Origin: Actinomycetospora lutea | Lineage (GTDB): Bacteria > Actinomycetota > Actinomycetes > Mycobacteriales > Pseudonocardiaceae | Assembly (NCBI RefSeq): GCF_028737205.1 | Contig: NZ_JAQZAL010000019.1 | Span: 1 to 64,000, forward strand | Length of the DNA stretch: 64,000 nt | Direction of reading: 5' to 3' | Shown here: positions 1 to 64,000 of the stretch, one piece after another | Numbering within the stretch: the first letter of the stretch is position 1 | How the letters are laid out: every line of letters begins with the position of its first letter | The notes under the pieces: model-generated | Seen by the model: only the letters and a program-made list of their open reading frames with translations | What the model was told of the DNA's origin: nothing | Database searches by the model: none | Made by a program: the position numbers and the translations under genes

Positions 1-357
1 CACCGCCTGCGCCAACCGACCACCCGTCAGCCGCATGTCACCAACGTGACGGCCGAGTACATCCGACCAGGAAGCGGCGCGTCGGGCGCTCACGTCGGTG
101 TGCACGCCGCCATGACGGCGCTCTACCTCGTCGTGGTCGACCTGGCCGCGTGGAAGCGCCGGCGCAATTGGACCGCGAAGATCGCACCGACCGTGCGCAA
201 TCGCGATCGCCCTCAAGACGACCCGCATCTACATCGCGACCTCGAGCAGCAGCGCTAGCGCTAGACCTCACAGGCCTGGTGCCTGCAGTGCTCACCTCAC
301 CGGCGGCTCGGACACCAGCCAACCTCACGAAGGCCGGTGCGCTCCCATTAGGTTCCC
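1..357. other. Left edge of window, no supported gene
   Basis: A frame open from the left edge to a stop near 258 would encode about 85 residues ending in a basic, Gln-rich tail. Its third codon positions are not as GC-rich as in the genes that follow, and I recognise no family. It could be the tail of a decayed gene or non-coding DNA. A TAGGTT hexamer at 349-354 sits just before the GTG start of the next gene and is a possible -10 element. Confidence 0.3.
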
Positions 358-1384
358 GTGCCCGTGGCGGCACCCTCCTCGCGCACCGCGCTCGGGCTCG
401 CCGGGGCCTTCGTCACCGGCGCGTTCGTCGTCGGGCAGGCCCGGGTGAACGCGGAGCTCGGCGCCGAGCTCGGCAACGGCCTCGTGGCCGCCGCCATCTC
501 CTTCGGGCTGGGCCTGGTCCTGCTGCTCGTGCTGCTGGCCCTGCTGCCCGCGGGCCGGCGCGGTCTCGGGCGCGTCGGCGCGGCGCCGCGGGCGGCTGCG
601 CACCTGGCACCTGCTCGGCGGGCTCGGCGGCGCGCTGCTCGTCGCCGGGCAGGGCCTGACCGCGCACGTGCTGGGCACCGCGCTGTTCACCATCGCCGTC
701 GTCGCCGGCCAGTCGAGCGGCGGGCTGGTCGTCGACCGCGCCGGGCTCGGGCCGGCCGGTCCCCGGGCCACGACGCCGCCGCGCGTCGTCGGGGCCGTGC
801 TCATGCTGGGCGCGGTCGTGCTGTCGGTGGCGCCCTCGGTCAGCACCGACGCGCCCGTGGTGCTCGCGCTGCTCCCGCTCGCCGCCGGGCTCGCGGCCGC
901 GACCCAGCAGGCGCTCAACGGCCGGGTGGCCGCGGCGGCGGGCGGGTCGCGCCCCGGGCCGTCGCCGGACGACGAGGACTCGGTGGTGGCCTCGGTCCTC
1001 CCGGCCGCGACGATCAACTTCATCGTCGGGACGACGGCCCTGGTGCTCGCCGCGATCGTCGCGGTGCTCGTGCTCGGCGCGCCGGACCCGCTGCCGAGCG
1101 CCTGGTACCTCTACCTCGGCGGGCCGTTCGGCGCGATCTTCATCGGGCTCGGGGCGTGGGTCGTCGGACAGGTGGGGGTGCTGCTGCTCTCGCTCGGCGC
1201 GGTGGCCGGGCAGGTCGTCGGCGCGCTGGTGCTCGACCTCGTGCTGCCCTCCGCGGCCGGCGCCCCGGGCCTCCCGACCGTGCTCGGGGCCCTGCTCACC
1301 CTCGTCGCGGCGGGGGTCGCGTCCGCCCCGTGGCCCCTGCGGCGGTCGGCTACGCGGAACAGGAGGTCCGACCTGCCATCATGA
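358..1384 (+). pseudogene. DMT/YdcZ-family transporter, broken by a one-base frameshift
   Basis: This is a membrane transporter of the YdcZ (DUF606) branch of the drug/metabolite superfamily, with unknown substrate. The GTG start at 358 opens a frame with two hydrophobic helices up to about position 560. The homologous continuation (WHLLGGLGGALLVAGQ, then [14 protein letters not shown]) lies in the next frame and runs to TGA at 1382-1384 with about eight further membrane segments. The two halves together span 1027 nt, one base more than a multiple of three, so a single inserted base in the GC run near 560-595 explains the break. It could be a true pseudogene or a sequencing error. The stop lies 4 nt before folD. 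Confidence 0.75.
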
Positions 1385-1388
1385 GGGC

Positions 1389-2243
1389 GTGACCGCGACC
1401 AAGCTGGACGGGAAGGCCACCCTCGCCGCGATCCTCGACGACCTGAAGACGCGGGTCGAGGCGCTGACCGCCGCGGGACGCACGCCGGGCCTCGGCACGG
1501 TGCTCGTCGGCGACGACCCGGGGTCGCACTCCTACGTCAAGGCCAAGCACAACGACTGCGCCAAGGTCGGCATCGACTCGATCCGCCGCGACCTGCCCGC
1601 CGACGCCACCCAGGCCGACGTCGAGCGCGCCATCGACGAGCTGAACGCCGACCCGGCGTGCACCGGGTACATCGTCCAGCTCCCGCTGCCGAAGGGCCTC
1701 GACTCGGGCGCGGTGCTGGAGCGGATCGACCCCGACAAGGACGCCGACGGGCTGCACCCCACCAACCTCGGGCGCCTCGTGCTCCAGGAACCGGGCCCGC
1801 TGCCGTGCACCCCGCGCGGGGTCGTCGAGCTGCTGCGCCGCTACGACGTGCCGCTGAACGGCGCGAAGGTCACCGTGCTCGGCCGCGGCGTCACCGTGGG
1901 CCGCCCGCTGGGCCTGCTGCTCACCCTGCGCTCGGTGAACGCCACCGTGACCCTGTGCCACACCGGCACCAAGGACGTCGCGTCCGAGCTGCGCGCCGCC
2001 GACGTCATCGTCGCGGCGGCCGGCGTCCCCGGCCTGGTCACCGCGGACATGGTCAAGCCCGGCGCGGCCGTGCTCGACGTCGGCATCACCCGCGGCGAGA
2101 ACGGCCTGGTCGGCGACGTCGCCCCGGAGGTCGCCGAGGTCGCCTCCTACCTCGCCCCGGTCCCCGGCGGCGTCGGCCCGATGACGCGCGGGATGCTGCT
2201 CACCAACGTCGTCGAGCGCGCGGAGCGCCAGGCCGGCGGATGA
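1389..2243 (+). CDS. folD: Bifunctional methylenetetrahydrofolate dehydrogenase/cyclohydrolase
   Basis: FolD interconverts 5,10-methylene-, 5,10-methenyl- and 10-formyl-tetrahydrofolate in the cytoplasm using NADP. The 284-residue length is typical. The substrate motif YVKAK (Tyr49, catalytic Lys53), VQLPLP near 97, the folate-binding Asp in DKDADGLHP near 120, the NADP-binding GRGVTVGRP at about 165-173 and the C-terminal [10 protein letters not shown] near 258 are all present. The GTG start at 1389 follows the preceding stop by 4 nt. The next gene, a DUF3017 protein, follows directly, so the two are probably co-transcribed. Confidence 0.97.
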
Positions 2244-2270
2244 GCAGCCGATGACCACCGGACACCGCGG

Positions 2271-2816
2271 ATGACCGCCGTGACCCCCCGACCGGGACAG
2301 CCGCCGGGGCCCCCGCCGGGGCCACCGGCGGTGGGATCGCGGTCGGCGCCGCCGGCGGGGGCGCCCCGCGCGGCGGCGCCACCGGTCCCGCGTCCGTCCC
2401 CGGGGTCGGGCCCGCAGCCCGCGGCCGCCCCGGTGGCGCCCCCGTCGCGGCCCGGCGTCCCGCCGCCCGACGAGAGCCCCACCGAGATGCTCCCGGCGGG
2501 CCGGCACGCCCGCCCGCCACGCACCCGCGCGGAGACGCTGCGCAAGATCCGCGGGCACCTGCCGTTCCTCGCGGTGATGCTCGTGGTGGCCGTCGCGTTC
2601 GCCCGGATCGGCCTGCAGCACTGGCGCGAGGGCACCACCGAGCTGGGCCTCGCGCTGCTGCTCGCGGGGGGTCTGCGCGCGACCCTGACCCGCACCGCGG
2701 CCGGTCTGCTGGCCGTCCGCAGCCGCCGGGTCGACATCGTCACCTACGTCCTGTTCGGGCTCGTGATGATCCTCGTCTCGCTCACCATCACGGGTGGCCC
2801 TCTCGCGACCCGGTGA
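2271..2816 (+). CDS. DUF3017 family membrane protein
   Basis: This is an actinobacterial membrane protein of unknown function. The first 80 or so residues are a Pro/Gly/Ala-rich, probably disordered cytoplasmic region. After RAETLRKIRGHLP come three hydrophobic helices, with the basic RRVD turn before the last, as in the DUF3017 family. The ATG at 2271 is used here. Another ATG at 2251 is in a different frame. Its place behind folD is a recurring arrangement in this group. No catalytic residues are evident. Confidence 0.85.
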   Translation: MTAVTPRPGQPPGPPPGPPAVGSRSAPPAGAPRAAAPPVPRPSPGSGPQPAAAPVAPPSRPGVPPPDESPTEMLPAGRHARPPRTRAETLRKIRGHLPFLAVMLVVAVAFARIGLQHWREGTTELGLALLLAGGLRATLTRTAAGLLAVRSRRVDIVTYVLFGLVMILVSLTITGGPLATR

Positions 2817-2926
2817 CGCGCCCCACCTGGGTATTCCTCACCCGTCGTCGTCCGCACCCACGTTGATAGCGTGCGGGCAAGCAGCCGGCGCCGGTGGTCG
2901 GCGCCCAGGAGGAGGTCTCCCGAGTC

Positions 2927-4159
2927 GTGGCGAAGATCAAGGTAGAGGGCACCGTCGTCGAGCTCGACGGTGACGAGATGACCCGGATCATCTGGCAGTT
3001 CATCAAGGACAAGCTGATCCACCCGTACCTCGACATCGACCTCGAGTACTACGACCTGGGCATCGAGCACCGCGACGAGACCGACGACCAGGTCACGGTC
3101 GACGCGGCGAACGCGATCAAGAAGCACGGTGTCGGTGTCAAGTGCGCGACGATCACCCCGGACGAGGCGCGGGTCGAGGAGTTCGGCCTCAAGCGGATGT
3201 ACCGCTCGCCCAACGGGACGATCCGCAACATCCTCGGCGGCGTCATCTTCCGCGAGCCGATCGTCTGCCAGAACATCCCGCGCTACGTCCCGCACTGGAC
3301 CAAGCCGATCGTCGTCGGCCGTCACGCCCACGGCGACCAGTACCTGGCGCAGGACTTCAAGGTGCCCGGCCCGGGCACGGTCACCATCAGCTACACGCCC
3401 GACGACAGTACGGACGGTTCCGGGGCGGAGCCGATGGAGTTCCAGGTCGCGAAGTTCCCCGAGCAGGGCGGCGTCGCGCTGGGCATGTACAACTTCAAGG
3501 AGTCGATCGTCGACTTCGCGCGCGCCTCGCTGCGCTACGGGCTGGACCGCAACTACCCGGTCTACATGTCGACGAAGAACACCATCCTCAAGGCGTACGA
3601 CGGCATGTTCCGCGACACCTTCGAGGAGATCTTCGAGTCGGAGTTCAAGGCCGACTTCGAGAAGGCCGGCCTGACCTACGAGCACCGGCTCATCGACGAC
3701 ATGGTCGCCGCCGCCCTGAAGTGGGAGGGCGGCTACGTCTGGGCCTGCAAGAACTACGACGGCGACGTGCAGTCCGACATCGTCGCGCAGGGCTTCGGCT
3801 CGCTCGGCCTGATGACCTCGGTGCTCATGACGCCCGACGGCACCGTCGAGGCCGAGGCCGCCCACGGCACGGTGACCCGGCACTTCCGCCAGCACCAGCA
3901 GGGCAAGGAGACGTCGACCAACCCGATCGCGTCGATCTTCGCCTGGAGCCGTGGCCTCGCCCAGCGCGGCCGTCTCGACGGCAACGACGCCCTCGTCGAC
4001 TTCGCGCAGAAGCTCGAGGACGTCTGCGTCCGGACCGTCGAGGACGGCAAGATGACCAAGGACCTGGCGCTGCTGATCGGCAAGGACGCGCCGTACCTCA
4101 ACACCCAGGACTTCCTCGACGCCATCGACGAGGGCCTGCAGAAGGCCGTCGCGAGCTGA
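2927..4159 (+). CDS. icd: NADP-dependent isocitrate dehydrogenase (eukaryote-like dimeric type)
   Basis: The enzyme oxidatively decarboxylates isocitrate to 2-oxoglutarate in the TCA cycle, making NADPH. The GTG at 2927 is chosen because AGGAGGAGGT lies at 2907-2916, and it gives [20 protein letters not shown], the usual N-terminus. An in-frame GTG at 2894 lies upstream of that ribosome site. The 410 residues match the homodimeric type (about 406-410). Substrate-binding RSPNGTIRN occurs near residue 95, with the [11 protein letters not shown] block and the DDMVAAALK metal-binding segment in the second half. It is monocistronic: a strong hairpin follows at 4180. Confidence 0.96.
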
Positions 4160-4179
4160 CGGCACCCGGCACCCCCCGA

Positions 4180-4214
4180 ACGGGCCCCGTCCGACCTGGT
4201 CGGACGGGGCCCGT
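4180..4214 (+). terminator. Perfect 16-bp hairpin after icd
   Basis: The arms at 4180-4195 and 4199-4214 are exact reverse complements with a CTG loop. No T-run follows, which is usual for actinobacterial terminators. It lies 20 nt after the icd stop. Confidence 0.85.
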
Positions 4215-4329
4215 CGGCGTGGGGGCCCTCGCGGGATAGGCCGTGCTGGTGGTGGGCATCCGGGGCCGTCGGCCCGCCCCGCCGCACGTCGCCGCCGGAG
4301 GATCCCCCATCACTGACACACTCGCGTCC

Positions 4330-5589
4330 ATGGACGAGGCCCCCGCCTCCCGGGACATCGCACGTGGGCACACGCCCACGCGCGGACACCTCATCGGCGA
4401 GGGGCTCGCGTGGACCGCCCGGTGGAGCCTGCGCTTCCTGCTGGTCGTGGCGGCCCTGACGGTGATCGGGTTCCTGGTCGTCTCGCTGTGGGACGTGATG
4501 TTCCCGGTGTTCCTCGGGCTGGTCATCGCGACGGTGGTGGAGCCCCCGGTGACGTGGCTGCGCAACCACCGGTGGAACGGGACGCTGGCCACCGCGGTGG
4601 TGCTGCTGCTGGGGCTGGCGCTGTTCGGCGGGATCATCGCGGCCATCGCCCCCGCGGTGGCGGGACAGGCGCCGGCGATCGGCCAGGGCGCCGTCGGCGG
4701 GATCCAGCAGATCCAGGGCTGGCTGCAGGGCCCGCCGTTCAACCTGGGCGCGAGCCAGATCGGCCAGTACGTGCAGGCCGCGGTCGAGCGCATCCAGCAG
4801 AGCGCCGGGCAGATCGCCACCGGGGTCCTCACCGGCCTCACCACGGTGGCCAACAGCGTCATCAACGCCGTGCTCGCGCTCGTGCTCGCGTTCCTGTTCG
4901 TCAAGGACGGCCCGAGGTTCCTGCCGTGGCTGCGCCGCGTCGCGGGCCCGACGTCCGGCGACCATCTCGCGGAGATCGGCGCCCGTGCCTGGCTGCGTCT
5001 CGGTGGGTTCATCCGCAGCCAGGCCCTGATCGGGTTCGTCGACGCGACGTTCATCGGCGTCGGGCTCGTCATCTTCGGCGTCCCGCTGGCCCTGCCGCTG
5101 GCGGTCCTGACGTTCTTCGGTGCGTTCATCCCGATCATCGGCGCCCTCGTCGCCGGGGCGCTGTCGGTGCTCATCGCGCTGGTCGTGCAGGGTCCCGGGA
5201 CGGCGATCGGCGTGCTGATCCTCATCCTCGCCGTGCAGCAGATCGAGGGGAACCTGCTCCAGCCGCTGGTCCAGGGCCGCGGACTGGGCCTCAACTCGGC
5301 GCTCGTCATCCTCGCGGTGACCGCCGGCTCGAGCCTCGCCGGGATCGCCGGCGCGTTCCTCGCCGTCCCGGTGGCGGCGGTGATCGCCGAGATCCTCCGC
5401 TACTTCGGTGAGCAGATCGACCTGCGCGCCGGTAACCAGGACGAGCCGAGCCAGGACGCGGTCGCCGAGATGCAGGACGACGACGCGGACTCCGGCGACC
5501 CGGAGGAGCGCTCCCGGCTCCCCGGCTCCGACGGCACGACCCCGGGGCCGGCGCGGTCACCCGGCGGCTCAGGCGGCTCAGGCGGCTGA
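4330..5589 (+). CDS. AI-2E family transporter (UPF0118/PerM-like permease)
   Basis: This is an inner-membrane protein of the AI-2 exporter/PerM family. Members have been tied to autoinducer-2 export or Na+(Li+)/H+ antiport, and the substrate here is unknown. Seven to eight hydrophobic helices are visible, with the family pattern FPVFLGLVIATVVEPPVTWL near the N-terminus and QQIEGNLLQPLVQGRGLGL near residue 305. The tail is acidic and ends in Gly-Gly-Ser repeats from a 9-base tandem repeat. ATG 4330 is preferred. An in-frame GTG at 4243 would add 29 residues that do not look coding. Confidence 0.88.
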   Translation: MDEAPASRDIARGHTPTRGHLIGEGLAWTARWSLRFLLVVAALTVIGFLVVSLWDVMFPVFLGLVIATVVEPPVTWLRNHRWNGTLATAVVLLLGLALFGGIIAAIAPAVAGQAPAIGQGAVGGIQQIQGWLQGPPFNLGASQIGQYVQAAVERIQQSAGQIATGVLTGLTTVANSVINAVLALVLAFLFVKDGPRFLPWLRRVAGPTSGDHLAEIGARAWLRLGGFIRSQALIGFVDATFIGVGLVIFGVPLALPLAVLTFFGAFIPIIGALVAGALSVLIALVVQGPGTAIGVLILILAVQQIEGNLLQPLVQGRGLGLNSALVILAVTAGSSLAGIAGAFLAVPVAAVIAEILRYFGEQIDLRAGNQDEPSQDAVAEMQDDDADSGDPEERSRLPGSDGTTPGPARSPGGSGGSGG

Positions 5590-5727
5590 GGCGGCTCGGG
5601 TCGTGTCGGCGTGGCGGCGACCCACGGCACGCCGATCGGGGAGCACGCCGACGGGGGAGCGGCCGGGCCGGAGGCGGTCGGCTGACGCCCGTCGTCAGGA
5701 CATCCGCCGGCTCGACGCACGCGACAA

Positions 5728-5752
5728 GGCGGCCCGGAGGATCCGGGCCGCC
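5728..5752. terminator. 10-bp hairpin between convergent genes
   Basis: The arms at 5728-5737 and 5743-5752 (GGCGGCCCGG and its reverse complement) flank a 5-nt loop. It lies between the AI-2E-family gene (+) and the DoxX gene (-), so it probably terminates both. Confidence 0.7.
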
Positions 5753-5769
5753 CCTCGTGGTCGGTCGGG

Positions 5770-6201
5770 TCAGCGGCCGAGCAGCACCGCGCGCGGGTGG
5801 CGGACCAGCGCGGCGGTCTCCGCGCGGCGCACCCACGCCACCACGGCGATGAGCACGAGCACGACGGCCGGCAGGAGGATCATCGCGCCGCCGACGGTCG
5901 CCGCCGTGATCACGACCGCGCCCGTCATCAGCACGACGCAGCCGGTGGCCGCGAGCCCGGCGAGGCGGGGGACGAGCAGCCCGATCGCGGCGGCCAGCTC
6001 GACCACGCCGAGCGCCACCACGCCGGCCGGGCCGATCCCCATCATCGCGAACCCGGCGACGGTCGTCGGGTCGAGCGAGACCTTGCCGAACCCCGACATC
6101 AGGTAGAGCGCCGCCAGCAGGACCTGCAGGACGACGAGACCCCAGCGTGCCGCCCGGGGACGCGCGGCGGACGGGGCCTCGGTGACGGTCGTGGTGCTCA
6201 T
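5770..6201 (-). CDS. DoxX family membrane protein
   Basis: This is a small four-helix membrane protein of 143 residues in the DoxX/DoxD superfamily, some members of which act in thiol or oxidative-stress handling. Helix 1 carries the family pattern LYLMSGFGKV near residue 35, followed by GLLVPRLAGLAATGC near 75. The ATG at 6201 has GAGGAG a few bases upstream. A CAACC-N4-GGTTG inverted repeat sits 20-33 nt upstream and may be an operator. It stands alone on its strand. The exact function cannot be read from the sequence. Confidence 0.8.
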   Translation of the reverse strand: MSTTTVTEAPSAARPRAARWGLVVLQVLLAALYLMSGFGKVSLDPTTVAGFAMMGIGPAGVVALGVVELAAAIGLLVPRLAGLAATGCVVLMTGAVVITAATVGGAMILLPAVVLVLIAVVAWVRRAETAALVRHPRAVLLGR

Positions 6202-6220
6202 CGTGCTTCTCCTCGGTCGA

Positions 6221-6234
6221 CAACCTCTTGGTTG
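6221..6234. promoter_or_regulatory. Inverted repeat upstream of the DoxX gene
   Basis: CAACC-TCTT-GGTTG is a perfect 5+5 palindrome in a locally AT-richer stretch just upstream of the DoxX start. It is compatible with a MarR/HxlR/TetR-type operator, and DoxX genes are often under such regulators. No binding partner is identified. Confidence 0.4.
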
Positions 6235-6270
6235 GATATGAAAACAGGACCAAGGGGTGCGGTCAAGGGT

Positions 6271-6753
6271 TCAGATGAGTGCGAGCTCGTAGGACTGCCC
6301 GCGCTGCTCGCTACCGAACTCGGTGTGGGTCTCCTCGCCGGCGAGGACGAAGCCGGCCTCCAGGTAGAGTTGCCGGGCGGCGGCGAGCGGCTCGTTGGTC
6401 CACAGCACGAGACGCGCGTGGCCCGCGTCGCGGGCGAACGCGATGCACCGCGCGACGAGCGAGCGTCCGACGCCGTGACCGCGCGCGGCCGGGTCGACGA
6501 GCAGGAGGCGCAGGCGCGCGGTCCGCTCGTCCTCGTGCACGCAGAGCACGCTGCCGACGCGCGCGCCGTCGAGCTCGGCGATCCACCCCGCGTCGCGTCC
6601 GGGCCGGGCGTGCGCGGCGTGGTCGGCCACGATCCGCGCGGTCACGGCCTCGACGGCCCAGTCGTACTCGGCCGCGTACAGCTCCCCGTGGGCCATGAGG
6701 ACCCAGCCCAGGTCTCCCGGGCGGCCCAGCTCCCTGATCGTCACCTCACCCAT
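6271..6753 (-). CDS. GNAT family N-acetyltransferase
   Basis: The protein transfers an acetyl group from acetyl-CoA to an unknown amine. It has 160 residues. The acetyl-CoA pyrophosphate loop GHGVGRSLVARCIAFA lies near 97-112, preceded by the beta-4 strand LRLLLVDPAARG, and YLEAGFVLAGEE is the usual C-terminal signature. It resembles the acetyltransferase half of MarR-GNAT fusion proteins. ATG 6753 is preferred over GTG 6756 because AGGAGG at 6759-6764 is then 5 nt away. It is divergent from a TetR gene and shares a 24-bp palindrome with it, so it is probably that regulator's target. Confidence 0.88.
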   Translation of the reverse strand: MGEVTIRELGRPGDLGWVLMAHGELYAAEYDWAVEAVTARIVADHAAHARPGRDAGWIAELDGARVGSVLCVHEDERTARLRLLLVDPAARGHGVGRSLVARCIAFARDAGHARLVLWTNEPLAAARQLYLEAGFVLAGEETHTEFGSEQRGQSYELALI

Positions 6754-6763
6754 CACGACCTCC

Positions 6764-6787
6764 TCACTGAAACGACTGTTTCAGTGA
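6764..6787. promoter_or_regulatory. 24-bp palindromic operator between the GNAT and TetR genes
   Basis: TCACTGAAAC-GACT-GTTTCAGTGA is a perfect inverted repeat with 10-bp arms and a 4-bp centre. It overlaps the ribosome-binding site of the GNAT gene on one side and ends 14 nt before the TetR start on the other. This is the classic place and shape for autoregulated TetR control. Confidence 0.85.
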
Positions 6788-6801
6788 AGCACACTGAGCG
6801 G

Positions 6802-7356
6802 GTGTCCGAGGGTTCCGCGCGGCAGCAGGAGCTGCTCGAAGCCGCGTACGCGTGGGTGCTCGACCGCGGCTGGGCGGGGATGTCGCTGCGCCCGCTGGCC
6901 GAGGCGATCGGGTCGAGCCCGCGCGTGCTGCTGTTCCTCTTCGGCAGCAAGGACGGGCTGGTGCGCGCGCTGCTGGCGCGCTCGCGCGCCGACCAGCTCG
7001 CGGTCGTCGACGCCGTCGGGCAGGGCGGGGACCTCGCCGCGGTGGGCGGGCGCGTCTGGGCGTGGCTGGCGGCGCCCGAGCACCGCGCCCTGCTGCGGCT
7101 GTGGCTCGAGGGCTACACCCGCTCCGTCGCCGACCCCGGCGACGGGCCGTGGGCCGGGTTCGCGGCGCGCACCGTCGCCGACTGGGACGCCCTGCTCGCC
7201 GACCACCAGCCCGCGCCCTACCGCGACACCCCGGCGGGGGCGGCCGAACGCACCCTGCTGCTGGCGGTCCTACGCGGGGCGCTGCTCGACCTCCTCGCCA
7301 CCGGCGACACCGCCCGCCTCGACGCCGCCGTTGCTGCGCACCTCGCGAGGTTGTGA
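6802..7356 (+). CDS. TetR family transcriptional regulator
   Basis: This is a ligand-responsive DNA-binding repressor of about 184 residues. The N-terminal helix-turn-helix spans about residues 8-52 (LLEAAYAWVLDRGWAGMSLR, then LAEAIGSSPRVLLFLFGSKD). The C-terminal helical domain would bind the ligand and form the dimer. GTG 6802 is chosen because an earlier in-frame GTG at 6784 lies inside the 24-bp palindrome. The divergent GNAT gene is the likely target, together with itself. A palindromic repeat follows the stop. Confidence 0.88.
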   Translation: MSEGSARQQELLEAAYAWVLDRGWAGMSLRPLAEAIGSSPRVLLFLFGSKDGLVRALLARSRADQLAVVDAVGQGGDLAAVGGRVWAWLAAPEHRALLRLWLEGYTRSVADPGDGPWAGFAARTVADWDALLADHQPAPYRDTPAGAAERTLLLAVLRGALLDLLATGDTARLDAAVAAHLARL

Positions 7357-7358
7357 CC

Positions 7359-7428
7359 GGTACGAGCGATGCGGCATCGCTGGCGTGTGACGCCAGGATC
7401 GCCACATCCTCGACGACGCGACACGCCG
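7359..7428 (-). repeat. Three-hairpin palindromic repeat, copy A
   Basis: Read on the minus strand, this is a copy of the same element found at 8742-8812 and 10872-10941. It contains three adjacent inverted repeats: GGAT-N6-ATCC, CTGGCGT-CAC-ACGCCAG and GCGATG-CCG-CATCGC. It lies between the convergent TetR and MFS genes. It shares a run of about 35 identical bases with copy C. Confidence 0.85.
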
Positions 7429-7476
7429 TGTCCCGGCGTGGCGACCACGCCGACGTCCACCGTCAGGCCTGCACGA

Positions 7477-8721
7477 TCACACGGCCAGGCCCACCAGCGC
7501 CGCGAGCACCGTCCCCACCCCGAGCACGAGGAACGCCGCCGGGAACCCGCCCGCGAGTCCCGCGACGGCGACGCCCCCGGCCGGCGCGAGGGCGACCGCG
7601 AGGGTCACGGGCGCGGAGAAGACACCGTTGACCCGGCCGAACGCGCGGGTGCCCCAGCGGTCGGAGACGGTCGAGGCCTGCAGGAGCGTGTGCAGCCCAC
7701 GCCCCGCGCCCGCGACGACCGCGAGCGCGATGAGCAGCACCGCCGGGCCGGGCACGAGCGCCAGCGCGATGACCCCTGCGCTGCCGAGCAGCAGGACCCC
7801 CGCGAGCCGGGTGCGCGGCGTCGACCGTCGCACCAGGGGCACGAACAGCAGCCGCCCCGCCACCTGCCCGACGCCCGTGAGCCCGAGCGCCAGCGCGGCG
7901 AGCCCGAGGTCCAGCCCGCGGCCCTCGAGCAGCGGGACGAGGTTGATCGTCGTCGCGTAGAGCCCGAACGCGCTGAGCGCCATGACCGCGGTGACGAGCA
8001 CGAAGCGCGGGCTGCGCAGCACCTCGGACGCGTGCTCGCGGTCCACGGTCTCGCGGTCGGTGGCCTCGCGCGGGCGCCACGGCGGGGTGAGGACGAGCGC
8101 GTGCAGCGGCACGGTCACGACGGCCAGGACGACGGCCAGCACCACGAACGTGCCCCGCCAGCCCAGCGGCCCGAGCAGCGCGGCGGTGAGCGGCGCGAAC
8201 ACCGTGCTCGCGAACCCGCCGACGAGTGTGAGCGTCGTCAGCGCCCGCACCCGCTGCTCGCCGTACCAGCCGGTCAGGGCCGCGAATGCCGGCGGGTAGA
8301 GCGTCGCGGACTGCCCGACACCGGCCACCGCCCAGGCCGCGTAGAACAGCGGCAGCGTCGGGGCCGTCGCGATCGCGAGGACGCCGAGGACGCCGACGAC
8401 CGACCCCGCGGTCATGACCAACCGGGGTCCGCGGCGGTCGATGAGCCGCCCGACGACGATGCCGGCGCCGGCCGAGACGAGGGCGCCGACGGAGAACGCG
8501 CCGGTCGCCGCGCCGACCGACCAGCCGGTGTCGGCGCTGATCGACGTCACGAGCACCGGGAACGCGTAGTACAGGACGCCCCAGCTCACGATCTCGGTCA
8601 CGCACAGCGCGGCGAGGGCGCGGCTCCGGGCCTCCACGCCGCCCACCCTGGACCCCGCGCGGACCGTCCGCTCGGTGATCGTGGGGGCTTCGCTGACGGT
8701 GATCGTCAGCGTGGCCGCCAC
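7477..8721 (-). CDS. MFS transporter
   Basis: This is a twelve-helix major facilitator permease of 414 residues with unknown substrate. The MFS motif A appears in the loop after helix 2 as GRLIDRRGPRL near residue 85, and GVGQSATLYPPAFAALTGWY near 130 resembles the monocarboxylate/OFA-like branches. The GTG at 8721 is chosen for length and because the frame farther upstream runs into the palindromic repeat. It is divergent from cofG. The intergenic space holds repeat copy B. Confidence 0.85.
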   Translation of the reverse strand: MAATLTITVSEAPTITERTVRAGSRVGGVEARSRALAALCVTEIVSWGVLYYAFPVLVTSISADTGWSVGAATGAFSVGALVSAGAGIVVGRLIDRRGPRLVMTAGSVVGVLGVLAIATAPTLPLFYAAWAVAGVGQSATLYPPAFAALTGWYGEQRVRALTTLTLVGGFASTVFAPLTAALLGPLGWRGTFVVLAVVLAVVTVPLHALVLTPPWRPREATDRETVDREHASEVLRSPRFVLVTAVMALSAFGLYATTINLVPLLEGRGLDLGLAALALGLTGVGQVAGRLLFVPLVRRSTPRTRLAGVLLLGSAGVIALALVPGPAVLLIALAVVAGAGRGLHTLLQASTVSDRWGTRAFGRVNGVFSAPVTLAVALAPAGGVAVAGLAGGFPAAFLVLGVGTVLAALVGLAV

Positions 8722-8741
8722 GCTGAGACACCCCCGTGGCC

Positions 8742-8812
8742 CGGCGTGTCGCGTCACCCAGGATGTGGCGATCCTGGCGTCAGGCGCCAGCGATGCCGCA
8801 TCGCTCGCACGG
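8742..8812 (+). repeat. Three-hairpin palindromic repeat, copy B
   Basis: This 71-bp copy fills most of the gap between the divergent MFS and cofG genes. All three hairpins are intact: GGAT..ATCC at 8761-8774, CTGGCG..CGCCAG at 8774-8790, and GCGATG..CATCGC at 8790-8804. Relative to copies A and C, the middle hairpin has a changed loop (TCAGG) but still pairs. Its right end is 4 nt from the -10 hexamer of cofG. Confidence 0.88.
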
Positions 8813-8816
8813 CGCG

Positions 8817-8822
8817 TAGGTT
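8817..8822 (+). promoter_or_regulatory. -10 element of a leaderless cofG transcript
   Basis: TAGGTT fits the actinobacterial TANNNT -10 pattern and ends 7 nt before the GTG start, so transcription would begin at the start codon. The place of the -35 box falls inside repeat copy B. Confidence 0.6.
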
Positions 8823-8829
8823 CGGGTCC

Positions 8830-10155
8830 GTGGCCGATCTCCCCGCTCCGGTGTCGCTCCCGCGGCCGTTGGCCGAGCTCCCGGAGCCGGCGGAGCCGTC
8901 GCGTACCGAGGTGCGTGTCGCGCTCGGACGGGCCGCGGACGGCGCGCTCGCCGACGATCCGGAGCACCCCGCCACGCTCGCCGATGCGACGACGCTGCTC
9001 GCCGCGCGGGGCGAGGAGCTCGACGCCCTGCTCGCGCTCGCCGCCGCGCGCCGCGACGAGCACCTCGCCGGCGAGGGCCGTTCGGGCGTCGTCACCTACA
9101 GCCCCAAGGTCTTCGTCCCGCTGACCCGCCTGTGCCGCGACCGCTGCCACTACTGCACGTTCGCCACCGTGCCCGGGCGGCTGCCCGCGGCGTACCTCGA
9201 GCGCGACGAGGTCCTCGAGATCGCCCGCGCCGGCGCCGAGCAGGGCTGCACCGAGGTGCTGTTCACCTTGGGCGATCGCCCCGAGGAGCGCTGGACTGCG
9301 GCCCGCGACTGGCTGGGCGCGCGCGACCTGGGCTCCACCCTCGAGCACGTCGAGCAGTCGGCCCGGGCTGTCCTCACCGAGACCGGCCTCCTGCCCCACC
9401 TCAACCCCGGCGTCATGGACCTCGTCGAACTCCAGCGCCTGCGCGGCGTGTCGCCGTCGATGGGGATGATGCTCGAGACCACTGCGACGCGGCTGTGGTC
9501 GCGGCCGGGCGGCGCGCACTTCGGCTCGCCGGACAAGGAGCCCGCGCTGCGCCGCCGGGTGGTCGACGACGCGGGACGCGCGCGCGTGCCGTTCACCAGC
9601 GGGATTCTCGTCGGCATCGGCGAGCACCGCGCCGAGCGGGCGCAGTCGCTGCTCGTGCTCGCCGAGTCGGCACGCCGCGGCGGGCATCTGCAGGAACTGA
9701 TCGTCCAGAACTTCCGCGCCAAGCCCGACACGGCGATGCGCGGGGAGCCCGACGCCGAGTTCGACGCGTTAGTCGCCGCTGTGGCCGTCGCGCGCCTGAT
9801 CATGCCACTCGGTGTCAGTGTCCAGGCGCCGCCGAACCTCGCCGGCGAGCTGGACGACTCGCAGAGCGCCGCCGACGACCAGGCCCTGCTGCTGCGCGCC
9901 GGCATCGACGACTGGGGCGGCGTCTCGCCGGTGACCCCCGACCACGTCAACCCCGAGCGCCCGTGGCCCGGCCTCGACGCGCTGCGGGCGGTCACCGCCA
10001 CCGCCGGGTTCACCCTCAGCCCGAGGTTGACGATCTACCCGCGCTACGTGCGCGATCCTGACCGGTGGCTGCACCCCGCCCTCGTCGACCCGCTCATCGC
10101 CCTGGCCGACGAGCAGGGGCTGGCCCGGGTGCGCCAGCCGGCAGGGACGCGGTGA
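8830..10155 (+). CDS. cofG: 7,8-didemethyl-8-hydroxy-5-deazariboflavin synthase subunit CofG
   Basis: CofG is a radical-SAM enzyme that, with CofH, builds the deazaflavin (F0) part of coenzyme F420. The 441-residue protein has the cluster motif CRDRCHYC (CxxxCxxC) near residue 102, GCTEVLFTLGDRPEERW near 140 and HLNPGVMDLVELQRL near 195, and ends with the CofG-type YPRYVRDPDRWLHPAL block. In actinobacteria, CofG and CofH are normally fused as FbiC. Here the CofG part ends on its own TGA and the cofH-like gene starts in a GTGA overlap. Whether a fused FbiC exists elsewhere in the genome is unknown. Confidence 0.88.
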   Translation: MADLPAPVSLPRPLAELPEPAEPSRTEVRVALGRAADGALADDPEHPATLADATTLLAARGEELDALLALAAARRDEHLAGEGRSGVVTYSPKVFVPLTRLCRDRCHYCTFATVPGRLPAAYLERDEVLEIARAGAEQGCTEVLFTLGDRPEERWTAARDWLGARDLGSTLEHVEQSARAVLTETGLLPHLNPGVMDLVELQRLRGVSPSMGMMLETTATRLWSRPGGAHFGSPDKEPALRRRVVDDAGRARVPFTSGILVGIGEHRAERAQSLLVLAESARRGGHLQELIVQNFRAKPDTAMRGEPDAEFDALVAAVAVARLIMPLGVSVQAPPNLAGELDDSQSAADDQALLLRAGIDDWGGVSPVTPDHVNPERPWPGLDALRAVTATAGFTLSPRLTIYPRYVRDPDRWLHPALVDPLIALADEQGLARVRQPAGTR

Positions 10156-11270
10156 GCGCCGGCGCCCTCCTCGCCCGCGCCGAGGCCGACCCCGCAGGCC
10201 TGCCCGACGAGGCCTACGTCGAGCTGCTCGCGGCCGACGGCGCGGAGCTCGACGCGCTGGCCGCGCTGGCCGACGACCTGCGCCGCGACGCCGTCGGCGA
10301 CCAGCTGACCTTCGTCGCCAACCGCAACCTCGACACCGCCGTCGTGCGCGACCCCGGCCACGCGCGGGCCCTCGTCGACGAGGCGTGGGCGCTCGGGGCG
10401 ACGGAGATCTGCGTGCAGGGCCCGCTGCCCGACGACGCCGGTGACCGCGCGCGGCTCGACCTCGTCGCGCTGATCACCGGCCGGGTGCCGATGCACCTCC
10501 ACGCGTTCCGGCCCGCGGAGGTCGCCGACGCCGCCGCGCGGCTGGGGCTCTCCCCGCGCGAGTTCCTCGTCGCCGCCCGCGACGCCGGGCTCGGGTCGGT
10601 GCCGGGCACGGCGGCGCGCATCCTCGACGACGGCATCCGCGCGCTGCTCACCGGCGGCACCGACATCCCCGCCGCCCGGTGGACCGAGCTCGTCACCACC
10701 GCGCACGAGGTCGGCCTGCGCTCGACGGCGACGATGGTCTACGGACACGTGGAGACGCGCGCCGAGCAGGTCGCGCACCTGCGCGCGCTCGCCGCGATCC
10801 AGGACCGGACCGGCGGGTTCACCGAGTTCATCGCCATGCCGATCCTGCCCGAGGCGCTGCCGCCCGAACTGCGGCGTGTCGCGGATCGAGGATGTGGCGA
10901 TCCTGGCGTCACACGCCAGCAACGCCGCATCGCTCGCACGGGGACCGTGCCCGACGTGCGGGAGACGCGAGCGCTCCACGCCGTCGCGCGGCTGATGCTG
11001 TACGGGCGGATCGACCACGTGCAGGCGGCGTGGCCCAAGCTCGGGCCGGAGCTCACGACCGCGGTGCTGCGCGGGGGTGCCGACGACGCCGGCGGCCTGC
11101 TCCTCGACGGCGCGCTCGACCCGGCCGCCGGGGCGGAGGCGGGCCGGCAGCTCACGCTCGCGCAGGTCGAGGCCCTCGCCGCCGAGCTCGGGCGCACGCC
11201 GCGCCAGCGCACCACCGTCTACGGCGACCCCACCCCCGAGCGGCAGGCGGCCCTGCGCGCGGCGCCCTGA
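10152..11270 (+). CDS. CofH-like protein lacking the radical-SAM cysteines
   Basis: This 372-residue protein aligns with the CofH half of FbiC: GATEICVQGPL, MHLHAFRPAEV, REFLVAARDAGLGSVPGTAA, RSTATMVYGHVET, RTGGFTEF and a C-terminal RTTVYG. The segment between VANRN and DEAW that should hold the CxxxCxxC cluster motif is shortened and has no cysteine, so radical-SAM chemistry by this subunit is unlikely. Residues of about 241-263 come from an in-frame copy of the palindromic repeat, where the family normally has the segment before RENRAVHAVARL. It starts in a GTGA overlap with cofG. It may be a decaying paralogue or have a changed role, possibly partner binding. Confidence 0.75.
   Translation: MSAGALLARAEADPAGLPDEAYVELLAADGAELDALAALADDLRRDAVGDQLTFVANRNLDTAVVRDPGHARALVDEAWALGATEICVQGPLPDDAGDRARLDLVALITGRVPMHLHAFRPAEVADAAARLGLSPREFLVAARDAGLGSVPGTAARILDDGIRALLTGGTDIPAARWTELVTTAHEVGLRSTATMVYGHVETRAEQVAHLRALAAIQDRTGGFTEFIAMPILPEALPPELRRVADRGCGDPGVTRQQRRIARTGTVPDVRETRALHAVARLMLYGRIDHVQAAWPKLGPELTTAVLRGGADDAGGLLLDGALDPAAGAEAGRQLTLAQVEALAAELGRTPRQRTTVYGDPTPERQAALRAAP
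10872..10941 (+). repeat. Three-hairpin palindromic repeat, copy C, in frame inside the cofH-like gene
   Basis: This 70-bp copy is embedded in coding sequence. It is translated as about 23 residues including DRGCGDPGVTRQQRRIARTG without breaking the frame. Hairpins one and two are perfect. The third has two changed bases (GCAACG instead of GCGATG). Flanking protein sequence on both sides matches CofH. Confidence 0.88.
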
Positions 11271-11298
11271 GACGTGGCACCGGGCCGGAGCCCCGGCG

Positions 11299-11304
11299 TA
11301 GGTT
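11299..11304 (+). promoter_or_regulatory. -10 element before a leaderless mini-ORF
   Basis: TAGGTT lies 6 nt before GTG 11311. The stretch GCGTAGGTTCGGGTC is nearly the same as the cofG promoter at 8814, which supports both as real promoters. Confidence 0.55.
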
Positions 11305-11310
11305 CGGGTC

Positions 11311-11349
11311 GTGGCTGATCACGGCGCGGGGTCCCCGGGATCACCGTGA
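11311..11349 (+). CDS. Leaderless 12-codon upstream ORF
   Basis: The GTG six bases after a -10 hexamer opens a reading frame of 12 codons (VADHGAGSPGSP) whose TGA overlaps the GTG start of the flavin monooxygenase (GTGA at 11346). The arrangement suggests a leader peptide whose translation is coupled to the downstream gene. This is inferred from position only. Confidence 0.4.
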   Translation: MADHGAGSPGSP

Positions 11350-12830
11350 GCGCACCCGCCGACGTCGACGTCGCCGTGGTCGGGGCCGGGTTCGCCGGCA
11401 TCGGCCTGGGCGTGCGGCTGGCCCGCCGCCGGCGCGAGTCGTTCGTGCTGCTCGAGCGCGCCCACGGGGTGGGCGGGACGTGGCGCGACAACCGCTATCC
11501 CGGGGTCGCCTGCGACGTGCCCTCGCACCTGTACTCGTTCTCGTTCCGCCCCAAGCCCGACTGGTCGCGGGTGTTCGCGCCGGGTGCGGAGATCCACGAC
11601 TACCTGCGCGAGTCCGCCCGCGACGAGGGCCTCGACCCCCACCTGCGCCTCGGCACCGAGATGCAGCGCGCCCGCTGGGACGGCACGCGATGGCGGATCG
11701 CGACGTCGTCGGGCACCTACCGCGCGCGGGTGCTCGTCGTGGCCGCCGGGCGCCTGTCCGAGCCGCGCATCCCCGAGATCCCCGGACTGTCGGACTTCGA
11801 CGGCCCCGTCTTCCACTCCGCGCGCTGGGACGGCGCCGCCGCGCTGGCCGGGAAACGGGTCGGTGTCGTCGGCACCGGCGCCTCGGCCGCCCAGATCGTG
11901 CCCGCGCTGGCCGGCGCCGCGTCCCACCTCGTCGTCTTCCAGCGCACCCCGCCGTGGGTCGTGCCGCGCGGCGACCGCGCCTACACCGAGCAGGAGCGCC
12001 GCACCTTCGCCCTCGACCCCGCCGCCGAGCGGGCCCTGCGCGAGGAGCTCTTCGAGGAGGCCGAGGGCGCCATCGGGGCGCGGCGCCGGGTCCGCCCCGA
12101 CATCGACCGGCTGCGCGACCGCGCGCTCGCCCACCTCACCGCCCAGGTGCCCGACGCCCGCCTGCGGGCCCGCCTGACCCCGGACTACGAGATCGGCTGC
12201 AAGCGCATCGTCATCTCCGACGACCTCTACCCCGCGCTCGGCCGCGACGACGTCACCCTCGAGCCCAGCGCGCTGCACCGCGTCGAGAAGACGACCGCCG
12301 TCGCCGCCTCGGGCGCGCACCACCCGCTCGACGCCCTCGTGTTCGGCACCGGGTTCTGGACCACGCGGCTGCCGTTCGCGCAGCGCATCGAGGGCCGGCA
12401 CGGGCTGCTCGCCGACCGCTGGGCCGACGGGATGACCGCGCACGCCTCGACCGCCGTGCACGGCTTCCCCAACATGTTCGTGCTCAACGGGCCCAACGCG
12501 AGCCTCGGCCACAACTCCGCGGTGTACATGATCGAGGCGCAGATCGACCACGTGCTGGGCGCGCTGGACCACCTCGCCGGGACCGGGGGCGCGCCCCTCG
12601 AGGTCACCGCGGAGGCCGAGGAGGCCTACACCCGCGAGATCGACGCGATGAGCGCGGACACCGTCTGGCTGCAGGGCGGGTGCCGCAGCTGGTACGTCGA
12701 CGAGACCAGCGGGCGCCTGACGCTGCTCTGGCCGGGGACGGCCCGCTCGTTCCGGGCGCGCAACGGGACGTTCGACCCCCGGCCCTACGGCCAGTCGCCG
12801 GTGCCCGCTCGGTCGCGCGGCGGCGCGTGA
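11346..12830 (+). CDS. Flavin-containing monooxygenase, Baeyer-Villiger type
   Basis: This FAD/NADPH enzyme inserts oxygen into ketones or oxidises heteroatoms, with unknown substrate. It has 494 residues. The FAD Rossmann motif VVGAGFAGIGLG is at about 12-23, GVGGTWRDNRYPG near 47, the Baeyer-Villiger fingerprint FDGPVFHSARW (FxGxxxHxxxW) near 150 and the NADPH motif GVVGTGASAAQIV near 172. ATGFW-like GTGFWTTRLPF lies near 337. The GTG at 11346 overlaps the stop of a leaderless mini-ORF. It is not obviously linked to the cofG/cofH-like pair upstream. Confidence 0.88.
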   Translation: MSAPADVDVAVVGAGFAGIGLGVRLARRRRESFVLLERAHGVGGTWRDNRYPGVACDVPSHLYSFSFRPKPDWSRVFAPGAEIHDYLRESARDEGLDPHLRLGTEMQRARWDGTRWRIATSSGTYRARVLVVAAGRLSEPRIPEIPGLSDFDGPVFHSARWDGAAALAGKRVGVVGTGASAAQIVPALAGAASHLVVFQRTPPWVVPRGDRAYTEQERRTFALDPAAERALREELFEEAEGAIGARRRVRPDIDRLRDRALAHLTAQVPDARLRARLTPDYEIGCKRIVISDDLYPALGRDDVTLEPSALHRVEKTTAVAASGAHHPLDALVFGTGFWTTRLPFAQRIEGRHGLLADRWADGMTAHASTAVHGFPNMFVLNGPNASLGHNSAVYMIEAQIDHVLGALDHLAGTGGAPLEVTAEAEEAYTREIDAMSADTVWLQGGCRSWYVDETSGRLTLLWPGTARSFRARNGTFDPRPYGQSPVPARSRGGA

Positions 12831-12916
12831 CCATCGGCCACGCGGGGTAGCTACGTCCCACGCGGGCCGGAGAGAGGTCCGCGCGAGTCGGGGACCGCGA
12901 GAGGAACGCGCCAGCG

Positions 12917-13969
12917 ATGACGAGCGCCAGCACGACCGACACGGACGGGGCGGCGGAGCCGACGCAGCTGGAGAAGCTGCGGGCGAAGTACCCGTGGCTC
13001 GACCACCTGATCCGGGCCGCCACGCGGTACACCGACAAGCACGGCGACCACTACGCCGCGGCGATCACCTTCTTCTCGATCCTCGCGCTCGTCCCGATCC
13101 TCATGGTCGCGTTCGCCGCCGCGGCGTTCGTCCTGGCCAACAACGAGGCGCTGCTCGACCAGATCCAGCAGGGGATCACGGCCGCGGTGCCGCCGGGGCT
13201 CGGCGACCTGCTCAACTCGGTCATCGAGCAGGCCATCGCCCAGCGCAGCGCGGTCGGGATCATCGGTCTGCTCGGCGCCCTGTTCTCCGGGCTCGGCTGG
13301 ATGGGCAACTTGCGCGAGGCGCTCTCCGAGCAGTGGGACCAGCGCGGCGACCCCCCGACGATCGTCAAGAAGTACGTCGGCGACCTGTTCGCCATGATCG
13401 GCCTCGGGCTCGCCTTCGCCCTCTCGTTCGCGATCACCGGCGTCGGCACCGGCCTGTCGAACACGATCCTCGGGTTCCTCGGGCTGGCCGACGAGACCTG
13501 GGCGACGTTCCTGTTCTTCCTCGCCGGCCTCGTCGTCACCCTGGCGGCGAACTGGCTGGTCTTCCTCTGGGTCATCGCCCGGCTGCCCCGGGAGCCGGTG
13601 ACCCTGCGCTCGGCCGTGCGGGCTGCACTGTTCGCCGCGGTCGGGTTCGTGATCCTCCAGCAGGTCATGGCCGTCTACATCAGCAGCGTGACCAACTCGC
13701 CTGCCGGCGCCGCGTTCGGCCCGATCATCGGTCTGCTGGTGTTCGCCAACTTCGTCTCGCGGTTCATCCTGTTCGTCACCGCCTGGGCGGCCACGCTCAA
13801 GGAGAACGAGCGCGAGGAGATCCCCGAGCCCGCGCCGGTGATCGTCCGGCCGGCCGTCACCGTCGGGCGCACGCCGGGGCCGCGCGCGGCGGGCGCCCTG
13901 CTCGGCGCGGGCGCCGTCCTCGGCGTGCTCGGGCTGAACCTGGGCCGCCGCCGCGACCGGGACGCCTGA
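12917..13969 (+). CDS. YihY/virulence factor BrkB family (YhjD-like) membrane protein
   Basis: This is an integral membrane protein of 350 residues with about six helices. The family hallmark appears near the N-terminus as DHYAAAITFFSILALVPIL (residues about 47-65), and GWMGNLREAL near 130 and the later WVIARLPREPV loop match the YhjD branch. Function is not settled. YhjD has been tied to lipid/LPS precursor export in enterobacteria, which cannot be carried over directly. An ATG at 12917 with GAGAGG upstream is used. It is convergent with the PucR-type gene, only 4 nt apart. Confidence 0.88.
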   Translation: MTSASTTDTDGAAEPTQLEKLRAKYPWLDHLIRAATRYTDKHGDHYAAAITFFSILALVPILMVAFAAAAFVLANNEALLDQIQQGITAAVPPGLGDLLNSVIEQAIAQRSAVGIIGLLGALFSGLGWMGNLREALSEQWDQRGDPPTIVKKYVGDLFAMIGLGLAFALSFAITGVGTGLSNTILGFLGLADETWATFLFFLAGLVVTLAANWLVFLWVIARLPREPVTLRSAVRAALFAAVGFVILQQVMAVYISSVTNSPAGAAFGPIIGLLVFANFVSRFILFVTAWAATLKENEREEIPEPAPVIVRPAVTVGRTPGPRAAGALLGAGAVLGVLGLNLGRRRDRDA

Positions 13970-13973
13970 GCCG

Positions 13974-15242
13974 CTAGTCCGCCGGCGCCGGCGGACCCAG
14001 CCAGGCGCACGCCATCAGGGCGAGCTCGACGTCGAGCCGGTCGTCCCCGAGCGGGCGTCCGCGGACCTCGTGGGCCCGGGCGACGCGGTACTTGACGGTG
14101 TTGCGGTGCACCTGCAGGCGCCGGGCCGCCGTGGCCAGGCTGCCGCCGGTCGCCAGGAACACCCGCAGGGTCTCGCGCAGCCGCCCGACGCCGGGCTCGG
14201 GATCGGCCAGCGGGCCGAGCACGCGCCGCACCCAGGCCCGCGCGCCCTCCCGGTCGGCGCACAGCAGCGCGACCGCGCCCACCTCGTCGAACAGCGTCAC
14301 CGCCGGCGCGCCGGTGCCGGACGCGAGCGCGACGTCGCGGGCGCGCCGCGCCTGGTCGTGGGTCAGGCGGAACCCGGTGACGCCGGCCAGCGGTGCCCCG
14401 CACGCGACGTGCAGCCCCGGGCCGTGCCGGGCGACCGCGCGGGCGAGGGCCTCGGCCGGCGGGGCGCCCTCGTCGCGACGCGTCACCCACACCCAGGCGC
14501 TGCCCGCGTCCCACGGCACCACCAGCGGGCGCCCCACCGCGTCGAGCGCGGCGCCGAGGTCCAGCGCCACCCGCTCGAGCGCGGTCACGCCGGCCTCCTC
14601 GGGCGGGTCGTCGAGCCACACCACGAGCCCCAGGTGCACGGGGGCGAGCCGGTAGGCGAGCGTCGTCTCGACGGCCAGCTGCTCGTCGGGATCGGTGGGG
14701 GTGCGTCCGGCGAGGACGTCGCGCACGCGCGCCAGGCGCAGCGCGTGCCGGCCCTGGCGCCAGTGCTCGCGCTCGGCCTCGTAGGCGCCGATGACGTGCT
14801 GGGTCACGTGGTCGACGTAGTCCATGACCACCAGCACGATCCGCTGCGACGCGGCCGCGGCCGCCTCCCCGGGACGGCGCGCGGCCTCCGCGAACGCCCA
14901 CTCCATGAGGTGCGACTGGCCGACGCGGTAGGCCCGCACGAGCGCGTTGACGGGCACCTCGCGCTGGGCCAGGCGCCGCGCGTAGGCCATGGCGGCGGCC
15001 GGGGGCTCCACGTCGCGCGGCTCGAGGTCGTGCCGCAGCACGTGCAGGATCGTCTCGACGTTGGCCTCGACGCTCGCGGCGAGGAGGTCGAGCAGGGCGG
15101 GGTCGCCGCGCAGGTCGTCGATGCGGGTCGCGAGCACGTCGCTGATCGACGCGCTGACCTCCGCGCGGTGGGGCGCGAGGGCGGCCGCGACCTCGGCGAC
15201 CGTGGCGACCGCGTCCTCCGGGGTGGGGGAGGGCTCGATCAT
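13974..15242 (-). CDS. PucR/CdaR-type transcriptional regulator
   Basis: This 422-residue regulator has an N-terminal helical sensory region (about 1-180, RsbRD/PucR-like) and a GGDEF-like middle (about 180-330). The C-terminal helix-turn-helix is LRETLRVFLATGGSLATAAR, then LQVHRNTVKYRV near 365-395. Its HRNTVKYRV motif is characteristic of PucR_1/HTH_30 proteins. The ATG at 15242 is chosen, although the frame remains open upstream. It is divergent from an esterase-BVMO pair and a 9-bp inverted repeat lies between them, so it may control that catabolic set. Confidence 0.85.
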   Translation of the reverse strand: MIEPSPTPEDAVATVAEVAAALAPHRAEVSASISDVLATRIDDLRGDPALLDLLAASVEANVETILHVLRHDLEPRDVEPPAAAMAYARRLAQREVPVNALVRAYRVGQSHLMEWAFAEAARRPGEAAAAASQRIVLVVMDYVDHVTQHVIGAYEAEREHWRQGRHALRLARVRDVLAGRTPTDPDEQLAVETTLAYRLAPVHLGLVVWLDDPPEEAGVTALERVALDLGAALDAVGRPLVVPWDAGSAWVWVTRRDEGAPPAEALARAVARHGPGLHVACGAPLAGVTGFRLTHDQARRARDVALASGTGAPAVTLFDEVGAVALLCADREGARAWVRRVLGPLADPEPGVGRLRETLRVFLATGGSLATAARRLQVHRNTVKYRVARAHEVRGRPLGDDRLDVELALMACAWLGPPAPAD

Positions 15243-15367
15243 GACCACCCCTCGACCACCACCTGTCGTGTGCCCGCGTCGGCCCCCGTCCAGCGACCGT
15301 AGCCGCCCCGGCATGTGACGACCAGCACTCGGACCGACACGGCCCGTGGATCCCGGCGGGGGGCGTC

Positions 15368-15405
15368 GGCGGGGACAAGACGCTGGTCGGTGATTCGTCC
15401 CCGCC
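15368..15405. promoter_or_regulatory. Spaced inverted repeat between the PucR-type and esterase genes
   Basis: GGCGGGGAC at 15368-15376 and its exact reverse complement at 15397-15405 are separated by 20 bp, in the divergent region. It may be a regulator-binding site, but GC-rich arms of this length could occur by chance. Confidence 0.35.
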
Positions 15406-15474
15406 GCACAAGCGCGGTCCGTGTGCGCTGCATCACGCTCGGTGGGACCCGTCACCGACCTCCCGGGAGCCCCC

Positions 15475-16419
15475 ATGGCCGTCCACCCCGAGGCGCAGGC
15501 ACTCCTCGACGCGCTCGTCGAACAGGGCATGCCGCCGATCGAGTGCATGACCGTCCCGCAGGCCCGCCAGGCCGCCGGGGCCTTCGTCGACCTGCAGCCC
15601 CCGGCGGAGGAGGTCGGCACCGTGTCCGACCGGGCCATCCCGGGCCCCGCCGGCGACATCCCCGCGCGGATCTACGTGCCCCACGGCGGCGGCTCGGGCG
15701 GCGTGCTCGTCTACTTCCACGGCGGCGGCTGGGTGATCGGCGACCTCGAGACCGTCGACCGGCCGTGCCGCTCCCTCGCGAACGCCGCGGACGCCGTCGT
15801 CGTCTCGATCGACTACCGGCTCGCCCCCGAGCACGTGGCGCCCGCCGCGTTCGAGGACTGCTACGCGGCCACCGTGTGGGTCGCCGAGCACGCCGAGGAG
15901 CTCGGGGTCGACGCGGCGCGCCTCGCGGTCGGCGGCGACTCGGCCGGCGGCCACCTCGCGGCCGCGGTGAGCCTCGCCGCCCGCGACCGCGGCGGCCCGG
16001 CGATCGCGTTCCAGCTGCTCTTCTACCCGGTCGTCGACTTCGACTGGACCAGCCCCTCGATCAACGACAACGGCGAGGGCTACCTGCTCGGACGCGCCAC
16101 CATGCAGTGGTTCTGGGCGCACTACCTCGGGGCGACCGACCCGGCCGACGACCCGTACACCTTCCCACTGCGCGCGCCCGACCTCTCCGGACTGCCGCCG
16201 GCGTTCGTCGCCACCGCCGAGTACGACCCGCTGCGCGACGAGGGCGAGACCTACGCCGGCAAGCTCGAGGCGGCCGGCAACACCGTCACCGCCAAGCGCT
16301 ACGACGGCATGATCCACGGCTTCCTCTGGACGCTCGGCGCCACGCCGTCCGGGGCCGTGGCGCTCGACGACGCCGTCGCCGCGATGCGCCCCGCCCTGAG
16401 CCCCACCGTCTCCGCCTGA
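15475..16419 (+). CDS. Alpha/beta hydrolase, hormone-sensitive-lipase (HSL) family esterase
   Basis: This carboxylesterase of 314 residues has the HSL oxyanion motif VYFHGGGWVIGD near 80 and the nucleophile elbow GGDSAGG near 158. The Asp is in AEYDPLRDEG near 247 and the catalytic His in DGMIHGFLW near 280. The ATG at 15475 is chosen because it gives the usual HSL N-terminus. The frame is open to a GTG at 15421. It is followed after 26 nt by a Baeyer-Villiger-type monooxygenase. Such pairs oxidise a ketone to an ester or lactone and then hydrolyse it. Confidence 0.88.
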   Translation: MAVHPEAQALLDALVEQGMPPIECMTVPQARQAAGAFVDLQPPAEEVGTVSDRAIPGPAGDIPARIYVPHGGGSGGVLVYFHGGGWVIGDLETVDRPCRSLANAADAVVVSIDYRLAPEHVAPAAFEDCYAATVWVAEHAEELGVDAARLAVGGDSAGGHLAAAVSLAARDRGGPAIAFQLLFYPVVDFDWTSPSINDNGEGYLLGRATMQWFWAHYLGATDPADDPYTFPLRAPDLSGLPPAFVATAEYDPLRDEGETYAGKLEAAGNTVTAKRYDGMIHGFLWTLGATPSGAVALDDAVAAMRPALSPTVSA

Positions 16420-16445
16420 CCCCGACCGCGAGGAGAGGGAGCACC

Positions 16446-17957
16446 GTGACCATCACCGAGAGCAGCCCGACCACACACCCCGGCGGGAGCGGGGACGTCG
16501 AGCACGTCGACGTCCTCGTCATCGGCGCCGGCGTGTCCGGCATCGACGCCGGCCACCACCTGCGGGAGCGCTTCCCCGAGAAGACGTTCGCCATCCTGGA
16601 GAAGCTGCCCGGCCGGGGCGGGACGTGGTGGACCCACCGCTTCCCGGGCGCCCGGTCGGACTCCGACCTGTTCACCTACGGCTACGCCCACAAGCCGTGG
16701 CGCGGACCGTCGATCGCCACCTCCGAGGAGATCACCAACTACCTCGACGAGGTCATCGAGGAGGACGACCTCAAGGCGGTGATCCGCTACCGGCACCAGG
16801 TGACGGCCGCGAGCTGGTCGTCGCAGGACCAGCGGTGGACCGTCGACGTGCTGCGCGGCGACACCGGCGAGACGCTGCAGATGACCTGCGGCTTCCTGTG
16901 GATGTGCCAGGGCTACTACAACCACGAGGACCCCTACCGGCCCGAGTGGCCGGGCACGGAGCGCTTCCGCGGCGTCATCGCGCACCCGCAGACGTGGCCC
17001 GAGGACCTCGACTGGACCGGCAAGCGCGTCGTCGTCATCGGCAGCGGCGCGACCGCGGCGACGGTCGTCCCGGCCATGGCCGAGACGGCCGCGCACGTGA
17101 CGATGCTGCAGCGCACGCCGACGTTCGTGGCGGCGGTGCCGAAGACCCACGAGCTCGCGGTGCAGCTGCGCGCGCTCGACATCCCCGAGGAGTGGACCCA
17201 CGAGATCCTCCGCCGGGCCTACATCGAGCAGTTCAACGAGCTGACGCGGATGTGCCTGGAGACCCCGGAGGAGGCGCGCACCTGGCTCCTCGACGAGATG
17301 CGGCCCTACCTGCCGGAGGGCTACGACGTCGAGAAGGACTTCAACCCGGGCTACCGCCCGTGGCAGCAGCGGATCGCGGTCGTGCCCGACGGCGACATCT
17401 TCACCGCCATTTCCGACGGTCGGGCGTCGGTGGTCACCGACACCATCGACACCTTCACCGAGACCGGCATCCGGACCTCGTCGGGCGAGGAGCTCGAGGC
17501 CGACATCGTCGTTTCGGCCACGGGGTTCAACCTGAGCGCCCTCGGGGACATCCCGTTCACCGTGGACGGGGAGCCCGTCGACGTCTCGCAGCGCATCACC
17601 TGGCGCGGGATCATGATCTCGGGCCTGCCGAACCTGGCATACGTCTTCGGCTACTTCCGGCACAGCTGGACGCTGCGGGCCGACCTCGTCAGCGACCTGA
17701 TCTGCCGGCTGATGACGACGATGGAGAGCCGGGGCGCGCGCTCGGTGACGCCCACGCTGCGGCCCGAGGACGCCGACATGGAGATCCGGCCGTGGTCGGA
17801 CCCGGAGAACTTCAACTCCGGCTACGTCATGCGCTCGCAGGACAAGATGTTCAAGCAGGGCGACCGGGTGCCCTGGACGCACATGCACGAGTACTCCGAG
17901 GAGCGCCACACCCTGCCCGCCGCCGACCTCGACGACGGGACGCTGCGCTACGAGTAG
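16446..17957 (+). CDS. Baeyer-Villiger monooxygenase (EthA-like flavoprotein)
   Basis: This FAD/NADPH monooxygenase of 503 residues converts ketones to esters or lactones or oxidises sulfur or nitrogen. The FAD motif VIGAGVSGIDAG is near 27, GRGGTWWTHRFPGARSD near 58, the fingerprint FRGVIAHPQTWP (FxGxxxHxxxWP) near 175 and the NADPH motif VVIGSGATAATVVPAM near 197. The short spacing and the C-terminal GYVMRSQDKMFKQGD block resemble the EthA/MymA group. GTG 16446 follows GAGGAGAGGGAG. It forms an operon with the upstream esterase. The acyl-CoA synthetase on the other strand is convergent. Confidence 0.9.
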   Translation: MTITESSPTTHPGGSGDVEHVDVLVIGAGVSGIDAGHHLRERFPEKTFAILEKLPGRGGTWWTHRFPGARSDSDLFTYGYAHKPWRGPSIATSEEITNYLDEVIEEDDLKAVIRYRHQVTAASWSSQDQRWTVDVLRGDTGETLQMTCGFLWMCQGYYNHEDPYRPEWPGTERFRGVIAHPQTWPEDLDWTGKRVVVIGSGATAATVVPAMAETAAHVTMLQRTPTFVAAVPKTHELAVQLRALDIPEEWTHEILRRAYIEQFNELTRMCLETPEEARTWLLDEMRPYLPEGYDVEKDFNPGYRPWQQRIAVVPDGDIFTAISDGRASVVTDTIDTFTETGIRTSSGEELEADIVVSATGFNLSALGDIPFTVDGEPVDVSQRITWRGIMISGLPNLAYVFGYFRHSWTLRADLVSDLICRLMTTMESRGARSVTPTLRPEDADMEIRPWSDPENFNSGYVMRSQDKMFKQGDRVPWTHMHEYSEERHTLPAADLDDGTLRYE

Positions 17958-17975
17958 CAGCCGGCCGGCCTTCTC

Positions 17976-19457
17976 TCAGCGGTACACCGAGCGCCGGACC
18001 TTGCCCGCGTCGTCGCGCAGCGCCTCGGCCGAGCGTCGCCACGCCCGTGGCCGCTTGGCCGGGGAGAGCCGCGCGGCGACGTGGGCGTCCAGGTCGGCGT
18101 CGGTGACGTCGCCCTCGGTCTGCACGACGGCGTGCGGCACCGAGCCGAGGTCCTCGTCGGGGGCGGGCACGACCACGGCCGAGACGACGGCGGGGTGCTC
18201 GAGGATCGCCGCCTCGATCTCGGCCGGGTACACGTTCTGGCCGCCCACGACGATCATGTCCGCGGCCCGGTCGGCGAGGTAGAGGTAGCCGTCGGCGTCG
18301 AAGGAGCCCATGTCGCCGAGCGACTCCCAGCCGCCCGGGCGCGTGCGCGCCTCGGCGCCGATGTAGCGGTAGGTCGTGCGGCCGGGCTCGGGGCGCAGCC
18401 ACAGCTCGCCCGCCTCGCCGACCGCGCACCGGCGCTCGCCGTCGAGGGTGCGCGCCTCGATCTCGCCCCCGGTCACGCGGCCCACCGAGCCGGGGTGCTC
18501 CAGCCACTCGCGCCCGGTGATGGACGTGCGGGCCTGCGCCTCGGTGCCCGCGTAGCCCTCGAGCACGCGGTCGGGGCCGAGCCAGTCGATGACCGCGCGC
18601 TTGACCGCGGGCGGGCACGGGGCGCCGATGTGGAACAGGGTGCGCAGGGCGGGGAGCTCCGGCCGCTGCTCCAGGCGCACCATCCGCCCCATCATCGTGG
18701 GTACCGCGTAGATCCAGGTCGCGGCGTGCTCCTGCGCGAGCGCCAGCGCGCGGGCGGCGTCGAAGCGGCCCATGAGCACGACGTGGTGGCCCGACATCAG
18801 CCCGAGCAGCGAGAACAGGTACGGCGCGTTGTGGAACAGCGGCGCCGTGCAGAGGAACGTGCCGTCGGGCTCGATGCGGTAGACCGCCGCCCGGCTCGCG
18901 ACGATGTCGGACGTCCCCGGCTCGCCGGCGACGATCACCTTGGGGCGGCCGGTCGAGCCGCCCGAGGTGGGCGCCTTCCACGCCGGCGGGGGCGGGGCGG
19001 GCGGGGGCGGGGTGTCCGGGCCGGCGGGGCGGTGGCCCAGCTCGAGCACGGTGGTGCCCGCCGGCGCGACACCCGGGTCGGTGCCCGGCGCGAGCCCGGC
19101 CACCACCGGCGGGCGCACCACATCGAGCACGGCCGCGAGCTCGCTCTCGGAGAGCCGGTGCGACACGGGCTGCGGGACGGCGCCGAGCTTCCATGCCGCG
19201 AGCGTGAGGGCGTAGTGCTCGGCGACGTTGGGCAGCGCGATCGAGACGAAGTCGCCGGGCCGGACGCCGCGCGCGGCGAGGTCGTGGGCCCACCGGTTCG
19301 CGTGGGCCTCGAGCTCGGCGAGCGTCCACGTCGTGGTCGACGGCGTCCCGCGCGGCAGCTCCGCTGCGCTCCGTGCCGCAGGGTCGTCGGTGACCGCCGG
19401 CCGGTCGGGGCGCTCCCGGGCCATGCGGGTGAACGCGGTGCCCAGCGACTCGACCAT
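17976..19457 (-). CDS. AMP-binding acyl-CoA synthetase
   Basis: This enzyme adenylates a carboxylic acid and transfers it to CoA. The 493 residues contain the P-loop TSGGSTGRPK near 165, the motif YAGTEAQ near 300, GDMGSFDADGYLYLADR near 385 and VGGQNVYPAEIE near 408. The C-terminal catalytic Lys lies in DDAGKVRRS near 485. Long Pro-rich linkers precede the P-loop, as in bile-acid/medium-chain CoA ligase relatives. An extra segment of about 17 residues (PAARSAAELPRGTPS) near 33-48 coincides with a GC palindrome (19341-19385) that shares a 15-nt core with a methyltransferase insert at 52490. It may activate acids released by the neighbouring esterase/BVMO pathway. Confidence 0.87.
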   Translation of the reverse strand: MVESLGTAFTRMARERPDRPAVTDDPAARSAAELPRGTPSTTTWTLAELEAHANRWAHDLAARGVRPGDFVSIALPNVAEHYALTLAAWKLGAVPQPVSHRLSESELAAVLDVVRPPVVAGLAPGTDPGVAPAGTTVLELGHRPAGPDTPPPPAPPPPAWKAPTSGGSTGRPKVIVAGEPGTSDIVASRAAVYRIEPDGTFLCTAPLFHNAPYLFSLLGLMSGHHVVLMGRFDAARALALAQEHAATWIYAVPTMMGRMVRLEQRPELPALRTLFHIGAPCPPAVKRAVIDWLGPDRVLEGYAGTEAQARTSITGREWLEHPGSVGRVTGGEIEARTLDGERRCAVGEAGELWLRPEPGRTTYRYIGAEARTRPGGWESLGDMGSFDADGYLYLADRAADMIVVGGQNVYPAEIEAAILEHPAVVSAVVVPAPDEDLGSVPHAVVQTEGDVTDADLDAHVAARLSPAKRPRAWRRSAEALRDDAGKVRRSVYR

Positions 19458-19473
19458 GGTCGGGATCCTGCGC

Positions 19474-20679
19474 TCAGCGGCGCCCGGAGCGCAGGGCGAC
19501 GAGACCGCCGACACCCGCGACGACGGCGAGGAGCAGCAGCGGCGTGCCCCAGGAGGACGCCTCCCCGGACTCGGGCGGGACGGGGCCGGCCTCCCCGGTC
19601 TCGGGAACGATGTCGACCTGCGGGCCGCCGTCGTCGACCGGCCCGTCGGTGAGCGTGCCGACACCGTCGAGCGACGGGAGCGCGAAGCCGTGGTCGAGCA
19701 GCGCGGCCGCCTGCTGGTACATCGGCGTCGGGCGCTGCTCGCCGCGCATCAGCACGACGACGAGCCGGCGCCCGTTGCGCTCGGCGGCGCCGATGAAGGT
19801 GTGCCGCGCGTCGTCGGTGAAGCCGGTCTTGCCGCCCAGGTAGCCCTGGTAGCCGGTGGTCAGCAGCTTGTTGTCGTTGACGACCTCGAACGGCGGGTTG
19901 GGGCCCCAGCCGGGGAACGGGATGCGGGTGGTGGCGACGGCCTGCGCGAACGGGGGCTCGCGCATGGCGACGCGGAAGATCGACGCGAGGTCGTAGGCGG
20001 ACGTCTGCATCCCGGGACCGTCGAGCCCGGAGGGCGTGGCCGCGCGGGTGTCGAGCGCGCCGAGCTCGCGGGCCGTGGTGTTCATGAGGTCGACGGTGGC
20101 CGGGACGCTGCCGGTCAGGCGCACGGCGAGCGCGTGCGCGGCGTCGTTGCCCGACGCCATCATCATCGCGTCGAACACCTGGCGGATCGTGTACTGCCCG
20201 CCGGGGCCCATGCCGACCCGCGTGCCCTCCTGGTCGGCGTCCTCCCGCGTCCCGGTGATCGTCTCGTCGAGGGGGAGCCTGCGGGCGACGAGCAGGCCCG
20301 TCAGCGTCTTCATCAGCGACGCCGGGCGCAGCCGCGCGTGCGCGTTGCGGGCGGCGAGCACCTCGCCGGAGTCGAGGTCGGCGAGCACGTAGGACACGAC
20401 GCCGACCGCCGGGGCGGGCGGCGAACCCTCGGCGACGACGTCGCCGCAGTTGCCCATCGCCGGGCCGCCGACGGGCGGGTCCGGGATCGGCAGCGGGGCG
20501 GGCGCGGGCTGGCCGGGCTGCGGCACCTCGGACTCGTCGACCGGCGGGCCGGGCGCGGTGCCGAACGGGCAGGAGGCGTCGGCGGGCAGGGCCGGCTGTG
20601 CCGCTGCCGCGCCGGGCAGGGCGCCCAGGGCGAGGGCCAGGAGCACCGTCACCGTCGCGAGGCGCCGTCGGGAACGCAC
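19474..20679 (-). CDS. D-alanyl-D-alanine carboxypeptidase (penicillin-binding protein, S11 family)
   Basis: This enzyme trims the terminal D-Ala from peptidoglycan stem peptides outside the membrane. The 401-residue protein starts with a clear signal peptide (RRRLATVTVLLALALGALPG, AAA cleavage zone near 27). A Pro-rich linker follows, then the active-site tetrad SLMK near 124, SGND near 177 and KTG near 279. The C-terminal helix GTPLLLLAVVAGVGGLVAL plus basic tail anchors it to the membrane. Length and anchor match DacB/DacB2-like proteins. It lies 16 nt from the acyl-CoA synthetase, but a functional link is doubtful. Confidence 0.92.
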   Translation of the reverse strand: MRSRRRLATVTVLLALALGALPGAAAAQPALPADASCPFGTAPGPPVDESEVPQPGQPAPAPLPIPDPPVGGPAMGNCGDVVAEGSPPAPAVGVVSYVLADLDSGEVLAARNAHARLRPASLMKTLTGLLVARRLPLDETITGTREDADQEGTRVGMGPGGQYTIRQVFDAMMMASGNDAAHALAVRLTGSVPATVDLMNTTARELGALDTRAATPSGLDGPGMQTSAYDLASIFRVAMREPPFAQAVATTRIPFPGWGPNPPFEVVNDNKLLTTGYQGYLGGKTGFTDDARHTFIGAAERNGRRLVVVLMRGEQRPTPMYQQAAALLDHGFALPSLDGVGTLTDGPVDDGGPQVDIVPETGEAGPVPPESGEASSWGTPLLLLAVVAGVGGLVALRSGRR

Positions 20680-20744
20680 CGCAGCGACCCTAGACGCCGG
20701 GGTCGGACGCGCGTGGACCGACGGGCGGATGGCGCGCCGATCGG

Positions 20745-20797
20745 GCAGCGAGGGAGTCCCTCGCCGCCTGCGACGCAGCCAGGGTGACCCTCGCTCC
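20745..20797. repeat. Tandem palindromic repeat, family 2, intergenic copy
   Basis: Two units of about 23 bp (GCAGCGAGGG-AG-TCCCTCGC and GCAGCCAGGGTGACCCTCGC) are spaced 30 bp apart. The same two-unit structure occurs without gaps at 34451-34503 inside an ABC-F gene: 19 of 20 and 18 of 20 bases match in the two units, while the 10-bp spacer differs. Here it lies between the coiled-coil gene and the carboxypeptidase gene. Confidence 0.75.
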
Positions 20798-20804
20798 CGG
20801 CTCG

Positions 20805-20827
20805 CCGCGCCGGATCCTCCGGCGCGG
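20805..20827. terminator. 10-bp hairpin after the coiled-coil gene
   Basis: CCGCGCCGGA-TCC-TCCGGCGCGG is a perfect stem with a 3-nt loop. It lies 28 nt downstream of the minus-strand coiled-coil gene that ends at 20855. Confidence 0.7.
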
Positions 20828-20854
20828 TCCGGGCCCCAGGGGCGGGCGGGGACC

Positions 20855-21907
20855 TCAGTCCTCGGCGCTGATGTTCTCGGTCGGGAGCTCGGCGCCGTTG
20901 TTCTGGGCCTCGCGGGTGGCGGACTTGCGCGAGCCGCGGCGCGCGGTCGGGCGCGGTGCCGGCATCGAGCCCGACGAGCCGCCGCCCGGGCCGAGGATGA
21001 TCTCGGCGAAGGTCGCCATCGCCTCGTCGAGGTGGCCGGCGTTGCGGCGCTCGGACTCCTCGTTGGCCTGGCGGACCAGGGCGACGACGGCCTCGTGGTC
21101 GGGGCGGCTGACGAGGGTGCCGTCGAGGCGGTCCAGCCCGTTCTCCACCGAGGTCGACAGCGCGCCGACCCGCTCGGTGATCCCGGTCTCGACGCCGTCG
21201 AGGCGCCCGCCGACCTGGTCGAGCCGGCCCGAGAGCGCCTCGAGGCGCGCGGTGAGCTCGCCGATCTGGGTGGTGGCCTCGGTGCGGGAGGTGGTCGCGT
21301 CGGTGCGCGCCGCCTCGCGGGTGCCGGTGATCTCCTCGGAGACGCCGCGGGCGAGGTCGTCGAGACGGTCGCGCAGGCTGGCGTCGACGGCGTCCACCCG
21401 CTCGCGCACCGGCCCGGTGACGGCCGCGGGCAGCCCGTCGAGGCGCATCTCGTGGCGGTCGAGCTTGTTGTCGAGGTCGTCGAGGCGCTTGTGCAGCCCG
21501 GAGATGCGGTCCTCGAGGCCGTCCATCCGGCCCGCGACGCCCTCGAAGCGGCCGCTGACGCCGTCGAGGCGGCCGTCGATCTGGGCGAACGGCGTGGCCA
21601 TGCGCTCCACCACGCGGTCGACGATCCCCTCGACGAGGCGCGCGAGCGACGAGATCGACGAGTCCTGGTGGTCGAGCTTCGCGACGGTCTCGTCGAGCCG
21701 CTCGGCGAGCACGCTCATCTCGGTGCGGTCGGGCACGTCGGAGAGGCGCTTGCGCAGCGCGCCGAGCGTGTCGAGCGCCGCCAGCCGACCGTGGATCTCG
21801 TCCAGCGAGTCGAAGATCTGCTGCTGCTCGCTGTCCCGGACCTCCGCCGCCCGCACCAGCATGCTGCGCATGCGGTCGAAGGACATGGTCTGGCTGTTGT
21901 CGATCAC
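20855..21907 (-). CDS. Long coiled-coil protein of unknown function
   Basis: I do not recognise a named family. The 350-residue protein is soluble and almost entirely heptad-like, with repeated RLDG/RMDG/RLDD units between residues 95 and 240 that predict one long coiled coil. A Gly/Ser/Pro- and Arg-rich tail begins near 300. No signal peptide or membrane segment is seen. It could be a cytoskeletal, scaffold or cell-pole protein. An ATG at 21907 is used and a second ATG seven codons in is possible. A terminator follows its stop. Confidence 0.65.
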   Translation of the reverse strand: MIDNSQTMSFDRMRSMLVRAAEVRDSEQQQIFDSLDEIHGRLAALDTLGALRKRLSDVPDRTEMSVLAERLDETVAKLDHQDSSISSLARLVEGIVDRVVERMATPFAQIDGRLDGVSGRFEGVAGRMDGLEDRISGLHKRLDDLDNKLDRHEMRLDGLPAAVTGPVRERVDAVDASLRDRLDDLARGVSEEITGTREAARTDATTSRTEATTQIGELTARLEALSGRLDQVGGRLDGVETGITERVGALSTSVENGLDRLDGTLVSRPDHEAVVALVRQANEESERRNAGHLDEAMATFAEIILGPGGGSSGSMPAPRPTARRGSRKSATREAQNNGAELPTENISAED

Positions 21908-22057
21908 GCGCGCCCACTCTCCTGCGACGGTTCCGGCCCCGGGGACGGTCGGACTCGGCGGGGCCGAAGCGTAAACACCCCCCGGAGGGCCACCCCATCC
22001 GGGTGATGGACAGGCAGGCGAAGGTCCACCACACGAGCACCAGGGGTGCCCCCGGGT

Positions 22058-23440
22058 TCAGTGCCGGCGCAGGCGCCCCAGGAAACGGTCCTCGAGCCCG
22101 CGCCACGCGGCGGCCTCGCGATCGAAGGGCGGGGAGGGCGTGAGGCGCGTCGGGTCCGGGCGCACGACGAACGACACGAGCCAGCCGAGGCTCTCCGACG
22201 GCGCCAGCGCCTCGCGGGTGCGGGTGTCGCCGGCCCAGTCCGCGGCGTCGGTGACGAGCTCGACGGCGAGCTCGAGCTGCTCGGCGTCGACGACGTCGGG
22301 ACCCTCGCCGATGTCGTCGGCGATGCCGGCGAGCACGTAGCGGTTCTCCGGGGCGACCTCGATCTCCAGGTCGCCGCCGGTCGCGGCGCCGACGACCTCC
22401 TCCCAGGTGGTCACGTCCGCGAGGTCGTGGCCCTCGGCGCCCTCGTTCGCGATCCACGTGCGCAGGGCGCGCGGCGAGCCGAAGGTCTCGATCGTCCCGC
22501 GGCGGCCGAGGAAGACCGGGGCGTCGTCGAGGTAGCAGCGCAGGGTGATGACCTCGCCCTCGGAGGTCGTGATCGCGATGGGGTCGATGCCGACCTCCTC
22601 CCAGAAGCTCTCCTCGGGCTCCTCGGCGGCGTCGACGAGGTCGCTGCGCAGGGACTCGCCCGCGGTGTCGTCGCGGAGGTCGGCGGGCGCGTCAGCCAGA
22701 GGTCCGGACGCAGCGGCGTCCTTCGGGTCGGTGGCGACGGCCTCGGGGTCCTCCGGGTCGTTCTCGGCGTTCTCGGCGGGCTCGGCCTCCTCGCCGACGA
22801 CGTCGTCCGCCCCCTCCGCCCCTCCCGTGTCCCGCGGCGTCGCCGTGGCCCGCAGCCGCGTGGCGAGACCCTCGTCGACCTCGGGCGTGCTGATCATGGC
22901 GTCGAGCGCGTCGACGACCTCGTCCCAGCGCTCGTCGACGACCTCGCCCAGCTCGGTCCACAGGGCCTGGCCGTCGCGGCCGGCGAACGCCGTCGGCCCG
23001 GCGGTGAGCGCGGCGAAGGCGGGCGTCGCGTCGAGGACCTCGTGGACGACCTCGAGGTCGCAGACGTCGGCGAGCGAGCGGCACATGGCGGCGACCTCGG
23101 CGAGGTCGTCGAGCGTCCACGTGTCCGGGTCGCCCGCGACGAGCTCGGGGACGCCGACGACGTCGTAGCGCTGCACGTCCTCGGGGGTCAGCTCGTCGAC
23201 CGAGAGCTTGACGACGACGGGCCACGCGGGGTGGTCGGCGAGGTCGTGCTCCTGGCCGGACTCCTCGGCGGTCGCGACCCAGGCCGCGAGGTCGGCGGCG
23301 TCGGCGAAGGCGAACAACGCCTCGTCGTCCCCGAGGAAGGCCTCCCATTCCTCGCCGTCCTGGCGCCACCGGGGCGCCCACAGCGTGACGAGGTCGCCGG
23401 CGGTGAGCGCCAGCGTGATCGGGATGATGTCCTGCGCCAT
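22058..23440 (-). CDS. Acidic protein with two homologous domains ('primosomal protein'-type annotation)
   Basis: This 460-residue, very acidic cytoplasmic protein has two related domains of about 140 residues, separated by a disordered Asp/Glu/Ala-rich linker (about 185-270). Shared features include an initial beta-strand block (PITLALTAGDLVTLWAP versus PIAITTSEGEVITLRCYL) and a central LAAW/LRTW element. EGHDLAD in domain two corresponds to QEHDLAD in domain one. Actinobacterial homologues are often labelled primosomal protein, but nothing in the sequence demonstrates a replication role. ATG 23440 is chosen for the clean N-terminus. Confidence 0.7.
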   Translation of the reverse strand: MAQDIIPITLALTAGDLVTLWAPRWRQDGEEWEAFLGDDEALFAFADAADLAAWVATAEESGQEHDLADHPAWPVVVKLSVDELTPEDVQRYDVVGVPELVAGDPDTWTLDDLAEVAAMCRSLADVCDLEVVHEVLDATPAFAALTAGPTAFAGRDGQALWTELGEVVDERWDEVVDALDAMISTPEVDEGLATRLRATATPRDTGGAEGADDVVGEEAEPAENAENDPEDPEAVATDPKDAAASGPLADAPADLRDDTAGESLRSDLVDAAEEPEESFWEEVGIDPIAITTSEGEVITLRCYLDDAPVFLGRRGTIETFGSPRALRTWIANEGAEGHDLADVTTWEEVVGAATGGDLEIEVAPENRYVLAGIADDIGEGPDVVDAEQLELAVELVTDAADWAGDTRTREALAPSESLGWLVSFVVRPDPTRLTPSPPFDREAAAWRGLEDRFLGRLRRH

Positions 23441-23537
23441 GCCGGGCGGCCTCCGCGAACCGGGGGACTGGGGGTGCGCGGCGCACCCTATGACGACGGT
23501 CGTGACCTGCCTGTACCGCCGTGCCACCCTGCCCCCC

Positions 23538-24458
23538 GTGGACCTGCTGCGCACGCCGGACGACCGTTTCGAGGATCTCCCGGGATCCCTGCCCGCGCCC
23601 CGCTGGGTGCACGTCGACGACCCCGACGGCGGGGACCCGATCCGGGTCGCCACCTACGCGGCCGGCCCCGAGGACGCGCCGGCCGTGCTGATGCTGCACG
23701 GCGAGCCGACGTGGTCGTTCCTCTACCGCCACGTCATCGACGCGGTCGCCGGCGCCGGACTGCGGGCCGTGGCGATCGACATGGTGGGCTTCGGGCGCTC
23801 CGACAAGCCGACGCGGATCGCCGACCACAGCTACGCCCGCCACGTCGCGTGGATGACCGGGGCGGTCGACGCGCTCGGGCTGCGCGACGCCGTGCTGCTC
23901 GGGCAGGACTGGGGCGGGCTGATCGGGCTGCGCCTGGTGGCCGCCGAGCCGCAGCGGTGGGCGGGCGTCGTCGCGGCGAACACCGGGCTGCCGACCGGGG
24001 ACGTCGACATGCCCGCGGTGTGGTGGAGGTTCCGGCAGGCGGTGGAGAAGGCCGAGCAGCTCGACGTCGGACGCCTCGTCGCCTCCGGCTGCGCGCGGGG
24101 CCTCGGCGCGCCGGAGCGCGCCGCCTACGACGCGCCCTTCCCCGACGAGTCGTCCAAGGCCGGCCCGCGGGCGATGCCCCTGCTGGTGCCGACCCGCCCC
24201 GACGACCCGGAGAACGGCCCCAACCGCGCGGCCTGGGAGGCGCTCGGGCGCTACGAGCGGCCGTTCCTCGTCGCCTTCGGGGACTCGGACCCGATCACGG
24301 CGCCGATGGCGTCGGTGCTGCGCGACCACGTGCCGGGCGCCGCGGGCCGCGATCACCCGGTGATCGCGGACGCGGGCCACTTCCTGCAGGAGGACGCCGG
24401 CGACGCGCTGGGCCGCGTGGTGGCGGAGTTCGTCGCTAGCCTGCCGACCCATGGCTGA
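23538..24458 (+). CDS. Haloalkane dehalogenase (HLD-I-like alpha/beta hydrolase)
   Basis: The enzyme hydrolyses carbon-halogen bonds to alcohol, halide and proton. It has 306 residues. The oxyanion/halide motif HGEPTW near 54-59 is typical of HLD subfamily I. The nucleophile elbow GQDWGG gives Asp124 and the halide-binding Trp125, and the catalytic His is in [10 protein letters not shown] near 284. A GTG at 23538 is chosen because upstream sequence is non-coding on this strand. Its last 8 nt overlap upp, so the two are translated together. Confidence 0.88.
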
Positions 24459-25080
24459 TCCGCGGGTCGTGCGCCACCCGCTCGTCGACGTCCGGATGAC
24501 CACCCTGCGCGACGTGTCCACCGACCGCTCGACCTTCCGCGCGGCGGTCCGCGAGCTGACGGCGATGGTCGTCTACGAGGCGATGCGGGACGCGGCGACG
24601 GCGCCGCTCGAGGTCCGCACGCCGGTGGCGACGACGACGGGCGCGGTGCTGGCGAACCCGCCGGTGCTCGTGCCGGTGCTGCGCGCGGGGCTGGGCATGG
24701 CGGAGGCGGCGCACGCCCAGGTGCCCGGGGCGATCATGGGGTTCGTCGGCGTCGCCCGCGACGAGGCGACCCTGCAGCCGACGCCCTACATGGCGTCGCT
24801 GCCGGGCAGCCTCGCCGGCATCCCGGTGTTCGTGCTCGACCCGATGCTCGCCACGGGCGGCTCGATGGCCTACACGATCGACCTGCTCAAGGCCCGCGGC
24901 GCCGACGTCGTCGCCGCCGTGTGCCTGCTGGCCGCCCCCGAGGGCGTCGACCACCTGGCCGCGACCCACCCCGACGTGCCGGTCCATACCGCCGCGCTCG
25001 ACGAGCGGCTCAACGAACACGGCTACATCGTCCCGGGCCTCGGCGACGCCGGGGACCGCCAGTTCGGAGCGATGCCGTAG
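24451..25080 (+). CDS. upp: Uracil phosphoribosyltransferase
   Basis: Upp salvages uracil with PRPP to give UMP. The 209 residues include the PRPP-binding loop [13 protein letters not shown] near 129-141 and the C-terminal uracil-binding region ending in [16 protein letters not shown], both diagnostic. An ATG at 24451 lies inside the end of the dehalogenase gene. A TAGCCT hexamer at 24437-24442, 8 nt before this ATG, could provide an internal promoter. Class II deacetylase follows after 57 nt. Confidence 0.96.
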
Positions 25081-25137
25081 GAGCAATGGGCAGAACGGCC
25101 CATGGACCCCGGGCGCGCCGTGCGGTGCGCTCGGGCG

Positions 25138-26250
25138 ATGACGACCGGTGCGCTGTGGCACGAGAAGTACATGTGGTGGGACACGCGGCACGCGAGCGTG
25201 TTCATCCCCTCGGGCGGGTGGCTGGAGCCCGACGAGCACGCGGAGAACCCGCGGACGAAGCGGCGGCTGAAGAACCTGCTGGACGCGACGGGCCTGTCCG
25301 GGCAGCTGCAGTGGCTGACGCCGCGGGAGGCGACGGTCGAGGAGCTCTGCCGGGTCCACGACCGCGACTACGTGGACCGGATGAAGGCGCTGTCGGACGA
25401 CGACGGGGGCGACGCGGGCGAGCTCACCCCGTTCGCCGGCGGTGGCTTCGAGATCGCCGCGCTGGCGGCCGGCGGGGTCATCGCGGCGGCCGAGGCGGTC
25501 CGCGACCGGGTTGTCGACAACGCCTACGCCATCACCCGCCCGCCGGGCCACCACGCGGAGCGCGACCGCGGCCGCGGCTTCTGCATGGTCGGCAACGTCG
25601 CGATCGCGGCGCGGCACCTGCAGGCGGCGGGCCCCGGCGAGATCGGTCGGATCGCGGTCGTCGACTGGGACGTCCACCACGGCAACGGGACACAGCAGGC
25701 CTTCTGGGACGACCCCCGGGTGCTCACGATCTCCCTGCACCAGGACGGCTACTACCCGCACGAGTCGGGCTACGCCGACGAGCGGGGCGAGGGCGCCGGG
25801 CACGGGAGCAACATCAACGTCCCGCTCCCGCCCGGCACCGGCACCGGCGGGTACGAGTACGCGTTCGACGAGGTCGTGGTGCCCGCGCTCGAGCGCTTCC
25901 GGCCGGAGTTCGTGTTCGTGGCGTCCGGGTTCGACTCCAGCGCCCTCGACCCGCTGGGCCGCCAGATGCTGCACAGCGAGGGCTTCCGCCGCCTCACCCG
26001 CCGGATGGTCGACGTCGCCGCCTCCACCGCGGGCGGGCGGCTCCTCGGCGTGCACGAGGGCGGGTACTCCGCGGGCTACGTGCCGTTCTGCGGGCTGGCC
26101 GTCCTCGAGGAGCTCAGCGGCATCCGCACCGAGGCCGACGACCCGTTCCTCGACTTCCTCTCCGCCATGGCCGGGCAGGACCTCGCCCCGCACCAGAAGG
26201 ACGTCGTCGACGGGCTGGTGCCCCTGGTGGCCGACGTCCCGGCGCCCTGA
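25138..26250 (+). CDS. Class II histone deacetylase family hydrolase
   Basis: This is a zinc-dependent deacetylase of the HDAC/acetoin-utilisation superfamily. In bacteria such proteins remove acetyl groups from polyamines or proteins. It has 370 residues. [11 protein letters not shown] near 137-147 holds the paired catalytic His, [12 protein letters not shown] near 176-187 the Zn-binding Asp and His, and HEGGYS near 312 the catalytic Gly-Tyr segment. ATG 25138 is chosen because it yields the usual start [14 protein letters not shown]. An in-frame ATG at 25102 would add 12 residues. It lies downstream of upp. Confidence 0.88.
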
Positions 26251-26452
26251 CCCGCGCGACACGGACACCCGACGCGGCGTGGGGTCCCGCAGCGTCGTGG
26301 GCGGCCCCGGCGGCCCGGAGCAGGCCGAGCGCGGTCCGCGTCGCCCCCGGCGTGGTGTCGCCCACACCCCGGGAGGCCGGGCCGAACGTGCCCGCGCGTC
26401 ACGGCGTCGAGGCGCCCGGAGTCCGGTGGCACCGGTGAGGAGAATGGACACC

Positions 26453-28252
26453 ATGAGCATCCCCGTGCTGACCGCCGTGGCGTGGCCGTACGCCAACGGG
26501 CCGCGGCACATCGGCCACGTGTCCGGGTTCGGTGTGCCCTCCGACGTCTTCTCGCGCTACCAGCGCATGGTCGGCAACCGGGTGCTCATGGTCTCGGGCA
26601 CCGACGAGCACGGCACGCCGATCCAGGTGCAGGCCGACGCCGAGGGCACCACGCCCCGCGAGCTCGTCGACCGGTACTCGCGGGTGATCCAGGACGACCT
26701 CGTCGGGCTGGGCCTGTCGTACGACCTGTTCACGCGCACGAGCACCGACAACCATCACCGCGTCACCCAGGACCTCTTCACGGCGCTGTGGACCAACGGC
26801 TACGTGCGCACCGAGAAGACCCTCGGCGCGATCAGCCCGTCCACCGGTCGCACGCTGCCCGACCGCTACATCGAGGGCACCTGCCCGATCTGCGGCTACC
26901 CGAGCGCGCGCGGCGACCAGTGCGACAACTGCGGCAACCAGCTCGACCCCGCCGACCTCATCAACCCGCGCAGCCGGATCAACGGCGAGACGCCGCAGTT
27001 CGTCGAGACCGAGCACCTGCTGTTCGACCTGCCGGCGTTCTCGAAGTCGCTGGCGTCGTGGCTGGACACCCGGACGCACTGGCGCCCGAACGTCCTGAAC
27101 TTCAGCCGCCGCCTCGCCGACGACCTCAAGCCGCGCGCGATCAGCCGCGACCTCGACTGGGGCGTGCGCATCCCGCTGGACGGCTGGCACGACGCCCCCA
27201 TGAAGCGCTTCTACGTCTGGTTCGACGCGGTCATCGGCTACCTGTCGGCGTCGGTCGAGTGGGCGCAGCGCACCGGGCAGCCCGACGCCTGGAAGCAGTG
27301 GTGGTGCGACCCCGACGCGCAGGCCTACTACTTCATGGGCAAGGACAACATCACCTTCCACTCGGTGATGTGGCCCGCGATCCTGCTCGGCCACAACGGC
27401 GAGGGCGACCGCGGCGGCGAGGTCGGGTCGTTCGGCCACCTGAACCTGCCCACCGAGGTCGTCAGCTCCGAGTTCCTCACGATGAGCGGCTCGAAGTTCT
27501 CCACCAGCCGCGGGACGGTCATCTACGTCGGCGACTTCCTGCGCGAGTTCGGGCCCGACGCGCTGCGGTACTTCATCTCGGTCGCGGGCCCGGAGAACCA
27601 GGACACCGACTTCACGTGGGACGAGTTCGTGCGGCGCACGAACTTCGAGCTCGCCAACGAGTGGGGCAACCTCGTCAACCGCTCGGTGTCGATGGCGGCC
27701 AAGAACGTCGGCGCGGTCCCCGAGCCGACCAGCCCGGACCCGGCCGACGAGGCCCTGCTCGCGCAGTCGCGGGCGACGTTCGAGACGGTCGGGGGCCACC
27801 TGGCCCGCTCGCGGTTCAAGCAGGCGATCACCGAGGCGATGCGGATCGTCGGCGAGGCGAACGCCTACCTGAGCCACCAGGAGCCGTGGAAGCGCAAGGA
27901 CGACCCGGCGCGGCGCGACACGATCCTGCACACCGCGCTGCAGGTGGTGCAGGACGCGAACACGCTGCTGACGCCGTTCCTGCCGCACGCCGCGCAGAAG
28001 GTCCACGAGGCCCTCGGCGGCACCGGGGTCTGGGCCGAGCAGCCGCACCGCGAGGACGCGGGCACGTCGGGCGAGCTCGGCACCAGCCACTCGGTGCTCA
28101 CCGGCGACTACGCCCACGAGCAGGCGCGCTGGGAGTCGACGCCGATCCCGGTCGGCCGGCCGCTGTCCCGGCCGACACCGCTGTTCGCCAAGCTCGACCC
28201 GAGCCTCGGCGAGACCGGGCCGTCGTGGGCGCCGATCCAGACGGGTGAGTAG
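26453..28252 (+). CDS. metG: Methionyl-tRNA synthetase
   Basis: MetG charges tRNA-Met with methionine. The 599-residue enzyme has HIGH at 19-22 and a zinc knuckle with Cys144, Cys147, Cys157 and Cys160. A KMSKS-equivalent KFSTS lies at 348-352, followed by the C-terminal anticodon-binding helical domain. There is no C-terminal tRNA-binding EMAP-like extension, as is usual in this group. ATG 26453 is preferred over ATG 26444 because the AGGAG at 26437-26441 is too close to the latter. The gene overlaps tatD by 8 nt. Confidence 0.96.
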
Positions 28253-29132
28253 CAAGGACCGCGTCCCGCCCCCGGTGCCCGAGCCCCTCGGGTCGGGGGT
28301 GGTCGACGCCCACACCCACCTCGATGCCTGCGGGGCCCGGGAGCCGCAGGTCCTGGCGCAGGTCCTGGACCGGGCGACGCAGGCCGGGGTCGAGGCGATG
28401 GTCACCACCGCCGACGACCTCGGGTCCGCGCGCTGGGCGGCGTGGGCCGCCGACAGCGACCCCCGGGTGTTCGCGGCCGTCGGCCTGCACCCGACGCGGT
28501 CGAACGACCTCACCGACGACGCGCGGCGCGTGATCGAGGAGCTGACCGGGCTCCCGCGCGTCGTCGCGGTCGGCGAGTCCGGGATGGACGACTACTGGAC
28601 CACGCGCCGCGAGGACTGCGCGCCGCTCGACGTCCAGCGCGAGGCCTTCGCGTGGCACATCGACCTCGCCAAGCGCACCGGGCTGCCGCTCGTGGTGCAC
28701 GACCGCGACGCGCACGACGCCATCGTCGACGTCCTCGCGGCCGAGGGCGCCCCGCCGGTGACCGTCTTCCACTGCTTCTCCGGCGGGCCCGAGCTCGCGC
28801 GGCGCTGCGCCGACGAGGGCTGGTTCGCCTCGCTCTCGGGCACCGCGACCTTCCGCAACGCGAACGCCGCCGAGCTGCGACGAGCGGCGGCCTGGATGCC
28901 GGGGGAGCTCGTGCTCGTCGAGACCGACGCCCCGTTCCTGACTCCGCATCCGTACCGCGGTCGGCCGAACGAGCCCTACGTCGTCCCCCACACGGTGCGC
29001 GCGCTCGCGGAGCTGCGTGACGAGCCGGCGGAGCAGTTGGCCCGGATCAGCGCCGACAACGCCAGACGGGCCTTCCGGTTGGCCGAACAGCCTCAACCTT
29101 CACGCTCCGTCGCACGAGAGAGCACGCAGTAG
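28245..29132 (+). CDS. TatD family metal-dependent hydrolase (DNase)
   Basis: TatD enzymes are TIM-barrel metal-dependent 3'-5' exonucleases. The 295-residue protein keeps the metal ligands: DAHTHLD with His23 and His25, Glu in GESGMD near 108, VVHDRDA near 150, FHCFSG near 174 and Asp in [14 protein letters not shown] near 226. The GTG at 28245 lies inside the metG end (8-nt overlap). The order metG-tatD-rpfB-rsmA-ispE is a conserved actinobacterial block. Confidence 0.93.
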
Positions 29133-30947
<1,815 letters not shown>

Positions 30948-30968
30948 GTCGGGGGCAGACTGGGCGTC

Positions 30969-31865
30969 GTGACGAGCCCGGTCCGCCTGCTGGGCCCCGC
31001 CGACGTCCGGGGCCTCGCCGCGGAGCTCGATCTGCGGCCGACGAAGCGGCTGGGACAGAACTTCGTCCACGACGCCAACACGGTGCGCCGCATCGTCCGC
31101 CTCGCGGGGGTGGGGCCGGACGACGTGGTGCTCGAGGTCGGCCCCGGGCTCGGCTCGCTGACGCTGCCGCTGCTCGAGGCCACCGCGGGCGACGGGGCCG
31201 TGGTCGCCGTGGAGATCGACCCGGCGCTCGCCGGCCGGCTGCCCGCCACCGCGGCGGAGCGGGCGCCCGGACGTGACCTGCGCGTCGTCACCGCCGACGC
31301 CCTGCGGCTCGCGCCGGACGACCTGCCGCGCGCGCCGGACGTCCTGGTGGCCAACCTGCCCTACAACGTCGCCGTGCCGGTCGTCCTGCACCTGCTCGCC
31401 GTGCTCCCGGGCCTGGCCCGCGGCCTGGTGATGGTGCAGTCCGAGGTCGCCGAGCGCCTGGCCGCGCGCCCCGGCGAGAAGGCCTACGGGGCGCCGTCGG
31501 TCAAGCTCGCCTGGTACGCCGACGCGCGCCGGGCCGGACCGGTGCCGCGCGCGGTGTTCTGGCCGGTCCCCGGCGTGGACTCGGGGCTCGTGGCGTTCAC
31601 CCGCCACGGCCGGGCACCCACCGACGTCGAGCGCACCGAGGTCTTCGCCGTCGTCGACGCCGCCTTCGCGCAGCGCCGCAAGTCGCTGCGGGCCGCGCTC
31701 GCGGGCTGGGCCGGGTCGGCGCCCGCGGCCGAGGAGGTGCTGCGGGCGGCCGGCGTCGATCCGGGCGCGCGGGGCGAGGCGCTCGACGTGGCCGCGTTCA
31801 CCGCGATCGCGCGGGCCCGGCGCCGCCAGGGCCGGGGTGTGGCGCCGGACGCCCTGACGCCCTGA
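30969..31865 (+). CDS. rsmA: 16S rRNA (adenine1518/1519-N6)-dimethyltransferase
   Basis: RsmA (KsgA) dimethylates two adenines near the 3' end of 16S rRNA during small-subunit maturation. Of 298 residues, the substrate/SAM start [10 protein letters not shown] is near 27, the SAM motif [10 protein letters not shown] near 57, the catalytic NLPYN near 125 and the C-terminal [10 protein letters not shown] near 230. The GTG start lies 22 nt after rpfB. Its order between rpfB and ispE is conserved in actinobacteria. Confidence 0.96.
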
Positions 31866-31885
31866 GCGCGAACGGAGGGGGTCCG

Positions 31886-31891
31886 TACCCT
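31886..31891 (+). promoter_or_regulatory. -10 element for leaderless ispE
   Basis: TACCCT matches TANNNT and ends 6 nt before the GTG of ispE, which has no recognisable ribosome site. This predicts an extra leaderless transcript within the rsmA-ispE junction. Confidence 0.55.
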
Positions 31892-31897
31892 GGACAG

Positions 31898-32902
31898 GTG
31901 CTCTCCGCCGTCGGACCGCCGGTCACCGTCCGCGTCCCGGCCAAGATCAACCTCCACCTGGCCGTGGGGGACCTGCGCGAGGACGGCTACCACGACCTCG
32001 TCACCGTCTTCCAGGCGTTGAGCATCGCCGACGAGGTCTCGGTGACCCGCGCCGTCGCGGGGGCGATCGAGCCCGGCGTGGCGGTCGCGGGCGCCGACGG
32101 CGTCGACGTCACCGAGGTCCCCGCCGACACCACCAACCTCGCCTGGCGGGCCGTCGAGGCCCTGGCCCGGCGCGTCGACCGGGAGCCCGACGTGCGCGTC
32201 GGGCTGCACAAGGCGATCCCGGTGGCGGGCGGGATGGCGGGCGGTAGCGCCGACGCCGCGGGCGCGCTGCTCGCCGCCGCGAGCCTGTGGCGCCTCGACA
32301 TCGGCCGCGAGGGGCTCATGGAGATCGCCGCCGAGGTCGGCTCGGACGTCGCGTTCGCGCTGCACGGCGGCACGGCGCTGGGCACGGGACGCGGCGAGCG
32401 CCTCGTCCCGGTGCTCTCCCGGCACACGTTCCACTGGGTCGTGGCGGTGGCCGACCACGGGCTGTCGACCCCGACGGTGTTCGGCGAGCTCGACCGCCTG
32501 CGCGCCCGCCCCGAGGCGCCGCGGCGGGTCGGCGACGTCGAGCCCGTGCTCGAGGCGCTCGCGTCCGGCGAGGCCCGGTCGCTGGCGCTCCTGCTCGGCA
32601 ACGACCTGCAGGCGGCCGCCGTGAGCCTCGACCCCGGGCTGCGCCGCACCCTGCGCGGCGGTGTCGACGCGGGCGCGCTCGCCGGTGTCGTGTCCGGTTC
32701 GGGCCCGACCTGCGTGTTCCTCTGCGACGGCCACGACGCCGCGGTCCGCGTGGCCGCCGAGCTGGCCGGCGTCGGGGTGTGCCGCACGGTCCGTGTCGCC
32801 CACGGTCCCGTCCCCGGCGCGCGCGTGGTCGACGGCGACGGCGGCTCCGCCGGGCCGCCCTCCCCACCCCGTCCCGACCCCGGTCCCGGCGCCTACGCCT
32901 GA
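31898..32902 (+). CDS. ispE: 4-diphosphocytidyl-2-C-methyl-D-erythritol kinase
   Basis: IspE phosphorylates CDP-ME in the MEP pathway to isoprenoids. The 334-residue GHMP kinase has the opening [20 protein letters not shown] near 12-31 with the catalytic Lys and Asp region. The ATP loop [17 protein letters not shown] is near 108-124, and SGSGPTCVF lies near 267. The C-terminus carries a 20-residue Gly/Pro-rich extension. The GTG start follows a -10 hexamer with no leader. It is followed after 26 nt by an ABC-F gene. Confidence 0.95.
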
Positions 32903-32928
32903 CCGTCGACCACCCCGGAAGAGAGCTC

Positions 32929-34740
<1,812 letters not shown>

Positions 34741-35307
34741 ATCTCGCCAGCCACACCCCGAGTGCGAGGAACGCCAGCCCGACCGGCGCGCCGAACGGCG
34801 CCATGCCGGCCTGCAGCCCCAGGACGCCACCGACGAGGAACGCGGCGCCGATCGGCCACGGGTGGACCCGGGCGCGCAGCACCGCGACGCCCGTGAGGAT
34901 CCAGCCCAGCCCGAAGAGCAGGTAGCCGGACAGCCCGCCGACCTCGAGGATCGTCGTGCGCTCCGCGGCGAACGCCCCGGGCGCGACCGCCGCGATCCAC
35001 GGCCCGGCGAAGCCGTCGAACCACATGTTGCCGCCGAATTCGACGATGCCGACGAGGGCGACGACGAACGCGGCGAGCCCGAGGCGCCCGGTCGCGCGGG
35101 CGTCGTGCAGGTACACCGCGACGAGGGCGACCGCGAGGACCGCGAACGACACGGCGTAGCCCGCGTTGGCGACGAGGGTGAGCGGGTCGCGGGCGAACGC
35201 CCCGGGGCCGCGGCCGCCGAGGAGCCGGCCCAGGTCGGTGAGCACCAGCAGGGCGCCCGCGACGGCCGCGAGCGGGCCGGCGTGGCGGGCCAGGGGCAGG
35301 TCGTCCA

Positions 35308-36365
35308 TCAGAAGTCCCAGCTCGCGTAGTGCGGGTCGCGGGTCGTCATGTCCTCGAAGAGCAGCACGGCGCGGTCGAGGTACCAGGCCTTCGCGCACTG
35401 CGTCAGGAGCAGGCCTGCGAGGGTGAGCAGGAGGTCGAGGCGCACCAGGCCGACCGCGAGCAGCGCGACCCCGGCGAGCTGCCACACCGTCGCCACCGTC
35501 GGCACCCACGTCCGGAACCGGGCGGGGATCGGCACGGTGGTCGTCTCGGTGCCGATCCGCTCGCCGAGCACCGCCTTCGACGCCCAGTTCCGCGTCGAGC
35601 GCGGGGGCCGGAACAGCAGCGGGTTGACCACCATGAACATGAGCACGAGGCCGGCCACCAGCAGCGCCCACCACCCGAGCCACATCCGACGGTCGACGAC
35701 GACGAGGACGACGGCCAGCGCCAGCCAGACGGCGAAGTAGACGAGGGTGTCGTCCTGCACCGCGCCCTCGACGGCGTGCGCGACGATCACCAGCAGGACG
35801 CTGCCCCCGGTGTGGTCGAACAGCCACGTGTACCAGAAGGTCACCCCACCGTGCCGATGACCATGCCCGCGAGCGTGGTCGCCCGGTCGCCCTCGGCGAG
35901 GAGCACGAGGGGCAGGTGCCACACGGTGATCAGGACGGCGAGGACCGACGTCGCGGCGAGCGGCGAGAGCCGGGACTGCATCCCCGGCAGCGCGAACCCC
36001 CGCCAGCCCGGCTCCTCGCCGAGGGGCCCGTCGGTCGGGTTCACCAGGCGCAGGAGGAAGACGAGCAGGACGTCGCCGGCGGAGGCGAACGCGATGCCGC
36101 GGTACCCGCCGGTGAGCACGATCGCGAGCAGGTGCACGGCGATCGGCACCCCGAGGGCGAGCGCCCACCACCAGCGGACACGCCAGCGCACGATGCGCCG
36201 CCCGAGCTCGACGAGACCGGCGCGGCCCCGGGCCACGGGGACGACCACGAGCGCGGCGACCAGGGGCGCGAACGCCCCGAACGAGCCGACGGGGATGAAC
36301 GCCCACGCGATGGCGTAGGTCAGCACGAAGAACGCGACCAGGGGGTGGTTCCGGACGACCGTCAT
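35308..36365 (-). pseudogene. CPBP intramembrane protease-DUF6653 fusion, broken by a one-base frameshift
   Basis: From ATG 36365 the frame encodes a CPBP (CAAX-protease-like) membrane protein with the catalytic pattern EEPGWRGFALPG near 115 and the His in TVWHLPLVLL near 148. It stops at 35841 after MVIGTVG. The natural continuation (VTFWYTWLFDHTGGSVLLVI, then AHAVEGAVQDD) lies in the next frame and passes straight into a DUF6653-like segment (RMWLGWWALL, NPLLFRPPRSTRNWASKAVL, LDRAVLLFEDM) ending at 35308. One missing G in the GGGG run at about 35843-35847 explains it. Total length is 1058 nt. It could be a sequencing error or a true lesion. Confidence 0.7.
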
Positions 36366-36475
36366 GGCCGCCGAGCGTCCGCGCGGCGCAGGCCCGGCAG
36401 TAGCAGGACATCCCTCGTGACGAGCAGGGTTGACCCCGTAGTGGGCCGGCCCCCGGCGGTGCGAGTGTCCGGAGC

Positions 36476-36838
36476 GTGACCGCCCGCGTGCTGATCGTCG
36501 ACGACCACGCGTCGTTCCGCTCGCTCGCGCGCCGCCTGCTCGTCGCCGACGGATTCGACGTCGTCGGCGAGGCCGGGGACGCCGCCGACGCGTTCGCCGC
36601 CGTCCGCGCACTCGCGCCCGACGTCGTGCTGCTGGACATCCGGCTGCCGGACCTCGACGGTTTCGGTGTGGCCGAGGTGCTGGCGGGGGACGAGGACGCT
36701 CCGGTCGTCGTGCTCGTCTCCAGCCGGGCCCGGATCGACTACGGGCAGCGGGTCGACGCGAGCCCGGCACGCGGGTTCATCGCGAAGGACGACCTGTCCG
36801 GTGAGGTGTTGCGGCGGGTGCTGGCGGGGGCGTCGTGA
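36476..36838 (+). CDS. Stand-alone receiver-domain response regulator
   Basis: This 120-residue protein is a CheY-like receiver with no output domain. The acidic pair Asp9-Asp10, phosphorylated Asp54 in VVLLDIRLPDLDG and the conserved Lys in RGFIAKDDL near 105 are present. The GTG start at 36476 is used. Its stop overlaps the histidine-kinase GTG (GTGA), so the pair are partners. With the frameshifted NarL-type regulator downstream, the kinase may feed two regulators. Confidence 0.88.
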   Translation: MTARVLIVDDHASFRSLARRLLVADGFDVVGEAGDAADAFAAVRALAPDVVLLDIRLPDLDGFGVAEVLAGDEDAPVVVLVSSRARIDYGQRVDASPARGFIAKDDLSGEVLRRVLAGAS

Positions 36839-38571
36839 CGAGGACGGCCACGGTCGCGGCGGCCGTCCTCGCCGGTGTCGCGGCCGCGCTCGCCCTGGTC
36901 CGCGGCGGGTACGCGGTCCCGGCCGAGCTCGTCGCGCCGACGCTCGTGCTGACCCTGGCCGTGGCGTGGTCGTTCGTGGGGGTCGGGCTCGTGGCCCGGC
37001 ACCGCCGTCCGGACAGCCGGACCGGCGTGCTCATGGTGCTGTTCGGGTTCGCGTGGCTCGCCCGGTTCGTCGTCGCCGTCGACACGACCCCCGCGTTCGT
37101 CGTCGGCGTGCTGCTCGGCTCGGTGGCGCTGTCGGTGTTCGTGCAGCTGCTCGTGACGTTCCCGACCGGGCGCACCGAGTCCCGCGCGCAGCGGGTCCTG
37201 GTCGGCCTCGGCTGGCTGCTCTCGGTGCCGCTCGATGCGGTGTTCCTCGCCCTCGGGGCGCAGCGGGGCCGGGGCGAGGGACCGCCGCCCAACGGGCTGG
37301 TGATCACCCCGGCGGGCGGTGGGTTCCGGCCCGAGGCGGTCGACCTCGCCGTGCAGGCCGTGGTCGTCGCGCTCTGCGTGTCGGTGCTGGTGTCGGTCTG
37401 GTCGCGGTGGCGGGCCTGCGGGCCCGCGGCGCGGCGCGCGCTGACGCCGGGGCTGGTCGGCGGGACGATCGTGGTCGGCACCCTGCTGGTTCAGCGCACC
37501 GCGATCCTGCTGCTCCTGCCCCCGTCGGCGGGGGTGTGGCTGGCGTGGTCCTCGCAGGTCGTGCTGGTCGTGTGGCCGGCGGCGCTGCTGCTGGGGCTGC
37601 TGCGCAGCCGCCTCGACCGCTCCGGGGTCGGGCGGCTCGTCGTCGAGCTCGGCGAGGCCGGCGCCGGTCCCGAGCACCTGCGGTCGGTGGTCGCGCGCAC
37701 GCTGCACGACCCCTCGGTCGCGCTCGTCCACCGCCGGCCCGGCACCGACGGGTTCGTCGACGCCGGGGGCGCGCCGGTCGAGGTCGGGGCGCGCGCCGTC
37801 ACGTTCCTCGAGCGCGACGGCGAGCCGATCGCCGCGCTGCTGCACGACCCCGCGCTGAGCGCCGAGCCCGACCTCGTGGAGGCGGTCGCCGCCGGCGCGG
37901 GCCTGGCGATGGAGAACGAGCGCCTGCACGCCGAGGTCCGCCACCAGCTGCGCGAGGTCCGGGCCTCGCGCGCCCGCCTCGTCGAGGCCGCCGACGCCGC
38001 CCGCCGCCGCGTCGAGCGCGACCTGCACGACGGCGCCCAGCAGCGGCTCGTCGCGGTGGGGCTGGCGCTGCGCCTGGCCCGGGCCGGCGCACCCCCCGCG
38101 GAGCTCGACGCCCTGCTCGCCGAGGCGGCCGACGAGCTGACGGCCGCGCTCGCCGAGCTCCGCGAGCTCGCCCGCGGCATCTACCCGCCCCTGCTCACCG
38201 ACGGCGGCCTCGGCCCGGCGCTGCTGTCGCTCGCCGAGCGGGCGCCGCTGCCGGTCGTGCTGGCCGCCGTGCCGCCGGAGCGCCCGCCCGAGACCGTGGA
38301 GCGCACCTGCTACTTCGTGGTCTCCGAGGCCCTGACCAACGCGGCCAAGCACGCGGGCGCGTCGACGGTCGAGGTCAGCGTGGTGCCCGACGTGTCCGGA
38401 GCCGGCGGGCTGTGCGTCGAGGTGGTCGACGACGGCGTCGGCGGCGCGGACCCCGACGGCTCCGGGCTGCGCGGGCTCGCCGACCGGGTCGCCGCCCTCG
38501 GCGGGGGCCTCGAGGTCGCCAGCCCCGCCGGGCGCGGGACGCGGGTGACGGCGAGCGTGCCGTGCGGGTGA
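36835..38571 (+). CDS. Membrane sensor histidine kinase (NarL-type, HisKA_3)
   Basis: This 578-residue kinase has about eight hydrophobic helices in the first 260 residues, then a GAF-like segment (about 275-370). The dimerisation/phosphoacceptor motif RRRVERDLHDGAQQRL has His398, and the HATPase_c domain contains EALTNAAKHAGAS near 500 and DDGVGGADPDGSGLRGLADR near 535. The signal it senses is unknown. It overlaps the upstream receiver gene by 4 nt and the downstream NarL-type regulator by 10 nt, giving one three-gene transcript. Confidence 0.92.
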   Translation: MTRTATVAAAVLAGVAAALALVRGGYAVPAELVAPTLVLTLAVAWSFVGVGLVARHRRPDSRTGVLMVLFGFAWLARFVVAVDTTPAFVVGVLLGSVALSVFVQLLVTFPTGRTESRAQRVLVGLGWLLSVPLDAVFLALGAQRGRGEGPPPNGLVITPAGGGFRPEAVDLAVQAVVVALCVSVLVSVWSRWRACGPAARRALTPGLVGGTIVVGTLLVQRTAILLLLPPSAGVWLAWSSQVVLVVWPAALLLGLLRSRLDRSGVGRLVVELGEAGAGPEHLRSVVARTLHDPSVALVHRRPGTDGFVDAGGAPVEVGARAVTFLERDGEPIAALLHDPALSAEPDLVEAVAAGAGLAMENERLHAEVRHQLREVRASRARLVEAADAARRRVERDLHDGAQQRLVAVGLALRLARAGAPPAELDALLAEAADELTAALAELRELARGIYPPLLTDGGLGPALLSLAERAPLPVVLAAVPPERPPETVERTCYFVVSEALTNAAKHAGASTVEVSVVPDVSGAGGLCVEVVDDGVGGADPDGSGLRGLADRVAALGGGLEVASPAGRGTRVTASVPCG

Positions 38572-39201
38572 TCGTGGCCGACGACGCCGTGCTCTTCCGC
38601 GTCGGCGTCGCCCGCCTCCTCGCCGACCACGGCATCGAGGTGACCGCGCAGGTCGGCGACGCCGAGGCGCTGCTCGCGGCCGTGCGCGCGGACCCGCCGG
38701 ACGCGGCCGTCGTCGACATCCGGATGCCGCCGACCCACACCACCGAGGGGCTCGACGCCGCGCGCACGCTGGCCGCCGAGCACCCCGGGGTCGGGGTGCT
38801 GGTGCTGTCCGCGCACGTGGAGCCGCACTACGCGCTGGCGCTGGTGCAGGGCGACACCGGCGGGCTACCTGCTCAAGGAGCGGGTCGCCGACGTCGAGGA
38901 GCTCACCGACGCCCTGCGCCGCGTGGCCGCGGGCGGGATCGTCGTCGATCCGTCGGTGGTGGCCCAGCTGGTCGGCAGGCGCCGCGTCGTCGACCCCCTC
39001 GACGCCCTGTCCGACCGCGAGCGCGAGGTCCTGGCCGTCATGGCCGAGGGCCGGTCGAACCACGGCATCGGCGAGCGCCTGCACCTCGCGGAGAAGACCG
39101 TCGAGGCCTACGCGCGCTCGGCGTTCACCAAGCTCGGCCTGCACGCGGCGCCGGACGACAACCGGCGCGTGCTCGCGGTCCTGGCCTACCTGCGTGCCTA
39201 G
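38562..39201 (+). pseudogene. NarL/LuxR-type response regulator, broken by a one-base frameshift
   Basis: The GTG at 38562 starts a receiver with Asp7-Asp8 and phospho-acceptor Asp52 in VVDIRMPPTH. After QGDTGG, near 38860, the expected YLLKERVADVEEL is found only in the next frame. That frame continues through RRVAAGGIVVDPSVV and the LuxR helix-turn-helix (LSDREREVLAVMAEGRSNHG, LHLAEKTVEAYARSAFTKLG) to TAG at 39201. One extra G in GGCGGG at 38858-38864 explains the break, and 640 nt is one over a multiple of three. If real, the kinase would have lost its DNA-binding partner. A sequencing error is equally possible. Confidence 0.78.
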
Positions 39202-39210
39202 CCCGACGGC

Positions 39211-39801
39211 TCAGTGGATCCTGTTCTGGGCCGGTTCCAGGCCCTCGGACGCGAGCGCCTCGACGGCGTCGGCGGCCAGCTCGACCGAGACGTCGAGCTC
39301 CTTGCGCTCCGCCGACGACCAGCGCTTGAGCACGTAGTCGGCGGGGTCCTGGCGCCCGGGCGGGCGGCCGATGCCGAAGCGCACGCGCAGGTAGTCCTTG
39401 GTCCCGAGCGACTTCGAGATCGAGCGCAGCCCGTTGTGGCCGCCCTCGCCGCCGCCCCGCTTGAGGCGCACGACGCCGAAGTCGAGGTCGAGGTCGTCGT
39501 GGATGACGATCACGTCGAGCGGGTCGACCGAGAAGAACCGGGCGGCGCCGGCGACCGGGCCGCCCGAGAGGTTCATGTAGCCGCGGGGCTTGGCCAGCAC
39601 CGCGCGCCGTCCGGCCAACCGGCCCTCGGCCACGTCCGCGCCGGAGCGCTTGTGGGGCGAGAACCGGCTGCCGAGGCGCCCCGCGAGGACGTCGGCGACG
39701 ACGAACCCGACGTTGTGCCGGGTGCCCTCGTAGTCGGGGCCCGGGTTGCCCAGCCCGACGACCAGCAGGGGGCCGTCGGGCCGGGCAGCGGGGGAGCTCA
39801 C
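39211..39801 (-). CDS. pth: Peptidyl-tRNA hydrolase
   Basis: Pth frees tRNA from peptidyl-tRNA dropped by stalled ribosomes. The 196 residues carry [18 protein letters not shown] with catalytic His29, [10 protein letters not shown] near 70, [10 protein letters not shown] with its Asp near 100 and [12 protein letters not shown] near 115. A GTG start at 39801 is used. It follows rplY by 9 nt, a conserved pair in actinobacteria, and is convergent with the regulator gene. Confidence 0.96.
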
Positions 39802-39810
39802 GTGCGCTGG

Positions 39811-40518
39811 TCAGCTCTCGTCGGAGGACGCGGAGGACCCGCCGCCCTGCGCGGGCTGGTCGCCGTCGGCGGCCTCGGAGGACTCGCCGGTCTCGGCGGC
39901 CTCCTCCTCGGAGACCTCCTCCTCGACACCCGCGCCCTCGGTGTCGATCTCCTCCTCCATGGCCTCCTCGGTGGGGGCCTCGGTGACGTTGACGACGAGG
40001 AGCTCCGGGTCGGAGACCAGCTCGGCGCCGTCGGGGAGGCGGATGTCGCCGGCGAGGAACTGCGTGCCGATCTCGGCCTCCTCGATGACGACCGTGATCT
40101 CCTCGGGGATGTTGGTCGCGTCGGCCTCGACGGTCAGCGTGTCCTCGTTCTGGAAGACCAGCGTGCCCGAGGCGGCCTCGCCCATGATCACGACGCGGAC
40201 GTCGACCTGGACCTTCTCGCCGCGGCGCACGAGGACGAGGTCGACGTGCTCGAAGAAGCCCTTGATCGGGTCGCGGGCGATGCTCTTGGTCAGCGCGAGC
40301 TGCGGCTGCCCGCCGAGCCCGGTGATGGTCAGCAGGGCGTTGCGCCCGTTCTCGCGGAGCACCGCGGCGAACTCGACGGTGTCGAAGGCGAGGTGCACGG
40401 GGTCGGTGCCGTGCCCGTACAGCACGCCCGGGACCTTGCCGGCGCGGCGCGTGCGACGCGCGGCGCCCTTGCCGAACTCGGTGCGGGTCTCCGCCGCGAT
40501 GCGGACCTCGTCGGCCAT
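39811..40518 (-). CDS. rplY: 50S ribosomal protein L25/general stress protein Ctc
   Basis: L25 of the long TL5/CTC type binds 5S rRNA. Its 235 residues start with the L25 domain (RTEFGKGAARRTRRAGKVPG near 12-31, LYGHGTDP near 33). The beta-rich TL5 C-terminal domain follows to about 190, then a strongly acidic Glu/Ala tail and a Gly/Ser end, typical of actinobacteria. The ATG at 40518 with AGGAGA upstream is used. It forms an operon with pth. Confidence 0.95.
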   Translation of the reverse strand: MADEVRIAAETRTEFGKGAARRTRRAGKVPGVLYGHGTDPVHLAFDTVEFAAVLRENGRNALLTITGLGGQPQLALTKSIARDPIKGFFEHVDLVLVRRGEKVQVDVRVVIMGEAASGTLVFQNEDTLTVEADATNIPEEITVVIEEAEIGTQFLAGDIRLPDGAELVSDPELLVVNVTEAPTEEAMEEEIDTEGAGVEEEVSEEEAAETGESSEAADGDQPAQGGGSSASSDES

Positions 40519-40661
40519 GGTGTTCTCTCCTGCGGTCGTCTGCGGGTCTCTCGGGTCGGCGCGCCGCGCGCGGCCCACCCGGACGCCGGGGACGGCCGCA
40601 CCGCGTCGATCACGGCCGACCCTGGGGGCGGCCCTCGCCGAAGTACGTCGCCCACGATACC

Positions 40662-40667
40662 TAGGGT
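40662..40667 (+). promoter_or_regulatory. -10 element for a leaderless methyltransferase gene
   Basis: TAGGGT fits TANNNT and ends 6 nt before GTG 40674. This is the same geometry as at 8817, 11299 and 31886. No ribosome-binding site is seen. Confidence 0.55.
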
Positions 40668-40673
40668 GCGTGC

Positions 40674-41309
40674 GTGACCCTCGACCGGGAGGCGACGCGC
40701 GCGGGCTACGACGCCATCGCCGGGGCGTACGCCGAACACTTCCGCGACGAGCTGGCGGGGTCCCCGCTCGACCGCGCGGTGCTCGGGGCGTTCGCGGAGA
40801 TCGTCGACGGCGAGGTGCTCGAGGTCGGCAGCGGCCCCGGCGGCGTCGCCGCGCACCTGCACGGGCTCGGCGTGCGGGTCCGCGGTGTCGACCTGTCGCC
40901 GGCGATGGTCGAGCTGGCGCGTGCCGAGCACCCCGCCATCGGGTTCGCCGTGGGGGACATGGCCGCCCTCGACGTCACCGAGGCGTCGCTCGGCGGGATC
41001 GTGGCCTGGTACTCGCTCATCCACGTGCCCACGGACGAGCTGCCCGGGGTGCTGGCCGGCGTCCGGCGCGCGCTGGCGCCGGGTGGGCACCTGCTGCTCG
41101 GGTTCCAGGTCGGCGACGACGTGTCGCACCACGACGAGGCCTTCGGTCACCGCGTCCGCCTCGACTTCCGCCGCCTCCGGCCCGACGCCGTCGCCGCCCT
41201 CCTCGACGCGGCGGGGTTCGACGTCACCGCCCGCGTCGTCCGCGCACCGGAGCCGACGTCGCGGGCGGCGCCGATGCCCCAGGCGGCGCTGCTCGCCCGC
41301 CGCCGCTGA
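40674..41309 (+). CDS. SAM-dependent methyltransferase, class I
   Basis: This 211-residue methyltransferase (type 11/25 fold) has unknown substrate. The SAM-binding GEVLEVGSGPGGVAAHL is near 44-60, the acidic GVDLSPAMVELAR near 68 and GGIVAWYSLIHVP near 105. The GTG start has no ribosome site but a -10 hexamer 6 nt upstream, which suggests a leaderless mRNA. It is divergent from rplY and convergent with the next methyltransferase gene. Confidence 0.88.
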   Translation: MTLDREATRAGYDAIAGAYAEHFRDELAGSPLDRAVLGAFAEIVDGEVLEVGSGPGGVAAHLHGLGVRVRGVDLSPAMVELARAEHPAIGFAVGDMAALDVTEASLGGIVAWYSLIHVPTDELPGVLAGVRRALAPGGHLLLGFQVGDDVSHHDEAFGHRVRLDFRRLRPDAVAALLDAAGFDVTARVVRAPEPTSRAAPMPQAALLARRR

Positions 41310-41318
41310 CCTCCCGGC

Positions 41319-41930
41319 TCAGGGGGTCGCGGCGCCGAGGTAGAGGTACGTTGCCACCGCCGGGCCGCGGACCTGCTCGTGCTCGAGGTCGAGGATCCTC
41401 AGGCCCGCGTCGCGGATGAGGCCGTCGATCGGTCGCGTGAGGTGGCAGCCGCCGACGACGCGCTGCTGCAGGCCGTCGAGGCGGTGCTGCCAGCGGGCGG
41501 TGCGGGGGTCGGGGGACAGGCCGTGCTCTGCGAAGAGCAGCTGCCCGCCGGGGCGAAGGATCCGGCGCACCTCGCGCAGCGCCAGCTCCACGTCCGGGAT
41601 CGTGCAGAGCGTGAAGGTGCTGACGACCGTGTCGGCGCAGTCGTCGGGAAGGTCGAGGTGCGCGCCGTCGAGGCCGACGTGCTCGACCGGGACGCTCGCC
41701 TCCGCGATGCGCCGGGCGCCGCGCCGTCGCGCGACCGCCGACGGCTCCACGGCGCGCACCGAGGTCACCGCCGCCGGGTAGAGCGGCAGGGTCGGCCCGC
41801 TGCCGAACCCGAGCTCCACGACCTCGCCACGGGCCCGGGAGACGACGCGCTCGCGCACCGCCCGGACCTCCTCGGTCCCGAGCGCGACGTCGACGATCCG
41901 CGGGACGACGTGCTCGGTCCAGAGACCCAT
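41319..41930 (-). CDS. SAM-dependent methyltransferase (UbiE/Coq5-like)
   Basis: This is a 203-residue class I methyltransferase. VVELGFGSGPTLPLYP near 36-51 binds SAM, RAVEPSAVARR near 58 holds the acidic residue and DTVVSTFTLCTIPDVELAL near 100 is the post-II motif. LFAEHGLSPDPRTARWQHRL near 134 resembles the methyltransferases that act on lipids or small molecules. The ATG at 41930 follows prs by 19 nt, so it may be a distal gene of the glmU-prs operon. Confidence 0.87.
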   Translation of the reverse strand: MGLWTEHVVPRIVDVALGTEEVRAVRERVVSRARGEVVELGFGSGPTLPLYPAAVTSVRAVEPSAVARRRGARRIAEASVPVEHVGLDGAHLDLPDDCADTVVSTFTLCTIPDVELALREVRRILRPGGQLLFAEHGLSPDPRTARWQHRLDGLQQRVVGGCHLTRPIDGLIRDAGLRILDLEHEQVRGPAVATYLYLGAATP

Positions 41931-41949
41931 GGCTCAGGAGGCTACGACG

Positions 41950-42933
41950 CTAGGCGTTGCCGTCGAAGAGGTTCGTGACCGAACCGTCCTCGAAGACCTC
42001 CCGGACGGCACGCGCGATGACCGGCGCGATCGAGAGCACGGTCAGCGACGGGAAGCGCTTCTCGTCCGGGATCGGCAGGGTGTTGGTGACGATGACCTCG
42101 CGCGCCCCGCAGGTCGAGAGCCGCTCGACGGCCGGGCCGGAGAGCACGCCGTGGGTCGCGGCGATGACGACGTCGGACGCGCCGTCGGCGAGCAGCGCCT
42201 CGGTGGCCTTGGCGATCGTCCCGCCGGTGTCGATCATGTCGTCGACGAGGATGCAGCAGCGGCCCTCGACCTCACCGACGACGCGGTTGGCGGCGACCTC
42301 GTTGGGGCGGGTCTTGTCGCGGGTCTTGTGGATGAAGGCCAGCGGGACGCCGCCCATCATGTCCGCCCACTTCTCGGCGACGCGGACGCGGCCGGAGTCG
42401 GGGGCGACGACGGCGAGGTCCTCTCCGGAGTAGGCGTCGCGCAGGTGCTCGGCGAGGACCTTGTTGGCCAGCAGGTGGTCGACGGGGCCGTCGAAGAAGC
42501 CCTGGATCTGGTCCGTGTGCAGGTCGATCGTCATGATCCGGTGCGCGCCGGCGGTCTTGAGCATGTCGGCGACGAGCCGCGCGGAGATGGGCTCGCGGCC
42601 GCGGTGCTTCTTGTCCTGCCGGGCGTAGCCGTAGAACGGCACGACCGCGGTGATCCGCTTGGCCGACGCCCGCTTCAGGGCGTCGATCATGATGAGCTGC
42701 TCCATGATCCACTGGTTGATGGGATCGGTGTGGCTCTGGATCACGAACGCGTCGGAGCCGCGGACCGACTCCTCGAAGCGGACGAAGATCTCCCCGTTGG
42801 CGAAGTCGTACGCCGACTGGGGGGTGATCGTGACGTCGAGCTCCTTGGCGATCTCCTCGGCGAGCTCGGGATGCGCCCGTCCGGAGAAGAGCATGAGGCT
42901 CTTCTTCGGGGTCGACGACATGCTGACGGTCAC
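41950..42933 (-). CDS. prs: Ribose-phosphate pyrophosphokinase
   Basis: Prs makes PRPP for nucleotide, histidine and arabinan synthesis. The 327 residues include the ATP/ribose-5-P segment [18 protein letters not shown] near 103-120, the metal-binding [11 protein letters not shown] near 140 and the PRPP loop [11 protein letters not shown] near 228-238. The GTG at 42933 lies in a 4-nt overlap with the end of glmU. The order glmU-prs is conserved in actinobacteria. Confidence 0.96.
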
Positions 42934-44447
42934 GGGTCCTCCTGCTCGAGCCGCTCGGTCGTGTGGTTGTCCCGGCCCTCACCCGCGGCTCGGGTGGCGG
43001 CCTTCGCGGCCTGTTCGGCGGCCTGCGCCGCGGCGGTGCCCGGACGCTTCCGGGTCACCCAGCCCTCGAGGGTGCGCTGCGGCCCCGAGGACACCGCGAG
43101 GGCGCCGGGAGGCACGTCCTCGCGGACGACGGTGCCCGCTCCGGTGTAGGCGCCGTCCCCGATCGTCACCGGGGCGACGAACGTGTTGTCCGAACCGGTG
43201 CGGACGTGCGATCCCACGACCGTACGGTGCTTGGTGACGCCGTCGTAGTTGACGAACACCGAGGACGCGCCGATGTTGCTGCCCTCGCCGATGGTGGCGT
43301 CGCCGACGTAGGTCAGGTGCGGGACCTTGCTGCCCTCGCCGATGTGCGCGTTCTTGACCTCGACGAACGTGCCGATCTTGCCCCGGGCGTCCAGCTCGAC
43401 GCCGGGGCGCAGGTAGGCGAAGGGGCCCACCGAGGTCTCCGGCCCGATCCGCGACGACGACCCGTGCGTGCGCACCACCGCGGCCCGCGCGCCCACGGCG
43501 ACGTCGGTGAGCGTGGTGTCGGGGCCGATCGCCGCGCCCTCGGCGACGGTCGTGCTCCCGTGCAGCTGGGTGCCGGGGTGCAGCGTCACGTCGCGCTCGA
43601 GGCGGACGCCGACGTCCACCCAGGTCGAGCGGGGGTCGACGACCGTGACGCCGGCGCGCATCCAGCGCTCGAGCAGGCGGCGGTTGAGCTCGGCGCCCAG
43701 CTCGGCCATCTGCACCCGGTCGTTGACGCCGGCGACGAGCCACGGGTCGGAGGTCTCGACGGCGCCGACCCCACGCTCCTCGCGGGCCGCGATCGCCACG
43801 ACGTCGGTGAGGTAGAGCTCGCCCTGCGCGTTGTCGGTGGTCAGGCGGCTCAGCGCGTCGCGCAGGAACACCAGGTCGAACGCGTAGACCCCCGAGTTGA
43901 CCTCGTTGATCGCGAGCTGGTCGAGGGTGGCGTCCCGGTGCTCGACGATCGAGGTGACCTGGTTGGCCTCGTCCCGCACGACGCGGCCGTACCCGCGCGG
44001 GTCGTCGAGCTCGGCGGTCAGCAGCGTGACGGCGTAGTCGCCGGAGGCGTGCTCGCCGATCAGCGCGCGCAGGGTCGCCGCGTCCAGCAGCGGCACGTCG
44101 CCGTAGGAGACGAGGACGGTGCCGGTGAGGTCGTCGGGCAGCCGCGCGACGCCGCAGGCCACCGCGTGCCCGGTGCCCCGCCGGCGGTCCTGCACCGCCG
44201 TGAGCACCTCCCGGTCGAGCTCGGCGGCGAGCCCGAGGGTGTGGGTGCCGACCTGCTCGCGCTCGTGGCCGACCACCACGACCAGGTGCTCGGGGGCCGT
44301 GCCGGCGGCGGCGTGCACCGCGTGGCCGAGCAGGCTGCGCCCGCCGACGGGGTGGAGCACCTTCGGCGTCGCCGAGTGCATCCGCGTGCCCTCGCCGGCG
44401 GCCAGGACGACAACGGCTGTCGGGCTGGCGGTCGGGCTCGGCGGCAT
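42930..44447 (-). CDS. glmU: Bifunctional UDP-N-acetylglucosamine pyrophosphorylase/glucosamine-1-P acetyltransferase
   Basis: GlmU makes UDP-GlcNAc for peptidoglycan and other glycans. The N-terminal uridylyltransferase has LAAGEGTRM at 15-23, [11 protein letters not shown] near 107 and [11 protein letters not shown] near 177. The C-terminal left-handed beta helix starts near 260 with hexapeptide repeats, and GPFAYLRPG and [10 protein letters not shown] lie near 335 and 395. A 40-residue Ala/Glu-rich tail ends the 505-residue chain. ATG 44447 is preferred, although an in-frame GTG six codons upstream is possible. It supplies UDP-GlcNAc that the downstream glycan locus may also need. Confidence 0.96.
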
Positions 44448-44576
44448 CGGCTCGGTGACTCCCACTCCTGCCACTCCTGCACGGACCGGCCCCGGGTCCG
44501 GGGCTCGACGGGCCGATCCTACGACCGCGTCCTCACCGCCCGGCCGGGGCGTGCGGCCTGGGGCGTCCCCCACCGG

Positions 44577-46310
44577 TCACCGGGGTCCGGCCGGGCACGG
44601 ACCGGTGGCGGGACCGTCGTGGGTGCGGACCGCGTCGCCGCCGGCCCGCTTCGCGGCGTACATCGCGGCGTCGGCCCGGGCGAGGACGTCGGCGGGACCC
44701 TCGCCGGCGCAGGCCGCGACCACCCCCACCGAGAGCGTCACCGGCCGGCCCTGCGCGGCCGGCAGCGCCGCCACCGCGGCGCGGGCGCGACCCAGCGCGG
44801 CGGCCGCGTCGGCGACCGCGGTGTCCGGGAGCACGACGACGAACTCGTCGCCGCCGTAGCGCGCCACGAGGTCCGGGGCCCGCAGCGACGAGCGCAGCGC
44901 CGTCGCCACACCGCGCAGCACCTCGTCGCCGCGCGCGTGGGAGGCGGTGTCGTTGATCTGCTTGAAGCGGTCGACGTCGATCATCGCCACGGCGGGGGAC
45001 GCGGCGCGGTCGAGCACCTCGGCGAGGTGCCGGTCGAGCGCGCGGCGGTTCGGCAGCCCGGTCAGCGGGTCGGCGAGCGCGAGGGCGGTGACCTGCCCGT
45101 GCTCGCGGCGCAGGCGGTCGTGGGCCAGCCCGGTGTGCAGCGACAGCGCCCGCGCCCGGTGCAGCGCCCACAGCTCGGCCTCGAGGTCGGCGACGTAGTC
45201 GCCCAGCGCCGCCTCGGCCCCCTGGCGGGGGCCGCCGGAGGTCGCGATCCGCGTGCGCAACCGCGCGAGCTCGCGCGTGACGGCGAGCATGAGGCTCGCC
45301 TCGCCCCGGGGCGGGCGGGCCCGGCGGCTCGCGAGCACGGCGACCGCGGCGTCGTCGTCGCCCGCCCGCTCGAGCGCGCGGGCCCGGGCGAGCTCGACGA
45401 CCAGGCGGTCGTGCTGGGAGGGCACCACGTTCCCCGCCGCCAGCGCGGCGGCGCTGCGGCGGGCCAGCCGGCGCTCGTCGGCGGTGGGCGCCGGCCCGCG
45501 GCTCGGGCAGGCGAGCACCCCGGCGGCGGCGAGCAGCGGGCGCTGGGTGCCCGACGCGCGCCGGCACAGGCGTCCGGCCACCGCGAGGGCCTCGCCGAGG
45601 CGCTCGCCGCCCGGGCGCCCGGCGCGCTCGAGGCGCAGGCCCCACGACACCCCGAGGCGCACCCGCTCGTAGCCGCCGGCGAGGTCGTCCCCGGGCGGCG
45701 CGACGAGGGTGTCGGCGAGGTCGTGCAGGCCCAGCGAGATCAGGGTGCTGGCCGCGAGGCGCCGCGAGCAGTCCACGTTGTGGCGGTGCTCGGCGACGGT
45801 GGGCGCGTGGTCGACGAGGACGGGCTCCTCGAGGTGCGCCAGCCCGGTCGCCACCGCCGAGAGCGCGGCCTCCTCGTCGCCGACGAGCAGCGCGCGCCGC
45901 GCCCGCAGCATCTGCGCGTCGGCGCCGAACAGCGACAGCCCGTGGGCGGCGACGAGCTCCAGCAGCTCGTCGAGCTGCGCGTCGGTCCGGCCGTCCGGCG
46001 CGGCCGCGACCCCGGACCCGCCCGGCTCCGCGGCCAGCAGCACGCGCGCGACGAGGTTCTGGCGCAGCAGCAGCGCCCGCAGCCCCGGCTCGCCCGTGCG
46101 CGCGGCGGGCGCGGCCAGCGCGGCGTCGAGCTCCGCGGCGCTGCCGTGCGGGTCGGGGGAGGGGACGAGGGTGGCGGTCAGCAGGGCGCTGCTCGTGCGC
46201 TCGAGCAGCGCGGCGCGCGCCTCGGCGCGGGCCTGCCACTGCGGGGCGACGGCGTGGACGGTGGTCGTCGAGGCGGTGGGCGCGCGCTCCTGGCCGTGGT
46301 CCGCGGGCAT
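44577..46310 (-). CDS. Diguanylate cyclase (GGDEF) with a helical N-terminal domain
   Basis: This enzyme makes cyclic di-GMP from two GTP. Of 577 residues, the C-terminal 165 form the GGDEF domain, with DPLTGLPNRRALDRHL near 410, DRFKQINDTASHARGDEVL near 445 and the active site RYGGDEFVVV near 485. RAPD lies exactly five residues before GGDEF, which is an intact inhibitory I-site (RxxD). The first 390 residues are Ala/Leu-rich helices without a recognised sensor domain or membrane segment. TPR-like repeats are possible. The ATG at 46310 has GGAGGT nearby. It could link c-di-GMP to the exopolysaccharide locus farther along, but that is inference. Confidence 0.9.
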   Translation of the reverse strand: MPADHGQERAPTASTTTVHAVAPQWQARAEARAALLERTSSALLTATLVPSPDPHGSAAELDAALAAPAARTGEPGLRALLLRQNLVARVLLAAEPGGSGVAAAPDGRTDAQLDELLELVAAHGLSLFGADAQMLRARRALLVGDEEAALSAVATGLAHLEEPVLVDHAPTVAEHRHNVDCSRRLAASTLISLGLHDLADTLVAPPGDDLAGGYERVRLGVSWGLRLERAGRPGGERLGEALAVAGRLCRRASGTQRPLLAAAGVLACPSRGPAPTADERRLARRSAAALAAGNVVPSQHDRLVVELARARALERAGDDDAAVAVLASRRARPPRGEASLMLAVTRELARLRTRIATSGGPRQGAEAALGDYVADLEAELWALHRARALSLHTGLAHDRLRREHGQVTALALADPLTGLPNRRALDRHLAEVLDRAASPAVAMIDVDRFKQINDTASHARGDEVLRGVATALRSSLRAPDLVARYGGDEFVVVLPDTAVADAAAALGRARAAVAALPAAQGRPVTLSVGVVAACAGEGPADVLARADAAMYAAKRAGGDAVRTHDGPATGPCPAGPR

Positions 46311-46444
46311 GCCCACCTCCGGCGCTCCCGAGAGTGGCGGTACGCGCCGAGGTGTCGACCGACGACCGCCCATCGGGGGACCACTCTGCCCCGTCCCGGG
46401 GAGCCCCCTCGAACCGCCCCGGTGATCGGGCACCCTGTACGGCC

Positions 46445-46580
46445 ATGCCGCGCTCGTCGACGGGCACGATCCCCACCGCCACACCGTTGCGGGCGGGCCG
46501 CCACGGCCGCCTCGTCCGCGCCGCGGATCGAGTCCGCGTGCTGGTGACGGCGCTGCTGGCCGTGGGCGTGACTGGTGCTC
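46445..46580 (+). pseudogene. Fragment resembling the N-terminus of Rv1733c-type membrane proteins
   Basis: An ATG at 46445 opens about 45 codons ending in GRLVRAADRVRVLVTALLAV, which resembles the start of the Rv1733c family (basic N-terminus, LVR..DR, then the first membrane helix). The helix is not completed. The frame then runs into unrelated sequence overlapping the end of the next minus-strand gene. The rest of 46311-46662 shows no supportable gene. Confidence 0.3.
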
Positions 46581-46662
46581 AAACCGATCGTCGAGCGCAC
46601 GCGCTCGTTCGACCCGCGCGAGCGGCCCACGGACGTGCTCCTGCGGGCCACCCGGACGTCGC

Positions 46663-48069
46663 TCAGCGCGCCGCGGCGAGCTCGCGGGCCTCCTCGTCCG
46701 AGGTGGCCGAGGGCTGCGAGCCCGGGAGCGGCTGATTGCCCGGTTCCCGCAGGTACCGCACGGCGACGAGCCCGACCACGGCCGCGAGCATCAGGTACAC
46801 CGCCGGCATCACCAGCACGCCGGTGAGGGCGATGAGTCCCTCGACGATGACCGACGTGGTGCCGCCGAACACCGAGACCGCGATGTTGAAGGTGATCGCG
46901 AGCGACCCGTAGCGCACGCCGGTGCTGAACAGCGCGGGCAGCGTGGAGGGCATGGTCGCGTTGAAGCACACCATCGTGATCCCCAGCAGGAGCAGGCCCC
47001 CGAGGACGCCCGGGATCGCCCCGGTGCGCATCAGCAGGAACGCCGGCAGGGCGAGCACCACGAGCATGACGCAGCCGGTGAGGATGATCGGCTTGCGGCC
47101 GACGCGGTCGGCGAGCTTGCCGAGCACCGGCACGATGGCCAGGAGCACGAGGAACAGGATGATCTGCAGGACGTGCGACGTCGTCGTCGTGACCGTCGGG
47201 GCCCCGTACTGGCCGAGCGTCTCGGTGAGGTAGGTGGGCACGACGGTGGTGAGCGTGTAGTTGGTGACGTTGAAGACGATCACCAGGCCACCGCAGACGA
47301 GCACCGGGCGCCACCCGTAGCGGGCCGCGGCGCGGAAGAACTCCCGGAACGACTGCTGGCTCTGCTCCTCGGAGGACTCCGACAGCTGGGTGAACGCCGG
47401 GGTCTCCTCGAGGCGGTAGCGCAGGTAGAGCCCGATCATGCCCATCGGCAGGGCGATGAGGAACGGGATGCGCCAGCCCCAGCTCAGGAGCTCGGGGGAG
47501 TCCTCACCGAGGACCGCCTGCAGCACGGTGACCACGCCGGCGCCGAGCAGGTAGCCGGTGATCGTGCCGAACTCCAGGAAGCTCGCCAGGAAGCCGCGGC
47601 GGCGGTCCGGCGCGTACTCGGCGACGAACGTCATCGCGCCGGCGTACTCCCCGCCGGTGGAGAAGCCCTGCAGCAGCCGGCACAGGAGCAGCAGCAGCGG
47701 CGCCGCCAGCCCGATGGAGGCGTACGTGGGCAGCACGCCGATCCCGAACGTGGCCACGGCCATCAGCAGCATCGTCGTGGCGAGGGTCTTGGTGCGGCCG
47801 ATGCGGTCGGCCAGCGGCCCGAAGAACAGCCCGCCGAAGGGCCGCGCGAGGAACGACGCCGCGAACAGCCCCGCCGTGATGACCGGGCCGCCGGCCGTGC
47901 CGGGCGGCAGGAACACCATCTGGATCGTCGTCTCCAGATAGGCGTAGACACCGAAGTCGTACCACTCGGTGACGTTGCCGATCCCGGACGCGGTGACCGC
48001 GCGCCGGACGAGACTCGGCGGCGTGACGGTGACGCCGTCGACGGTGTGGGGCCCGTCGGAGTTCGCCAT
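46663..48069 (-). CDS. MHS-family MFS permease (ProP/KgtP-like)
   Basis: This proton symporter of the metabolite:H+ symporter branch has 468 residues and twelve helices. SGIGNVTEWYDFGVYAYL near 26-43 is the family start, GPLADRIGRTKTL near 85 is motif A, RLLQGFSTGGEYAGAMTFVA near 120 is the ProP/ShiA block and KLADRVGRKPII near 295 the second motif A. Likely substrates are osmolytes or organic acids. The ATG at 48069 is chosen over a long upstream in-frame extension that looks non-coding. A CCCGGG-N6-CCCGGG pair lies 14-31 nt upstream. Confidence 0.87.
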   Translation of the reverse strand: MANSDGPHTVDGVTVTPPSLVRRAVTASGIGNVTEWYDFGVYAYLETTIQMVFLPPGTAGGPVITAGLFAASFLARPFGGLFFGPLADRIGRTKTLATTMLLMAVATFGIGVLPTYASIGLAAPLLLLLCRLLQGFSTGGEYAGAMTFVAEYAPDRRRGFLASFLEFGTITGYLLGAGVVTVLQAVLGEDSPELLSWGWRIPFLIALPMGMIGLYLRYRLEETPAFTQLSESSEEQSQQSFREFFRAAARYGWRPVLVCGGLVIVFNVTNYTLTTVVPTYLTETLGQYGAPTVTTTTSHVLQIILFLVLLAIVPVLGKLADRVGRKPIILTGCVMLVVLALPAFLLMRTGAIPGVLGGLLLLGITMVCFNATMPSTLPALFSTGVRYGSLAITFNIAVSVFGGTTSVIVEGLIALTGVLVMPAVYLMLAAVVGLVAVRYLREPGNQPLPGSQPSATSDEEARELAAAR

Positions 48070-48422
48070 GGCGAAGGCTCTACCCGGGTGATGTCCCGGG
48101 CAGACCTCTTCGTCATGGTCAGTGTGCGGGCGCCGGGCCGGCGTCTTCTCGGTGCCCGCCGCGCTGCCCCGCGCCCGGCGGCCGTGGATGCGGGACCGCG
48201 CTCGGGGTCGACGAGCACCGTCGCCGCGCGCAGCAGCTCCACGGCCTCGGCGACGCCGTCGGCGCGAGCGACCGGCGGTCACCGGTCCGTGTCGACACCG
48301 GACACCTCGGCGTGCACACGACGACGCGCGGCCGCCGGCGGACCGTCCACCGCACGGTGGATCCGGCCTGCGGGAGACACCGTCCGCCGTCGCCGGGCAG
48401 CGATCGGCCCCCGGACGTCCTG
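48070..48422. other. Intergenic region between the MHS permease gene and tRNA-Gln
   Basis: This stretch of 353 bp has open frames on both strands, but none has a convincing start, family match or codon pattern. A minus-strand segment with VELLRAATVLVDPERGPAST could be a relic. The only structured element is the pair of CCCGGG hexamers at 48083-48100, just upstream of the permease start. Confidence 0.4.
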
Positions 48423-48493
48423 CTCCGCCGCCTGGATTCGAACCAGGATCATCGGAACCAAAATCCGAGGTGTTGCCCTTACACCACGGCGGA
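48423..48493 (-). tRNA. tRNA-Gln (anticodon TTG)
   Basis: On the minus strand, a complete cloverleaf can be read. The acceptor TCCGCCG pairs with CGGCGGA plus discriminator G. The D arm is GTGTAAGGGCAAC, the anticodon arm TCGGA-TTTTGGT-TCCGA with TTG in the loop, and the T arm CCTGG-TTCGAAT-CCAGG. CCA is not encoded. It lies just before the exopolysaccharide locus, a position often used by integrating elements, though I see no duplicated tRNA end in this window. Confidence 0.95.
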
Positions 48494-48572
48494 TCGCCCG
48501 CACCGGCGGGTCACCGCGATCGTCCCACGCCGGGGCGGACGCCCACGATCGGGCTGACCGGCACCGTGCGAT

Positions 48573-49526
48573 CTAGCCGTGGGTGCGCCGCCGGCGCAGG
48601 GACAGCACCGCCAGGGCCGCCACGACGACGAGCAGGCCCGCCGCGACCCAGGTGAGCGTCTCGGTGGACGACCCGCCGCCCGGGGCGCTCGGGTTGTTGG
48701 CCGGGTCGCTCTCCGACGGGATGCGGTTCGACGCCGAGATCGACGATTGCACCGAAGCCAGGCTCGACCCGACCCGCAGGTCCTCGAGCCAGACCCGGCC
48801 GGTCTCCGAGACCGAGGTGTCGCGGTAGAGCCCGACCTTCATGTAGTTGCCGCCGTCGAGCAGCGTGCCGCTCGGCGGCCGGTAGCCCTGCAGCACCGGG
48901 CTGCCGTCACGCCAGACGTCGACCGAGCCCTGGTCGGGGTCACGGGAGAAGGCGATCCGCATCGTGAGGTCGATCCGGTCGCCGGCCGCGACCGGCCCGA
49001 GGTCCTGCAGGTCGCCGCCCTCCGCCGCGAGCATGAGCCGGTTGTCCCGAATCTCCACGGCGACCGGCGGCGAGCCCGAGTCGCCGTACTGGTGCCACTG
49101 CAGCAGCAGCTGCCAGGTGTCGACCTCGGCCGGGAACTCGTCGGGGAGCTTCGCCACGTAGGTGTAGTACTGCGTCGTGCCCTCGGTCTGGTCGGGCACG
49201 CGGGGCCGCATCTCCGAGCGCTGCGCGCCGCCGGGCACCGTGAACTGCACGGCCTGGCGCGCCGGGTCGTCCGGCGAGGTCACCTGTTGCGGCGAGCCGT
49301 CCTGCTCGTCGTAGTCGTTGCGCGAGAAGGCCGAGAGCAGGTCGCCGGACTCGGGCAGCGACCAGAGGGGTCGGTCCGAGGAGGGTGAGGGGGACGACGC
49401 GGGGGAGGCGGCCGCCGGAACCGCGGCGATCACCCCGAGGACGAGGGCCAGGACGACCAGGGAGCCCACGAGGCCGGCGAGCCACCCACGCGTCGTGAGC
49501 GGCGGGACGGCGGGTCTGCTCCGCAA
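48573..49526 (-). CDS. Secreted, membrane-anchored polysaccharide lyase-like protein
   Basis: This 317-residue protein has an N-terminal signal helix (GLVGSLVVLALVLGVIAAVP). A jelly-roll domain resembling heparin lyase I/polysaccharide lyase follows, with AVQFTVPGGAQRSEMRPRV near 90-108, WQLLLQWHQYGDSGSPPV near 138 and NYMKVGLYRD near 225. A C-terminal membrane helix ends in an RRRRTHG tail. The start is a TTG at 49526, as no ATG or GTG fits between the upstream frame and the signal peptide. A related protein lies at 62758, at the other end of the glycan locus. Lyase activity is inferred only. Confidence 0.78.
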   Translation of the reverse strand: MRSRPAVPPLTTRGWLAGLVGSLVVLALVLGVIAAVPAAASPASSPSPSSDRPLWSLPESGDLLSAFSRNDYDEQDGSPQQVTSPDDPARQAVQFTVPGGAQRSEMRPRVPDQTEGTTQYYTYVAKLPDEFPAEVDTWQLLLQWHQYGDSGSPPVAVEIRDNRLMLAAEGGDLQDLGPVAAGDRIDLTMRIAFSRDPDQGSVDVWRDGSPVLQGYRPPSGTLLDGGNYMKVGLYRDTSVSETGRVWLEDLRVGSSLASVQSSISASNRIPSESDPANNPSAPGGGSSTETLTWVAAGLLVVVAALAVLSLRRRRTHG

Positions 49527-50042
49527 GGTGTGGGCTCCAACCCTGGGTCTCGACCGGCGAGAGCCGGTGCGGCATCGCGCCGGGCGCCGGACGGCGTCGG
49601 CGGCCCGCGTCTCGTCACGGACGGTGCGCGACGATGCGCGCCCTGTCCCGACGATACCGAGGCGCATCGTGAAGCCTCCGTCGGCTGCGGCCCCACCGGT
49701 TCGGGTGACCCGTGATCTCGCTCTCGGTGACGGTCGGCCCAGCCTCCCGGGCGAGCCGCACCACCGTCCCCGCGCGGAGACCCCCGGGCGATACCGACCG
49801 CTGATACGCGAGGATGACGGAGGCGTCGGACCGCTCGCTCGTCCGGAGCAGCCGGATGAGGGGACGCGCCGTGACCTCACGTCGTCCGCCGCGTTGATCG
49901 AGAGGGGTGGAGGCAGGTGTGGGATCACGTCCGACCCTCGGGGCAACCCGGGCGCGACTCGGACGTCCCACGTCTCAGAAGAGCTGTCCATTCCGACGAC
50001 GGGCACAGGGTGGAGGCCCACCCGACCCACGACGGGGGCGAC
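49527..50042. other. Divergent promoter region of the exopolysaccharide locus
   Basis: This 516-bp stretch separates the lyase-like gene from the sugar transferase. It is less GC-rich at third positions in every frame. It holds a CCGGC-GAGA-GCCGG hairpin near 49552-49565 and several GATAC/TGATAC elements (49653, 49790, 49800) that could be -10 boxes. A GTG at 49917 with GGTGGAGG upstream is in frame with the sugar transferase, so translation may begin earlier than annotated. Confidence 0.45.
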
Positions 50043-51683
50043 GTGACGAACGGGCGAGCAGAGCTCGGCGAACAGCACGACCTCGTGCAGCGACCGCTGC
50101 GCGAGGTGGGCGGGCCCGCTGGCGGCCTCGCGGAGGACCTCACCGGCGGGCTGGTGGACGACCGGACCCCGATCGCGAGCTCCGAGGTGTTCGTCGAGCC
50201 CGCGCCCACCGCGCCCGGCTTCGTCCGCATCTGGGAGGACGAGGGCCCGGAGCAGCCGGGCAGCGTGGCGGTCGCGACCAGCTGGCAGCGCAAGTTCGCG
50301 CTGGCGGTTGCGGCCTCGGACCTGGCGACCCTCGCGGTCTGCGTCCTCCTCGGTGCCTTCATCGGCTTCGGGGAGGGCACCGAGGCTCCCTGGAGTTCGA
50401 ACCCCTGGGCCATGGCCGGTGCGGTCGCCGTCATCGTCCCGCTGGCGATCGTCGCGTGCCGGGCGTGGGACCCCCGAACCCTCGGGCAGGGCGCCGAGGA
50501 GTGGAGCCGACTGATCCGGGCGTTCGTCTCCGCCGCGATCGTCCTGGGCCTCGGTGGTCTGGCGTTCGAGCGCCTCGGGGTGCGGCCGTGGGTGTTCGGC
50601 GTGCTGCCGGTCGCGGGCCTCGCCACGATGGCCGGCCGCTACCTGCTGCGCCGCTGGCTGCACCAGGCCCGCAAGCGCGGCCGCGGGATGCTGCCGGTGC
50701 TCGCCGTCGGCACCGAGCAGGCCGTGCGCGACCTCGTCGAGCGCACCCGCCGCGTGCCGCACATGGGCTGGGTGGTCATCGCCGCCTGCACCCCGACCGG
50801 TCTCGGCGAGGAGGGGCAGGGCCACGTGGCCGGCGTCCCGGTCATCGGCGACCTCGACGACCTCTCCTCCAGCGTGCGCAGCGGGCGCTACGGCGTCGTC
50901 GCCGTCGCCCCGACGCCGGGCTGGAGCCCGAAGCGCCTGCACCGCCTCGCGTGGGACCTCGAGGGCACCGGCTCGGAGCTCGTCGTCGACCCGGGCCTCA
51001 TGGAGGTCGCCGGCCCGCGCCTGCACGTCGCGCCCGTCGACGGCCTGCCGCTGCTGCGCCTCACCGAGCCGCGCCTCTCGGGCGTGCCGCGCGTGTTCAA
51101 GCTGATGTTCGACCGGGTCACGACCGCCGCGCTGCTGCTCCTGCTGCTGCCGGTGTTCGCGGTCATCGCCGTGATCGTCAAGCTCGACGGCGGCCCGGTG
51201 TTCTACCGCCAGACCCGCGTCGGGCAGCGTGGCAAGACCTTCCGGATGATCAAGTTCCGGTCGATGGTCCCGGACGCGGACAAGCTGCGCGAGGACCTGC
51301 TCGCCGGCACCAACGACGGCTCCGGGCCGCTGTTCAAGCTGCGCAGGGACCCGCGCGTCACCCGGATCGGCCAGCTGCTGCGCCGCTACTCGCTCGACGA
51401 GCTCCCGCAGTTGTTCAACGTCATCGGCGGCTCGATGTCGCTCGTCGGTCCCCGCCCGCCGCTGCCGGGCGAGATCGACGCCTACACCGACGCCGCCAAG
51501 CGCAAGTTCCTCGTCCGGCCCGGCATGACCGGGCTCTGGCAGGTCAGCGGCCGCTCCGACCTGTCGTGGGAGGAGTCGGTCCGCCTGGACCTGCGGTACG
51601 TGGAGAACTGGTCGCCCGCGATGGACCTGGTGATCATGTGGAAGACGGTCTCCGCGGTGTTCCGCGGTGACGGTGCCTACTGA
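50043..51683 (+). CDS. Exopolysaccharide polyprenyl-phosphate sugar transferase (WbaP/WcaJ-like)
   Basis: This membrane enzyme transfers a sugar-1-phosphate from a nucleotide sugar to undecaprenyl (or decaprenyl) phosphate, starting a repeat unit. Of 546 residues, four to five helices lie at about 80-210 and a CoA-binding/Rossmann-like region at 215-340. Another helix precedes the catalytic domain, which has DGGPVFYRQTRVGQRGKTF near 382, FRSMVPDADKLRE near 405, SLDELPQLFNVIGGSMSLVG near 450 and RPGMTGLWQVSGRSDLSW near 492. GTG 50043 is used because the 42 codons after GTG 49917 have atypical GC3. It overlaps the methyltransferase gene by 17 nt. Confidence 0.9.
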   Translation: MTNGRAELGEQHDLVQRPLREVGGPAGGLAEDLTGGLVDDRTPIASSEVFVEPAPTAPGFVRIWEDEGPEQPGSVAVATSWQRKFALAVAASDLATLAVCVLLGAFIGFGEGTEAPWSSNPWAMAGAVAVIVPLAIVACRAWDPRTLGQGAEEWSRLIRAFVSAAIVLGLGGLAFERLGVRPWVFGVLPVAGLATMAGRYLLRRWLHQARKRGRGMLPVLAVGTEQAVRDLVERTRRVPHMGWVVIAACTPTGLGEEGQGHVAGVPVIGDLDDLSSSVRSGRYGVVAVAPTPGWSPKRLHRLAWDLEGTGSELVVDPGLMEVAGPRLHVAPVDGLPLLRLTEPRLSGVPRVFKLMFDRVTTAALLLLLLPVFAVIAVIVKLDGGPVFYRQTRVGQRGKTFRMIKFRSMVPDADKLREDLLAGTNDGSGPLFKLRRDPRVTRIGQLLRRYSLDELPQLFNVIGGSMSLVGPRPPLPGEIDAYTDAAKRKFLVRPGMTGLWQVSGRSDLSWEESVRLDLRYVENWSPAMDLVIMWKTVSAVFRGDGAY

Positions 51684-52989
51684 GACGGACGCCTTGGAAA
51701 AGATCATCTGCCGCCTCTGCGGCTCGGCCGACCTGGCGAGCTTCGTCGACCTCGGCGCGACCCCGCCCTGCGAGCTCTTCCTCACCGAGGAGGCCCTCGA
51801 GGCGCCCGAGCCGACGTTCCCGCTCCACCCGCGGGTCTGCCGCTCGTGCCTGCTCGTGCAGCTGCCGCCCCTGATCGACCCCGATGAGACGTTCACCGAG
51901 TACGCGTACTTCTCGTCGTTCTCGACGTCGTGGGTCGAGCACGCGCGGCGCTTCGTCACCGCCGCCACCGCGCGCGCCGGGCTGGGGCCCGACTCGCTGG
52001 TGGTCGAGGCGGCGAGCAACGACGGCTACCTGCTCCAGCACGTCGTCGCCGACGGGATGCGCGCGGTCGGCGTCGAGCCCAGCGCCAACGTCGGCGCGGC
52101 CGCCCGGGAGAAGGGCGTGCCCACGCTCACGGCGTTCCTGTCCCCGGAGACCGGCGCGGCCGTCCGCTCCGAGCACGGCCCCGCCGCCCTCGTCGTGGCG
52201 AACAACGTCTACGCGCACATCCCCGACGTGGTGGGCTTCACCCAGGGGCTGCGCGCGATGGTGGCCGACGACGGCTGGGTGTCGATCGAGGTGCAGCACC
52301 TGCTCACGCTGATGCGCCACCGCCAGTTCGACACGATCTACCACGAGCACTTCCAGTACTACACGCTCGGCACCGCGCAGAAGGCGCTGCGCTCGGGCGG
52401 TCTCGAGCTGGTCGACGTCGAGCTGCTCCCGACCCACGGCGGGTCGATCCGCTGCTGGGCGCGGCCGACCGAGCTGGGGGCGGACACGCAGCGCAGCGGA
52501 GCTGGACCAGGGTTGACGAGCGCGTCCCAGGCCGTCGCCGACGTGCTGGCCGAGGAGGCCGCCGCCGGGCTCGAGACGGTCGAGGGCCACGCCGGGTTCG
52601 CCGGCGAGGTCTCGCGCATCCGCAACGACCTCGTGCGCTTCCTCATCGAGGCCGCGGACGCCGGACGGACCGTCGCCGGGTACGGCGCCCCGGGCAAGGG
52701 CAACACGCTGCTGAACTACTGCGGCATCCGCCCGGACCTGCTCGCCTACACCGTCGACCGCAACCCCTACAAGCACGGCCGGTACACGCCGGGCACGCGG
52801 ATCCCGATCCACCCGCCGGAGCGGATCGACGCCGACCGCCCCGACTACGTGCTGGTGCTGCCGTGGAACCTGCGCGAGGAGATCACCGCGCAGCTCGCGC
52901 ACGTGGCCGACTGGGGAGGGAAGCTCGTGTACCCCATCCCCTCGCTGCAGGTGGTCGAGCCGGGCTCTGGCAAGGTTGTCGACCCGTGA
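51667..52989 (+). CDS. Sugar C-methyltransferase (TylCIII/NovU-like, zinc-binding)
   Basis: This enzyme probably adds a methyl branch to a carbon of a 4-keto nucleotide sugar. It has 440 residues. The N-terminal Zn-binding domain is CRLCGS ... RVCRSCLLVQ (about 16-60), the SAM domain has VVEAASNDGYLLQHV near 112, YHEHFQYYTLG near 223 is the C-methyltransferase signature, and a C-terminal domain holds GYGAPGKGNTLLNY near 337. A stretch of about 16 residues near 275-290 (LGADTQRSGAGPGL) encodes the 15-nt palindrome core also found at 19356-19370. GTG 51667 overlaps the sugar transferase gene, and the stop overlaps the next GTG. Confidence 0.88.
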   Translation: MTVPTETDALEKIICRLCGSADLASFVDLGATPPCELFLTEEALEAPEPTFPLHPRVCRSCLLVQLPPLIDPDETFTEYAYFSSFSTSWVEHARRFVTAATARAGLGPDSLVVEAASNDGYLLQHVVADGMRAVGVEPSANVGAAAREKGVPTLTAFLSPETGAAVRSEHGPAALVVANNVYAHIPDVVGFTQGLRAMVADDGWVSIEVQHLLTLMRHRQFDTIYHEHFQYYTLGTAQKALRSGGLELVDVELLPTHGGSIRCWARPTELGADTQRSGAGPGLTSASQAVADVLAEEAAAGLETVEGHAGFAGEVSRIRNDLVRFLIEAADAGRTVAGYGAPGKGNTLLNYCGIRPDLLAYTVDRNPYKHGRYTPGTRIPIHPPERIDADRPDYVLVLPWNLREEITAQLAHVADWGGKLVYPIPSLQVVEPGSGKVVDP

Positions 52990-53807
52990 AGGTCGTCCTC
53001 TTCTGCGGTGGCTACGGCATGCGGATGCGCAACGGTGACTCCGATGCCCCGAAGCCGATGCAGATGGTCGGGCCCCGCCCGCTCATCTGGCACGTGATGC
53101 GCTACTACGCGCACTACGGGCACAAGGAGTTCATCCTCTGCCTGGGCTACGGCGCCCACCACGTCAAGAACTACTTCCTCGACTACCACGAGACCGAGTC
53201 GAACGACTTCGTCATGCGCCATGGCGAGATCGAGCTGCAGGGCTCGGACATCGCCGACTGGACGATCCACTTCGTCCACACCGGCCTGGAGTCGCCGATC
53301 GGTGAGCGCCTGCGCCGCGTGCGCCACCTCGTGGAGGACGAGGACGTCTTCCTCGCCAACTACGCGGACGTGCTCACCGACGCCCCGATCGACGACATGA
53401 TCGATCGCTTCCGGGGCTCGGACGCGACGGCGTCGTTGCTCGCGGTCCCGCCGCAGGCGGTGTTCCACATCGTGGACATCGACCCGGGCGAGCGGGTCAA
53501 CTCGATCTACCCGGTCACCGACATGCGGATCCGCGAGAACGGCGGGTACTTCGCGCTGCGGCCCGAGGCGATCGACTACATCCCGGAGAACGGCGACCTC
53601 GTCGGCGACGCCTGCACCGCGCTGGCCAAGGAGGGCAGGCTGCTGTCCTACGTCTACGACGGGTTCTGGCAGCCGGCGGACACCCTCAAGGAGCGCAACG
53701 CGCTCGAGGCCGCCTACCGCGCCGGCACCCGGCCCTGGATGGTGTGGGAGCGCGAGCCCGAGCGCCCGCCGCTGGAGGGCCTCGTCGACGAGGCCCTCGG
53801 CCGCTGA
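52986..53807 (+). CDS. Sugar-1-phosphate nucleotidyltransferase (RfbF-like)
   Basis: This enzyme activates a hexose-1-phosphate with an NTP, and the best likeness is to glucose-1-phosphate cytidylyltransferase (CDP-glucose). It has 273 residues. FCGGYGMRMRNGD near 6-18 is the NTP-binding loop, DAPKPMQMVGPRPLIWHVM near 20-38 has the conserved Lys-Pro-Met, NYADVLTDAP near 118 the metal Asp and NGGYFALRPEAIDYIP near 180 the sugar-binding site. GTGA overlap with the methyltransferase. It is followed by a PIG-L protein 3 nt on, so the set is one operon. No typical CDP-glucose 4,6-dehydratase is seen unless the SDR gene plays that part. Confidence 0.85.
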   Translation: MKVVLFCGGYGMRMRNGDSDAPKPMQMVGPRPLIWHVMRYYAHYGHKEFILCLGYGAHHVKNYFLDYHETESNDFVMRHGEIELQGSDIADWTIHFVHTGLESPIGERLRRVRHLVEDEDVFLANYADVLTDAPIDDMIDRFRGSDATASLLAVPPQAVFHIVDIDPGERVNSIYPVTDMRIRENGGYFALRPEAIDYIPENGDLVGDACTALAKEGRLLSYVYDGFWQPADTLKERNALEAAYRAGTRPWMVWEREPERPPLEGLVDEALGR

Positions 53808-53810
53808 GCC

Positions 53811-54467
53811 GTGCGCGCGCTGCTCCCCGAGACCGTCGACGAGCTGGTCCTGCTCGCCGCGCACTGCGACGACATCCCGATCGGCGCGGGCGGCACCGTC
53901 CTGACGCTCTGTCGGGCGCGTCCGGGCCTGCGCGTGCGCGCGCTCGTGCTCTCCGGCGGCGGGACGCCGCGGGAGGCCGAGGAGCGCGCCGCGCTGGCGG
54001 CGTTCTGCCCGGGCGCCGACCTCGCGGTCACCGTGCTCGACATGCCCGACGGGCGGCTCCCGACGCACTGGGAGTGGGCCAAGGAGCAGCTGGAGGCGTT
54101 CCGGCGCACCTGTGAGCCCGACCTCGTCCTCGCCGGTCACCGCGGTGACGACCACCAGGACCATCGCGAGCTCGCGAAGCTCGTGCCGACGGTGTTCCGC
54201 GACCACCTCGCGCTCGGCTACGAGATCCTCAAGGCCGAGCCGGACCTCGCCCAGCCGCCGCTGCTGTGGCCGCTGGCGCCCGACGTGGTCGCCGACAAGG
54301 TCCGGCTGCTGCACGAGCACTACCCGTCCCAGGTCGCCCGGGCCTGGTTCGACGAGGAGACGTTCCGGGGGCTCGCGCGCGTGCGCGGCGTGCAGGCCGG
54401 CGTGCGCTACGCGGAGGGGTTCCACCTGACGCGGGCGCTGCTGGGCGCCCCCGTACCGTCTGGCTGA
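53811..54467 (+). CDS. PIG-L family deacetylase
   Basis: This zinc-dependent enzyme of the LmbE/PIG-L family removes acetyl groups from N-acetylated sugars such as GlcNAc derivatives. It has 218 residues. AAHCDDIPIGAGG near 17-29 (the family AHxDD) and HRGDDHQDHRELAKLVPT near 105 (HxxH-type zinc ligand) are present. A GTG start lies 3 nt after the nucleotidyltransferase. In this operon it may deacetylate a nucleotide- or lipid-linked amino sugar of the glycan. Confidence 0.87.
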   Translation: MRALLPETVDELVLLAAHCDDIPIGAGGTVLTLCRARPGLRVRALVLSGGGTPREAEERAALAAFCPGADLAVTVLDMPDGRLPTHWEWAKEQLEAFRRTCEPDLVLAGHRGDDHQDHRELAKLVPTVFRDHLALGYEILKAEPDLAQPPLLWPLAPDVVADKVRLLHEHYPSQVARAWFDEETFRGLARVRGVQAGVRYAEGFHLTRALLGAPVPSG

Positions 54468-54494
54468 GACCACTCCAAGGAGGGAACCGCCACG

Positions 54495-55520
54495 ATGCGC
54501 GTCCTGCTCACCGGCCACCAGGGCTACCTCGGCACCCTCATGGCGCCGCTGCTCACGCAGGCGGGGCACGAGGTCACCGGGCTCGACTCGGGCCTCTACG
54601 CCGACTGCGTGCTGGGCGAGCTGCCCGCGGCCGAGCCCCCGGCGCTCGCCGTCGACCTGCGCGACGTCACCGTCGACCAGCTCGCCGGGTTCGACGCCGT
54701 CGTGCACCTGGCGGCGCTGTCGAACGACCCGCTCGGCGCCCTGGCGCCCCGGCACACCTACGACATCAACCACCACGCCTCCACCCGCCTGGCGCGGCTG
54801 GCGAAGGAGGCCGGGGTCGGCCGCTTCGTCTACGCCTCGACCTGCTCGGTGTACGGGGCGTCGGGCACCGAGGACGTGCTCGACGAGGAGGCGCCGATGA
54901 AGCCGGTGACCCCCTACGCGGAGTCGAAGGTGCGCGTCGAGGCCGACCTCGTCGACATGGCCGACGACGACTTCGTCCCCGTGTCGATGCGCAACGCCAC
55001 CGCGTTCGGGTTCTCGCCGCGGCTGCGCGCCGACATCGTGCTGAACAACCTCGTCGGCCACGCCCTGCTCTCGGGCCGCATCCTGGTGATGAGCGACGGC
55101 ACGCCCTGGCGCCCGCTGGCGCACGCCCAGGACATCGGCGGCGCGGTCGTCGCGGCGCTCGCGGCGCCGGCCGACACGGTGCGCGCGCAGGCGTTCAACG
55201 TGGGCTCGACGGAGAACAACGTCCAGGTGCGCGACATCGCCGACGCGGTGAAGGTGGCGGTGCCCGAGGCGGAGCTCGTCATCACCGGCGAGACCGGCGG
55301 CGACCCGCGCTCCTACCGGGTCGACTTCACGAAGATCGGCAAGATGCTGCCCGAGTTCCGGGCCGCGTGGTCGGTCGCCGACGGCGCCGAGGAGCTGATC
55401 CGGGAGTACCGGGCGCGCGGCCTGACCCAGGAGGCGTTCGACCGCCGCTTCACCCGCCTCGCGGTCCTCAAGGACCGCCAGGAGGCCGGCACCCTCGACG
55501 AGTCCCTGCGCCCCAGCTGA
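54495..55520 (+). CDS. NAD-dependent nucleotide-sugar epimerase/dehydratase (extended SDR)
   Basis: This 341-residue extended short-chain dehydrogenase acts on a nucleotide sugar. NAD motif LLTGHQGYLGTLMAPLL is near 4-20, VVHLAALSNDP near 72, the catalytic region YASTCSVYGASG near 112 with the Tyr-Lys pair YAESK near 139, and NATAFGFSPRLRAD near 165. The C-terminal fold matches UDP-glucose 4-epimerase relatives. The ATG at 54495 has an AAGGAGG site. It ends the plus-strand operon. Confidence 0.88.
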   Translation: MRVLLTGHQGYLGTLMAPLLTQAGHEVTGLDSGLYADCVLGELPAAEPPALAVDLRDVTVDQLAGFDAVVHLAALSNDPLGALAPRHTYDINHHASTRLARLAKEAGVGRFVYASTCSVYGASGTEDVLDEEAPMKPVTPYAESKVRVEADLVDMADDDFVPVSMRNATAFGFSPRLRADIVLNNLVGHALLSGRILVMSDGTPWRPLAHAQDIGGAVVAALAAPADTVRAQAFNVGSTENNVQVRDIADAVKVAVPEAELVITGETGGDPRSYRVDFTKIGKMLPEFRAAWSVADGAEELIREYRARGLTQEAFDRRFTRLAVLKDRQEAGTLDESLRPS

Positions 55521-55683
55521 GGCCCGGCTCGGCTCCGCGGCGCGGCGGTCCCGCTCACGCACGGTCGCGAACTCGCGGGTGTCCCTGCTCCATCAGAGTG
55601 GCGTAACTTGTCGTCGGTATCGCTCTGTGGTCATCGTGCCCGCGTGACCCCGCCGTCCGGGCGAGGGGCGATGGGGGGCTCTC

Positions 55684-56109
55684 ATGATGATGCGTTCGTT
55701 CCTCGGCCGTGGCGGGCTGGCCATCGCCGGCGCGTGCCTGCTGGCGGGTCTCGGTGCCGGCGTCGCGTCCGCGGCACCCGACCACTGCGTGTCGACGAAC
55801 GGCACGGTGCGCGTCCAGCAGGGCACGGCGACGTGCTACTCGGAGGCCGGACGCGGCAACGTGGCCGTCGCGCACGGGCCGAACACGTACGCCGCGGCGG
55901 GCGACGAGCCGGGGGACGAGCACAACCGGGCACGGGTCCAGGGCGCGGACAGCACCGCCGTCTCGGGCAACGGGGACAACAACAGCGCGACCGCGCAGGG
56001 CACCGACACGGGTGCCCGGGCCGGCAACGGCAGCAACAACACCGCGGTCGCGCGGACCGACGGCTGCCGGGCGGACGCCCAGGGCCAGGGGACCAGGACC
56101 AGGTGCTGA
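55684..56109 (+). CDS. Small secreted protein with Gly/Asn-Ala repeats
   Basis: I do not recognise a firm family. It is similar in style to actinobacterial DUF6764-type proteins. The 141-residue chain has a signal peptide (GLAIAGACLLAGLGAGVASA, cleavage near 31). Two paired-Cys segments (about 35-52 and at the C-terminus) flank short repeats (NGDNNSATAQG, NGSNNTAVARTDG) typical of a beta-solenoid. It may be a surface or matrix protein. Transcribed from its own promoter region at 55521-55683, it ends at a 19-bp terminator shared with rfbC. Confidence 0.72.
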   Translation: MMMRSFLGRGGLAIAGACLLAGLGAGVASAAPDHCVSTNGTVRVQQGTATCYSEAGRGNVAVAHGPNTYAAAGDEPGDEHNRARVQGADSTAVSGNGDNNSATAQGTDTGARAGNGSNNTAVARTDGCRADAQGQGTRTRC

Positions 56110-56135
56110 CACGCCCGTCCCCAGCTGACCCGCTG

Positions 56136-56177
56136 TGTGAGCGAACTTCGGGGCGATAGCCCCGAAGTTCGCTCACA
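56136..56177. terminator. 19-bp perfect bidirectional terminator hairpin
   Basis: The arms 56136-56154 and 56159-56177 are exact reverse complements with a GATA loop. The hairpin covers the end of the minus-strand rfbC-like gene (its stop lies inside) and follows the plus-strand secreted-protein gene by 26 nt, so it can stop both. Confidence 0.92.
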
Positions 56178-56715
56178 TCGAGGCGAGCAGGTCCTTCCAG
56201 GAGCCGGCGGTGCGGTCGCGCTCGGAGATCGCGGTGACCTCCAGCGGCCAGGTGATCGCGAGATCCGGGTCGTCGTGCGCGACGGCGACGTCCTCGCCGG
56301 GCGCGTGCGGGCGGTCGATGCGGTAGCAGACGTCCGCGACCTCGGTGAGCGCCTGGAAGCCGTGCAGCAGCCCCGGCGGCACGTAGAGGTGCCGGAAGTC
56401 CTCGTCGTCGAGGCGGAAGCTCTCCACCCTCCCGAACGTCGGCGAGTCCGGCCGGGCGTCCACGAGGACGTCGAGCACCGCCCCGTGCGCCACGCGGACC
56501 AGCTTGGCCTCGCCCCGCCCGCGGCGGCCGTGCATGCCGCGGAGGGTGCCCTGCCGGGAGCGCGACTGGCTGTCCTGGGCCTGCGGGCCCAGGTCGATGC
56601 CGTGCTCCGCGCCGATCGCCGCGTCGAACGTGCGGGTGAACAGCCCCCGGTCGTCGCGGTGCGGCGTGGGGACGAGCACCCGCACACCCTCGATACCTGC
56701 CGTGCGAACCTCCAC
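56173..56715 (-). CDS. dTDP-4-dehydrorhamnose 3,5-epimerase family protein
   Basis: This 180-residue cupin-type epimerase of the RfbC/RmlC family inverts C3 and/or C5 of a 4-keto nucleotide sugar. HRDDRGLFTRTF near 19-30, the active-site block RQGTLRGMHGR near 57, VDARPDSPTFG near 86 and the HLYVPPGLLHGFQAL block near 108-122 are recognisable. The family catalytic His and Tyr are present in those blocks. GTG 56715 is used. It is divergent from the next gene with a 51-bp gap. The partner 4,6-dehydratase is not in this window. Confidence 0.85.
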   Translation of the reverse strand: MEVRTAGIEGVRVLVPTPHRDDRGLFTRTFDAAIGAEHGIDLGPQAQDSQSRSRQGTLRGMHGRRGRGEAKLVRVAHGAVLDVLVDARPDSPTFGRVESFRLDDEDFRHLYVPPGLLHGFQALTEVADVCYRIDRPHAPGEDVAVAHDDPDLAITWPLEVTAISERDRTAGSWKDLLASM

Positions 56716-56766
56716 CCGACGAACCCTGCCATCCCCGTGCGCGACGACCGCGAGAGGATCCCGCCC

Positions 56767-57903
56767 GTGGACCCCCGCCCCACCGATCCCTGCCGCTGGT
56801 GCGGCGCCGGAGAGGGCACCGTCGTGCTCGATCTCGGCGACCAGCCCGCCGCCGACCACTTCCCGGCCGCCGACGATCCCGGGCCCGACCCCGTGCACCC
56901 CCTGCGGATGTGGCTGTGCGGCACGTGCGGGCTCGCGCAGCTCGCCGAGGACCCGACGACCCCGGAGGAGCCCCGCGGGGCCGAGCCGGACGCGCTGGTG
57001 GCCCAGGCGCGCGACGCCGTGGCGCGTGTCGAGGCGGCGGGCCTGCTGCCGAAGGGGGGCACGGTGCGCGAGTTCGGCAGCCCGCACGGCGGCTCGTGGC
57101 TGGACCTGCTGGGCGCCGCGGGGCTCGAGGAGAGCGCCGGCGAGCCGGCGGACGTCGTCATCGACTGCTTCGGCCTCATGCACGCCGCCGACCAGCGTGC
57201 CGGGCTCGCCGAGCGGGTCGCGGCGACCGCTCCGGGCGGCGTGCTGCTGCTGCAGTTCCACACGCTCGCGGCGATCGTCGCCGACGGCGGCTGGAACGCC
57301 CTGCGCCACGGGCACTTCGCCTACTACGCGACCCCGGTACTCGCGCGGATGCTCGACGAGTTGGGTCTCGAGGCCACCCACGGCTTCCTGTTCGACCTCT
57401 ACGGAGGCACCGTGCTGCTGGCCGCTCGGCGCCACGGCGTCGAGGGCCCGCGCGACCGTGCCGCGGTGGACGCGCTGCTGGAGCGTGAGACGGCGCTGGG
57501 CGTCACCGACCCGGCCGTCGTCGCCGGGCTCGAGGAGGCCGCGTCGCGCAACGCCGACGCCCTGCGCGCCCACCTCGAGGAGTCGCGAGCCGCCCGCCGC
57601 ACCGTCCTCGGCTACGCTGCGGCCTCCCGCTCCGTGCCGCTGCTCAACCGCGCCGGGATCGGGGCCGACCTGCTGCCGGCGGTCGCCGACAGCTCGCCGG
57701 GCAAGCAGGGCCGCCGGTTCCCGGGCGCCGACATCCCGATCATCGCTCCGGACGCGGTCGCCGGGCGGCGCCCCGACGAGGTCGTGCTGTTCGTGACCGA
57801 CATGCTCGCCGAGATGCGCCGCCGCATGCCCGAGGTGGAGGCGGGCGGCGGGACGTGGGTGGTCGTCGATCCCGTCGTGCGGCGGGTCGCGCCCGCGCGC
57901 TGA
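56767..57903 (+). CDS. C-methyltransferase-like protein, zinc-binding
   Basis: This 378-residue protein has the N-terminal zinc knuckle CRWCGAGEG ... LCGTCGLAQL (about 9-60), as in sugar C-methyltransferases. A weak SAM domain shows REFGSPHGGSWLDLL near 100 in place of the usual glycine-rich loop, and HFAYYATPVLARMLDELGL near 183 matches the YHEHxxYY region in part. TVLGYAAASRSVPLLNRAG near 280 is the C-terminal domain. The degenerate SAM loop suggests altered or lost methyl transfer. A GTG at 56767 is used. Confidence 0.78.
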   Translation: MDPRPTDPCRWCGAGEGTVVLDLGDQPAADHFPAADDPGPDPVHPLRMWLCGTCGLAQLAEDPTTPEEPRGAEPDALVAQARDAVARVEAAGLLPKGGTVREFGSPHGGSWLDLLGAAGLEESAGEPADVVIDCFGLMHAADQRAGLAERVAATAPGGVLLLQFHTLAAIVADGGWNALRHGHFAYYATPVLARMLDELGLEATHGFLFDLYGGTVLLAARRHGVEGPRDRAAVDALLERETALGVTDPAVVAGLEEAASRNADALRAHLEESRAARRTVLGYAAASRSVPLLNRAGIGADLLPAVADSSPGKQGRRFPGADIPIIAPDAVAGRRPDEVVLFVTDMLAEMRRRMPEVEAGGGTWVVVDPVVRRVAPAR

Positions 57904-58006
57904 CGCCGGCCGCGAGATCCCTGGTTCGGGGACGATCGCTCGCGCAGGTGGAGGAGGATTCGTCACCGGGATCGCGATCACGCGATGGGCACGTCGGGAC
58001 CGGTGG

Positions 58007-59974
58007 TCAGTCCCGCCCGCGCCGGACCGTCGTCAGCGCGACCGTCGGGTGCCCGGCGACCGGTCCCTGCGGCACCGGCGTGCCCACCGGCGGGCTCTCG
58101 GGCGGGCCTGCCGGCGGCTCGGCGAGGGCGTGGCGCGCCCGGCCCGTGCGCCCGGAGCGCGCGGCGCGGTCGAGCGCGGCGGTGAGGGCCTCGGAGACGG
58201 CCGGGGAGAGCCCGGTCGTGGCCTCGTGCGGCGCGTCGGGGCGACTGTGGCGGCCTCGGCGGCCCTGGCTCGCGAGGCGCTGCGTGGCGTGGTCGCCGAG
58301 AGCGAGGACGATCGTGGGGACGTCGAAGAGGTGATCCTCGCCGTGGCGGGTGTCGTCGGGGCCCTCGTCGTCCACGGGTGCGTCTGCCCCGCTCCCACCA
58401 CGCCGCCGGAGCTTCACGAGCAAACCCTTGAGCTCGGCCACGGTGGCGGGCGCGAGCACGGCCAGGACGGCGAGGTAGACCGCGGCGAACAGCACGGCGT
58501 CGGCGAGCAGGTAGAGCAGGCCGAGCACGAGCGGGCGGGTGTCGGACTGCAGCACGAGGTGCTCGAGCGCCCACGTCGCCGCGCCGGCCGCGACGCCCGC
58601 GACCAGCGGCGGGAGCAGCACCCGCACCAGCTCGCTCCACAACACCTTCACCAGCGGTCGCGCCAGCGCGACGGTGAGGATGCCGCCCATCATGCCCTCG
58701 ATCGACACGGCGAGGCCGACGCCGAGCAGCCCGAGGGGCAGCAGCGCGATCAGCCCTCCGATGCCGAGCACGAGGGAGACCGCGGTGGCCCAGTGCAGCC
58801 GCTTGCTCGCGCCCGCTCCCTTGATCGACTCGACGCCGATCGCGTTGAGCGCCGTCCCTGGGCCGAATCCGGCCATCGCCGCCACGAAGACGCCGGCCGG
58901 CGCCCACTGCGGGCCGAGGAGCACGACGATCGCGGGCCCTCCGGCGGCGACCAGGAACGCGCCGAGCGGGACCGTCGCCGTCCACAGCAGCCGCAGAGCC
59001 CGCACGAATCCGCGGCGGAAGCGCACGGCGTCCGAGGAGATGCGCGAGAACGCCGGGAACAGCACGTAGGACGCGACCTGAATGATCGCCTGACCGGGCA
59101 GGATCCCGATCCGGCGCCCGTAGCGGTACTGGCCGGCCGTGGCGATGTCGAGGCTGCGCCCGACGATCGACTGCTGCGCGATCTCCCGCGCGTCCTTGGC
59201 CAGGTTCTGGACGATCATCGGGAAGGCGTAGCGCGCCATCTCGCGCCAGAGCCGGTAGCTGAAGCGGCCCTTGCCGGGGCGCCAGCCCGCCAGGCCCCAC
59301 GCGGCGACCAGCGTGGCGATCTGCGACGCATAGAGCCCGATCACCATGCCCCAGACCCCGAGGCCCAGGGCGCAGAGCGTCACGGTGACGACGGCGAAAG
59401 AGCCGGCCGTCAGCGGGTCGACGATGAGCCGGCGCTTGAAGTTGAACCGGCGCTGCATGAGCGCCTCGGGCACGTTGAGCAGCGAGTGCACCAGCAGCGT
59501 GCCCGACGTCGCGGCGGCGATGAGGGCGACGAGGTGGTCGCCGAAGAACAGCGCCAGCAGCGGAGACGCGGCCAGCGCGGCGGTGGACATGAGCACGCCG
59601 GTGACGAGGCTCGCCCAGAACGCCGTGTTGGCGGCGTCCTCGACGTCGGTCTCGCGGTGGATCAGCGCCGCACGCATCCCGCCGTCGGCCATCACGATCA
59701 TGAAGTTGGCGAAGATCGTGCCGAGCGTGAACGCCCCGATCTCCGCCGGCGAGAGCAGGCGGGCCACGACGACCGTCTGCGCCAGCGAGATCAGCTGGGT
59801 GACGAAGAGCATCGAGGCGGAGATCGTCGCCCCGCGCTTGAGGGTCCGGCTGAGCTTGTTCAGTGAGGGATTGTGGCCCGCGTCCCGGGCGCCCTCGTCC
59901 GCCGCAGTACCGATCCCGTCACCGGTTCCTGCGGTCGTCGGGGGGCGGCCGTGGCCGTCGGGCGGACCTGTCAT
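58007..59974 (-). CDS. Wzx-type oligosaccharide flippase with a long cytoplasmic tail
   Basis: This is a membrane flippase for lipid-linked repeat units (polysaccharide biosynthesis/MATE-like fold) with about 14 helices over residues 55-510. KRGATISASMLFVTQLISLA near 47 and VARLLSPAEIGAFTLG near 72 are typical starts. The 140-residue C-terminal tail is Pro/Arg/Gly-rich and unrelated to the flippase fold, and may dock other locus proteins. ATG 59974 is used, while the frame is open to 60022. Its neighbours are the two glycosyltransferase genes, on the same strand. Confidence 0.88.
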   Translation of the reverse strand: MTGPPDGHGRPPTTAGTGDGIGTAADEGARDAGHNPSLNKLSRTLKRGATISASMLFVTQLISLAQTVVVARLLSPAEIGAFTLGTIFANFMIVMADGGMRAALIHRETDVEDAANTAFWASLVTGVLMSTAALAASPLLALFFGDHLVALIAAATSGTLLVHSLLNVPEALMQRRFNFKRRLIVDPLTAGSFAVVTVTLCALGLGVWGMVIGLYASQIATLVAAWGLAGWRPGKGRFSYRLWREMARYAFPMIVQNLAKDAREIAQQSIVGRSLDIATAGQYRYGRRIGILPGQAIIQVASYVLFPAFSRISSDAVRFRRGFVRALRLLWTATVPLGAFLVAAGGPAIVVLLGPQWAPAGVFVAAMAGFGPGTALNAIGVESIKGAGASKRLHWATAVSLVLGIGGLIALLPLGLLGVGLAVSIEGMMGGILTVALARPLVKVLWSELVRVLLPPLVAGVAAGAATWALEHLVLQSDTRPLVLGLLYLLADAVLFAAVYLAVLAVLAPATVAELKGLLVKLRRRGGSGADAPVDDEGPDDTRHGEDHLFDVPTIVLALGDHATQRLASQGRRGRHSRPDAPHEATTGLSPAVSEALTAALDRAARSGRTGRARHALAEPPAGPPESPPVGTPVPQGPVAGHPTVALTTVRRGRD

Positions 59975-60126
59975 GGGGGAGCGGACCGAGGACCGTGGTG
60001 GGGGAGCGGAGGCCGATCGCACCGACGGTCCGGCGGCACGACACCGCGATCAGTCTAGGCGCTGAGGGTCCCACGGTCGCACGGCGTATTGCATTGCTCA
60101 CCCAAGGTGAGAACGTTCCCGAACGA

Positions 60127-61350
60127 TCACACGCCCGGGCGGCGGGCCCCCGACGGTTGCGCCTCGAACAGGCGTCGCCAGGCGCGGCCGATGACCTCCC
60201 AGCGATAGTGCTCGTCCACGAGCGAGTGAGCCGCGGTCCGCAGCGCCTCGCGGCGCGCCGGGGCGTCGAGGACCGCGAGCACGGCCGCCGCGAGGTCGTC
60301 CGCCTCGTCGGCCACGACGACGTGCGTCCCGTCCACGACGTCGGGCAGTGCCTCGACGCCGAGGGCGGTGGTGACGACCACCAGACCCAGCCCGAAGGCC
60401 TCGAGCACCTTGTTCTTCAGTCCGCTGCCCGACCGCATCGGGTTGATCATGATGGGGTAGCGGCGGACGACCGGGCGCAGGTCGTCGACCCAGCCGGTGA
60501 GCGTCATGAGCGGCTCGCGGCCGGCGATCTCGACGAGCCAGTCCGGGGCCCCGGCGCCGACGATGCAGAGCTCCACGCCCTCGTGGCGCAGGGTCGGCAA
60601 CCACACCTGGTGCACGAAGAACCAGAGGGCGTCCCGGTTGGGGCCGAACGTGAGGTTGCCCCAGAACGCGACGCCGCGGCGCTCGCCGGGCTCGCCCAGC
60701 GGTCCGGCGAACGCCTCGTCGACGCCGTTGGGGACGACGCCCACGGTGCCGGGGGCGCGCCCGCCCTCCACGGCCCGCGAGTCGGCGCCGCTGATCGTCA
60801 CCACACGGTCGAAGCGCTGGGCGAAGCGCGATTCGGTGGCGCGCTTCCGGTGGACCTTCAGCCTGTCCTTCCAGCGCCGCAGCCCCTGGGCGGGGGTCGA
60901 GCTCCACGCGAGCGAGCGGTGGGTGGTCAGGGCCGTCGAGTCGCACACGTCGAGGGTCACGCGCGGGCCGTGCAGCGTGGCCGCCAGCTCGGCGACGTCG
61001 CCGCCGAAGACCACGACGTCGGTGATCCCGCGCTCGTCGACGATCTCCTGCAGGCGGGCGGCGGCCCGGGCGAACTCCGCCGGGTGGAACGCCTCGAGCA
61101 CGTGGTCGTCGGAGCGGCGCAGGTGCCGGCGCAGGCTCTTGGCCGGCCCGGTGAGCGCGGGCAGCTCCTCGGTGCTCGCGAACAGGTCCTCGGTGCCCGG
61201 CAGCCCGGGCCCCGCCGGGCCGAGGGGCTCCATCGGCGCGATCACGAGGTGGGCCTCGCCCGGCAGGTGGGCGCAGAGGTGCGCGACGCGGATGTCGTAG
61301 CCGCTCTGGCGCGACTCGAGCCGGCGGGACGTCAGGACCAGGAACGTCAC
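60127..61350 (-). CDS. Glycosyltransferase, GT4-like
   Basis: This retaining glycosyltransferase of 407 residues adds a sugar to the growing unit. The GT-B fold is shown by N-terminal VLTSRRLESRQSGYDIRVAH near 5-24, VPNGVDEAFAGPLG near 210 and the C-terminal donor-binding FWGNLTFGPNRDAL near 232. INPMRSGSGLKNKVLEAFG near 311 follows, with the usual Glu in the EX7E-like region. Sugar specificity is unknown. The GTG start overlaps the GT2 gene stop by 4 nt. Confidence 0.87.
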   Translation of the reverse strand: MTFLVLTSRRLESRQSGYDIRVAHLCAHLPGEAHLVIAPMEPLGPAGPGLPGTEDLFASTEELPALTGPAKSLRRHLRRSDDHVLEAFHPAEFARAAARLQEIVDERGITDVVVFGGDVAELAATLHGPRVTLDVCDSTALTTHRSLAWSSTPAQGLRRWKDRLKVHRKRATESRFAQRFDRVVTISGADSRAVEGGRAPGTVGVVPNGVDEAFAGPLGEPGERRGVAFWGNLTFGPNRDALWFFVHQVWLPTLRHEGVELCIVGAGAPDWLVEIAGREPLMTLTGWVDDLRPVVRRYPIMINPMRSGSGLKNKVLEAFGLGLVVVTTALGVEALPDVVDGTHVVVADEADDLAAAVLAVLDAPARREALRTAAHSLVDEHYRWEVIGRAWRRLFEAQPSGARRPGV

Positions 61351-62438
61351 TCGGATCTCCGGGAGGCCGGGCGGAAGCGGTCGAGCCAGTCGGCCGACCA
61401 CAGCGCCCGCCAGCCCTTCTGCAGGTTCTGCTTGACGGGGTGGACGGCGCCGAGCACGCCCGGCGCGAAACGCAGTCCGGCCAGCACCGCGGCGCTGCGG
61501 GCGCTGTGGCGCAGCGCGTACGCCGCGCGGACGTGGCTGCGGGCGGCCTCGAGGTCGCCCTCCCGGAACGCGAACCGTGCGCGGCGGATGTGCTGCTCGT
61601 AGCGGACGCGCCGCACGACCCGGTCGAGCGCCTCCTGCGCGTCCGGGTCGCCGGAGCGCTCGACGGCGTTGCGCATCGCGCGCTCGCGCTGGGCCTCGAA
61701 CCGCTCGATGCGCTCGTTGTCGTTGGGTCTGCTCACCGAGCCGGCCTGCACGCGGAAGCGCCCCAGCCGGTCGGGGATCACCCGGACGTCGTGCCCCTTG
61801 ACGATCATGCGGAGCCAGAAGTCGAGGTCGTCGACGAGCGGGGTCTCCGAGGTCATGCCGTCGAGCTCGTCCCAGACCTCGTGGCGGATCGCGGCCGTGT
61901 AGTACGGGCTGGGCCCGTCGATGACGTCGGCGAGCCGCAGTGGCGCGTGGCCGTCCGGCGTGCCCCGCACCCCCGCGTCGGTGAGGTAGCTGTGCGCGAG
62001 GCGCCGCTCGCCGGGATCGACGAACTGGAAGGCGTCGGTGGTCACCGCGGCGACGTCCGGGTCGGCGTCGAGGAGCTCGCCGGTGCGCGCGCAGAACTCC
62101 GGCACGACGGCGTCGTCGGAGTTCAGCGGCACGAGGTACCGCCCGGTGGCGAGCGCGGCGGCGGCCATCGTCCCGCCGCTCGCGCCGGCGTTCTCCTGGC
62201 GCGTGAAGCGGATCCGCGGGTCGACGAGGTAGGGCTCGATGGCGGCGGCGATCTCGTCGTCCCAGCCGTTGTCGACGACGACCAGCTCCCAATCGGTCCG
62301 CGTCTGCGCGAGTACCGACTCGATCGTCCGCGGCAGCGTGTCCGCCGTGCGATAGGCCGTCGTGAGGAAGCTGAACGCCGGGCGCGACGCTCCCGGACCC
62401 GCGGACGGGTCCTCCTGCGTCCTGCTCGTCACGATCAC
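61347..62438 (-). CDS. Glycosyltransferase family 2
   Basis: This inverting GT-A glycosyltransferase of 363 residues has AFSFLTTAYRTADTLPRTI near 20-38, WELVVVDNGWDDEI near 50 and PLNSDDAVVPEF near 100 (DXD-like metal site). DDLDFWLRMIVKG near 188 carries the acceptor-side acidic residues. A basic, helix-rich C-terminal region of about 120 residues follows. The GTG at 62438 is preferred, and a second in-frame GTG at 62432 is possible. The long upstream frame to 62591 looks non-coding. It overlaps the GT4 gene by 4 nt, so the two form one unit with the flippase gene. Confidence 0.87.
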   Translation of the reverse strand: MIVTSRTQEDPSAGPGASRPAFSFLTTAYRTADTLPRTIESVLAQTRTDWELVVVDNGWDDEIAAAIEPYLVDPRIRFTRQENAGASGGTMAAAALATGRYLVPLNSDDAVVPEFCARTGELLDADPDVAAVTTDAFQFVDPGERRLAHSYLTDAGVRGTPDGHAPLRLADVIDGPSPYYTAAIRHEVWDELDGMTSETPLVDDLDFWLRMIVKGHDVRVIPDRLGRFRVQAGSVSRPNDNERIERFEAQRERAMRNAVERSGDPDAQEALDRVVRRVRYEQHIRRARFAFREGDLEAARSHVRAAYALRHSARSAAVLAGLRFAPGVLGAVHPVKQNLQKGWRALWSADWLDRFRPASRRSE

Positions 62439-62757
62439 CGACCCCCCGGTGGGCTGCACCGCGCGCCTCTCATCTGCCGTCCGCCGGGTCACGGACGGGT
62501 GGACGTTCCTGATCAGGCGTCTCTCCAGAAATGTATCGGGCGGCGTCTCCCGCCCCGTCCTGCGCCCCCACCGAGCTGTGGATCCGCGCACCGGGCGTTT
62601 GCCCTACCCCGTCGGACGTCTCGTGACCTCGCCGGAACGTGTGCCTTGCGGCCATGCGCGACGAACGGCCAGTCTGCTGCGCCGAGTGGTAAACCAATGA
62701 GGCTCAATCAAGCCAGTGTGACGAGTGGTGCGACGAGCGGTGGGTAAAGGGGTTTCG
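62439..62757. other. Divergent promoter region, GT2 and lyase-like genes
   Basis: This 319-bp region has a locally lower GC content around 62670-62760. A tandem GACGAGTGGTGC/GACGAGCGGTG (about 62720-62742) lies just upstream of the lyase-like start and could be a regulator site. AAAGGGG at 62746-62752 could serve as its ribosome site. No gene is supported. Confidence 0.4.
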
Positions 62758-63603
62758 ATGGACATGAACGGTCGGCGACGCATCCGGCCCGTCGCGCCCG
62801 GACGGGGCCGGCGCGTGGCCGGGGCCGCCCTGGGGTGGGCCGTGCTCGGCCTCGCGGGTGGTGTCGTGGGCGCCCCGTCCGCCGGCGCCGCACCCCCTGC
62901 CGTCCCGACCGTCGAGGTCGTCGGCAACCCCGTCTTCGTCGGTGACTACGAGACCGGCGACTTCGGCCAGTGGGGCATCTGCCAGACCGCGACGATCAAC
63001 TCCGACTGCGCGGGGTTCGGCGGCGACCGGACGATGCGGATCGTCACCGACGACGTGCGCCAGGGCCGCTACGCCGCCCAGTTCGACCTGGCCCCCGGCG
63101 ACGTCCCCGACTTCGGCGGCGGCGAGCGCGCCGAGGTCCGCTCGGATGCCGAGGGCGCGGTCGTCAAGGAGGGCGACGAGCGCTGGTACCAGTGGTCGAT
63201 GAAGTTCCCGGCGGACTTCCAGGACCCGACCGGGGTGTGGTTCATCGTCATGCAGTGGCACGCCGGCGACGGTTCGCCACCGCTCGCCATCAACATCAGC
63301 AACGAGGGCACCGTCGACATCGGCGGAGATGGGCTCAAGGGCGAGCCGCGGCCGACCATCGGGCCGGTCCGCCGCGGCGAGTGGGTCGATTACACGCTGC
63401 ACGTGAAGTTCTCCCGCAGCTCCGAGGACGGCTTCGTCGAGGCCTGGGAGAACGAGTCCCAGACCGTGCCGCGCACCGCCCGGGCCTCGATGACCAGCGA
63501 CTCGAACTACCTCAAGCAGGGCATCTACCGCGACACCGGCCCGGCGACGTCGGTGCGGATCGACGGGCTGCGCGTGACGGCGCCGGGGGTGGCGCTCCCG
63601 TGA
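62758..63603 (+). CDS. Secreted polysaccharide lyase-like protein
   Basis: This 281-residue secreted protein has a Tat-like or Sec signal (RRRIRPVAPGRGRR, then a hydrophobic stretch ending APSAGA near 43). The jelly-roll domain resembles heparin lyase I/alginate lyase-type proteins: DYETGDFGQWGICQT near 62, GRYAAQFDLAPGDVP near 98, VWFIVMQWHAGDGSPPLAI near 158, NYLKQGIYRDTG near 245. It is related to the protein at 48573-49526 but lacks a C-terminal anchor. ATG 62758 is used. The GTGA overlap with the next gene indicates coupling. Confidence 0.8.
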   Translation: MDMNGRRRIRPVAPGRGRRVAGAALGWAVLGLAGGVVGAPSAGAAPPAVPTVEVVGNPVFVGDYETGDFGQWGICQTATINSDCAGFGGDRTMRIVTDDVRQGRYAAQFDLAPGDVPDFGGGERAEVRSDAEGAVVKEGDERWYQWSMKFPADFQDPTGVWFIVMQWHAGDGSPPLAINISNEGTVDIGGDGLKGEPRPTIGPVRRGEWVDYTLHVKFSRSSEDGFVEAWENESQTVPRTARASMTSDSNYLKQGIYRDTGPATSVRIDGLRVTAPGVALP

Positions 63604-64000
63604 CCCGGCTGCTCGCACCGTTGCTGGCGCTGCTCACCGTCCTCGCCACCGCCGGCACCGCGGTCGCCCTGCCCGATGCCACACCCACCACCCGTGACGT
63701 CTACGCCCGACCCTTCGCGTGGGACTCGATCTGGAACCTGCCGCTGGCGCGGAGCGCGCAGTACCAGGCCTATGACCCGCAGATCGGCGACGTGTACCCC
63801 GACATCGAGAACATCTCGGTGGACCCCGACGCGCCCGTGCGAACCCTCGACGGCGACCCGGGAGGGTCGGTGCTCGTCGACCCCGAGCTCACCGCCGACG
63901 GCAGCTGGAACAACTGCTCGACGCTGCTCGCCGACACCCCGGACCGCGTGACGATCGTGCAGGGCCAGCCGATGACCCTGGAGGCCGGCGGCGACCCGTC
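63600..64000 (+). CDS. Secreted protein of unknown function, cut by the window end
   Basis: The GTG at 63600 overlaps the stop of the lyase-like gene (GTGA). The visible 133 residues start with a signal peptide (LLAPLLALLTVLATAGTAVA, cleavage near 23). DVYARPFAWDSIWNLPLARS near 34, PDIENISVDPDAPVRTLDG and DGSWNNCSTLLADTPDRVT follow. I do not recognise the family. The coupling suggests it acts with the lyase-like protein on the same glycan. Confidence 0.7.
   Translation, partial: MTRLLAPLLALLTVLATAGTAVALPDATPTTRDVYARPFAWDSIWNLPLARSAQYQAYDPQIGDVYPDIENISVDPDAPVRTLDGDPGGSVLVDPELTADGSWNNCSTLLADTPDRVTIVQGQPMTLEAGGDP

Follow-up and report, generated by a model that had tools for sequence, protein, structure and literature searches.

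Three palindromic elements around cofG and cofH

Within the window (the whole stretch of 64,000 nucleotides of Actinomycetospora lutea DNA that was analysed), four neighbouring genes, encoding a TetR-family protein, an MFS transporter, CofG and a CofH-like protein, are accompanied by three copies (A, B, and C) of a palindromic repeat, designated R1. All three copies, found earlier in a preliminary description made from the letters of the sequence, are confirmed, as are the three kinds of site assigned to them, between convergent genes (A), between divergent genes (B), and in frame within a protein gene (C). Elements of a second type, fam2, abut copies A and B. The features are as follows.

6784..7356, plus strand: TetR-family gene, with its stop codon just before copy A
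7358..7433, minus strand: copy A, R1 element (core 7360-7412), between the convergent TetR and MFS genes
7428..7478, minus strand: fam2 element (R2 model, 55.2 bits), directly 5′ of copy A on the same strand
7477..8721, minus strand: MFS transporter gene, between copies A and B
8677..8731, plus strand: fam2 element (R2 model, 66.2 bits), directly 5′ of copy B on the same strand and overlapping the start region of the MFS gene
8737..8812, plus strand: copy B, R1 element (5′ block 8742-8752, core 8758-8810), between the divergent MFS and cofG genes
8869..10155, plus strand: cofG (FO synthase subunit), start codon uncertain
10152..11270, plus strand: cofH-like gene, containing copy C
10867..10941, plus strand: copy C, R1 element (core 10887-10939), in frame within the cofH-like gene and read ...RGCGDPGVTRQQRRIART...

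The 20-nt sequence GGATGTGGCGATCCTGGCGT occurs three times in the window, against 0.01 expected from shuffling, and has 44 exact matches in the 6.53-Mb draft genome, against none for the reversed pattern. The change seen earlier in the middle-hairpin loop of copy B is real, but across the family this loop is one of the positions that vary most. A known Rfam RNA family is rejected for this region, as positions 6500-11700 of the window give no Rfam match up to E 1.

The R1 unit and its position at gene 3′ ends

A covariance model built from 31 R1 copies yields 112 matches in the genome at E up to 1, of which 68 reach E 2.7e-7 or better, and the 44 weaker matches all fall on these 68 sites. The whole-genome search with a covariance model, proposed earlier as a check, thus returns at least 68 dispersed copies, located on 29 contigs of the repeat's own Actinomycetospora genome, the number being a lower bound because scoring covered 150 of the 14,222 first-look candidates. 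The crowding of three copies into 3.6 kb might suggest local duplication or chance palindromes; with copies spread over 29 contigs, and with exact 20-nt matches that have no counterpart in the reversed pattern, such an origin can hardly be entertained, and the outcome envisaged for it, that only three copies exist, is excluded.

In a profile of 67 copies, the unit is about 70 bp long and consists of an 11-nt 5′ block (CGGCGTGTCGC), a free spacer of 5 nt (47 of 67 copies) or 4 nt (20 of 67), and a 53-nt palindromic core, CGAGGATGTGGCGATCCTGGCGT-NNN-ACGCCAGCGATGCCGCATCGCTCGNAC. The columns of the 5′ block have frequencies of 0.94–1.00, against at most 0.57 across 15 positions outside it, and conservation drops to 0.54 or less beyond the core. 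The two ends of the unit, the 5′ block and CTCG-N-AC, are sharp and unrelated to each other in sequence, i.e., R1 is without terminal inverted repeats. In the same profile, the GTAG tetranucleotide is present at neither end, CGTC occurs internally and tags no end, and a T-run is not part of the element.

The core comprises three mutually complementary segments that permit two competing folds, in which hairpin 2 is either nested in a long stem or followed by hairpin 3. Of the three adjacent hairpins first described, the second (96% of cells paired) and the third (87%) stand; the first (GGAT..ATCC), with 61.5% of cells paired, is not accepted as conserved. Over 13 representative cores, partly species consensus sequences, the nested long hairpin scores somewhat better (90.5% of cells paired, covariation score 0.280) than the three-hairpin fold (85.6%, 0.229), where alignment A7, of mixed strands, is excluded from the pair counts; none of 500 shuffles reaches the observed score of either fold. 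Among the 31 R1 copies alone, two-sided changes are found in none of the 25 predicted pairs, and the covariation therefore stems from comparing families and species. On the plus strand, G.T is favoured over A.C in hairpin 2 (18:4) and in the long stem (6:1), but the bias is opposite in hairpin 3 (0:10); these counts, from 63 of the 67 copies (four were dropped), are non-independent because variants are shared among copies, and the strand test is mixed and is not taken as proof.

With genes delimited by a purpose-written codon-usage gene caller, 67 of the 68 copies were placed (copy C18:332736 was left out here and included in a later recount): 58 are intergenic, 7 lie inside ORFs, and 2 at ORF ends. 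Between convergent genes are found 28 of the 58 intergenic copies, compared with 11 of 76 background gaps (binomial about 1e-9), the background being gaps of at least 20 nt taken from the window and from five own loci that had been chosen for holding elements. In 43 of the 58, the 3′ side of the element faces the stop codon of the neighbouring gene, at a median distance of 11 nt (P 1.5e-4). The REP-like reading of the preliminary description is borne out by this dispersed, palindromic, and mostly extragenic family, which is polarised to the 3′ ends of genes.

Ten adjacent pairs of R1 copies lie within 2.1 kb of each other, eight of them in '- +' order and none in '+ -' order; random placement gives a mean of 1.44 close pairs (maximum 8 in 2000 runs), and of 0.36 for the '- +' type (maximum 4). 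This excess, together with the size, the copy number, and the sharp ends, would suit a MITE, the other element type first suggested, in which a conventional (DDE) transposase mobilises a non-autonomous unit bearing terminal inverted repeats. However, neither end repeats the other in inverted form, no transposase gene came up beside the pairs that were read, the close pairs surround native genes, and the sites are largely common to the sister species; a MITE is thus very improbable. In mftF, both R1 copies lie within one gene, the middle part of which is conserved in species without them, and a cargo transposon bounded by '- +' pairs is rejected, since the mftF pair flanks native coding sequence. 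The sole explanation offered here for the polarity of the pairs is the gene-end preference.

Species-specific versions at shared sites

An exact 26-base pattern is found in 48 stretches among GTDB r220 genomes, all of them from Actinomycetospora (records of the own genome were possibly excluded), and the R1 model at E up to 0.001 matches 10 of 17 other genomes of the genus and 1 of 43 other genomes. By clade, R1 is present in 10 of 10 inner-clade genomes, the own included, and in one of the eight outer ones (G015, weakly). Conversely, fam4, a near-perfect 57-nt palindrome, occurs in 8 of 8 outer-clade and 0 of 10 inner-clade genomes, with 72–84 matches in G001, G003, G014, and G016 (both strands counted, 40 candidates scored) and 3–19 in the remaining outer genomes. 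In the own loci searched, the R2 model gives 27 matches, of which 11 fall outside R1 cores, and 8 of these 11 fam2 matches adjoin the 5′ side of an R1 copy and share its strand; genome-wide R2 counts (e.g., 53 in the own genome) include R1 cross-matches and are therefore not fam2 copy numbers in R1-bearing genomes. In a draw of genomes from the family, the R3 superfamily model matches 16 of 16 from Actinomycetospora and 10 of 233 from outside it, six of the ten belonging to one other genus, g20. The g20 elements form perfect palindromes, again with CCTGGCGTTGAACGCCAGG as the apical hairpin; their matches are weak (best E 7.5e-7), and they may share descent with the Actinomycetospora elements.

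All seven R1 copies inside ORFs preserve the reading frame. The three sense copies share the frame RGCGDPG..., and three of the four antisense copies share SDAxxLAxDARxATSS. At one place in cofH, an insert is present in 10 of 10 inner-clade versus 0 of 7 outer-clade genomes (G013 lies outside the set); it is of the R1 type in G000, G012, and G006, and of the fam2 type in G005, G009, G002, G017, G008, and G004 (the last two with further sequence) and in the sister genome G011, where fam2 occupies the site of R1. In a model of CofH (15 sequences, mean pLDDT 78.5), the insert, flanked by a strand and a helix, is a loop predicted with low confidence, residues 242-254 and 260-265 having a pLDDT below 50. 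Site 1 of mftF carries an insert in nine of nine inner genomes, with 90–174 nt between the anchors; the outer genomes carry none (0 of 7), and in all seven the anchors are 33–36 nt apart. Site 2 of mftF is occupied by R1, fam2, a third type, or fam4 (in G001 and G003) according to species, and is short in G013 (36 nt), G017 (39 nt), and G002 (54 nt). As many as 10 species have in-frame copies at identical codons.

Two opposite expectations had been stated for the orthologous sites. That they are always occupied is true within the inner clade and fails beyond it, where empty sites, which were to be looked for, are indeed found in cofH and at mftF site 1. No close empty site with flanks alignable for a target-site duplication was found, the outer-clade sites being too diverged. 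Among 43 loci of G011, 35 share an R1 site with the own genome (flank of at least 300 nt at 78% identity or more), and all 43 hold an R1-like stretch, although they represent fewer than 43 independent places because L108/L247 and L121/L266 overlap, and occupancy is biased upward because orthologous loci were mostly fetched for carrying elements. As the sites are largely common with the sister species, recent mobility is low. In the outer clade, where loci were compared by blastn (tblastx being too noisy), the G016 counterpart of own site C8:139344 carries fam4, and the G015 counterpart of own site C16:118717 carries a fam4-like element.

The main feature, which goes beyond the preliminary description, is that the same sites carry species-specific versions of the element. 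In core columns 34-37, CGAT stands in 37 of the 52 cores from the own genome, in none of 32 from NBRC 106375, and in none of 13 from A. cinnamomea (five not R1-like on both sides were dropped from the species core comparisons). Of the 14 R1 sites with an orthologue in NBRC 106375, two have a malformed core in the own genome; the diagnostic columns differ at 12 of the 12 others, which read CGAT (9), CGAC (1), CAAC (1), and CAAA (1) in the own genome and GAAA (9), CAAA (2), and CAAC (1) in NBRC 106375. Of eight sites orthologous with A. cinnamomea, seven pair the own type with (C/G)AAA, and at the eighth the core was wrongly assigned. The numbers of differences between orthologous and between shuffled pairs are 4.80 versus 4.72 for A. 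succinea (5 pairs), 8.00 versus 7.72 for A. cinnamomea (8 pairs), and 8.21 versus 9.38 for NBRC 106375 (14 pairs including the two with malformed cores, P 0.012); for the pair G000/G011 they are 6.73 versus 7.17 (22 pairs, P 0.056), or 4.95 versus 5.31 for the 19 well-formed pairs (P 0.10). By these figures, orthology leaves little trace in the sequences of the copies except for NBRC 106375, and a slight signal may remain in G000/G011.

Origin of the copies and likeness to known repeats

We consider it probable that R1, fam2, and their lineage-specific relatives form an old, vertically inherited, site-locked, REP/RPE-like palindromic superfamily, the copies of which are rewritten together. Copies would have entered the genus in ancient times, for the most part between convergent genes and a short way past stop codons, at places where hairpins may be tolerated or may serve as 3′-end structures, and a minority would have entered permissive protein loops in frame. 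The sites would then have been fixed, and the copies within one genome would have been kept alike and shifted jointly, so that shared sites would come to differ in version from species to species. The agent would most likely be a candidate hairpin-recognising nuclease, or a template-switching or conversion process that copies one element over another, and not a Y1/RAYT transposase; a RAYT-driven REP is rejected, the transposase (PF01797) being found in 0 of 18 genus genomes and in 5 of 14 controls, where the genomes are drafts and a very divergent enzyme could escape. Gene conversion was proposed early for REPs. The copy number, the sharp ends, the polarity towards gene 3′ ends, the in-frame copies, the empty outer-clade sites, and the shared sites with their species-specific consensus are observed; both the homogenising or replacing process and any function at 3′ ends are what we infer from these patterns. 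Against this reading, the analysis caught neither a conversion nor a transposition and turned up no enzyme, and orthologous copies are somewhat closer than shuffled pairs for NBRC 106375; a single-master burst just before the split of G000 and G011 would give the same pattern in that pair alone, and the exchange of R1 and fam2 in the inner clade could be differential loss from an R1-fam2 tandem.

The main rival holds that the copies are functional 3′-end elements, i.e., putative bidirectional terminators or stabilisers of mRNA 3′ ends under selection, and that the lineage-wide change reflects co-evolution with an RNA- or DNA-binding factor. The location 3′ of stop codons and between convergent genes is as such selection would have it, and so are the covariation in both candidate folds and the preference for G.T in hairpin 2 and the long stem. 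However, the bias of hairpin 3 runs the other way in counts that share variants, a T-run is not part of the unit, and the in-frame copies in mftF and cofH cannot act as terminators there, which makes this explanation rather unlikely. Recurrent independent insertion, by which still-mobile palindromic families would share hot spots (post-stop sites and permissive loops) and orthologous occupancy would be convergence, could account for the occupation of the mftF and cofH sites by one family or another and for possible palindrome-in-palindrome arrangements in G008 and own loci; it is doubtful to a greater degree, since the 35 sites shared with G011 would need extreme target specificity, and in-frame copies recur at the same codons.

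Under site-locked joint rewriting, a bolder claim can be put forward tentatively: a RAYT-independent process may rewrite dispersed palindromic elements at fixed sites genome-wide, and MftF and CofH may carry interchangeable, clade-specific in-frame peptide cassettes. With rewriting on that scale, the cassettes would evolve with the repeats of the genome and not with their own gene; this would show palindromic repeats reshaping proteins in free-living actinobacteria, and the encoded cassettes would be natural insertion-tolerance experiments. Because alternative families occupy the same sites in different clades of the genus, sites within two enzymes among them, site-locked rewriting can be distinguished from spread to new sites.

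Rickettsia palindromic elements were reportedly described by Ogata et al. in 2000. Like R1, the RPEs (including the CGTC-tagged RPE-4 and RPE-6) are, in the excerpts of PMC3733652, short, many-copy palindromes of which some lie in frame in protein genes, and no dedicated transposase is known for the CGTC class. The likeness is one of description: the phylum is another, the sequence is probably different, R1 has no CGTC-type end tag, and Actinomycetospora has clade-specific families at the same in-frame sites. R1 also falls outside the definition of CGTC-tagged REPs (CGTC or TGTC/CCTC at one end, an 8–9 bp stem, and a 4–5 nt loop) excerpted from PMC3733652. How palindromic repeats without RAYT (the CGTC class and RPEs) spread and stay alike is an open question in those excerpts, from which the word 'actinobacteria' is absent. 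RepRanger, as far as the excerpts of PMC12306157 go, covers a few Actinomycetota and not the genera studied here, and the titles and opening abstracts of literature on Actinomycetospora repeats and on actinobacterial palindromic or in-frame elements yielded no description of such a family.

Like REPs, REPINs, and BIMEs, the superfamily consists of extragenic palindromes placed at the ends of genes, persists over long vertical descent, comes in several classes within a genome, and shows class turnover, or 'orthoswitch' (PMC3116915, PMC8049555, and PMC3686654, all in excerpt). In the orthoswitch model, as excerpted from PMC3686654, new REP variants spread while the originals stay and decay; in Actinomycetospora, by contrast, the same sites carry the new version. 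R1 resembles the GTAG/RAYT REPs as a high-copy extragenic palindrome near gene ends, but has no GTAG tag, no Y1/RAYT gene in the 18 genomes, and, with its core and 5′ block, a longer unit than their 20–40 bp. MITEs (cf. PMC10969869) are likewise present in tens of copies, on a 70-bp scale, and non-coding, but R1 lacks their terminal inverted repeats, and a cognate transposase was not found. Finally, the close R1 pairs lie 0.5–1.5 kb apart around a gene, compared with about 100 bp for REPINs and BIMEs in the excerpts.

Possible changes in the coding sequences

The two genes concerned are adjacent:
8869..10155 (+), cofG
10152..11270 (+), cofH-like gene, holding in-frame copy C of R1, the palindromic repeat family of about 70 bp

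The radical-SAM CxxxCxxC motif region is absent from the CofH-like protein in 17 of the 17 genus genomes examined (window 10152-11270; cofH-like genes, loci L100-L119), and in our genome CRDRCHYC is retained in CofG, which is encoded beside it. The CofH-like protein may be a repurposed CofH. The cofG match in genome G009 is split in two by a gap of ~48 nt, across which the frame stays open (G009:C27:119635-119684; L097, L106, L114), and which looks like an additional in-frame insert.

Decay and possible nesting of the palindromes

The element between the divergent MFS and cofG genes is:
8737..8812 (+), copy B of R1

Element copies also decay, since the sister genome G011 keeps only a degraded 3' half at the orthologous place (L108).

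A further palindrome-like stretch, CTCCGGCGCGGCAGCTCCGC...GTGCCGC, occurs in our genome (L007, L010, L012, L075, and L080; six stretches of this type counted among its loci) and in the cofH of genome G008 (L118). Some are apparently situated within a hairpin of fam2, the second palindromic family, which suggests that palindromes were inserted into palindromes.

Palindromes in another genus

Perfect palindromes, e.g., CATGAAAGTGCCGTTCCTGGCGTTGAACGCCAGGAACGGCACTTTCATG, are abundant in g20, another genus of the same taxonomic family, and have the apical hairpin in common with the Actinomycetospora elements (L297-L320).
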